DNA of 37,441 bases from Bdellovibrionales bacterium RIFOXYC1_FULL_37_79 (GTDB lineage: Bacteria; Bdellovibrionota; Bacteriovoracia; Bacteriovoracales; Bacteriovoracaceae), in NCBI GenBank assembly GCA_001770015.1, contig MEQB01000074.1, positions 1 to 37,441 of the forward strand, written 5' to 3'. Positions 1 through 37,441 of the stretch are shown piece by piece; the first letter of the stretch is position 1; every line of letters starts with the position of its first letter. A program made the translations under genes and the position numbers. The notes below the pieces were generated by a model that had not been told where the DNA came from, ran no database searches, and saw only the letters and a program-made list of their open reading frames with translations.

Positions 1-110
1 AATTACTTTCGCCAATTATACAATTTAATCACCTTTTTACGAGGCCGGGTGATCAACCTCGACACGCCCGTCTAATCCAGCAGATCCCCTGTCGAAACCG
101 GGACACCCCC
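1..110 (-). ncRNA. ssrA: tmRNA (ssrA), 5' part, cut by window edge
   Basis: Read on the minus strand, the segment starts with a G-run and has GTTTCGACAGGGGAT near its 5' end, matching the conserved acceptor/D-like region of tmRNA. Further on it has GGCCTCGTAAAAAG, which matches E. coli tmRNA just before the tag-coding part. The likely resume codon is GGC at position 13 down to 11, about nucleotide 98 of the RNA and close to the E. coli spacing. The tag would then begin Gly-Glu-Ser-Asn, but the rest of the tag and the 3' half lie outside the window. tmRNA rescues stalled ribosomes together with SmpB, which is encoded at 6116-6565. The 5' end at 110 is set by the acceptor-stem G-run. Confidence 0.93.
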
Positions 111-126
111 ATTAACGGCTTTTTCT

Positions 127-161
127 AATCTACCATAGTTTGTGAATTTTACCAATGCCAA
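127..161 (-). promoter_or_regulatory. candidate sigma70 promoter of tmRNA
   Basis: Upstream of the tmRNA 5' end on the minus strand there are two overlapping sigma70-like options. One is TTGGCA (161-156) with TATGGT (137-132) and an 18-base spacer. The other is TTGGTA (155-150) with TAGATT (132-127) and a 17-base spacer. Either places the transcription start a few bases before the mature 5' end, as expected for a precursor trimmed by RNase P. The choice between them is not settled. Confidence 0.4.
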
Positions 162-209
162 GAGCAAGATTTGTGGTTTTAGTTGGGATCTTGAATCTAT
201 CTAATTATT

Positions 210-233
210 AGATAAGTGCAATACAATTTATCT
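210..233. repeat. inverted repeat, possible operator
   Basis: AGATAA (210-215) and TTATCT (228-233) form an inverted repeat with a 12-base centre. The centre contains TACAAT (222-227), which could be a -10 box for the gene at 293. No good -35 box is seen at the right distance. A regulator site is possible but unproven. Confidence 0.2.
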
Positions 234-292
234 ACTTAACCTCTTGTGCCAACAGCACTATATTAAGTCAAGGAATAACCGACCAAGAAACT

Positions 293-811
293 ATGAGACT
301 TTTTATACTTTCCATATTTATTTTATTTGTACCGTCGCTTGCAAGCTTCGCAAGCAGCGACCAAGCTATTCAAGTAAAACTCAAAAATGCTTTTGCATAC
401 GGAGAGCATATCAATGGTACCTTTGAAGGCAGCTTGAGTGACTTTGTTCAATCTGAATTTTTTAATCACGAATACGCCAAGGGCGAATTAGAATTTTCCT
501 TATCAGAGAATGAAAGTTTTTTTAGAAATGCCAAAGTAATCGCAAGATACTTTTGGAAATATTTAAGCAACAACACCAGCGTAACACCTCCCTATCCATG
601 CGGCGAATATTACCAGGGTGTCATTAACGAAGACTTTACCAAAAACGAAGATGGCACCATTAACTATTTTCAAATCACCGGTCTTGGCGATGGAATATTT
701 GATTCCTGTAAGGGAAATGGCGGACCAGGAATATGGTCCTATAGAATTACAACACACTTTGATCCCGAAAAGTTGACTGGTTTTGTCAGCTATTCATTTT
801 CCCAAGAATAA
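293..811 (+). CDS. secreted protein of unknown function
   Basis: A 172-residue protein with a clear signal peptide: a short basic start, a hydrophobic stretch at about residues 3-17, and a likely cleavage after Ala-Ser-Phe-Ala near residue 20. The mature part is polar with two cysteines far apart (in PYPCGEY and FDSCKGNG) that could form a disulphide in the periplasm. The ATG at 293 is preceded by a weak purine-rich site. I recognise no family. It stands alone between the divergent tmRNA and the pal cluster, with about 117 bases before pal. Confidence 0.75.
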   Translation: MRLFILSIFILFVPSLASFASSDQAIQVKLKNAFAYGEHINGTFEGSLSDFVQSEFFNHEYAKGELEFSLSENESFFRNAKVIARYFWKYLSNNTSVTPPYPCGEYYQGVINEDFTKNEDGTINYFQITGLGDGIFDSCKGNGGPGIWSYRITTHFDPEKLTGFVSYSFSQE

Positions 812-840
812 TTTTTAATTAACCCAATGACCTAAAAAAC

Positions 841-868
841 TTTAAAAAACACACTTTTCTGTGATAAT
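841..868 (+). promoter_or_regulatory. candidate promoter of the pal cluster
   Basis: GATAAT (863-868) is preceded by TG plus one base, giving an extended -10 element, with a weak TTTAAA -35 (841-846) 16 bases upstream. It would give a leader of about 50 bases before pal. This is the best match in the 117-base gap, but the -35 is poor. Confidence 0.3.
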
Positions 869-928
869 CTACCTTAAGTATTTATTTTTAAATTAATATG
901 TAAAATATTTCTAAACCAGGAGTTTCAA

Positions 929-1435
929 ATGACTTTTAGATCAGTTCTTACCGTTATTCTTTTATCTATGGCCTTAGTCACTTTTACCAGTTGCTCAAAA
1001 AGCGCAAAAAAAACTGAAGGGGAAGAAGCCTTTTCTTCAACCGACATGTCTGAAGGTGATCTTCAATTAAACGCAGACAGCGACTCGGGAAAAGCTGGTG
1101 GATTGCAAACTGTGTATTTTGATTACAACTCATCCAAATTAACCGGCACAACCATAGCCACATTGAAAGATAATGCCGCTTTTCTTTCAAAAAACACAAT
1201 TGATATCCAAATTGAAGGACATTGCGATGAGCGTGGTGGTGTACAATACAACTTGGCACTGGGTGAAAAAAGAGCCGACGCTGTTAAAAAATACTTAATT
1301 GGCCAGGGAATTGCTGCTGCCAGAATTTCCACAGTAACTTTTGGAAAAGAAAGACCGCTGGCTTTTGGACATGACGAAGATTCCTGGTCAAAAAATAGAA
1401 GAGGTAATTTTGTAATTACTGCTACTAACAAGTAA
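929..1435 (+). CDS. pal: peptidoglycan-associated lipoprotein Pal
   Basis: A 168-residue outer-membrane lipoprotein. The signal peptide ends in a lipobox FTSC with the lipidated Cys at residue 22. After a polar linker, an OmpA-like peptidoglycan-binding domain runs from about residue 59 to 165. It includes EGHCDERG (96-103), whose Asp100 matches the diaminopimelate-binding Asp, LGEKRA (111-116) with the binding Arg, and NRR (156-158). Pal links the outer membrane to the cell wall in the Tol-Pal system. AGGAG at 918-922 precedes the ATG. The stop overlaps the next start by one base (TAATG), so translation is probably coupled. No tol genes lie in the window. Confidence 0.95.
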   Translation: MTFRSVLTVILLSMALVTFTSCSKSAKKTEGEEAFSSTDMSEGDLQLNADSDSGKAGGLQTVYFDYNSSKLTGTTIATLKDNAAFLSKNTIDIQIEGHCDERGGVQYNLALGEKRADAVKKYLIGQGIAAARISTVTFGKERPLAFGHDEDSWSKNRRGNFVITATNK

Positions 1436-1737
1436 TGGTAAAAAGACTGTCATTAATTATACTGATAATTTTGCTTGGGTCTTGTGGTCTTATTACAACA
1501 AGACCTAAGCTTGAAATGAGTCTCGCCGCTGTCGCTTTTATGGCCGCTCAAGATGCCAATGCCCCTAGTCTTTCTCCCAATTTATTCAGGAAAGCTGAAC
1601 ACTACTATTTAAAGGCCAAAAGTAATTACAAAAAAAAATATTTTAATAAGGCTAAACAATACGCTATCCTATCACAAAAGTTTTCCGAACAGGCTGAGCT
1701 CAACGCCCAATTAAAAAAATTAGAGCAAGATAATTAA
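1435..1737 (+). CDS. DUF4398-type small lipoprotein
   Basis: A 100-residue lipoprotein with lipobox LGSC and lipid-bearing Cys17. The mature part is a helical segment rich in Ala, Lys and Tyr with the pattern SLAAVAFMAAQ followed by KAEHYYLKAKSNY and KAKQYAILS. This fits the DUF4398 family, short TPR-like periplasmic helices often encoded near Pal/OmpA genes. The start overlaps the pal stop in TAATG. Its place between pal and cpoB suggests a role with the Tol-Pal complex; this is inference. Confidence 0.75.
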   Translation: MVKRLSLIILIILLGSCGLITTRPKLEMSLAAVAFMAAQDANAPSLSPNLFRKAEHYYLKAKSNYKKKYFNKAKQYAILSQKFSEQAELNAQLKKLEQDN

Positions 1738-1749
1738 AAAGGATAGAAT

Positions 1750-2532
1750 ATGCATCACATTACCACACTCACCGTTTGTTTCTTACTTACATTAATTGTT
1801 GCTTGCAAAACCACTGAACAAGTCCAGAGAGAAAAAATAGTTGATAATCTGTCTAATCGCGTAGTTAAACTGCAAAAGGATAATGCTGACTTATCGTTTG
1901 CTGTTAACGACCTTCAAGAAAAACTAAGCCAATTTCAAGGAAAAAAAGGTGAAGAGGACTACAAACAAAAAGAACTGACCCAAGAAATCGTTAACCGCAT
2001 TAGAGCTGATCTGGAAATCTTGCATGATGGGCTGGTCTCACTTCGAAAAGATCAAGAAGAAGTAAGAAAAGAAATGCAAGAGCAAAAAGCTTATATTGCC
2101 CAAGTGGTGAGTACGCTTGGAAAAATTAGTAATACTCCCACTGGAACCGGAACAAGCAAAAAAAAGACCAGCATTTTTGAAGAGGCTATCAGTTTATATA
2201 ACAGCGGAAAATGTGATCAAGCGGTCGTGAAATTTAAGATTCATATTGATAGTGCGAAGGCAAGTAGCACTGAAAAAGCAACCGCCCTTCATCACATAGG
2301 AATTTGTGAACACAAATCAAAAAATTATGACACCTCTATCGTGTCACTCTCCAAGCTAGTCACCAACTATCCTAAATCCCAAAAAGTACCCGAAGCCTTT
2401 TTTTATCTGGGCAAAAACTTTTTGGAAAAAGGCCAAAAAAATGAAGCCAAACAGGCATTTGAGGAAGTCGTCAAACGCTCTCCTAAATCCAAACTTGGTG
2501 AATCAACTAAAAAATTACTCAAGACTTTATAA
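1750..2532 (+). CDS. cpoB: CpoB/YbgF-like TPR lipoprotein
   Basis: A 260-residue protein with lipobox IVAC (Cys19), a long heptad-rich coiled coil at about residues 25-125, a Thr/Gly/Ser linker at 129-137, and three TPR-like repeats from about 143 to 255. This is the layout of CpoB (YbgF), which coordinates PBP1b and Tol-Pal during constriction. E. coli CpoB is soluble in the periplasm; a lipobox as seen here would anchor it to a membrane. AAAGGAT lies just upstream of the ATG at 1750, 12 bases after the previous stop, so it is the third gene of a pal operon. Its stop is two bases from the end of the convergent gene. Confidence 0.85.
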   Translation: MHHITTLTVCFLLTLIVACKTTEQVQREKIVDNLSNRVVKLQKDNADLSFAVNDLQEKLSQFQGKKGEEDYKQKELTQEIVNRIRADLEILHDGLVSLRKDQEEVRKEMQEQKAYIAQVVSTLGKISNTPTGTGTSKKKTSIFEEAISLYNSGKCDQAVVKFKIHIDSAKASSTEKATALHHIGICEHKSKNYDTSIVSLSKLVTNYPKSQKVPEAFFYLGKNFLEKGQKNEAKQAFEEVVKRSPKSKLGESTKKLLKTL

Positions 2533-2534
2533 TT

Positions 2535-4169
2535 TTAAAAATATTTTCCAAGCCCCAGGCTAATTTGATATTGACCAAAAGCAAGTTCACCGGTTTTAGT
2601 GACCACCAGATTTTTTAAAAACAATTCGTAATTTGTCGAGAGGGTGATTGATGCAGCAGCTTCATTTTCAACGTAATACGCATCATTCACATCTTCCAAA
2701 AAACTGGAGATGATTTTTTGTCTCAACAGGATTTTGCCACTTCTAAAAAAATTAAAAAAAATCATCCATTCTCCCCAGGGTCCCAACCGATCGTGTTTCT
2801 TGGTATAAGCACTCCGTTGATACTCGAGTCCGGTAAACAAAGAAAAAGTTCCTAGAAATGTAAAAGTTAAACCCATTCCGTAATAGAGACGATTTCTGGA
2901 TTTAAACGACAGATCAATATCTTGCACATAATCTTTTTTCAGGGCACCCTTTTTTGACCAGCCAAAATCTCCCTTGGTAACTGGATAAAGATAGGTGTAT
3001 TCAAAAATATTAATCTCGGGCACTTTGTATTTTTTCACCGTCGTATCGTAAGTAATATTAATTTTAAAAAAATCCAAACTACTATAATCTTGATAACCTT
3101 GGTCGCTACTAAGTAAGCCGTGATATCCCGCCTGATAACCAAGGCCCAAAATGGGATGATCCTCAGCTAGGATGGAGGTGAATTCAATTTTTTGAGTTGG
3201 GTGGGACTTATCCGGCCATGTTTTCTGGATCACCGCTTGGTTGTTTACTGAAAATCTGGTCTGATCTTTATCAGAGGAAAAATACTCCTTCTTTTCAATA
3301 TCGTCTGGATAGCTTGCGAGATTTCTAATTAGATCCCTTGGCGTAAAATAAAATTTATTATTTTTTATCAAGTTCCAATGATCTTTCCCAATTTGCAACA
3401 GACTTGCTATAAAAAAGGAACGATTTTCACTAATCAGATAATAATTAAAAGTGTTACTGTTTTGCAATTCCCAAATATGATTAATAATCCGATCCATCTC
3501 TTCAGGGGAAAGCCTTAATCGATACTCATAAAAAGTGCTGGAAAAATAATCAGGTTGATTTTTAATAAAGGTATCGTAGTCGGTTATTTTAATTTCAAGG
3601 CTACTAAGCCCGATCAACCTTTGCAACGGTTTGGGAAAGTAATAATTTTTAGTATTTTTCGCAATATTAAATAAACCTGCATATTCCTTATTTTTATCAG
3701 TTTTAATTTTTAAAAAGACTTCACCTAAAAAATCCGCTGTCTTATTCACTAGAGGTTGTTTAAAAATCAAGAATATTTCAAGGGGACGTAAATCATTCTT
3801 CCATGATTTAAATTCTCTACACTCAATTTCTCGCAAATCGGTAATATTTAGATTCTTGATCAATTTTAATCTTTCTGGAAAAGCACATTGGGGATGGAGT
3901 CCTTTGTCTCCGACCAAAGGAAGGCCAGTTTGAAAAGCATTGATCGTTTCATTTAACTCTTTTTCGGGATCAAAAGATCCTTCCCTATAAAAAAAGAAAT
4001 CATGCCGATCTGCCCTGCTATAAGAAGGTAAAAAAAAGTTTTGTTCAAAATGGATGAGCTTGAGCCAATATTCCCCCAATCCCCTGGCCTGCAATCTATC
4101 GTAATAAGTAGCACAGATCAGTCCAGGTGATACAAATAATAAGGCAAAAATCAGGAGAAATTTAATCAT
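2535..4169 (-). CDS. Lnb/DUF4105-like protein with barrel-like C-terminus, catalytic residues replaced
   Basis: A 544-residue exported protein with a signal peptide cleaved near ICA-TYY (residue 20). The N-terminal part has the pattern of DUF4105-family proteins: a helical start, HPQCAFPER (92-100), a DFLGEVF block (146-152) and a YYLISENRSF block (243-252). From memory of the family, the two blocks normally read GHT and NCS/NCT and supply His and Cys of an LRAT-like site, as in Bacteroides lipoprotein N-acyltransferase Lnb. Here Glu150 and Arg250 occupy those positions, so activity is doubtful. The last 200 residues show alternating amphipathic strands ending in KYF, typical of an outer-membrane barrel. 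Divergent from tsaD. Confidence 0.6.
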   Translation of the reverse strand: MIKFLLIFALLFVSPGLICATYYDRLQARGLGEYWLKLIHFEQNFFLPSYSRADRHDFFFYREGSFDPEKELNETINAFQTGLPLVGDKGLHPQCAFPERLKLIKNLNITDLREIECREFKSWKNDLRPLEIFLIFKQPLVNKTADFLGEVFLKIKTDKNKEYAGLFNIAKNTKNYYFPKPLQRLIGLSSLEIKITDYDTFIKNQPDYFSSTFYEYRLRLSPEEMDRIINHIWELQNSNTFNYYLISENRSFFIASLLQIGKDHWNLIKNNKFYFTPRDLIRNLASYPDDIEKKEYFSSDKDQTRFSVNNQAVIQKTWPDKSHPTQKIEFTSILAEDHPILGLGYQAGYHGLLSSDQGYQDYSSLDFFKINITYDTTVKKYKVPEINIFEYTYLYPVTKGDFGWSKKGALKKDYVQDIDLSFKSRNRLYYGMGLTFTFLGTFSLFTGLEYQRSAYTKKHDRLGPWGEWMIFFNFFRSGKILLRQKIISSFLEDVNDAYYVENEAAASITLSTNYELFLKNLVVTKTGELAFGQYQISLGLGKYF

Positions 4170-4255
4170 ATTATGTTATACCCTTTCTTGGTTCAAATAT
4201 GTATTATTTTGTGCTAATCTCCTGCCACTTTATACAACCTGTGGAGCTAACCATC

Positions 4256-5314
4256 ATGAGTGATTTATACATATTAGGAATTGAAACCAGTTGTGATGAT
4301 ACCTCCATTGCTATTATTAAAGGCTCCAAAGGACAATACGCCACCCGGCCTGACATTCTTACCCATAAGCGTTTTTCGCAAGACACCATGTTGGAGAAAT
4401 GGGGAGGAGTGGTTCCAGAAATTGCTTCCCGAAATCATTTAAAAAAACTGGTGCCCCTTTTAGAGGAATGCTTTAAAGAAGCCAAACTATCCCCAAAGGA
4501 TATCCACTTGACTGGAGTAACCACTCACCCGGGCCTACTGGGACCGCTACTGACTGGGATCAATGCGGCCAAAACACTTGCTCTTTTATACCAAACGCCC
4601 CTTGTCCCTATCAATCACCTTTTTGCTCACTTGGAGGCTATCTTTTTAACTAAAGAAGTCCCTTACCCCTATCTTGGTCTTTTAATAAGTGGCGGACATT
4701 CCATGTATTTTTTAGTCACTTCACCAACTGATTTCGAAATTCTTGGATCAACTATTGACGATGCAGCGGGTGAGGCACTCGACAAAGCAGGAAAACTACT
4801 TGGGCTTGGATATCCCGCCGGAAAAGTTATTGATGATATGGCCAAAGAAGGCGATAAAAATAAATATAAGTTCCCTATTGGTTTAAAATCCAGCTCCAAT
4901 GCCACCCTAAGTTTTTCAGGAACTAAAACCTCCCTGCGACTTTTTTTGGAAAATACCAAGGATTATAAACTTAGTGATGTATGTGCCTCCTACCAAGAAG
5001 CGGTGATCGGAGCTCTTTGTCTCAAGCTAAAATACGCAATAAAAAAAGCCAAAGAAAAAACCCGACTCAACTTACCTATCGTAGTGGGAGGGGGAGTTGC
5101 CTGCAATTCATCTCTTCGCCACACTCTTGGCGAAAAATACAAAGATAATGTTCATTTTGTGGCCCCTGCTTTTTGCACAGACAACGGTGCGATGATCGCC
5201 AACTATGCCCTAAGAACTTATGATGACCAAATAGGGTTTCCTGAATGTTTAAAAATTGATGCAAAAAGCAGATATATTTCCAAAAAAACCTACCAGGTTT
5301 TAAATCATGAATAA
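4256..5314 (+). CDS. tsaD: tRNA N6-adenosine threonylcarbamoyltransferase TsaD
   Basis: TsaD transfers the threonylcarbamoyl group to A37 of tRNAs reading ANN codons. At 352 residues it is close to the family length (about 340). Seen in order: IETSCDDT (9-16), GGVVPEIASR (50-59), the metal-binding HLFAH with His121 and His125, LISGGHS (143-149), TIDDAAGEALDK (166-177), SFSGTK (219-224), GGGVACN (278-284) and CTDNG with Asp309. An in-frame start at 4199 would add 19 residues but has no ribosome-binding site. GGAG at 4243-4246 serves the ATG at 4256, where homology begins. The stop overlaps rsmA by 8 bases. Confidence 0.96.
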   Translation: MSDLYILGIETSCDDTSIAIIKGSKGQYATRPDILTHKRFSQDTMLEKWGGVVPEIASRNHLKKLVPLLEECFKEAKLSPKDIHLTGVTTHPGLLGPLLTGINAAKTLALLYQTPLVPINHLFAHLEAIFLTKEVPYPYLGLLISGGHSMYFLVTSPTDFEILGSTIDDAAGEALDKAGKLLGLGYPAGKVIDDMAKEGDKNKYKFPIGLKSSSNATLSFSGTKTSLRLFLENTKDYKLSDVCASYQEAVIGALCLKLKYAIKKAKEKTRLNLPIVVGGGVACNSSLRHTLGEKYKDNVHFVAPAFCTDNGAMIANYALRTYDDQIGFPECLKIDAKSRYISKKTYQVLNHE

Positions 5315-6107
5315 AATAACTGCCAATAAAAAACTCGGACAACATTTTCTTAACAACAAACATGTTGCTGAAGTCATGACCAAAGACTTTGCTGACGTAG
5401 CTGAAGGAATTATAGAAATTGGCCCAGGCAAAGGTGTTTTAACCAAATACCTAGTTCAGTGGCAAATACCCTTCCATATCATTGAAAAAGATGATCGGAT
5501 GATCGAGCCCTTGAGCGAATTTTTAGATTACACTCAAATCACTTGCCAAGATGCTTTAAAAGTCGATTTACCGGAGCTGATAAAAACTCTCGGATGGGAA
5601 GGAAAAAAAATTTGGGTTATTTCCAATCTGCCCTACAATGTTTCGGTTTTAATTTTACTTCAATTAATCAAAACCGACTCCATTAAATATATGACCCTGA
5701 TGTTTCAAAAAGAAGTTGCTGAAAAAATTTTTAATTTTACTAATCTAAAAAATCCCATGAGTTCCCTCATGGGGATATGCCTAAATTACTTCGATTTAAA
5801 ACTTTTATGCAAAGTTCACCCAGGATCATTCAACCCTCCCCCCAAAGTTGAATCGGCTGTCATTAGTTTTAAACGTTTTGATCATCCGGAAGTTGCCCTT
5901 AAAGAATTCGATTCGCTCGAACAATTTTTAAGACGACTTTTTCAATTTAAAAGAAAACAGATGGGGGGTATACTCAAAAAATACTACCCACTTGATATTC
6001 TGATTGATACATTTAAGATAATTGATAAGGAGTTGACTGCCAGAGCTGAGTCCCTGGCATTTAAAGAATTAATCTGCCTGTATAAAAACTTAAAAAAAAT
6101 CAGTTAG
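5307..6107 (+). CDS. rsmA: 16S rRNA dimethyladenosine transferase RsmA (KsgA)
   Basis: RsmA dimethylates two adjacent adenosines near the 3' end of 16S rRNA late in 30S assembly. The 266-residue protein has LGQHFL (10-15), the SAM-binding IEIGPGKG (36-43), EKDDRM (60-65), the catalytic NLPY (107-110), and PGSFNPPPKVESAVISF in the C-terminal half. All key motifs are intact and the length is usual. The start lies inside the tsaD coding end with only a weak AGG upstream, so it is probably translated by coupling. smpB follows after 8 bases. Confidence 0.96.
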   Translation: MNKITANKKLGQHFLNNKHVAEVMTKDFADVAEGIIEIGPGKGVLTKYLVQWQIPFHIIEKDDRMIEPLSEFLDYTQITCQDALKVDLPELIKTLGWEGKKIWVISNLPYNVSVLILLQLIKTDSIKYMTLMFQKEVAEKIFNFTNLKNPMSSLMGICLNYFDLKLLCKVHPGSFNPPPKVESAVISFKRFDHPEVALKEFDSLEQFLRRLFQFKRKQMGGILKKYYPLDILIDTFKIIDKELTARAESLAFKELICLYKNLKKIS

Positions 6108-6115
6108 GTATTACC

Positions 6116-6565
6116 ATGGGAATAAAAATAGTTTGTAAAAATAAAAAAGCATATTTTAATTACTCTATCAAGGAAAAGTTTGAAGCAGGTATTGAGCTTA
6201 GGGGTACCGAAGTCAAATCTATTCGTCTTGGCAAAATCAATATTAACGATTCATATGTTAAAATTGATGAAAATAATGAAGCTTACATCATCAATATGAA
6301 CATAGCTCATTATGAATTCGGAAATATCAATAATCACGAGGAAACCAGAAAAAGGAAATTGCTACTTCATAAAAAGGAAATCAAGGAACTCTCTCATCAA
6401 GTCATGACTCAAAGAATAACCATTGTGCCGATCTCTGTTTACTTCAAGGATTCAACCGTAAAAATTGAAATTGCCATTGCCCAAGGAAAAAAACTGCATG
6501 ATAAAAGAGAAGATAGTAAAAAAGCCGAAGTCAACCGAAGATTGCAAAAAGGCCAGTTTGACTAA
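6116..6565 (+). CDS. smpB: SsrA-binding protein SmpB
   Basis: SmpB binds tmRNA and brings it to stalled ribosomes. The 149-residue protein shows NKKAYFNY at the N-terminus, EKFEAGIELRGTEVKS (20-35), the RKRKLLLHKKEI block, and the C-terminal KKLHDKRED motif that begins the tail entering the mRNA channel. TTAGGT lies upstream of the ATG. It closes the tsaD-rsmA-smpB operon, and its stop overlaps the end of the convergent exchanger gene by 4 bases. Its RNA partner is encoded about 6 kb away at 1-110. Confidence 0.96.
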   Translation: MGIKIVCKNKKAYFNYSIKEKFEAGIELRGTEVKSIRLGKININDSYVKIDENNEAYIINMNIAHYEFGNINNHEETRKRKLLLHKKEIKELSHQVMTQRITIVPISVYFKDSTVKIEIAIAQGKKLHDKREDSKKAEVNRRLQKGQFD

Positions 6566-7518
6566 AAATTAGTCCAGTGCAAAACCATTCCCACATAGCC
6601 AAGTAAAAAAAGTACTCCCACTTTGCGATCCAGAACCGGACGAAATTTGGCCAGGATTAAAAATACGATTGATAGAATAACCAGCGTTACCATTTCAACC
6701 CAATATGTTGAATTAGATACAATGTTGTAAAAGCCACAAGACCCCAGTATCAGTGCAATATTAAAAATATTTGAACCAATAATATTGCCGGTTACCAAAT
6801 CCACATCTCTTTTCTTAATACATGCAACCAGTGATGTCACTAATTCAGGAAAGCTGGTCCCCACCGCTACAAAGATTGCGGAAATAACGTAGGGTGAGAT
6901 AGATAAAAGTTCACCCAGTTTGGTTCCTGAACAAACCAGCAAATCTCCTCCAAAAAACAGTAAACAAAATCCTAAAACCAACTTAATAATATCCAGAATC
7001 CCTATCTTGGGTTTAATTTCGTGCTCTTCTTTAACTCTCTTTGCCATTTTTCTGAAAGTAAAAGAGAGATAGTATCCAAAATATGAAAGTAAAATAATCC
7101 CGGCAATCCAATTTATCACCTTAAACTGCATAATAATTAAAAGCAAAATAGTTACAGCCAAATGTCTTTTTAACTGTCTTTTAATATCCCTTCTTCCCAT
7201 ACTCAAAGGATAAATTATGGCGGAAACCCCTAGAATTAACAAAATGTTGGCAACATTACTTCCTATAATATTTCCAAAGGCTATCTCATAGGATTTTTTA
7301 TAACTTGCCATCTGGGAAACAAACAATTCAGGAAGAGAGGTTCCAAAACCCACAATGGCAAGCCCAATAACCAAGGGGGATAGACCTAAAGCCTTTCCGG
7401 TTTTTTCCGCAGAAGATAACACAAACTCGGCACCGTAATATAAAATAACAAAAGATAAAAGCAGCGCGAAACTATGAACAAGAGGGTTTTGAATATCTAT
7501 AAAGGCTTGTGGTATCAT
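6562..7518 (-). CDS. Ca2+/Na+ antiporter family protein (YrbG/CaxA-like)
   Basis: A 318-residue inner-membrane protein with about ten hydrophobic segments in two inverted halves. Each half has the alpha-repeat signature: GFGTSLPEL (57-65) with GNIIGSN (82-88), and GTSFPEL (220-226) with GNIIGSN (244-250). The acidic residues in the two PEL motifs are ion ligands in this superfamily, and both are present. A basic loop (about 105-120 and 155-172) separates the halves. The family exchanges Ca2+ for Na+ or H+; the ion here cannot be read from sequence. It starts 29 bases from the divergent gene at 7548. Confidence 0.88.
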   Translation of the reverse strand: MIPQAFIDIQNPLVHSFALLLSFVILYYGAEFVLSSAEKTGKALGLSPLVIGLAIVGFGTSLPELFVSQMASYKKSYEIAFGNIIGSNVANILLILGVSAIIYPLSMGRRDIKRQLKRHLAVTILLLIIMQFKVINWIAGIILLSYFGYYLSFTFRKMAKRVKEEHEIKPKIGILDIIKLVLGFCLLFFGGDLLVCSGTKLGELLSISPYVISAIFVAVGTSFPELVTSLVACIKKRDVDLVTGNIIGSNIFNIALILGSCGFYNIVSNSTYWVEMVTLVILSIVFLILAKFRPVLDRKVGVLFLLGYVGMVLHWTNF

Positions 7519-7547
7519 TGAAAAAACCTATTTCTTAAAGGATTAAC

Positions 7548-8006
7548 ATGGAAAGATTTTACATTATCTGTACCCGAAAAACGTTAAAAATACTAACAAT
7601 AATTTTTTGTTTTTTAGGCGATTTTTCTGTCCTGCTTTTTCTTTATCTAAAATTCAACAACTTGGAAACCTTCAAAAAAATTATAAGCCTGCATCCCTCC
7701 CTAAACATTAACGCCATCGGTGAAGACATGATCCAGCCGCTATTTGATCTTACGATGCAATCATTAGTCTTATTTCTGTTTCTGATCATCAGTGTCCATT
7801 CTGTGGTTTACATCTTTTTTTGGTATGAGAAAAAAAGCGCCATGAATTATATTAAAATACTTAGTTTGCTGGGTGCTCCTACCACAATACTCTTGGCAGT
7901 GGAAGGAATGAGTCTACACATCGGGTTCGCTTGGTTTATTTTACAGACCTTCCTATACGCCTATATCTATTTTGGACTTTACTATTTTAAAAAACTGGCA
8001 AAATAA
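7548..8006 (+). CDS. four-helix membrane protein of unknown function
   Basis: A 152-residue protein with four hydrophobic segments at about residues 14-35, 68-92, 104-120 and 124-145, and a basic N-terminus. AAAGGA is well placed before the ATG at 7548. I recognise no family. The last 20 bases overlap the tail of the convergent gene at 7987-8928, so the two transcripts must overlap. Confidence 0.65.
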   Translation: MERFYIICTRKTLKILTIIFCFLGDFSVLLFLYLKFNNLETFKKIISLHPSLNINAIGEDMIQPLFDLTMQSLVLFLFLIISVHSVVYIFFWYEKKSAMNYIKILSLLGAPTTILLAVEGMSLHIGFAWFILQTFLYAYIYFGLYYFKKLAK

Positions 8007-8928
8007 AATTAACTTCCCCGGGTCTGGTCCACCAAGGCATTTCTACGGTTTTTCCTAAATGATACCGGTATCCAGCCAAAGCAAGCAATAACGACTCAAA
8101 GGCCTTAGGTCTTTTGACAAGAATTTCTTTTTCATGATCATAAATGAATAGATTTAATTTTTCTTCCAAGCTTTTTAATATGTTGAGTCTGGCAAGTCCT
8201 GCACTTCCCATAATATTAAGCTCCGTCAAATCACTTCTGGTGACAATTTGGGCTCTTAGCAGTTCAATCAAAACCATATCCACATCTGATTCAAATAAAT
8301 TAAAATTTCTAGGAAAATGTCTTTTTAAGTAATCCACCCGGTACACTAACATCATCGAAGAGTGGCCAAAGGAATCATAAGAGGTTTTAAAAATGTCCAA
8401 GAGAGCGTCATAGTAATTACACCAGATCCAAAAATCGAGTGGTCTATTCCAATAAGGCAAAATATCCTTTTTTAATCTTTTTTTAAAAGATCGTGACAAC
8501 ATGTGATCTTTGGAACTTTTTCTAAGGATATCGCGGGCTGGCTCAATCTCGTCACAAATATTTCTATTTCTCTCATATTCTTTAGGATGATTAACTCTTT
8601 TTTTTTCATCCTCGTGGAGAAGAATGTTGATTTTTTTTCTGACTTCTACGATAGTGACCTCAGGGCATTTTTTTTCACCAGGGCATTCCAAGGCGCAGGT
8701 CGTACAGACAGGGGGAACTAAGGGGCAATCCACCACAATATCACTTAACTCATATTTATCCGCCCAATCCTTGATAAAAGTATCCCGGCTGCTATTTTCA
8801 TCCTTTAGCTGAAGCAGGCTTTTTAGAAATATTCGTTGTCCGCCTGGATAATATTCCAAAAGCGAACAATAAAAATCATCATTACGCCCTCCCCTAATAT
8901 CCATGCCTGCTATATATTTTTTTTCCAT
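7987..8928 (-). CDS. DUF429-like (RNase H-fold) protein with cysteine cluster
   Basis: A 313-residue soluble protein. The start AGMDIRGGRNDDF resembles the first strand of DUF429 proteins (predicted RNase H-like nucleases), SDIVVDCPL (62-70) resembles the following acidic strand, and the end KAFESLLLALAGYRYHLGK resembles the closing ADALLCALTA-type helix. Directly after the second acidic motif come five cysteines at 68, 75, 78, 82 and 88 (C-X6-C-X2-C-X3-C-X5-C), which could bind zinc or an iron-sulphur cluster. It is the last gene of the Gld-like operon, 6 bases after the GHMP kinase, with no visible ribosome-binding site. The family call is tentative; the protein itself is very likely real. 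Confidence 0.55.
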   Translation of the reverse strand: MEKKYIAGMDIRGGRNDDFYCSLLEYYPGGQRIFLKSLLQLKDENSSRDTFIKDWADKYELSDIVVDCPLVPPVCTTCALECPGEKKCPEVTIVEVRKKINILLHEDEKKRVNHPKEYERNRNICDEIEPARDILRKSSKDHMLSRSFKKRLKKDILPYWNRPLDFWIWCNYYDALLDIFKTSYDSFGHSSMMLVYRVDYLKRHFPRNFNLFESDVDMVLIELLRAQIVTRSDLTELNIMGSAGLARLNILKSLEEKLNLFIYDHEKEILVKRPKAFESLLLALAGYRYHLGKTVEMPWWTRPGEVNFILPVF

Positions 8929-8934
8929 ATTATA

Positions 8935-9942
8935 TTAAATCGGTTTTTCCACAGTAAAATCCAAAATGCTCATCAAAGAGGACTTGACATGTTTTTCAAC
9001 AATAGAGAATTCATCCTTCTTATGAATAAGAATAAAGCAGCCGCCCCCCCCTGCTCCACAAACCTTCATCCCAATATCTTTTATATCTTTTTTAATTTCC
9101 CCAAGCAGTTTTCTTTGTGAATCAACCACTATTTGCGGAAAAAGCTTTTCTCTCGCTTCTCCTTCTTTTTTAATCAATTCAAAAAAAGTATCCAAATCAT
9201 CCGAGGTAATGGCCTGATAAGCCTCTTTAGCATATTGGGCAATACTGGACAGACCGCTGCGAATAACATTATTTTTATTGAAAAAACCCTTGTATACTTC
9301 CCAATTATTAAGACCAGAAAAACGCATTTCACCTGTAAAAACCAAAGTCATGCGCGCTTCAATTGCGTTTTTTAACTTTTCAGAATAAAGCTGCGAAACC
9401 TTGACGCCCCCGATGGCAGGAATAAGGGCAAGCACTCCACCATAAAGGGCCGGATAATAATCCTGATAACCAGTCTGTCCACTATCCAATAAAATCGCCT
9501 CTATATCTTTTACTTTTCTTATAATTGATTCCTTGTCTTCTTCAACTTTAAGAAGTTTTAAAATGGCTTTATAAAAAGTAATCCCCATGGCAGATGATCC
9601 ACCTAAACCTGCTCCAGGAGGGGAACCAGAACTGAGAGTAATCTCCAAATTTTTTTTAACACTAAAAAGAAGTAATATCCTAACGAAAAAATTAAAATTA
9701 CCAAATAAAGTGGTTTCCAGATTGGCTTTATTCAATTCCTCGGTTTTAAATTCTCGAGTTTGTCCATAATCTTTGGTGATAAAGCGAATACCGGGGAAAT
9801 TTATTTCTTTTAACTCCACCCTGGCCTTCAAACTAGTAGCCAAATTCAAAGTATAGGCATTCGGTAAGACTAGATTAATCGGATGAATATCCAGCGTACC
9901 CCCCAGTAAATCTATTCTGACACTACCTTGTTCTACAATCAT
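8935..9942 (-). CDS. GHMP-family sugar kinase (COG2605/HddA-like)
   Basis: A 335-residue kinase with all three GHMP motifs: VRIDLLGGTLDI (8-19), the ATP-binding SPPGAGLGGSSAMG (106-119), and MKVCGAGGGGCF (291-302). Motif 1 with a double Gly then Thr-Leu-Asp is nearer to the heptose-7-phosphate/fucose kinase branch than to mevalonate kinase or galactokinase. The substrate is unknown. The start overlaps the hpt stop by 4 bases (ATGA), so the two are probably translated together. No other nucleotide-sugar or LPS gene lies nearby, so context does not decide the pathway. Confidence 0.8.
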   Translation of the reverse strand: MIVEQGSVRIDLLGGTLDIHPINLVLPNAYTLNLATSLKARVELKEINFPGIRFITKDYGQTREFKTEELNKANLETTLFGNFNFFVRILLLFSVKKNLEITLSSGSPPGAGLGGSSAMGITFYKAILKLLKVEEDKESIIRKVKDIEAILLDSGQTGYQDYYPALYGGVLALIPAIGGVKVSQLYSEKLKNAIEARMTLVFTGEMRFSGLNNWEVYKGFFNKNNVIRSGLSSIAQYAKEAYQAITSDDLDTFFELIKKEGEAREKLFPQIVVDSQRKLLGEIKKDIKDIGMKVCGAGGGGCFILIHKKDEFSIVEKHVKSSLMSILDFTVEKPI

Positions 9943-10466
9943 TCTTTTATATCTCCACTATAAATGGCAATATGAGGAATATGTCTGCTTTGTCCAAAAA
10001 GATCCAATCCATAACCGTAAACAAAATGATTATCAATAGTAAATCCCAGATAATCAATATTGATTTTATATTTCTCTCTGGCCGGTTTATACAAAAGCGA
10101 AGCCAATTTAATGGTAGCGGGTTTTCTACCTTCAAAAATCTCCAACAGATGATGAATGGTAAGTCCGGTGTCGACAATATCCTCAATAAGCAGCACATGT
10201 TTATTTTCAATGTCCTTTTTAAGATCCAGAAACACTCTGATATTTCCACTACTTTCGGTGGAATCACCATAAGAAGAGATTGAAATAAATTCCAACCTCT
10301 CAATTGGGATTTTTATTTCCCTTAAAAGATCGGCAGTGAACATAAAAGCACCGGTAAGCACTCCTACCACCACCAGCTCTTTGCCCTGATAGTCTTGGTT
10401 AATTTGGACACCTAATTCTTTAATTCTTTGTTTTATTTGTTCCTGGTTTATAAGAATTCTATCCAT
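9939..10466 (-). CDS. hpt: hypoxanthine phosphoribosyltransferase
   Basis: This purine-salvage enzyme joins hypoxanthine or guanine to PRPP. At 175 residues it is near the usual length. VGVLTGAFMF (34-43) is the first PRPP loop, VLLIEDIVDTGLT (91-103) is the PRPP/Mg signature with the acidic pair, and NHFVYGYGLDLFGQSRHIP is the purine-binding end (usually FVVGYGLDY then RNLP). AGGAG lies just upstream of the ATG at 10466. It sits inside the Gld-like operon, overlapping the GHMP kinase start, which is an unusual neighbourhood. Confidence 0.93.
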   Translation of the reverse strand: MDRILINQEQIKQRIKELGVQINQDYQGKELVVVGVLTGAFMFTADLLREIKIPIERLEFISISSYGDSTESSGNIRVFLDLKKDIENKHVLLIEDIVDTGLTIHHLLEIFEGRKPATIKLASLLYKPAREKYKINIDYLGFTIDNHFVYGYGLDLFGQSRHIPHIAIYSGDIKE

Positions 10467-10484
10467 TGCACTTCTCCTGTTTGG

Positions 10485-11174
10485 TTACATCGCCGTAAAC
10501 ATCAATATCACATAGCCAATCAAAAAAAGACTCATCACTACCAACAAGAAGATGGGGGCCATGAGCACCAAAATACTTTGCTGGGTGTTCATTCCCAAAT
10601 TGCTTTTGAGTCCCGCAAAAAACAGTAATATCTGATAAAGTTTGGCCAAGACGGAGCCAAAGAGCGGAATCAGTAATAAAATATTTGAACTCATCGTGGA
10701 GGTGACCACATCTATCGCCCCTAATTCATCGAGTTCATCATATTCGAATAACTTCATAAAAAAAACCACGATCATCTCCCACACTTTGATATAAATCCAT
10801 GCGGTGATGGGAAACAAAACCACCAATAAAAGAGTTATGGCAATGTTAGTGATCTGTCCGGAATAGTAAAGTTGAAAGGCAATCCAGCTATTAAATGAAG
10901 ATCCTGTGTTAATAAAATTTAAAGCGGAAATCCCAAGGTTGATTGATATGATTGTGTAGATGGCACTAATGATCTCCATGATCCAGGAAAAACAAATAAC
11001 TTCTTCTCTTTTTAACTGGATCAGATTGAATTTGTCATCGGTAATCGAAAAAGGAATGACAGTAGAACGTTCAGAAATGGCCATCCTTTGCTGTCTTAAT
11101 ATTTCATGTGTTTTAAAGGGGTGTATCAACATCACAAAATAAGAATAAAATGCATCACATGTGTACTTAATCAT
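10485..11174 (-). CDS. multi-pass membrane protein, possibly Yip1-like
   Basis: A 229-residue protein with a cytoplasmic-looking N-terminus (about 60 residues) and four or five hydrophobic segments from about residue 62 to the end. The layout and the segment YQILLFFAGLKSNLGMN followed by a final helix pair resemble Yip1-domain proteins, but this is a weak resemblance. The ATG overlaps the end of the upstream DUF4340-like gene by 8 bases, and hpt follows after 18 bases, so it is part of the operon and may work with the ABC transporter. Confidence 0.55.
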   Translation of the reverse strand: MIKYTCDAFYSYFVMLIHPFKTHEILRQQRMAISERSTVIPFSITDDKFNLIQLKREEVICFSWIMEIISAIYTIISINLGISALNFINTGSSFNSWIAFQLYYSGQITNIAITLLLVVLFPITAWIYIKVWEMIVVFFMKLFEYDELDELGAIDVVTSTMSSNILLLIPLFGSVLAKLYQILLFFAGLKSNLGMNTQQSILVLMAPIFLLVVMSLFLIGYVILMFTAM

Positions 11175-12537
11175 TTAAAAAATCACTTTTTACATGTTTA
11201 AATCTGGATAAGTCCCCCAAGTGATAGTGAAACTCCAGATCATTTTGAGTATCCGCTATTATCAAATCACCTTCCTTAAAAATAACATGAAAGGTGGAAG
11301 AGTAAAATGTAAAAGAAAATAAGATTTCCTTATTATTATGCTTAAGTCGTTTTTTAACAAAATCGGCTTCTCTTTGTAAAAAATCCAGCAACTCCTTAAA
11401 ACCTGAGTTTTTTGGTTTATTATTGGGATCTTCAGAAATCACATTAAACTTGGATGAATTATCAATTTTGAAGACATATTCCCGATTAAAAATTATTGAA
11501 AAATCAAACTGTTTATTTAGTTTCATATAGCTTTCAGGCATTACTCTTTTATCCCAAAAATCTTGAACATTAGAAAAAAACAATCTGACACTATTTTGGT
11601 CTATCTCAAAAATGACCTTCTCCAAACTGGTTTGAACAAAGAAACCAGTGCGATGTCCATATTGTCTAAAAAGTTTCAAGTCAATTTTTTTATCGACCAT
11701 TAAAATCATATGTGCGATTTGATCCTTCACTCCTACGCCCTTTTCTGGCAGCCAAATATTTTGTGCCTGCATGTTGATTAAGGCTCCTAGAAAAAAAAGA
11801 TAGTACTCTTCGTTAAACCGCAAACCTTTTAAAATCTCTGGATAAGTAGTCTGATTATGAGAAAAAATTGAAAAAGAAATATTTCTTAAATTTTCAATTT
11901 TTATTTCCGTAAGACCTTTTGAGATAGTTTCCAAATCAAGATATTTTAAAATCTTTCGATCTACAAAATCCTCTTCAGTCATATTGAATGCTCGGATCAG
12001 TCGGTTATATTTTTCACTGTTTTGATGGACATTTTCCTCCACATAAATTCCTTCCAATGCAGAATCATCATAAGCGACCACCACAAATTCATCCACTTCA
12101 GTTTTAACCAATATATAAAAGCTGGGATCGGTTTGAATTTTTTTTCCAAGAATAAATTCAATTTTTCCCTTTTCAAATTCAAAGGTAATTTTTCTATTCA
12201 AATCAGGGATAAAAAGATCAATATTTTTGTCATTAACTTCATTTTTAGTTAAGTATCTGTTAATTTTTATACTGGAAAGGATATCAAAAAAAAGCTTGAT
12301 TCCTGAAGGGGAAACCGGATAATTTAATTTTTTTGTATAAAAATTATTATTTAAATAAACTATTTCATTTTGATTCATAGTAGAAAACCTGAGCATTGCC
12401 CCAAGTTTATGTACATCGAACAGGCGATTTTCTGACTCCTCCAACAATTTTTTCTTACTTTGTCCCAACTCTTCATAAAAATAAGTGAACATTAAGAGTG
12501 CACTTAAAATTCCGAAGAAGAATAAATTTTTTTTCAT
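11167..12537 (-). CDS. DUF4340-like membrane-anchored protein
   Basis: A 456-residue protein with one N-terminal hydrophobic helix (MKKNLFFFGILSALLMFTYF) and a long extracytoplasmic part. It follows a GldG-like gene, the position where DUF4340 proteins occur in such operons, and the internal pattern of repeated strand pairs (IEFILGKKIQTDPSFYILV and later blocks) fits that family. A longer frame from a TTG at 12564 exists. The ATG at 12537 makes a classic ATGA overlap with the upstream stop and has GGAAG ahead of it, so I chose it. It may bind the substrate or lipids handled by the transporter; function is unknown. Confidence 0.65.
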   Translation of the reverse strand: MKKNLFFFGILSALLMFTYFYEELGQSKKKLLEESENRLFDVHKLGAMLRFSTMNQNEIVYLNNNFYTKKLNYPVSPSGIKLFFDILSSIKINRYLTKNEVNDKNIDLFIPDLNRKITFEFEKGKIEFILGKKIQTDPSFYILVKTEVDEFVVVAYDDSALEGIYVEENVHQNSEKYNRLIRAFNMTEEDFVDRKILKYLDLETISKGLTEIKIENLRNISFSIFSHNQTTYPEILKGLRFNEEYYLFFLGALINMQAQNIWLPEKGVGVKDQIAHMILMVDKKIDLKLFRQYGHRTGFFVQTSLEKVIFEIDQNSVRLFFSNVQDFWDKRVMPESYMKLNKQFDFSIIFNREYVFKIDNSSKFNVISEDPNNKPKNSGFKELLDFLQREADFVKKRLKHNNKEILFSFTFYSSTFHVIFKEGDLIIADTQNDLEFHYHLGDLSRFKHVKSDFLND

Positions 12538-14075
12538 AATTTTTTCTTCCGCTGATAAAACCAAATCGACAGACCAATAAAAATAATTGGTAAAAACAAT
12601 ACAGAGAAATAAAAAATCAGACCAATCTGGTGGCGATTTAAAAATACCGGCTCATTTTTTCCAAGCGGCAAATTGAACTCTGCAATCTCCCCATCTTTAA
12701 CAAGCCAGGTAATTGCGTTTACAAATAGATTAAAATTTTTACCATACTTTTCGTAGGCATTCGACACAAAGGTGGAATTCCCTAGTACAACCACTTTGGT
12801 TGGTCCATCAATTTGCCGGGAAATCCCCAAGAGACTAACCGGCCCTTTAAAATCTTTCTCTTGATTGAACACCACCTTGCCCTTTACCATTTCCTCGGGA
12901 TTATTATCCGCCCAACTGGCAGGAAACGGACTGGTTTTTAAATCAAAGAATAATTCAAACTTTTTGCTATCGCCATTTTCTGGTCGTACACCAGAAACCA
13001 ATGGAAAAAAGACCGGCCCTTCTTCTAGCGATAATATCGGATGATTACTTTTTATTTTACTGATCATTGGCACTGATCCGCTTGATCCATCAATAAAAGA
13101 AACCTGGTCAACAACAATATTGTTATCAAGCTTTAGACCAAACCGTCCAAGCATGGTTCTTAGATCGACATGCTTGTCCCCGTTAAAGGTGGGATCCAAT
13201 CCCACTAGAAGTTTTCCTCCACGTCCTAGATAATTTTCAATTAATTGAAGCTCAGTTCTCATGAAAGCAGTTTTGGGTCCCCAGATAACTATCAAATCGG
13301 TATGTTCCTTGATTTCAAAAAGTGAAAGGGTATTTTCTGAAATAATATTAAAGTAGGCTTTTTTTAAAATGGCAGCCACGTTAGAAATACCATCTTTACT
13401 TTTATCCTCAACCGAAAGTTCTCCATGTCCCTTGGTAAAAAGAATTTGAGGATCTCGCTTTCTCGTTAGCCGCAAAATACTATTGGTTAACACCAATTCA
13501 GAAGCCTCTGTCACTTGATCAACCCTGTTATTATATTCAACTTCAATAGTGCCACTCTTGTAAACAGCATGTTTTTTAACCAAATCAGGACGAAGCTCAA
13601 TATCAACCGGTTCGACTTCTATGTGATTATTTTCAAAACGATAAAGATCAGTCAGTGCCTTGATGGCCAGGATTTCAGCCTTTCTGCCAAAAATTCTGAT
13701 AATAATTTTACCTTTAATCTTTTGCAGCATACTCACGGTCTCGAAGGTTAGTGAATTATGTTCCATATCCGATATATCCACCTGGCGGGGATGTTTATAA
13801 GCCAGATAATTAACCACCGCTAGCACGCAAAAAACTAAAATCATTGAAATTGACAAGGAAACTAATTTATAAAAATAGGGTCCGTTATAATATTTCTGAA
13901 ACTTTCTCCTATCCCAGATAATCATTAAGATACTAAACCCGAGAGTGAATAAAGCTGTGGATAAATTCAAAGTCAAGGTATCTGGTAAAACCACCCACAG
14001 CGAGGCGGTCACCAAATACATCAACGCACATATAACCCACAAAAAATTTTTAAAAACAGTTTTGGGTTCTACCAT
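12534..14075 (-). CDS. GldG-like ABC-type auxiliary protein
   Basis: A 513-residue protein with two or three N-terminal helices (about 10-95), a large periplasmic domain, and a C-terminal helix (about 482-507) followed by a basic tail RKKKL. The periplasmic part reads as an ABC_transp_aux (GldG-type) domain: IIIRIFGRKAE, then ILFTKGHGELS and GGKLLVGLDPTF at about 220-300. Such proteins pair with a GldF-type permease and GldA-type ATPase. In Bacteroidetes the set is linked to gliding; in other phyla its substrate is unknown. It overlaps both neighbours (7 bases upstream, 4 downstream), so the set is tightly coupled. Confidence 0.82.
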   Translation of the reverse strand: MVEPKTVFKNFLWVICALMYLVTASLWVVLPDTLTLNLSTALFTLGFSILMIIWDRRKFQKYYNGPYFYKLVSLSISMILVFCVLAVVNYLAYKHPRQVDISDMEHNSLTFETVSMLQKIKGKIIIRIFGRKAEILAIKALTDLYRFENNHIEVEPVDIELRPDLVKKHAVYKSGTIEVEYNNRVDQVTEASELVLTNSILRLTRKRDPQILFTKGHGELSVEDKSKDGISNVAAILKKAYFNIISENTLSLFEIKEHTDLIVIWGPKTAFMRTELQLIENYLGRGGKLLVGLDPTFNGDKHVDLRTMLGRFGLKLDNNIVVDQVSFIDGSSGSVPMISKIKSNHPILSLEEGPVFFPLVSGVRPENGDSKKFELFFDLKTSPFPASWADNNPEEMVKGKVVFNQEKDFKGPVSLLGISRQIDGPTKVVVLGNSTFVSNAYEKYGKNFNLFVNAITWLVKDGEIAEFNLPLGKNEPVFLNRHQIGLIFYFSVLFLPIIFIGLSIWFYQRKKKL

Positions 14076-14824
14076 TTTCTAGTCTCCAAGGACTCTCTGG
14101 TCAGCCACAAAAAAAATCCTGTAAATGACAAAAAATACACCACATCATACGAACGGATTTCTCCTCTAACAAATGCTTCAAAATGATAAGCAATACTCAG
14201 ATATTGTGCAATTTCACCCAACATCCAATTGTTCGTCGCATTCAAACTGACCGCCAACAACATTACCAGCATTAAAAAAGCAAATCCCATAAAGGCTGCC
14301 ACAATCGGGTTGTCAGTAAGACTGGAGGCAAACAATCCCACTGAGATAAAACACATTAATGTGAAGGAAAAACCCACGTAGGTGGAAATCATCATTCCGA
14401 TATCACCATGTCCGGTAAGCCAGATCATGGCAGGAAAAATCACCGTCAGAAGCAACAAAAACCAGGCCATGCCTATCCCTGCTAAAAATTTCGCCAACAC
14501 GATTTGGGAAAGATTCAACTTAGATAATAAAAGAAGTTCCAAAGTATGATTTTTTCTCTCCTGAGTCAGCAGTCCCATGGTAAGCATCGGGGACAGAAAA
14601 ATAAAAAATAAATTAATATTTCCAAACACTGGTGCCAGCACCGCATTGGTTATATTTAGCGAGGTCAAATCCTTCGCAGCTATTACATAATTAAAAAAGA
14701 GCCATCCAATTATCAGGGCAAACAAGGAAGCAATAATATAAATAAAAGGTGAATTAAAAGCGTCCTGCAGATCTTTTTTTAAAAGTACCAATATCCCCTT
14801 CATGTACCAACTTATTGTCATCAT
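14069..14824 (-). CDS. ABC-2 type permease (GldF-like)
   Basis: A 251-residue inner-membrane protein with six predicted helices. FNSPFIYIIASLFALIIGWLFF opens the first helix pair, and SPMLTMGLLTQERKNHTLELLL is the ABC-2 permease coupling region (E-R-K-x-x-T-L-E-L-L). The length and motifs match the GldF/NosY type. The ATG at 14824 directly follows the ATPase stop; a second ATG at 14821 has the better distance to AAAGG, and the homologous part begins only at MKGILVLLKKDL (14803). Part of the four-gene transporter set. Confidence 0.87.
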   Translation of the reverse strand: MMTISWYMKGILVLLKKDLQDAFNSPFIYIIASLFALIIGWLFFNYVIAAKDLTSLNITNAVLAPVFGNINLFFIFLSPMLTMGLLTQERKNHTLELLLLSKLNLSQIVLAKFLAGIGMAWFLLLLTVIFPAMIWLTGHGDIGMMISTYVGFSFTLMCFISVGLFASSLTDNPIVAAFMGFAFLMLVMLLAVSLNATNNWMLGEIAQYLSIAYHFEAFVRGEIRSYDVVYFLSFTGFFLWLTRESLETRKW

Positions 14825-15721
14825 TTAACCTTTGGTTATTTCCTTAAATATATCTTCCAAATCCAATCTCTCCTCATTCATGGATATCAACCCGCAATTT
14901 TTTTCCACTAGATATTTTGATATCTGGGTTCTGATGTCATCCAGCGTATTCAAATAAATTTTTAAAACAGAATGACTATTTTTGAAAACAACCTCCACTC
15001 TTTCAAAACCAAATAAATTTGACATGTCATTTTGCGTGGTCGTGTTCCAATTAAGCAATTCGATGTTAAGCACTTGCTTGCTACCAAACATTTTCTTGAT
15101 TTTTTCCTTGGACCCGCTTGCAATCAACTTTCCCTTGTTTATAATGGTTAGATCATCACAGATTTTGTCCACCTCTGATAATTGATGGGAAGAAAATAAA
15201 ATAGTATGTTTTTCTTTTAAAGATAAAATTAAATTCCTAAATTCTATGACTGAATTGGGATCAAGGCCCACGGTGGGCTCATCTAAAATTAAAATATCTG
15301 GGTTACAAATCATAGCCTGTGCCAATGCGACTCTTTGTTTAAACCCCTTGGATAAATTTTTAATAAGCCGTTTTTTAACCGGCATCAAACTACACTGGAT
15401 TATTATTTCATCAATTTTAGTCAAAACGGCTGATCTTTCCATTTTAAAAATTTGAGCTACAAATTTTAAATAGTCATCCACCACCATATTTTCGTACAAA
15501 GGGGGATTCTCAGGCAAAAATCCGATAGTCCCGTTTATTTCCACCATGCCTTCACTGGGATTGGTAAGTCCTACCAAAATATTTAGAGTGGTTGATTTTC
15601 CTGCACCATTTGGACCTAGAAAGCCATGGATGGTGCCTTTCTGAACCAAAAAACTCAACTTATCCAGTGCTTTTAAACCGGGCCAAATTTTCGAGATAGC
15701 ATTTACTTTTATGACGTCCAA
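14825..15721 (-). CDS. ABC transporter ATP-binding protein (GldA-like)
   Basis: A 298-residue ATPase when started at the TTG at 15721. It has Walker A GPNGAGKST (36-44), a Q-loop-like region GFLPENPPLYENM, signature LSKGFKQRV (123-131) and Walker B ILILDEPT (143-150), then the H-loop SSHQLSEV. PENPPLY is typical of GldA/NatA-type ATPases. A longer frame reaches 15787, but its first codons cover a promoter-like sequence and no ATG in it has a ribosome-binding site. GGGGAGG lies 4-5 bases before the TTG, and family homology starts there (IKVNAISKIW). First gene of an eight-gene run down to 7987. Confidence 0.88.
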   Translation of the reverse strand: MDVIKVNAISKIWPGLKALDKLSFLVQKGTIHGFLGPNGAGKSTTLNILVGLTNPSEGMVEINGTIGFLPENPPLYENMVVDDYLKFVAQIFKMERSAVLTKIDEIIIQCSLMPVKKRLIKNLSKGFKQRVALAQAMICNPDILILDEPTVGLDPNSVIEFRNLILSLKEKHTILFSSHQLSEVDKICDDLTIINKGKLIASGSKEKIKKMFGSKQVLNIELLNWNTTTQNDMSNLFGFERVEVVFKNSHSVLKIYLNTLDDIRTQISKYLVEKNCGLISMNEERLDLEDIFKEITKG

Positions 15722-15757
15722 CGATCCTCCCCATACCAACATAATCATAGTAACAAA

Positions 15758-15787
15758 TTTATCAGACATTGAAAAATAAGGTTTCAA
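15758..15787 (-). promoter_or_regulatory. candidate promoter of the Gld-like operon
   Basis: TTGAAA (15787-15782) and GATAAA (15763-15758) are separated by 18 bases on the minus strand. They would start a transcript near 15750, about 30 bases before the proposed TTG start at 15721. It overlaps the divergent promoter of the phosphoesterase gene. Confidence 0.4.
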
Positions 15788-15797
15788 TTAAAATGAT
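15769..15797 (+). promoter_or_regulatory. candidate promoter of the DHH phosphoesterase gene
   Basis: TTGAAA (15769-15774) and AATGAT (15792-15797) are 17 bases apart on the plus strand. The transcript would begin about 10 bases before the ATG at 15815, which has no clear Shine-Dalgarno site. It interleaves with the minus-strand promoter, so the two directions may exclude each other. Confidence 0.33.
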
Positions 15798-15814
15798 CCG
15801 ATAGTCATCTTACC

Positions 15815-16810
15815 ATGGAATCACTTACACGTTTCAGACATTATTTGGAAGAAGCCAACACTATTTTAATAACTACTCACATTATCCCTGATGCGGATGG
15901 AATTGGCAGCCAAATTGCTCTTGGACTTGCTTTAAAACAATTGGGTAAAACTGTCTATTGCGTAAACGAAGAAGAAATTCCCAAAAAACTTAAATACCTT
16001 GATGCTAAAAATATTGTTATTTCCTTCAAGGAATTTAAGAAAAAAATGAATGTTAACGAAATTAATCTATTTATTATCGTTGATGCCAACAACCCGGACC
16101 GAGTAGGCCCGAACTTGCAAAAACTAACCCAAAAAAGTCAAAACTTTCTTTATATCGATCATCACCCCTCTCCCCGAGAAATAAGCTCATTACATTGTAT
16201 CGATCACGAAACTTCTGCCACCGGAGAAATTATTGGTCGTCTGATTAATGAGTTAAAAATTGAATTCACCGCCGATATGGCCATTCCGCTTTATACTGCC
16301 ATCATGGTGGATTCCAGCAGTTTCCGTTATCCTAAAGTAAACGCTAACACCCATAGATTAATTGCCCAATTAATGGAAACCGGAGCAATTCGACCTTCTT
16401 CCACCTACAATATGATGTATGGTACTCGATCCATTGATCATATGAAATTTTTAGGTAAAATTTTATCAGAAGCAGAAACTAATAAGGAAAAAACCATTGC
16501 CTGGATTTCCATTAGAGAAAGTGACTTGAAAAAATTCAACGTCAATCTGGAGGACACTTACGGTTTCATCAATCATCTACTGGTTTTAGATGAAGTTGAA
16601 ATTGCTTGCATGTTCAGAGAGGAAGGCGAATTTGTCAAAGTCAGTTTAAGATCAACCTCTACCTGTGACGTAGGAACCATGGCCCATGCGCTGGGCGGAG
16701 GTGGACATAACCATTCCGCAGCAACGCAAATCAAGGGTGATTTAGATCATGTCGTCAAACGCACTATTTTTCAGTTATCGATAATGATGGATAGTTTAAA
16801 AAATAAATGA
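15815..16810 (+). CDS. DHH/DHHA1 phosphoesterase (NrnA-like)
   Basis: A 331-residue cytoplasmic protein of the NrnA group, which degrades very short RNA oligonucleotides and often dephosphorylates pAp or cyclic dinucleotide products. The DHH-domain metal ligands are visible: HIIPDADGIGS (22-32), VDANNPDR with Asp90, DHH at 115-117, and Asp166 in VDSSSF. The DHHA1 domain has GGGGHNHSA (294-302), the substrate-binding motif. Length is usual. The ATG at 15815 lacks a good ribosome-binding site but starts at the right place for the family. It ends 10 bases from the convergent gene. Confidence 0.9.
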   Translation: MESLTRFRHYLEEANTILITTHIIPDADGIGSQIALGLALKQLGKTVYCVNEEEIPKKLKYLDAKNIVISFKEFKKKMNVNEINLFIIVDANNPDRVGPNLQKLTQKSQNFLYIDHHPSPREISSLHCIDHETSATGEIIGRLINELKIEFTADMAIPLYTAIMVDSSSFRYPKVNANTHRLIAQLMETGAIRPSSTYNMMYGTRSIDHMKFLGKILSEAETNKEKTIAWISIRESDLKKFNVNLEDTYGFINHLLVLDEVEIACMFREEGEFVKVSLRSTSTCDVGTMAHALGGGGHNHSAATQIKGDLDHVVKRTIFQLSIMMDSLKNK

Positions 16811-16820
16811 TCTTCAATTT

Positions 16821-17204
16821 TCAACGATCTTTAAGAATTTCACCCAGCACTTGCTTGGTTTTATCTGAAAAATTGATTGAGTTCCCCTTTAAAACATCTT
16901 TTAATTTTTCCACCGTATTGGTATTGGCGGGATCGTTTGGTGATTCGACAGGATCAGCAATTTCTTTTATGTCGCTTGAGTTGATAGGAGCCGGGATTGG
17001 CTCTTTTTTTATCTCATTTTTTTTTGCCTGATTAAGTTTTATCTTCTCCCTTATTTCACTGGGGGATAAATCAATTTTCACATCATTATTTCTTATAGCT
17101 TGCGGATTGGATTTCTCTTTTGGGTTATTAGACGCCCTGGCAGATGATACTCTCTTGACACCGGTATTTGGTAAACTAGGATCAAAACCACTAAATATTT
17201 TCAT
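16821..17204 (-). CDS. hydrophilic protein of unknown function
   Basis: A 127-residue protein rich in Lys, Asn, Ser and Pro, with no signal peptide or membrane segment. It is probably largely disordered, with short helices at LSPSEIREKIKLNQAKK and at the C-terminus (SDKTKQVLGEILKD). An in-frame ATG at 17249 exists, but it sits where transcription should start from a perfect TATAAT. The ATG at 17204 has GAGG six bases upstream, so I prefer it. No family recognised. The layout is loosely like small secreted or anti-sigma proteins, without real support. Confidence 0.6.
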   Translation of the reverse strand: MKIFSGFDPSLPNTGVKRVSSARASNNPKEKSNPQAIRNNDVKIDLSPSEIREKIKLNQAKKNEIKKEPIPAPINSSDIKEIADPVESPNDPANTNTVEKLKDVLKGNSINFSDKTKQVLGEILKDR

Positions 17205-17248
17205 CACTACCTCATTAAAGGATTGATTCTTATCAATTCTTACAATCA

Positions 17249-17584
17249 TTGTTATTATATATTCACTATCAGCTTTTTTTAATCAGGCAAAGAAATCATA
17301 GTTCAATCATTTATTTTTTAAATTATCAATTTCAAACAATTACCATTATCAAGGGAAAAATAGTTGTCACAAAAAATAATAGCAATAAATTTTCCTTATT
17401 ATCCCCTGATGTGAAAAATGCTTACATTGAACTTTTAAATTCAAGCGCTTGGTATATTTTGCCGAGTAGGAGGTACAAGTTAGATTTTAGGATTGAACTT
17501 AAACTCAATTCTGGTAAGCTAGTAGTTGACGTTATCGGTCGGATTCAAGTCGAAATGTCAGCTCAAAAAAGAATGTCTCTTTAA
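17249..17584 (+). other. open frame without a normal start, gene remnant or non-AUG gene
   Basis: A frame open for 111 codons whose only upstream starts are a TTG inside the promoter of the opposite gene and rarer ATT/ATA codons. From about 17340 the composition looks coding (FSLLSPDVKNAYIELLNSS, then YKLDFRIELKLNSGKL and VVDVIGRIQVEMSAQ). AAGGGA at about 17352 is followed by ATA and GTT but no usual start codon. It could be the 3' part of a decayed gene, or a small protein with an unusual start. Without homologues I cannot decide. Confidence 0.25.
17254..17259 (-). promoter_or_regulatory. -10 box of the gene at 16821-17204
   Basis: A perfect TATAAT on the minus strand, with a poor -35 candidate TTAAAA 17 bases upstream. 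It would start the transcript near 17247 and give a leader of about 43 bases to the ATG at 17204. Confidence 0.4.
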
Positions 17585-17596
17585 TAATTATTTTTG

Positions 17597-17652
17597 CTTG
17601 AACCTTCGCTGTACGTAAGCTCAAGAAGAACGTTAAGAGTAATCAAGGTTCA
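17597..17652 (+). repeat. inverted repeats in the leader of the lipoprotein gene at 17692
   Basis: TGAACCTT (17599-17606) and AAGGTTCA (17645-17652) are a perfect 8-base inverted repeat. CTTGA (17597-17601) can pair instead with TCAAG (17621-17625), so two mutually exclusive stems are possible. The element sits 40 bases before the start at 17692. No U-run follows, so it is not a simple terminator. Confidence 0.3.
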
Positions 17653-17691
17653 GACTTTCAAAGAAAACGACGTTTTTTTTGAGAGAGCAAC

Positions 17692-18369
17692 ATGAAGGTA
17701 TTAACCTATACAAAGAAACTGTTTACGCTTAGCTTAGTTTCCATTTCCCTCTTCCTTTTCTCCTGTAACGGAGTAGGGGTAAACCCAACCATTCCAGGAA
17801 TGAGCGGTCCCCATCTCTATCTGGCTCAGGACTTTGTGCGCATTGATGCAGTTTTTGAAAAGCTGCAAGTTATTGGTGGTGGTAGAATACCATTCGACGT
17901 ACTTGGATTAACCACATACCCAAACTCATTTTTGGAATTTGGTCCGGACGTTATAAGTGGCGGAACCTTGATCGCCATTCATCTGTCTTTGCAAGACGTC
18001 CTTTACGGACAAGATGGCATCAACCAACTTGATCCACAATCTCTACCCGATGGAAGACCACTTCCAGGTATTCAAGGTGGTAGATTACCAGCTATTGCTT
18101 TTAATGTTGAGTCCATTAACAATATGGGTTTCTACATTGGAACAAGAGTATTTGGAATCTGGTATCCCTTCCCTGCACTTAAAATCGGTGCAAACAACAT
18201 CGTTACGGCAAGATTTTATTCCGACGGCGTAAGATCTGGTAACATTTCACTGGTTGGACCTAATGACGAAGGTTCAGGAAGTGGTGTACTTCTACTCATT
18301 GATCTTGGCGACAAAACCAAGAGCTACTTGAAGAGCTACTACAAAAACTGGAAGAAAAATAACGAATAA
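17692..18369 (+). CDS. lipoprotein of unknown function, paralogue A
   Basis: A 225-residue lipoprotein with signal peptide and lipobox LFSC (Cys25). The mature part has three blocks shared with the next gene: PGMSGPHLYL near the N-terminus, LPDGRPLPGIQGGRLPAIAF in the middle, and ISLVGPNDEG then GVLLLIDLGD near the end, before a basic tail. It looks like a beta-rich domain. GAGAG precedes the ATG. A strong terminator at 18400-18433 closes the transcript. No family recognised. Confidence 0.8.
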   Translation: MKVLTYTKKLFTLSLVSISLFLFSCNGVGVNPTIPGMSGPHLYLAQDFVRIDAVFEKLQVIGGGRIPFDVLGLTTYPNSFLEFGPDVISGGTLIAIHLSLQDVLYGQDGINQLDPQSLPDGRPLPGIQGGRLPAIAFNVESINNMGFYIGTRVFGIWYPFPALKIGANNIVTARFYSDGVRSGNISLVGPNDEGSGSGVLLLIDLGDKTKSYLKSYYKNWKKNNE

Positions 18370-18399
18370 CTAAGCTATTTACTCGTTTTAACAGCCATG

Positions 18400-18433
18400 C
18401 CAGGCATCATCTTCCCATGATGCCTGGTTTTTT
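18400..18433 (+). terminator. strong intrinsic terminator
   Basis: CCAGGCATCAT (18400-18410) pairs perfectly with ATGATGCCTGG (18417-18427) around a 6-base loop and is followed by TTTTTT. It separates the two paralogous lipoprotein genes into different transcripts. Confidence 0.95.
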
Positions 18434-18503
18434 ATTATTACCAAATTTTTATTTCCAATTTCCGATAACTTCTTTGCAAAGGTTTGGACATGGAGGCCCA
18501 AAA

Positions 18504-19118
18504 ATGAAATTTTTTTTCACAACATTCAATCTTTTCATCTTTCTTACGCTGATCTCCTGCGGAAACAATAAAAATATTAGCATTGAAGGAATTGACGGGC
18601 CTTATATTTTGCTTAGCGACCAAACTCTGATTATGACCATGACTTTCAAAAATATCAAACAAGAATCGGAAGCCTCTTATAAACTACCCCAATTCCAAAA
18701 CGCTTACGTTGAAATTGGCCCATCTAATAACCAAGAACTCTCCATTACTTATAGATTTAATATCCTTGAACTCATCGAATTTGATGATGGCAAGCTACCA
18801 CTGATTAATCTTCCCGATGAGAGAGGTATTCCTGGTATGGTCGGAGGATCGCTTCCAGGTATTGACTTTGCTATTAACAATTTCGAATATTCATCACTTT
18901 ATCTGTCAGCTAATCATTTAGGTTTTTTTATCCCGGTTGCCAGTTTTGAAAAATTTTACTCAATGACCAGTTTTGATTATTTCATCAATAATAAAAAAGC
19001 AGGTTCCATTACCATGATTGGGAAAGAGCAAAACCATCATATCCCGGGAATTCTTCTCCTGCTTGATTTTGATCAGGACGTCAAGGATGATTTACTAACC
19101 TATTTTTCATCCAGATAG
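18504..19118 (+). CDS. lipoprotein of unknown function, paralogue B
   Basis: A 204-residue lipoprotein with lipobox LISC (Cys19). It aligns with the preceding gene product over its length: EGIDGPYILL, LPDERGIPGMVGGSLPGIDF, and ITMIGKEQ then GILLLLDFDQ match the corresponding blocks of paralogue A. A longer in-frame start at 18417 lies within the terminator hairpin and is rejected. GGAGG precedes the ATG at 18504 and the signal peptide begins there. It abuts the end of the convergent gene with no gap. Likely an ancient tandem duplication. Confidence 0.8.
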   Translation: MKFFFTTFNLFIFLTLISCGNNKNISIEGIDGPYILLSDQTLIMTMTFKNIKQESEASYKLPQFQNAYVEIGPSNNQELSITYRFNILELIEFDDGKLPLINLPDERGIPGMVGGSLPGIDFAINNFEYSSLYLSANHLGFFIPVASFEKFYSMTSFDYFINNKKAGSITMIGKEQNHHIPGILLLLDFDQDVKDDLLTYFSSR

Positions 19119-20639
19119 TTAATCCTTTAAAATAAAAATTTGCCACCTGAAATGGGTCTTTTCTGAATTTTCCAGCTTGATATATTGCGGCTTTTCCTTG
19201 TTTTCAAAATCATTAAGTACATAAAATTTTTCCCCAATGACTGCCTGTAGATTAAAAAGCCCCTGATGTTTATCCGTATCCATTAAATATTTTAAAAACT
19301 TAAGCCGCACCGGCTCCTGCTGGGACCCCAATTTATCCAATGACAACATATCCAACAAGGCAGTCCTGGAATAATAGTCTTTTAAATTTTCATCATATTT
19401 TTTGATCGTTTCCTCTGTAAAAGGATAATCTTTGGCAAAAACATTCATATCAATACCCAGTATACTTAATGTTCTTTCTTCCCTAAGTTTGATTTTACTT
19501 TCAAACTCGCTGAGTTTTACTTCCTTAACTTCCTTCTCTATCACCTTGACCACCACTGGTATTGGTGCAGGCTTTAAAGAAGGCACCGGCAAAGGAGTTG
19601 GGGTTGGCTCCTCCATGATTTTTTCTATGGCTACAACCTTCGGTGATGGTTTTTGGGGTTCCTCGACTGGCTTGATCGCAAATAAAAAATCACCCAGTCC
19701 TTTTTCATCATACTCTCTTAAGGCTCCCCGTAAAAACAACTCCCCTTCAATATATCTGGATTGATTGGCAACATTCCTCCTGAAAATTACTGGAAAAATA
19801 TTTTTAAGCCAGTATTCTTTTGATTCAAAATCTTTAAAAAGAGTAACAAACCGATCCATACAACCAATCCCGTATCCTTCCTGGTCAATAATATTCATAA
19901 CATTTGAGGTTTTTAATATTCTTGCCATCTCCGGTATATAAGAAAGCCCATAAATGAAATCGGTTTCACTGCATAATTGAACAATTAATCTTCTACTATC
20001 CTGACAAATTTTTTTACCAGTATCCAGATTTACACAATTTGTTTTATCCTTACACCAAAGACTTCTCCACCTCAAAAGAGAATCATCATTAATTAAGGTA
20101 ATTTCATGTTTATTGAATGCATCCACGTATAGAGGACGCAGCCTCTTTAAAAATTTTTGCATTTCATTGCTTTGAGGCCGACATTGGTCAAATAAATCTT
20201 CCCACTTGGTGGAGCAGACATCCTTATCCCCACTTCTTTTTAAAACATCATCATATTCCTTCAACGTTTCAAACAAATAACTGATAGATAATAATCGAAA
20301 TATATACCGCAAATACGCTGCATGTTTAGTGATGATGGAATTGGGGCAGCGAGAAACGTTTAGCAGCTCAGGGAAAAAAACAAATTCCAATAAATTCAAA
20401 TGCTCTGGATAAAAAAAATTGACGGCGTCCTGCTCTACCAGACTCTGTTGGAAAAATATTTTTTTGGTATTTTTATCCACATCAATCAAGGGATCAAAGG
20501 GGAGAACAAAATCATCAATAATATATTCCCCTGGCACTATTTCGTTAAAGTAATCATCTGCTTGTGCATGGATTGAATGATGGCCCAATATGATTAATAA
20601 AGACCAAGTGATTATTAAAAGTGTTTTTATAAAAAACAT
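19119..20639 (-). CDS. large secreted protein with Pro-rich linker, unknown function
   Basis: A 506-residue protein with a signal peptide (hydrophobic at about 4-20, cleavage near IHAQA). The N-terminal domain (about 28-320) has several cysteines, including SRCPNS, KDVCST, DQCRP, WCKDKTNC, KICQD and QLCSE, which suggests periplasmic disulphides. A linker rich in Pro, Val and Lys (about 325-367, PTPTPLPVPSLKPAPIPV) leads to a second domain of about 135 residues. It follows DctM by 21 bases in the same direction and may be co-transcribed with the TRAP genes. No family recognised. Confidence 0.75.
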   Translation of the reverse strand: MFFIKTLLIITWSLLIILGHHSIHAQADDYFNEIVPGEYIIDDFVLPFDPLIDVDKNTKKIFFQQSLVEQDAVNFFYPEHLNLLEFVFFPELLNVSRCPNSIITKHAAYLRYIFRLLSISYLFETLKEYDDVLKRSGDKDVCSTKWEDLFDQCRPQSNEMQKFLKRLRPLYVDAFNKHEITLINDDSLLRWRSLWCKDKTNCVNLDTGKKICQDSRRLIVQLCSETDFIYGLSYIPEMARILKTSNVMNIIDQEGYGIGCMDRFVTLFKDFESKEYWLKNIFPVIFRRNVANQSRYIEGELFLRGALREYDEKGLGDFLFAIKPVEEPQKPSPKVVAIEKIMEEPTPTPLPVPSLKPAPIPVVVKVIEKEVKEVKLSEFESKIKLREERTLSILGIDMNVFAKDYPFTEETIKKYDENLKDYYSRTALLDMLSLDKLGSQQEPVRLKFLKYLMDTDKHQGLFNLQAVIGEKFYVLNDFENKEKPQYIKLENSEKTHFRWQIFILKD

Positions 20640-20660
20640 TTCTTTGCAATTCCTAAAATC

Positions 20661-21923
20661 TTATTCCACCCAAAAAAGGCTCAGTTTAGGTATATATGTT
20701 ATAATCATAAGCACCAAAAGTGAAAGAATTAAAAAAGGTACCGACGCCTTGTACAGTGATGTCACGGATTTTTTAAATCTAAAACTGGAAATAAATAAAT
20801 TAATACCCACAGGAGGTGTAATATAGCCAATTTCCAAATTAAGTAAAAAGATAATGGCCAGGTGAATTGGATGAACATCAAATTCCAAGGCGATAGGGAT
20901 AATCAGGGGGACCACTACGACAATAGCACTGAAAATATCCATCAAACATCCAACTATCAATAAAAAGATATTTAAGAAAAATAGAAACTGATATTTATTA
21001 GTTAAAAACTGTCTCATCAAATCCAATATTTTCATGGGCACTTCTTCATCCACCAAATAATTGGTAAGTCCGAGAGCACAACATAAAATCAGCAAAATCC
21101 CTCCCACCAAACTCATGCTATCAAGAATTACTCTGGGAATATCCTTAAAAAAATCCAGATCTTTGTAAATGAAACACTCCACCACTAAAACGTAGAAACA
21201 AGTAAAGGCAGCCGCCTCTGAAACCGTAACAAATCCTCCATAAATACTAAGCAACACGCCAAAGGGTAGTAAAACTTCAAAGAAACCAGCCCGCAGTGAC
21301 GAGAGCAGTTCCATCACTGAGAAATGCCGTTTCTCCCGGGTTTTAGGCCCATTAATTACCGACCATAAGGATAATACAATAATCAAAATAATCCCGGGCA
21401 GGACTCCAGCTTTGAACAATTTATCAATATCCACTTTAGCCACCAGGCCATATAAAATAATTGGCAAGCTTGGCGCAAATAATAACCCCAAAGATCCAGA
21501 AGAAGTTATCAATCCCAAAGAAAATTTTTCCTTATAGCCCTCTTTTTCTAAAATAGGATATAACAATCCGCCTAACGCAATAATCGTAACCCCGCTTGCC
21601 CCAGTAAAGGCGGTAAAAAAAGCGCAGACTACCAAACTAACAATGGCTACCCCGCCTGGTAACCATCCAAATGCTGCTTCTGCAAATTTAAGCAATCTTT
21701 TGGGTGCACCTGATTCCGCCATCATGTAACCAGCAAACGTAAAAAGAGGTATGGTAATAAGGGTTGGAGCAGAAGAAATTCGATAAACTTCAACGGCTAC
21801 CGCAGATACTTCTACACCGGCCATAGTAAAAAGCGACAAAGCTGCCAGCGACATGACAACAAACAGTGGCGTTCCCAACATCGCACAAAACAAAATCCCG
21901 ATAAAAACCAATACTGCTAACAT
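20661..21923 (-). CDS. dctM: TRAP transporter large membrane subunit (DctM family)
   Basis: The 420-residue transport-forming subunit of a tripartite ATP-independent periplasmic transporter, with about 12 hydrophobic segments. Family motifs visible are PLFTFAGYMMAESGAPKRL, FTGASGVTIIALGGLLYP, ITSSGSLGLLFAPSLP, and near the end EIGYITPPVGINLF. It overlaps the DctQ gene by 7 bases, with GAGGA before the ATG. The subunit uses a Na+ gradient in characterised members. The substrate is not predictable. Confidence 0.94.
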   Translation of the reverse strand: MLAVLVFIGILFCAMLGTPLFVVMSLAALSLFTMAGVEVSAVAVEVYRISSAPTLITIPLFTFAGYMMAESGAPKRLLKFAEAAFGWLPGGVAIVSLVVCAFFTAFTGASGVTIIALGGLLYPILEKEGYKEKFSLGLITSSGSLGLLFAPSLPIILYGLVAKVDIDKLFKAGVLPGIILIIVLSLWSVINGPKTREKRHFSVMELLSSLRAGFFEVLLPFGVLLSIYGGFVTVSEAAAFTCFYVLVVECFIYKDLDFFKDIPRVILDSMSLVGGILLILCCALGLTNYLVDEEVPMKILDLMRQFLTNKYQFLFFLNIFLLIVGCLMDIFSAIVVVVPLIIPIALEFDVHPIHLAIIFLLNLEIGYITPPVGINLFISSFRFKKSVTSLYKASVPFLILSLLVLMIITYIPKLSLFWVE

Positions 21924-22426
21924 GATTCATCCTCATTATTTTTGAACAAGGAATTAAGTAATTGATTAAAAAATCTATAGGCGATCAGTGAAAAACCAAA
22001 TGGAATGATAAAAACCAACGCCCCACTATGAATTCCCAAAAATTGTGGTTTACCAAACTCTAATTCAACTTTAAAAAAAACATATGAGGCATAAATCAAC
22101 CAGACCAGTGTGGCCAACGAAACACAAATGATGATTCGAGAAACTCCCTTTTTCACTCTTTTTAAACTATTATTTTCAAGATATTTTGAAACTATATCAA
22201 TCCCTACATGCGTTCCTCTTCCCGTAGCTATCACCCCCCCCAGGAAGGTACACAAAAAAACCAAATGCCTTACCAGAGGATCAATCCACATCACCGCTAA
22301 ATCAACCCAGCGACATATTATATTTAAAAGCGCCAGCAACAAAATTAAAATAATTGAAACCACTAATCCAGCCGAACTGATTTTTTCAACGATTTTATCA
22401 AACTGATTAAATAATCTTAAAACCAT
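21917..22426 (-). CDS. dctQ: TRAP transporter small membrane subunit (DctQ family)
   Basis: A 169-residue protein with four hydrophobic segments (about 18-36, 50-68, 93-112, 136-156) and the family pattern NIICRWVDLAVMWIDPLVRHLVFLCTFLGGVIATGRGTHVGID (about residues 34-76), including the conserved GRGTHVGID. It partners DctM in the membrane. The gene starts 10 bases after the dctP stop and overlaps dctM. Confidence 0.9.
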   Translation of the reverse strand: MVLRLFNQFDKIVEKISSAGLVVSIILILLLALLNIICRWVDLAVMWIDPLVRHLVFLCTFLGGVIATGRGTHVGIDIVSKYLENNSLKRVKKGVSRIIICVSLATLVWLIYASYVFFKVELEFGKPQFLGIHSGALVFIIPFGFSLIAYRFFNQLLNSLFKNNEDESC

Positions 22427-22436
22427 GATTTATCCG

Positions 22437-23408
22437 TTAAATATTTTTACTGAAAATTTCTATAACCTTCTTAGATAAAACTTTTCCCTCCAGGTCTTTT
22501 ATTACTTGCGCCCTGATCAGGTTGCTTTTTTTAATATCATCTTTTGAAAATTCGACAAATTCCATACCGGTTGATTTCATCGCCTCCAGCGCTTCTTTAC
22601 TTTCTTCAACCGTTTTTTTATTCACTTCATCTGAAAATTGAAAACAAATCTCTTTCACTTTGGCCTGGTATTTGGCAGGAACTTTATTCCAGGCTTTTTT
22701 ATCAATTAAAAAAGCTCCCATCGAAAAAGCGATAGGAAAATTAATCAGATAATTAACTTTAGTATTCCATTGAACCGCCAGGATTGCCATTGGCGGCGCA
22801 TAAGTTGCCTCCAATATTCCAGTTTGAAGCGACGTTAAGACATCCGTCATTGCCAGCGGTACACCCACCAGCCCTAAGTTGGAGATCAAGGTAGAAACCA
22901 GCTTGTCGCCCTCCCATAGCCATATCTTCATTCCCTTCATTCCCTCGATACTGGAGGCTTTTTTCTTGGAAATAAAATACACTTTACCCAATTCATAAAA
23001 ACCAAGATTGATAAATCCGTTTTTTTCAAACCCACTATTAAAATAATCCGTCATTTTTTTAAGCGTTTGGGAAGCCTTGTTGTGATCATCAAAAAAGGTA
23101 AAAGGCACTTCCATAATTCTTACATCACTATATATCTCGGAGAGCGTTTTTCCGGTAAAAATTCCGCCATGTAATTGACCCACCCGGATTTTACGAAGAA
23201 CATCGCTCTCATCACCTTGAGCACCACCATAATAAACCTTAATCTTCACCTCACCATTAGTGGCAACATCCACAGCCTTGATAATTTTCTTCAGATACTT
23301 GGCCCAAGTAGTGCCATCCGGAGCAAGAATACCTACTTTTAAATCAACCGCCAGAGCCGAATTAAGCATCAACCAACATATGATAACACTCATTTTTATC
23401 TTCATCAT
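22437..23408 (-). CDS. dctP: TRAP transporter periplasmic binding protein (DctP family)
   Basis: A 323-residue periplasmic protein with a signal peptide ending at SALA-VDLKVG. Family features are LAPDGTTWAKYLKK, the YYGGAQGDESDVLRKIRVGQLHGGIFTG block, and the helix LTSLQTGILEATYAPPMA followed by VQWNTKVNYLIN, which lines the ligand pocket. The organic-acid Arg is in the region of MKIWLWEGDKL, where the usual R is missing, so the ligand may not be a simple carboxylate. GAGGAG precedes the start. The upstream gene tatT is 11 bases away. Confidence 0.9.
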   Translation of the reverse strand: MMKIKMSVIICWLMLNSALAVDLKVGILAPDGTTWAKYLKKIIKAVDVATNGEVKIKVYYGGAQGDESDVLRKIRVGQLHGGIFTGKTLSEIYSDVRIMEVPFTFFDDHNKASQTLKKMTDYFNSGFEKNGFINLGFYELGKVYFISKKKASSIEGMKGMKIWLWEGDKLVSTLISNLGLVGVPLAMTDVLTSLQTGILEATYAPPMAILAVQWNTKVNYLINFPIAFSMGAFLIDKKAWNKVPAKYQAKVKEICFQFSDEVNKKTVEESKEALEAMKSTGMEFVEFSKDDIKKSNLIRAQVIKDLEGKVLSKKVIEIFSKNI

Positions 23409-23419
23409 ATCAACTCCTC

Positions 23420-24394
23420 TTAAAATAAATTTTTCTCAAACTTTTCAATTAAATTAAATTTTTCAATCGCAACAATCTGGTAAATTCGATATTTTTTATC
23501 TCCCAGCAAAGATTTGTCTGGTGTTTTAGTCGGCTCCCATTTTTTTTCTTTTTTCATTTTCGCCCTTGCTTCATTTAAGAATTTTTTTTCAGCCCGATAA
23601 CCTTCTTTATCACCGTTTGGAATTAGATAATGTTCCATATACATGACCCGAGCAAGCCAGTTATGTGGATATTTTTCGATTGTTTTTTTAAAAATTTCCT
23701 TGCCCAGTTCGGGATTGCCTCCCAACATTTTTGGTCGAGATGCCTCGTATGCCCCGTAATACATTCCACAAGCTCCCAAATTCATATCTGGTTTATTTTT
23801 ACAAACCCAATCGTACATATCCTTAGCCAGGGGAGCATACGCCACCAGTTTCATATCATCCTTTTGCAAATTAATCAGCGCACTCAAAGCCTGTGCAAAA
23901 TACATCACACCTTCCAAATCACGGGTGTTATTACCTAACTGAGCATTTAAAAAATCAATGATACCATCTTTATTTTTAGAGACCTTTATAAGATCATCCA
24001 ATTCAAATCCTTGCCCCTTAAAAAACAACATACCGTATTGGACCGCTTGGGAATAATTATAAATAGCCTGCATCTTCTCTTGGCTATCTTCAGCCTCGGT
24101 AAATTTATCTGCCAAATAATCCGTTTCATTTATTAAAAATGCACAGGCCGTATATCCCTTGATCAGTGTAACCAATATTTCAGGATCTTCTCTCTTCAAA
24201 GACCATATCGCTTCGGCCAATTTCAGTGATGGCATGGTTCCTTGTTTAAAATTGGCATAATTGATCTCTTCCTCGCTCATAAAAGAAGCTTCATACAAAA
24301 CATCCGAAAAAGGCCCCAACACTACCTTGTTTCGCATACTAGAGCATGAAATCAGGATCAATAACAAAAAAAATTTCACACAGGACTTAAACAT
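23420..24394 (-). CDS. TRAP-associated TPR lipoprotein (TatT family)
   Basis: A 324-residue lipoprotein with lipobox LISC (Cys17). It is all-helical, and the signature GACGMYYGAYEASRPKMLGGNPELGKEIFKKTIEKYP matches TatT (TPAT) proteins, known from Treponema Tp0956, which bind DctP through a TPR scaffold and may carry hydrophobic ligands. It opens the operon and lies 11 bases from dctP. GAGGAG is 8 bases before the ATG. Its presence identifies this as a TPAT-TRAP system. Confidence 0.85.
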   Translation of the reverse strand: MFKSCVKFFLLLILISCSSMRNKVVLGPFSDVLYEASFMSEEEINYANFKQGTMPSLKLAEAIWSLKREDPEILVTLIKGYTACAFLINETDYLADKFTEAEDSQEKMQAIYNYSQAVQYGMLFFKGQGFELDDLIKVSKNKDGIIDFLNAQLGNNTRDLEGVMYFAQALSALINLQKDDMKLVAYAPLAKDMYDWVCKNKPDMNLGACGMYYGAYEASRPKMLGGNPELGKEIFKKTIEKYPHNWLARVMYMEHYLIPNGDKEGYRAEKKFLNEARAKMKKEKKWEPTKTPDKSLLGDKKYRIYQIVAIEKFNLIEKFEKNLF

Positions 24395-24429
24395 ACAGAT
24401 AACTCCTCATCTGTTTAATGAAAGTAAGT

Positions 24430-24435
24430 ATTATA
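24430..24435 (-). promoter_or_regulatory. -10 box of the TPAT-TRAP operon
   Basis: A perfect TATAAT on the minus strand, starting a transcript near 24424 with a leader of about 30 bases. No good -35 box is found 16-18 bases upstream, so an activator may be needed. A small palindrome TAGTG-N6-CACTA (24478-24493) lies upstream. Confidence 0.4.
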
Positions 24436-24508
24436 GGTATTAATGATCATAATCTGCCATAAATTTCAGTTATTTACTAGTGAAATACCACTAAATGATA
24501 TTGCCCCA

Positions 24509-24536
24509 TTGAACTTACTCGAAACTATGTTATTAT
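24509..24536 (+). promoter_or_regulatory. sigma70-like promoter of the small gene at 24678
   Basis: TTGAAC (24509-24514) and TATTAT (24531-24536) with a 16-base spacer. The transcript would start near 24543, giving an untranslated leader of about 135 bases before 24678. Confidence 0.5.
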
Positions 24537-24555
24537 AGTATTCTACACCAAATGC

Positions 24556-24606
24556 AAGGAGCATCCATTGTTTAATTGTACAGTGTATTTGAGTGATCTA
24601 GTCTGA
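24556..24606 (+). other. possible 12-codon leader ORF with repeated ribosome-binding site
   Basis: AAGGAGCAT occurs here (24556-24564) and again directly before the small gene (about 24665). The first copy is followed six bases after AAGGAG by TTG (24568), opening 12 codons (MFNCTVYLSDLV) ending in TGA at 24604-24606. Downstream, TGTTAA and TTAACA can pair with an 11-base loop. This could be a leader peptide or a chance event. Confidence 0.25.
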
Positions 24607-24677
24607 TTTGTTAAAACTTTGCTTCTTAACACAATCTGCTGGACAGTCAAAATTTAAAAAACGTTAAGGAGCATATT

Positions 24678-24884
24678 ATGGAAACCAATAACCCAACTTC
24701 TAATTTAAAAACCAAATTACCCATGGCAGAAAACCACGTTATAGATTCTACCTTTCCTAGCAAAACCACCAGTTTGAGGCCGACCCGTTCAATCATACCC
24801 CCCAGAAGTCTTTACCGCACGGGAATTAAAACCACTGTCAATCCCCCCAAGGATGGTGAGCTTTTTAAAAAAGAAGAAGAATAA
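24678..24884 (+). CDS. small Pro/Thr/Lys-rich protein, unknown function
   Basis: A 68-residue protein, polar, with a basic Pro-rich centre (SLRPTRSIIPPRSLYRTGIK) and an acidic/lysine tail, with no membrane segment. It is probably disordered or binds nucleic acid or acidic partners. The perfect AAGGAG seven bases before the ATG and the upstream promoter argue that it is real. It stands alone, convergent with the gene ending at 24897. Confidence 0.6.
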   Translation: METNNPTSNLKTKLPMAENHVIDSTFPSKTTSLRPTRSIIPPRSLYRTGIKTTVNPPKDGELFKKEEE

Positions 24885-24896
24885 TCATACTGGCTT

Positions 24897-25412
24897 CTAT
24901 CTTTTTTCGTAGCTTTTTTGGATTTCATTGATGGTATTTTGTTTGATCATTTTCAGCTCTTCTAAACGTTGTTCGTGAATATAATCAAGATATTTTTTAC
25001 GCCAAGTAAACATATTGTTAATGAAACTGATATGCAATTCCTTCAGATCTTTCACACAAAGACTTTTTTCTTCCTTGGATAATTTATCCAGAGATTTATT
25101 TTGTTTCACGCCCTCTTTCTCATCTACAATCAAAGTCGCAAAGGTTCCGTTACATACCCCTTTTTTATAATCAAAATAATTCTCAAAAGTTTCTCTAAAC
25201 GAAGCAATCTTATCTGAGTAAAATTTCGGATCCATCTGAGGAATCTCATTAATTAATTTTCTTATCGCCGCTGAAGAATCCGCCCTTGAGAAATCAATTC
25301 CCTCAATCTTTGAAACAACCGGGGTAACAGTAGAAGAATCATCCTGTGCAGCCGCCCGCCTATTTGCATTCATCAATCCAACCAAAATAATACTTAAAAG
25401 AATAATTCTCAT
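24897..25412 (-). CDS. small secreted protein of unknown function
   Basis: A 171-residue protein with a signal peptide (hydrophobic at 3-14, cleavage near AAA-QDD). The mature part is mostly helical and charged, with two cysteines (KGVCNGTF and SLCVKD) that could form a disulphide. No Shine-Dalgarno site is seen before the ATG. It follows maf by 38 bases in the same direction and may be in its operon. No family recognised. Confidence 0.65.
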   Translation of the reverse strand: MRIILLSIILVGLMNANRRAAAQDDSSTVTPVVSKIEGIDFSRADSSAAIRKLINEIPQMDPKFYSDKIASFRETFENYFDYKKGVCNGTFATLIVDEKEGVKQNKSLDKLSKEEKSLCVKDLKELHISFINNMFTWRKKYLDYIHEQRLEELKMIKQNTINEIQKSYEKR

Positions 25413-25450
25413 AAGCTTGGATTGTAACTCACTATTTAGGATTGATCAAT

Positions 25451-26104
25451 TTATGCTGATCTTATTTTTTTACGCCACTGCCCAGCTGTTTCTCCCGGAT
25501 GGCCTAAAAAATTTTTCAATTCATCGATAAACATATCCAGCGGAAACCCCACGACATTAGAATATGAACCCTCTATGCGATCAATAAAAGTCAAAGATTG
25601 GCCTTGAATACCATAAGCCCCTGCCTTATCCATGGAGTCCCCAGAATCCAAATAATTTTGCAGCAGATCCTGATCTATTTTTTTAAAATGAACCTTGGTT
25701 TTACATGAAAAAACTTTGCCACAACCATCCTGCATACATTGGTTATACTTTCCAAGATATACTGCCGTAATAACATCATGCTCACGATTAGAAAGTCTCA
25801 TTAACATATTTTTTGCTTCCGTAATATCTTTAGGTTTGCCAAGGATTTCATGATCAATACAGACAATAGTATCGGCACTAACCACCAACTGTTGTTTAAA
25901 GTTATCTTTAATTAGTTTCTGCAAAATATCTTGCCCTTTCTTTTGGGCGATATCTTCGGCAATCATTTGAGGTTTTATCTTTGCACTTATTTCCTCAATA
26001 GTGGAAACTTCTACCACAAACGGAATTTGCAACCAGCCCAGTAGCTCTTTACGTCGGGGGCTTTTGCTCCCTAAAACCAACCGGTAATTATCTATTATTT
26101 TCAT
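25451..26104 (-). CDS. maf: Maf-like nucleoside triphosphate pyrophosphatase
   Basis: Maf proteins hydrolyse dTTP/UTP or modified nucleotides to monophosphates, preventing their misuse. The 217-residue protein has GSKSPRR (12-18), VSADTIV (74-80) with catalytic Asp77, EILGKPKD, GAYGIQG, and GSYSNVVGFPL near the end. This set matches the YhdE (dTTP/UTP) subgroup better than YceF. The C-terminus extends about 20 residues (GETAGQWRKKIRSA) beyond the fold. The start overlaps the upstream FecR-like gene by 17 bases. Confidence 0.93.
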   Translation of the reverse strand: MKIIDNYRLVLGSKSPRRKELLGWLQIPFVVEVSTIEEISAKIKPQMIAEDIAQKKGQDILQKLIKDNFKQQLVVSADTIVCIDHEILGKPKDITEAKNMLMRLSNREHDVITAVYLGKYNQCMQDGCGKVFSCKTKVHFKKIDQDLLQNYLDSGDSMDKAGAYGIQGQSLTFIDRIEGSYSNVVGFPLDMFIDELKNFLGHPGETAGQWRKKIRSA

Positions 26105-27497
26105 GAATAATCCGCCAAAATTTTCTGCGAGTACTGTTTAATATTTTCCTATCACTTTTTGCCATTCCCCAGTAATCAGACTCTCGACGAACACTGTAAT
26201 TAGCCATGGCTTTGCTATAATATCCGGGGCCATACTCCATAGTTTCATACATAAGTCCTTCTTTTTTTGATTCCTCAATATAGGTTGCATAAGCACCAAT
26301 ACTTTGACTCTCCAGCTTTCTTATAAACTCTAAAAGGTAATTATAGCGCAAAAATAAATCCCCTTTCTCATCTGCCAATTCCTTCCAAAGTCTGTATCCC
26401 ATTTCCTCTCTTAAATACTTTTCATCGACAACCTCTCCATGAAGAAGTTTCGAGAATTTTCTTAGCCAAAGTTCTCTGGCCGTCATAATGGTTGGAATTC
26501 TTTTGGTAACCAGCTCTCCAATTTGAAATGATTTCAGCAAGTCTCCTTCATATTTTTCAATATTTTTCCCCCGAAAATCCACTTCATACCAAGTATTTGG
26601 CGATAAGGGATAAGGTTGTGCTTTATCAAAACCCAATGTTATATATTCTCCTTCGGGAAAGGTTGTGGTCGTGGAATTATAAACATCAAAACCTCTTTGT
26701 TTCAGAAAAGATTTATTGCCAAGAAGTACCACAAATTCCATGGATAAATTCTGGCCGGTAACTAATCCGTTGGGCATGGATAAGATGAATTTTGTGGGTT
26801 TACTTATCCATTCATTGTTTTCTTTGATCAATTTATTTAAATGATCATACTGCTTGGAATATTCAGCGCGGGTCAAACTCTCATACAAATCATTTTCATC
26901 GAGTTCTTTTTCCCGACTTAACCATTCATCTATTTCGGGAATCAATAACAGCGAAAACATGGAATCCGTCTCTCTTAAATCTCTAACCTCAACTTCACTT
27001 GCTTGCCTGGATAACCACAGGACGTTGCCATAATTGACCCTTGAATAAATCAAAAATTCCTTGGTACTCATGTTAAATTCGTTAAAAGTAATAGACGAAT
27101 TGGGCGACAGCCGAACCAGCGTTCCATCCATTAAATAGATCCACGCATAACTTTCATCTTCCGTTTTAAGTTCATTGGTTTCATATACTTTCGAATAAAA
27201 TCCGACTTTAAAAACCCCATCGTGTCTTTCGTTGATACAATCTCCAACACATTTTATAATTCGTCCCACTTCTTCCAGATTATTTTTATCCCTCTGGACA
27301 TTGGCCCAATCTGGAAATTTTTTGCGATATAATTGCTCTCTTTTCCAATAATTAAAATCAAGCCATTCATAGGGGTCCAAATTAGGCCAGTCGATCAAAC
27401 TCCTGGTCTGCCCCTTATAAAAAATCTCTTCCCCATTTGATATCTCTATCAAAACAAAATGAAATAAAATCAAGGCAAGCAATAAATATCTATTCAA
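26088..27497 (-). CDS. FecR-domain-like secreted protein
   Basis: A 469-residue protein with a signal peptide and a periplasmic part. Residues about 93-180 have the FecR pattern: VGFYSKVYETNELKTE, then AWIYLMDGTLVRLSPNSSITFNE and VNYGNVLWLS. The rest is unfamiliar, helix-rich at the C-terminus with many Tyr and Arg. The start is a TTG at 27497, preceded by AGGA seven bases upstream and a stop codon just before, so no ATG alternative exists. Upstream of maf, with a 17-base overlap. Confidence 0.65.
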   Translation of the reverse strand: MNRYLLLALILFHFVLIEISNGEEIFYKGQTRSLIDWPNLDPYEWLDFNYWKREQLYRKKFPDWANVQRDKNNLEEVGRIIKCVGDCINERHDGVFKVGFYSKVYETNELKTEDESYAWIYLMDGTLVRLSPNSSITFNEFNMSTKEFLIYSRVNYGNVLWLSRQASEVEVRDLRETDSMFSLLLIPEIDEWLSREKELDENDLYESLTRAEYSKQYDHLNKLIKENNEWISKPTKFILSMPNGLVTGQNLSMEFVVLLGNKSFLKQRGFDVYNSTTTTFPEGEYITLGFDKAQPYPLSPNTWYEVDFRGKNIEKYEGDLLKSFQIGELVTKRIPTIMTARELWLRKFSKLLHGEVVDEKYLREEMGYRLWKELADEKGDLFLRYNYLLEFIRKLESQSIGAYATYIEESKKEGLMYETMEYGPGYYSKAMANYSVRRESDYWGMAKSDRKILNSTRRKFWRIIHENNR

Positions 27498-27619
27498 ATC
27501 ACTATCCTATATAAAACCCTATATTCCAGACCATTTTTCGTCATCATTGACCAATATTTTTAAGAAATTAATCATTTTAAACCCATTGGGGGCATAATTT
27601 ATCCCTATAGGCAAAAAAG

Positions 27620-27672
27620 TTGACACCTAAAGTCAGCCTCTGATAAACAAATAGTTGAATTTGTAGTATAAT
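27620..27672 (+). promoter_or_regulatory. two candidate promoters of ileS
   Basis: TTGACA (27620-27625) with GATAAA (27642-27647), spacer 16, and a separate perfect TATAAT (27667-27672) without a clear -35 box. Both would give short leaders before the ATG at 27708. Confidence 0.45.
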
Positions 27673-27707
27673 TGACTCGAAATCATAAAAAAGTCAGGAG
27701 AGAGCGC

Positions 27708-30700
27708 ATGTCTGAATCAAGCAGTCCTCAAGGTTCATTTTCTTTTGTAGAAGCCGAACATGAAGTTTTAAAATTTTGGAAGGAAAAAAATATTTTCAAA
27801 AAAAGTTTAGAAAAAACTAAAAAGGGAAAACCTTATATTTTCTATGATGGCCCTCCCTTTGCCACCGGTCTTCCTCATCATGGACACTTGGTTGCCAACA
27901 CTTTAAAAGACGTTGTCCCGAGATATTTTACGATGAAAGGTAGGTATGTTGAAAGAAGATTTGGCTGGGATTGTCATGGTCTGCCCATTGAGCATGAAAT
28001 TGATAAAAAGCTCAAAATGCCTGCCCATGAAGCCGTTAAAAAACTCGGTGTTCTCGGCTACAATAATGAGTGTCGATCCATCGTTGACCGTTATACCTCA
28101 GAATGGGAAAAGACCATCACCCGCATTGGCAGATGGGTAGATTTTAAAAATGATTACAAAACCATGGATCCTAATTTTATGGAATCTGTATGGTCAGTGT
28201 TTAAAAGCCTCTGGGATAATGGATTGATCTATCGAGGAGTCAAAGTTGTTCCTTTTTCTACTGCATTTGGAACTGTTTTATCTAACTTCGAAGCAACCAG
28301 CAACTACAAGGACGTGCAAGATCCCGCAATAACCATTTTCTATAAGCTATCCGATGAAGACACTTATTTGGCCATATGGACCACCACTCCCTGGACATTG
28401 CCCAGCAACCTGGCAATCTGTGTAGGAGAAGACATTGTTTATACCAAAGTTAAGGATGAAACTTATAACGTTAATTTCCTTATTGCTAAAGACCGCCTTG
28501 GACATTACCAAAAAATCCGAAAAAAGAAATTACAAGTTATCTCTGAAATTATGGGGCGTGATTTAAAAGGAAAACGTTATGAACCACTTTTTCCTTATTT
28601 TAAGCATCTTAAAAAAGATGGTGCCTTTCAAGTTGTTTGTGATAGTTACGTCACCACCAGTGACGGAACAGGATTAGTCCACACTGCTCCCGATTTTGGA
28701 GAAGATGATAACAGAGTCATGAAGGAACACAATCTTCATGTTCACGCCTGTCCAGTTGATGATCACGGAAAATTTACTGACGAAGTCACCGACTTCAAAG
28801 GTATGTATGTAAAGGACGCAGATAAACTAATTATTAAATGGTTAAAAGATAACAACCTATTATACGACCAAGATACCGTCGTTCACAGTTATCCCTTTTG
28901 TGAAAGAAGCGATACTCCACTTATTTATAAAGCCATTCCTTCTTGGTATGTAAACGTTGAAAGCATAAAAGACAAAGTTATTAACGCTAATAAAGAAATC
29001 CTCTGGGTACCCGGTCATATTAAGGACGGACGTTTTGGTAAATGGCTTGAAGGAGCTAAAGATTGGGCCATTAGTAGAAACCGGATATGGGGGACACCTC
29101 TTCCAATTTGGAAAAATGAAACCAGCGAAAAATATATTTGCATAGGATCAATTGCCGAGCTTGAAAAATATTCAAAAACTAAAATCAATGATCTTCATAG
29201 GGAAAATGTTGATCCCCTTGAATTTTCAATTGAGGGGGAAAAAGGAGTCTATAGGAGGATACCTGAAGTTTTAGACTGCTGGTTTGAGTCCGGATCAATG
29301 CCTTATGCTCAACTTCATTACCCTTTTGAAAACAAAGCCATTTTTGAAGCGGGCTTTCCAGCAGAGTTTATTGCTGAAGGTCTCGATCAAACCAGAGGAT
29401 GGTTTTATACTCTGACAGTTCTTTCTGCAGCCTTATATAATAAACCTGCTTTTAAAAATGTCATCGTAAACGGAATTGTTATGGCCGAAGATGGGAAGAA
29501 AATGAGCAAAAGTTTAAAAAACTATACAGCTCCTGATCTGCTCATGGAAGAATTTGGTGCTGATGCCTTGAGACTTTACCTAATCAACTCAGGTCTAGTA
29601 CGAGCCGAAGAGCAACGCTTTTCCGATGCTGGCGTTAAAGACATGGTGAGAAGAGCATTACTCCCATGGTACAATTCCTTTAAATTCTTTCACACATATG
29701 CAAATGTTGATCAATGGAAATATCAAAAGCATTTTAAATCAGGCAACAATATTACCGACAAATGGATACTATCAAATCTTCAAACTTTGAAGAAAAACAT
29801 CAGTAAAGAAATGGAAATTTACCGGCTGTACAACGTCGTTCCCGCACTTTTTAATTTTATTGAAGATTTGACCAACTGGTATATTCGTCTTAATCGCTCA
29901 CGTTTTTGGGGTGAGGGGCTCACCGATGATAAATGCGCCTGCTACTCAACCCTTTACACCACACTAAAAGAGCTAAGCTTGGCCATGGCCCCCTTTGCTC
30001 CATTTTTAAGCGAATATATTTATCAGGAACTTGGAAAATTCTCTCCCAATAAAGAAGAATCGGTTCATTTGGAAACTTACCCAGTAGAGGATGAAAAATT
30101 AATCAAACCAGGACTCGAAGATGCCGTAAGCAGAATGCAGCAGATTATTCTACTTGGCAGACAAAAAAGAAACCAGATTCAAGTAAAGGTAAAAACTCCT
30201 CTCAAAAGACTAACAATCTTACACAAAGACCAAGCGACTCTTAATGAAATTAAAAAATTGGAAGATTACATAAAAGTTGAACTAAACATAAAAGAAATTC
30301 AATATTCCACCAAAGAGTCCGACTATATTAATCTTTTTGCCAAACCCAATTCACCAGTACTTGGAAAAAAACTAGGGAAAAGATTTGCTGAGTTTCGACA
30401 AAAGATTGAAACACTTCCCGCTGACATCTTAACTCAATTGGAAGCAGGTAACACTGTTAACATTGCGGGAGAAGATTTTACCCAAGAGGATGTTTTAATT
30501 TTCAGGGAAGCAAAGCCGGGGACTCAGGCCTTATCTAACCGTTCTATTTCAATTGATATGGATTGCCAATTATCCGAAGAACTTATATCTGAAGGTTTGG
30601 CCCGGGAAATCGTAAACAGAATTCAAAAAACCCGCAAGGAAATCAATTTAAATGTCTCAGATCGAATTAAAATCATTTACGATGCATCCAGCGACGTAGA

Positions 30701-30842
30701 AAAAGCTATCATACACCACAAGGATCATATCTCAAAAGAGACCCTCACTGTAAGCTTGACCAAGGGCTCACCTTCAAATAAGAACTCTTTCCATTATGAT
30801 ATTGATTCTGACTTTCTAAAGATAGAAATTATTAAAGCGTAA
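27708..30842 (+). CDS. ileS: isoleucyl-tRNA synthetase, eukaryote-type (type II)
   Basis: Class I synthetase of 1044 residues that charges tRNA-Ile and edits Val. The signature region reads DGPPFATGLPHHGH (about 47-60), the type II form; typical bacterial type I enzymes read DGPPYANGDIHIGH. KMSKS is at 598-602. The editing domain (about 190-390) includes WTTTPWTLPSN and the DGTGLVHTAPDFGEDD block. There is no C-terminal zinc-finger domain of type I. A longer frame from a TTG at 27672 overlaps the -10 box and is rejected; AGGAG at 27696-27700 serves the ATG at 27708. Type II enzymes are often insensitive to mupirocin. Confidence 0.95.
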   Translation: MSESSSPQGSFSFVEAEHEVLKFWKEKNIFKKSLEKTKKGKPYIFYDGPPFATGLPHHGHLVANTLKDVVPRYFTMKGRYVERRFGWDCHGLPIEHEIDKKLKMPAHEAVKKLGVLGYNNECRSIVDRYTSEWEKTITRIGRWVDFKNDYKTMDPNFMESVWSVFKSLWDNGLIYRGVKVVPFSTAFGTVLSNFEATSNYKDVQDPAITIFYKLSDEDTYLAIWTTTPWTLPSNLAICVGEDIVYTKVKDETYNVNFLIAKDRLGHYQKIRKKKLQVISEIMGRDLKGKRYEPLFPYFKHLKKDGAFQVVCDSYVTTSDGTGLVHTAPDFGEDDNRVMKEHNLHVHACPVDDHGKFTDEVTDFKGMYVKDADKLIIKWLKDNNLLYDQDTVVHSYPFCERSDTPLIYKAIPSWYVNVESIKDKVINANKEILWVPGHIKDGRFGKWLEGAKDWAISRNRIWGTPLPIWKNETSEKYICIGSIAELEKYSKTKINDLHRENVDPLEFSIEGEKGVYRRIPEVLDCWFESGSMPYAQLHYPFENKAIFEAGFPAEFIAEGLDQTRGWFYTLTVLSAALYNKPAFKNVIVNGIVMAEDGKKMSKSLKNYTAPDLLMEEFGADALRLYLINSGLVRAEEQRFSDAGVKDMVRRALLPWYNSFKFFHTYANVDQWKYQKHFKSGNNITDKWILSNLQTLKKNISKEMEIYRLYNVVPALFNFIEDLTNWYIRLNRSRFWGEGLTDDKCACYSTLYTTLKELSLAMAPFAPFLSEYIYQELGKFSPNKEESVHLETYPVEDEKLIKPGLEDAVSRMQQIILLGRQKRNQIQVKVKTPLKRLTILHKDQATLNEIKKLEDYIKVELNIKEIQYSTKESDYINLFAKPNSPVLGKKLGKRFAEFRQKIETLPADILTQLEAGNTVNIAGEDFTQEDVLIFREAKPGTQALSNRSISIDMDCQLSEELISEGLAREIVNRIQKTRKEINLNVSDRIKIIYDASSDVEKAIIHHKDHISKETLTVSLTKGSPSNKNSFHYDIDSDFLKIEIIKA

Positions 30843-30860
30843 ATATGGTTTTCAAAACTG

Positions 30861-30895
30861 TAAATTGGTCCTAATATTTAATTAGGATCAATTTA
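30861..30895 (+). promoter_or_regulatory. long hairpin over the ribosome-binding site and start of the next gene
   Basis: AATTGGTCCTAAT (30863-30875) pairs with ATTAGGATCAATT (30881-30893) around a 5-base loop, with a single G-U pair. Two more pairs reach the A of the ATG at 30895, giving 15 base pairs. The AGGA (30884-30887) ribosome-binding site lies inside the stem, so the RNA would hide its own start. No U-run follows, so it is not a terminator. Confidence 0.6.
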
Positions 30896-31746
30896 TGATG
30901 ATAAAAAATTTTATTTTATTATTTTTAGTCTTATCCTTAAAGGCTAGTGCTTATTCTTTTCTTTACGGTGATCAAAAAGATATTAACCTAGATAACACCA
31001 TGCTTGAGCGCTATATCAAGCCTCAGCTGAAAGCCATGGTAAGCGAATATTACCAAACTCTGGCAACCCTGCACCCGCTAAATCCCCAGTTAATCAAACT
31101 CAAGGAACTGGCCCAAAAAGCCAGCATCGAATGGAAAAATTGGAATAAACATTGTAATACATGGAACGAAAGTTGCGTTCAAGACTTAAAAAAAATAAAA
31201 AAAATCCAACGAGATCTTGAAGTGCAAACAACTTCCCTACAAAAACAAATTTTTGACAGGTCTTTTTTTCTTAACCAATTTTTTACGGACTCACTTTTTC
31301 TTTTATCATCCGATTTAGATGAATTATCCATTCTCAATTATAAAACAATTGACGCCATGGATATGATCTCAATACTGGCCATTGACAGTAAACTCCCCCT
31401 GCAGAGTAAAACTGATTTAATTGAAGACAATATAAACATGATGCAGCTTCTAAGCGAAAAAATATTGACTGAACTGCTACCTAAAACTTTAAAACGCCAA
31501 TATTTTGAATTATGGTTTTTCTTTGTTAAAGATCTGGAAAGATATCTGACCTCTAATAACTCTGATACTTTTTTTCTAAACCGGCTGGAATATTTCAATC
31601 AAAATTGGAACTCTTTTCATATGCTACTTAGCAAACATATTGTTCAAGCTCCCCAAAGTACGCTTAACACTCTGTCCATTATGCATAACAGATGGAATTC
31701 TGTTTTAAAAATTATTTTAAAAAATAGCAGCAAAACCACAAATTAA
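30895..31746 (+). CDS. secreted helical protein of unknown function
   Basis: A 283-residue protein with a signal peptide (hydrophobic at 4-16, cleavage near KASA-YSF). The mature part is mostly helical, with an HCNTWNESC segment carrying two close cysteines and many aromatic residues. TAGGATC before the ATG is the only ribosome-binding site, and it is sequestered in the hairpin at 30861-30895. It follows ileS by 52 bases and may be read through from it. No family recognised. Confidence 0.7.
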   Translation: MMIKNFILLFLVLSLKASAYSFLYGDQKDINLDNTMLERYIKPQLKAMVSEYYQTLATLHPLNPQLIKLKELAQKASIEWKNWNKHCNTWNESCVQDLKKIKKIQRDLEVQTTSLQKQIFDRSFFLNQFFTDSLFLLSSDLDELSILNYKTIDAMDMISILAIDSKLPLQSKTDLIEDNINMMQLLSEKILTELLPKTLKRQYFELWFFFVKDLERYLTSNNSDTFFLNRLEYFNQNWNSFHMLLSKHIVQAPQSTLNTLSIMHNRWNSVLKIILKNSSKTTN

Positions 31747-31765
31747 AAAGGCCTCATTTGAGGCC
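31743..31765 (-). terminator. intrinsic terminator of rpsU
   Basis: GGCCTCA-TT-TGAGGCC (31750-31765) forms a hairpin. On the minus strand it is followed by TTTTT, directly after the rpsU stop. On the plus strand no U-run follows, so it serves rpsU. It overlaps the end of the convergent gene. Confidence 0.85.
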
Positions 31766-31773
31766 CTTACGTT

Positions 31774-32001
31774 TTAGATTTTAGTTGATCTATAAAATTT
31801 ACTTGAAGTCTTCTTACGCCTCTTTAAAGCTGCCTCTGTCTTTTCTTTCAATTTCAAAGAAGGCTTTTTATATTCTTGACGCTTTCTATATTCGCGTACA
31901 ACGCCGTAAGCTTCACACATTCTTTTAAATCTCTTTAAAGAACGCTCAATTCCAAATTTATCATCTATCTCGACCACAACGCTTGAACTATTCTTTGACA
32001 T
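31774..32001 (-). CDS. rpsU: 30S ribosomal protein S21
   Basis: A 75-residue or slightly shorter basic protein with the S21 core: SLKRFKRMCEAYGVVREYRKRQEYKKPSLK, followed by a Lys/Arg-rich tail. S21 sits near the anti-Shine-Dalgarno end of 16S rRNA and helps initiation. An ATG at 32007 would leave only three bases after the ribosome-binding site. AAGGAGGTGA (32017-32008), a ten-base complement to the 16S rRNA tail, is spaced correctly for the ATG at 32001, so I start there. Own terminator downstream. Confidence 0.95.
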   Translation of the reverse strand: MSKNSSSVVVEIDDKFGIERSLKRFKRMCEAYGVVREYRKRQEYKKPSLKLKEKTEAALKRRKKTSSKFYRSTKI

Positions 32002-32057
32002 CGCCATTCACCTCCTTTTTGTCGTAATAATAAGGCCCCAGTAAAACCAGGGTTTTT

Positions 32058-32083
32058 CAAGGTATATTTGCAAAATGACCTTG
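32058..32083. repeat. inverted repeat between rpsU and rarA
   Basis: CAAGGT (32058-32063) and ACCTTG (32078-32083) form a 6-base inverted repeat with a 14-base centre, in the divergent promoter region of rpsU and rarA. It may be an operator or the stem of a leader RNA. Promoter boxes here are too weak to name. Confidence 0.25.
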
Positions 32084-32148
32084 TAAGTTGTAATAAACTA
32101 AGCCTAAAGCAGAATTTAGTCAATCAGTTATAAAAATAAAGGTGTCAA

Positions 32149-33426
32149 ATGACCATACAAGGTGAACTTTTTAATAATAATTTTAAAAAGGTTCAAGAAA
32201 AACAAGAGGTTGCCTCATCATCTACACCCCTTGCATACCGAATGAGGCCTCACGAGCTTGAATCTTTTAAAGGACAAGAGCACATTTTTTCCAGACATCC
32301 CTTTTTAAAATCCAATAAACTGACCAGTATGATTTTTTGGGGTCCCCCCGGAACCGGCAAAACTACTCTTGCTAATATTCTAGCAAACCAAGCAAGTGCT
32401 GAACTTTATAAGTTTAGTGCTGTACTCGGTGGCGTCAACGAGCTTAAAAAAATTATCACCCGCAGTTTTGAAGTTAAAGAATACAATCAAAAAAATATTA
32501 TCATCTTTATAGATGAAATTCACAGATTCAATAAAGCTCAACAAGATGCCTTACTACCATACGTGGAAGAAGGATCTTTTATTCTCTTTGGAGCAACTAC
32601 TGAAAACCCCCGAGCATCAATCAATAAGGCACTATTATCCAGACTGCACGTCATTGAACTCAAACCTTTATCTGAAAACAATCTGGTCGAGATACTAAAA
32701 TCTGCCAATGAAAAATTTCAAATTTACGCTTCAGAAGAGGTCATTAATTTTATTGCCGACTACTCGAGAGGAGATGCTAGAAGCGCCCTTAACTATCTTG
32801 AAATCGTAGAAAAAAATCCTGATATCAAAAATAATTTGACTAAAATTCGGCATCTAATTCTAGAAAATGCCAGAGATTATGATAAAAACCAAGATCGCCA
32901 CTACGATGTCATCTCAGCTTTTATTAAAAGCATGCGAGGCTCTGACCCCCACGCCGCCATTTTCTGGCTTGCGGTTATGCTAGATGGTGGGGAGGATCCC
33001 GTATTCATCGCCCGAAGACTGGTTATTTTTGCTTCAGAAGATATTGGCAACGCCGATCCGTTAGCATTATCTATCGCAGTCAATGCACTGACAGCCACCG
33101 GCCAGATAGGAATGCCGGAAGCGCGAATAACTCTCGCTCAAGCAACTTGCTATCTCGCTTCCACCATTAAAAGCAATGCTTCTTATAAGGCCATTAATGA
33201 GGCATTAGAATATATTCAGACAAGTGGCACTCAAAAAGTTCCTGATCATTTGAAAAATTATCCTCCCGGCAATACTCCCAAATATCTTTACCCTCACGAT
33301 TTCGCTGGAAACTGGGTTAATCAAACTTATACCAGTTCTCCAATTCCCAAGTTTTACCAACCAACTATTAATGGTAGGGAAAAATTTTTAAAAGAAAGAT
33401 TAGATGAGATTAATAGTAAAAAATAA
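32149..33426 (+). CDS. rarA: replication-associated AAA+ ATPase RarA (MgsA)
   Basis: RarA is a clamp-loader-like ATPase that acts at stalled forks. The 425-residue protein has the RMRPHELESFKGQEH start (31-45), Walker A GPPGTGKTT (65-73), Walker B IIIFIDEIHRFNKAQQD (117-133), sensor 1 GATTENP (148-154), an Arg finger near LLSRLH (162-167), and the C-terminal HYDVISAFIKSMRGSDP and RLVIFASEDIGNADP blocks of the tetramerisation part. Near the N-terminus QGELF (4-8) is a possible beta-clamp-binding peptide (consensus QLSLF). AAAGGTG precedes the ATG. Confidence 0.95.
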   Translation: MTIQGELFNNNFKKVQEKQEVASSSTPLAYRMRPHELESFKGQEHIFSRHPFLKSNKLTSMIFWGPPGTGKTTLANILANQASAELYKFSAVLGGVNELKKIITRSFEVKEYNQKNIIIFIDEIHRFNKAQQDALLPYVEEGSFILFGATTENPRASINKALLSRLHVIELKPLSENNLVEILKSANEKFQIYASEEVINFIADYSRGDARSALNYLEIVEKNPDIKNNLTKIRHLILENARDYDKNQDRHYDVISAFIKSMRGSDPHAAIFWLAVMLDGGEDPVFIARRLVIFASEDIGNADPLALSIAVNALTATGQIGMPEARITLAQATCYLASTIKSNASYKAINEALEYIQTSGTQKVPDHLKNYPPGNTPKYLYPHDFAGNWVNQTYTSSPIPKFYQPTINGREKFLKERLDEINSKK

Positions 33427-33536
33427 ACGTGGGCAACATTAGGTCTTTCTTAAAAAAAACATTAGGCAAATTAATATTTATATTATAGTATGCGCTTACA
33501 ACACCATGTATAAGTCGAAATATGGAGATGAGCTGA

Positions 33537-34406
33537 ATGAAAGTGATCATTTTTGTTTTTTTACTACTTGTTTCTCTTAACACCCTGTCAACCACTTCCT
33601 ACGACCACCCTTATTACCCCTCATCTTTTGCCCAAACCGTGTGGGCAATGAATGTTAAAAACAGTGAAATGAAAAAGATGATTCAAGATGTTTTGACCAA
33701 GGCCCATCTTGAGAAAGATGGAAAAGCTGATACCTTGGTGGATAAATGTGAAGATGGTCAAACATGTAGCAAAAGAAAAATTTTACAATACTCTGAAGCA
33801 AGAGCTTATCTCTTTGGTAAACTCCATCTACAAAAAGATAATCACGGTTACTATATCAAAGACGTTTATTGCAATAAAACTTTTGATAGCCATACACCTC
33901 ATATCAAGGACGTTGGCCCGATGAGGATTCCCAACGCTGACGTTCTAAACTGCGAACATACTTGGCCCCAAAGCAGGTTTTCAACGGAGTTTAGTGCAGA
34001 AGAACAAAAGAGCGATCTCCATCACCTTTTTCCCTCTGAAAACACTGCTAATAGCATAAGAGGAAATTATCAATTTGGTGAAGTGTCTGAGCCTGCGGAA
34101 GTGAATCTTTGCCACACATCTACTTTTGGTGTTTACCAAACTAGAAAAAGTCGAGACTACAGTGCTTTCTTTTTTGAACCACCAATGGAACACCGGGGAA
34201 ATGTTGCCAGAGCACTCTTTTATTTTTCCGTAAAATATGATTTGAGAATTAGCATCGACGAGGAATTTTACCTTCGAAAATGGCATATACAAGATCCCGT
34301 TGATGACGAAGAACTGCAAAGGAATGATGATATCTATGAAATCCAATTCAACAGAAATCCTTTTATAGATTATCCATTCATGGTTGATCTCATCAACGAC
34401 TTCTAA
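33537..34406 (+). CDS. secreted endonuclease I (EndA/NucM-like)
   Basis: A 289-residue nuclease with a signal peptide (hydrophobic at 3-18). The beta-beta-alpha metal site is present as NCEHTWPQSRF (138-148), then KSDLHHLFPSENTANSIRGNYQFGEV (158-183), and the end has DPVDDEELQRNDDIYEIQFNRNPFID, all typical of endonuclease I, which cuts DNA non-specifically outside the cytoplasm. Cysteines at 71, 77, 112 and 139 could form disulphides. It fits scavenging of prey or environmental DNA; this role is inference. The end overlaps lpd by 4 bases. Confidence 0.92.
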   Translation: MKVIIFVFLLLVSLNTLSTTSYDHPYYPSSFAQTVWAMNVKNSEMKKMIQDVLTKAHLEKDGKADTLVDKCEDGQTCSKRKILQYSEARAYLFGKLHLQKDNHGYYIKDVYCNKTFDSHTPHIKDVGPMRIPNADVLNCEHTWPQSRFSTEFSAEEQKSDLHHLFPSENTANSIRGNYQFGEVSEPAEVNLCHTSTFGVYQTRKSRDYSAFFFEPPMEHRGNVARALFYFSVKYDLRISIDEEFYLRKWHIQDPVDDEELQRNDDIYEIQFNRNPFIDYPFMVDLINDF

Positions 34407-35791
34407 AAATTCAAAGATCTATTTCTTGCGGTCATTACTGCTTCAGCGAGCGTTTCTCCAAGCGTTGGGTGCGGGTGAATAGTGGCAAAGATATCCTCAT
34501 CTATTCCTTCCATCGTTTTAAAAAGTGAATATTCGTGAATGAGTTCGGTAGCCACAGTTCCAACAATATGAGCGCCGAGAAGATTTCCTTCCTTACCCAA
34601 TATCACTTTGACAAAACCTTCCACCTCTTCGCTGGCAACGGCTTTGCCGTTTGATCTAAATGGAACTTTCCCAATCGTATGTTCAAGACCCAATTCTTTT
34701 ACTTTCTTTTCAGTAAGACCCAATGATGCCACCTGGGGATAACAATATGTACAGCCTGGAATATTTTCTTTGCTAATTGGGTGGGTCGGATGTCCTGATA
34801 AATGCTCACTGGCAACAATACCCTCGTGGCTGGCAGCATGAGCAAGCAGTGGTGGTCCACTCACATCACCAATGGCGTAGATATGTTCAATATTAGTCTG
34901 GTAATATTCATTTACCTTGATAAAATTTTTATGGGTTTCCACTCCAATATTTTCCAGGCCAAATCCAGAAATATTTCCCTTCATTCCAACGGCTATTAGG
35001 ACTTTATCAAACTTATATTCTTTGATTTCACCTTTTTCAGTTACAGTTATCAAAGCATGATCCTGGTTATTTATGGCCTTTAAATTGGAAACGCCCAAAC
35101 TTAATTTAATTTTTAATTTTTTATAAGCACGCTCAACTTCAATGCTTGAATCTTCATCTTCAATTGGAAGAAGATGTTCTTGCATTTCAAATATATGAAC
35201 CTCTACTCCAAACGCATTCCAAAAATAAGCAAACTCAACCCCGATCGCACCCGCTCCAACGATGCCAATCGATTTAGGAAGCTCTTCCATTTTTAATGCT
35301 TCCCATGCACCGATAAGACGATCTCCATCATGAACTAGGCCCGGAAATGAATTATAACTGGCACCAGTGGCAATAATATAGTGGGAAGCCTCAAGATCAA
35401 CTGACTCTCCTGCATTTAATTTTACATTCATTTCATTTTTATTCTTAAAACAACCCAAACCATCAAACACCGTCACATTATTTTTTTTCATCAAAAAAGA
35501 GACACCTTTGGCTATTTTTGAGGATATTTCGTTGGCACGCTTGACCGCCACTTTCGCATCCAGTGAAATTAATTCAGCATTAATCCCCAGTTTGGCCATG
35601 GATTTTAATTCATGAACACTGTGAGCTGACTTTAATAGTGCTTTTGTAGGAATGCACCCCTTGTTGAGACAAACTCCCCCCAAATGCTCCTTTTCAACCA
35701 GTGCAACCTTTTTCCCTAACTGACTGGCCCTAATCGCAGCTATATAACCACCTGGTCCACCACCTAAAACAATAACATCAAATTTTTCCAT
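34403..35791 (-). CDS. lpd: dihydrolipoyl dehydrogenase
   Basis: The E3 flavoprotein of 2-oxoacid dehydrogenase complexes or glycine cleavage. In the 462-residue protein, GGGPGGYIAA (10-19) binds FAD, GGVCLNKGCIPTK (38-50) holds the redox Cys41 and Cys46, IGIVGAGAIGVEFAYF (about 170) is the NAD fold, and HPHPTLGE (439-446) carries the catalytic His441. A longer frame from 35884 crosses the divergent promoter and is rejected; AAGGG precedes the ATG at 35791. No E1/E2 genes are nearby. Convergent with the endonuclease gene. Confidence 0.95.
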   Translation of the reverse strand: MEKFDVIVLGGGPGGYIAAIRASQLGKKVALVEKEHLGGVCLNKGCIPTKALLKSAHSVHELKSMAKLGINAELISLDAKVAVKRANEISSKIAKGVSFLMKKNNVTVFDGLGCFKNKNEMNVKLNAGESVDLEASHYIIATGASYNSFPGLVHDGDRLIGAWEALKMEELPKSIGIVGAGAIGVEFAYFWNAFGVEVHIFEMQEHLLPIEDEDSSIEVERAYKKLKIKLSLGVSNLKAINNQDHALITVTEKGEIKEYKFDKVLIAVGMKGNISGFGLENIGVETHKNFIKVNEYYQTNIEHIYAIGDVSGPPLLAHAASHEGIVASEHLSGHPTHPISKENIPGCTYCYPQVASLGLTEKKVKELGLEHTIGKVPFRSNGKAVASEEVEGFVKVILGKEGNLLGAHIVGTVATELIHEYSLFKTMEGIDEDIFATIHPHPTLGETLAEAVMTARNRSLNF

Positions 35792-35807
35792 AAACGGGCC
35801 CTTTTCA

Positions 35808-35836
35808 TTGAAAGTTGATCTAATAAAAGTTATATC
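35808..35836 (+). promoter_or_regulatory. promoter of the exonuclease gene
   Basis: TTGAAA (35808-35813) and TATATC (35831-35836) with a 17-base spacer. The transcript would start near 35843, 28 bases before the chosen ATG at 35871, and the TTG here should not be read as a start. Confidence 0.5.
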
Positions 35837-35870
35837 AAAAGAACTTATATTTAAAAATCCAAAGGATTTT

Positions 35871-36779
35871 ATGTCAAATGACATACTAACTCAAAACTTA
35901 GTTACCGAAGAATTAGAAATATTACTAAAGTTTTTTCCTCACGGCATCATTGCTCTTGATTTTGAAACAACCGGGCTTTCTCCTCTCGTGGATAAAATCA
36001 TTGAAATCTCGGCGATCAAAGTAACTCCCGAAGGTATTACGACTTTTAATGAACTGATCAACCCACAGATCGATATTCCTGCAATCACCACGAATATTCA
36101 CCATATTACAGATTTAATGGTCAAAGATTCCAAAACACTCGACCGTGTTCTTCCCTCCTTTATCGATTTTTTGAGCGATCTTCCACTCATTGCTCATAAT
36201 GCTCAATTTGATATGGGGTTTTTAATGTATAATACCCACCATCTGAAACTGGAAATCCCTCAATGTAATGTTTTCTGTTCGTGTAAATTGGCCAGGAAAA
36301 TATTTAAAGAATCAGCTAACCATAAGTTAAAAACCGTTGCCGATACTCTGGGAATTGAAATAAAAAATCATCACAGGGCCTTAGATGACGCTTATGCGAG
36401 CCTTCGTATTTTTGCGAAAGGTCTCCTTAGAAAAAACCATACCGTCAATCTTGATGACGTACTAAAAGATGCCAACGTCTTTCATTTGAAAAATTTTAAC
36501 AATATGGAAGATATGATCATTCCCGAACATCTAAAAGCTTTGGAAGAAAAAGTTAAAAATCAAAATTTTATTGAAATTAAATATGCTGGAGGAAGCCACG
36601 GAAAAAACTTCAGACCGGTTCACGCTTTAAGTTTACTTCCCCTCCCTGGCGGAAATGTGCTTTACGGAAAATGTTTGCTCAGTGATATTTATAAATCATT
36701 TCTTTTAAAAAAAATCACCGAATGGAGAGACGCTTCAAATGAGGTTTTACTTCCAATCTTGAAAAAAACAGATGGTTAG
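35871..36779 (+). CDS. DnaQ-like 3'-5' exonuclease with WYL-like C-terminus
   Basis: A 302-residue protein. The N-terminal 185 residues are a DEDDh exonuclease: ALDFETTG with Asp30 and Glu32, AHNAQFDMGFL with Asp114, and HHRALDDA with His168 and Asp172/173. A linker of about 35 residues leads to a C-terminal region (about 218-287) with IEIKYAGG, RPVHALSLLP, GNVLYGKCLL and SFLLKKITEW, a pattern like a WYL domain, which binds nucleotides or DNA ends. AAAGGA precedes the ATG at 35871; the longer frame lies in the promoter. It may be a repair or regulatory nuclease rather than the replicative epsilon subunit. Confidence 0.78.
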   Translation: MSNDILTQNLVTEELEILLKFFPHGIIALDFETTGLSPLVDKIIEISAIKVTPEGITTFNELINPQIDIPAITTNIHHITDLMVKDSKTLDRVLPSFIDFLSDLPLIAHNAQFDMGFLMYNTHHLKLEIPQCNVFCSCKLARKIFKESANHKLKTVADTLGIEIKNHHRALDDAYASLRIFAKGLLRKNHTVNLDDVLKDANVFHLKNFNNMEDMIIPEHLKALEEKVKNQNFIEIKYAGGSHGKNFRPVHALSLLPLPGGNVLYGKCLLSDIYKSFLLKKITEWRDASNEVLLPILKKTDG

Positions 36780-36865
36780 CTGCAAGATTTGTTAAGCCTG
36801 ACACTGGTTACAATGAAGAATTTACATAGGAAAAAAGGTATGTCGTACAGAGTCGCACAGTGTGT

Positions 36866-36871
36866 TATAAT
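36866..36871 (+). promoter_or_regulatory. -10 box directly before the partial gene at 36880
   Basis: A perfect TATAAT ends 8 bases before the ATG at 36880, so transcription should start at or next to the ATG, giving a leaderless message. TCGTACAGA is directly repeated at 36843-36851 and 36889-36897 around the box and may be a regulator site. No good -35 box is seen. Confidence 0.45.
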
Positions 36872-36879
36872 CGTAATCA

Positions 36880-37441
36880 ATGAGATTATCGTACAGAATT
36901 TTACTAAAATTGTATATGGTCAGTTTCTTTTGTGTATCGCTATACGCAAAGACTGCTGACTATTCAAAACAAGATTTCTCCACAAAAACACCAACAAAGT
37001 CCTCTCAAAACATTGCATCCATTACACTTGATGGTAACTCAAAACCAAATATCTCTACCAATAAAAATCAACCTCCCAAGGATGAGAAAGCGCACCGAAA
37101 TCTGTTATTCAATTTGAGAGCAGGCGAAAGCGGTGGGGGCTGGAGTAGCAGTGGAGGAACAATTATTAATGTTCCTGGAACGAAAAATAAATACATTTTG
37201 ATTGATTTGTTTTTAAATAACCAGAACTATGAAGATGATTTTAATCAAGATGATATACTACAGGAATCACACCAACAAATATCGTCCCTTGAAGTAACCG
37301 CCTTAAAATCTTTTCAAAGACTTCAGGCAAGACTAGAGCTATGGAAAGAACAATATCCAGATTTAATTTATCTGATACGTGAAACTTTGAAATATACTCA
37401 CTTTTATTATACCAGAAAAATTGCCCCCGATAATGGCGATT
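36880..37441 (+). CDS. secreted protein of unknown function, 3' end outside window
   Basis: An open frame of 187 codons running to the window edge. The N-terminus has basic residues then a hydrophobic stretch (MRLSYRILLKLYMVSFFCVSLYA), a signal peptide cleaved near residue 23. A Ser/Thr/Asn/Lys-rich stretch follows, then a Gly/Ser patch (AGESGGGWSSSGGTI) at about residues 81-95 and a helical region. No ribosome-binding site is visible before the ATG, fitting a leaderless start. No family recognised. The gap 36780-36879 before it holds only this promoter. Confidence 0.7.
   Translation, partial: MRLSYRILLKLYMVSFFCVSLYAKTADYSKQDFSTKTPTKSSQNIASITLDGNSKPNISTNKNQPPKDEKAHRNLLFNLRAGESGGGWSSSGGTIINVPGTKNKYILIDLFLNNQNYEDDFNQDDILQESHQQISSLEVTALKSFQRLQARLELWKEQYPDLIYLIRETLKYTHFYYTRKIAPDNGD

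Follow-up and report, generated by a model that had tools for sequence, protein, structure and literature searches.

Lnb, the lipoprotein N-acyltransferase of Bacteroides, is a DUF4105 protein, and DUF4105 has been reported as a sister clade of Tox-Act1, a phospholipase that needs both a His and a Cys residue and whose toxicity is abolished by alanine substitutions (PMC12994826). One passage of another source on the context of DUF4105 merely guesses at transporters. Closer to the protein described here are the barrel-type DUF4105 proteins, which combine DUF7843, Lnb_N and DUF7840 domains and occur in Bdellovibrionota, Gammaproteobacteria, Geobacteraceae, Campylobacterota and Leptospiraceae.

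We analysed a stretch of 37,441 nucleotides (the window) from Bdellovibrionales bacterium RIFOXYC1_FULL_37_79. It encodes a protein that shares with the barrel-type proteins the three Pfam domains, the predicted fold with its 12-stranded barrel and the invariant residues C95, C117, R100, E71 and N249, and whose relatives share its genomic locus. It differs from them in having lost the catalytic His and Cys, the conserved K-E-Y-E-R positions (201-211), a helical subdomain and the DUF3015 gene next door, all of which they keep. With Bacteroides Lnb it has the Lnb_N domain family in common, but it lacks the catalytic His and Cys, carries DUF7843 and an outer-membrane barrel in addition, and comes from a genome that has Lnt, while Lnb is expected to acylate diacyl lipoproteins in a host lacking that enzyme. 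As for Tox-Act1 and TseH, permuted NlpC/P60 lipid-acting effectors, they belong to the same permuted papain-like superfamily; unlike Tox-Act1, the window protein lacks the His and the Cys, and it is encoded on the chromosome and predicted to lie in the outer membrane. Within the barrel-type Lnb_N family it stands for a branch of pseudoenzymes, known to date from the genus of the window only.

Domain make-up and predicted structure

The gene is an uninterrupted open reading frame with the following features and neighbours.

2535-4169, minus strand: gene of the Lnb_N pseudoenzyme, 544 amino acids (reading frame inspection and Pfam)
4110-4169, minus strand: signal peptide, about residues 1-20 (sequence inspection; helix 2-28 in the model, of low confidence past residue 10)
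3855-4073, minus strand: DUF7843 domain, residues 33-105 (PF25225, 51.9 bits)
3885-3887, minus strand: Cys95, family-invariant and non-catalytic (Cys in 99% of intact members)
3819-3821, minus strand: Cys117, family-invariant and non-catalytic (Cys in 99% of intact members)
3312-3815, minus strand: Lnb_N permuted papain-like domain, residues 119-286 (PF13387, 61.3 bits)
3720-3722, minus strand: Glu150, in the aligned column of the catalytic His
3420-3422, minus strand: Arg250, in the aligned column of the catalytic Cys
3192-3305, minus strand: short linker replacing the four-helix subdomain of intact members (models of both kinds of protein; alignment)
2538-3191, minus strand: predicted 12-stranded outer-membrane beta-barrel (DUF7840), residues 327-544 (model; PF25222; matches to barrels)
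929-2532, plus strand: pal, DUF4398 lipoprotein and cpoB-like TPR genes, conserved neighbours, convergent (synteny)
4199-6565, plus strand: tsaD, ksgA and smpB, conserved neighbours, divergent (synteny)

The initial annotation had placed the protein in the Lnb/DUF4105 family and had seen a barrel-like C-terminus. The first assignment stands, the PF13387 match being well over the Pfam cut-off of 22.2 bits (E 1.1e-16), and the second agrees with twelve consecutive strands predicted from residue 327 to 543 and with a DUF7840 match over residues 318-518 (PF25222, 43.9 bits). With its DUF7843, Lnb_N and DUF7840 domains and its barrel, the protein has the architecture of the barrel-type family, and it belongs to this branch, not to Bacteroides Lnb proper. 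NCBIfam and PDB sequence searches returned no matches.

The AlphaFold2 model (54 sequences) has a pLDDT of 88.6 and a pTM of 0.88, and that of an intact relative (pLDDT 92.0) has the same order of elements plus extra helices. PDB fold searches yielded essentially barrels: the C-terminal half resembles the solved outer-membrane barrels Tsx, EstA, NanC and OMPLA (Z 10-15), and for the papain-like half the fold is taken from its Pfam match and from the models. The traits of an outer-membrane protein, all of them predictions, comprise a signal peptide, an even number of strands and a C-terminal aromatic residue, Phe544. The barrel is predicted to lie in the outer membrane and to keep the papain-like domain in the periplasm; as the strand count is even and the soluble domain N-terminal, this is the side expected for that domain, barring its export by way of the barrel.

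Replacement of the catalytic residues

The Pfam Lnb_N motifs GH[TS] and NC[STA] are both missing. Residue 150 is Glu within 'LGEVF' (codon GAA, 3722-3720), where the family has GH(T), and residue 250 is Arg within 'ENRSF' (codon CGT, 3422-3420), where it has NC(S). We aligned 124 distinct homologues with MAFFT, among them the window protein and an orthologue from the same genus. The catalytic columns hold His and Cys in 121 sequences, a masked residue and Cys in one, and Glu and Arg in two; the last are the window protein and the orthologue, which are 75% identical, and the Cys column holds Cys in all 122 others. The loss of both catalytic residues, as first proposed, is thus confirmed. The orthologue comes from a separate assembly, RIFOXYA1_FULL_36_14, where the two codons differ synonymously from those of the window (GAG and CGA), which makes a sequencing error very unlikely.

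An active site built on another His and Cys had been named as the observation that would speak against a pseudoenzyme. The only Cys residues of the window protein are C19, in the signal peptide, and the two family-invariant ones, C95 and C117, so that there is no spare Cys for such a site and we ruled this candidate out.

Losses beyond the catalytic pair

The loss reaches beyond the two catalytic residues, to the conserved Lnb_N motifs, the helical subdomain and the partner gene. In intact members, 42 columns are at least 90% conserved. Of these, 17 are missed by the window protein and 18 by the orthologue, whereas the other homologues miss a median of 1 and no more than 9. Columns lost in both proteins make up 14/26 in Lnb_N, including the K-E-Y-E-R positions, 1/5 in the barrel and 0/9 in DUF7843. 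At 12 of the 14 lost Lnb_N columns the replacement residue is identical in the two orthologues. In the model of the intact relative, four helices (residues 304-375) stand between Lnb_N and the barrel, where that of the window protein has a short linker of low confidence.

The neighbouring DUF3015 gene

We scored DUF3015 adjacency at the homologue loci with a local HMM. Of the 121 His/Cys loci, 117 have a DUF3015 gene next to the Lnb_N gene, mostly upstream and on the same strand, as does the locus whose His is masked. As for the other four His/Cys loci, one is truncated at the end of its contig, at another (L041) a divergent DUF3015 gene scores over the Pfam cut-off, at a third (L027) a divergent one falls below it (18.5 bits vs 25), and at the last (L128) the search found no DUF3015 gene. 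Counting the sub-threshold case of L027, DUF3015 stands beside 120/121 testable loci with a non-dead Lnb_N gene. A sample of DUF3015 proteins from other phyla reached 100-173 bits against PF11220. By contrast, the dead gene has no DUF3015 gene at its locus in either genome: in the window genome DUF3015 is found only beside two intact copies of the Lnb_N gene, and in the sister genome only beside its intact copy. As a single evolutionary event, the joint loss of the catalytic dyad and of DUF3015 is no more than suggestive.

Across 39 related genomes, compared by eye, those bearing DUF3015 nearly coincide with those bearing a barrel-type Lnb_N gene. DUF3015 is likely a partner of the barrel-type Lnb_N enzyme, and a literature search found no description of this pairing. 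That non-dead barrel-type genes almost always adjoin a secreted DUF3015 gene, which the dead gene has lost, is new here. DUF3015 is reportedly mentioned in a Leptospira transcriptome study. A pair of the small secreted DUF3015 gene (PF11220) with an Lnb_N gene can be seen at positions 13534-16440 of contig C42 of the window genome (locus L037), and there are more than 100 homologous loci in several phyla.

Locus, phylogeny and selection

At the pal-cpoB/tsaD locus, three relatives (G022, G034 and G067) and several Bacteriovoracaceae records have a DUF3015 gene followed by an intact homologue. One of them, G022, is of a related genus, and its intact homologue (L110) occupies the window gene's own locus, so that the loss of catalysis probably took place there. 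The tree joins the dead pair to proteins of G022 and G012 (SH-aLRT 87), and the enclosing clade is rich in proteins of the pal-cpoB/tsaD locus (SH-aLRT 90 and 93). The stem of the dead pair measures 2.08 changes per site and its ends 0.13 and 0.15; with this long branch, the placement beside G022 has moderate support, and synteny agrees with it independently. The dead pair comes from the two available genomes of the genus and counts as one evolutionary event. The simplest reading of these sequences would be loss in place, followed by rapid change and then constraint.

A Tol-Pal role suggested by the cpoB neighbour was not adopted, since intact relatives share the locus and the position is therefore inherited. 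Two other genes were noticed in this neighbourhood. Positions 293-811 of the window encode a secreted protein of 172 amino acids that has no Pfam match and is kept upstream of pal in the sister genome and in G022. At the cpoB/tsaD locus of G022, an alpha/beta hydrolase gene (L043, 6665-7510) comes right after the intact Lnb_N gene; it is missing in the genus of the window.

Selection was gauged from the two genomes of the genus, hence from one orthologue pair with dS near saturation. Over the whole gene, dN is 0.14 and dS 1.30, close to saturation, giving a dN/dS of about 0.11; neighbouring genes range from 0.02 to 0.17 for the same genome pair. As the gene is open in both genomes and has this ratio, it is not decaying: a pseudogene is ruled out and, from these sequence comparisons, we are dealing with a retained pseudoenzyme. 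Identity between the orthologues is 86% over residues 1-118 and 69% from residue 289 to the end. The old catalytic segments are 76-84% identical, no less than the remaining Lnb_N domain, and conservation is lowest in the linker. DUF7843 is the best-kept part of the protein.

Possible functions of the retained protein

With its catalytic residues swapped and its partner lost, yet kept intact by selection, the protein probably has a non-enzymatic job. We consider it probable that it is a genus-specific pseudoenzyme derived from a once active barrel-type enzyme and now serving as a non-catalytic binding or scaffold module. Its ancestor, encoded at the pal-cpoB/tsaD locus, would have been an active enzyme of DUF7843-Lnb_N-DUF7840 architecture with a permuted papain-like domain and an anchor in the outer membrane; it would then have lost its Cys-His chemistry, most of the conserved Lnb_N motifs, the helical subdomain and the adjacent DUF3015 partner. 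By analogy with the biochemistry of its relatives (Lnb, Tox-Act1; PMC12994826), a lipid-related ancestor is plausible. The present protein, anchored in the outer membrane, might bind or serve as a scaffold, with DUF7843 and the remodelled pocket holding a periplasmic protein or a lipid without catalysis, and an ion pair between E150 and R250 may replace the Cys-His pair.

Alternatively, the barrel might be the working part, as a small outer-membrane channel for which the periplasmic domain is a plug or a remnant. The predicted barrel is similar to the channels Tsx, NanC and KdgM (Z 13-15), but OMPLA and EstA match too and such generic likeness shows no function; as the barrel is moreover less conserved than the N-terminal region, we regard a channel as unlikely. 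The protein could also act as a decoy or inhibitor of the intact paralogues, binding the same lipid, protein or DUF3015 without turnover, and the genome does keep two intact copies with DUF3015, the sister genome one. However, the motif region expected to hold a shared ligand has been rewritten at 14/26 columns and the intact copies branch far away in the tree, which leaves this role improbable.

That both orthologues have the same replacements at 12/14 lost Lnb_N columns indicates a pocket that is not drifting, as would be expected of a new enzyme using other residues of the remodelled pocket. Such an enzyme nevertheless appears quite improbable, given that the mature protein has no Cys beyond C95 and C117, shows no other residues recognisable as a catalytic set and matches no profile for another activity. 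Lastly, the single long stem branch and the prior loss of the partner and the subdomain could be the marks of a gene heading for loss. The open frame in both genomes, a dN/dS within the range of the neighbours and the fact that the codons for E150 and R250 differ only synonymously make such decay highly improbable.

The non-catalytic binding or scaffold protein that we favour would offer a clear natural example of a pseudoenzyme derived from an outer-membrane enzyme: a related genus has the intact ancestral type at this locus, and the cell itself retains intact paralogues. The parts dropped together, namely the dyad, the Lnb_N motif region, the helical subdomain and the DUF3015 gene, point to those that serve catalysis in the barrel-type family. 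It is tempting, if tentative, to speculate that DUF3015 and the barrel-type Lnb_N enzyme form an undescribed two-gene outer-membrane lipid-modifying module present in several phyla, with DUF3015 as a dedicated activator or substrate. In the genus of the window, one enzyme might have lost catalysis and with it the need for DUF3015, and become a new outer-membrane scaffold or receptor.

Other Lnb_N proteins and Lnt

The initial annotation had suggested looking for an intact second copy, and two were found in the same genome, head to head on contig C42; these paralogues stand far from the window protein in the tree. The sister genome has one intact copy, with DUF3015. The earlier proposal of a pseudoenzyme fused to a barrel is supported, and its link to lipoprotein N-acyltransferase holds as distant homology only; the genome encodes a separate Lnt (185 bits vs a family cut-off of 132.9). 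Plasmids hold only distant DUF4105 relatives.

Sub-threshold, distant Lnb_N-like matches were seen elsewhere in the window genome, on contigs C26 (263137-263301), C70 (20796-20909) and C36 (7995-8237), in proteins with none of the window protein's other domains. Read by eye, those of C26 and C70 have the GH and NC motifs, and that of C36 has a Cys, its His being unclear. G022 encodes two further Lnb_N proteins of different architecture (L177 and L179), with intact GH and NC motifs and an N-terminal HELAH/HEIAH zinc-protease-like motif.
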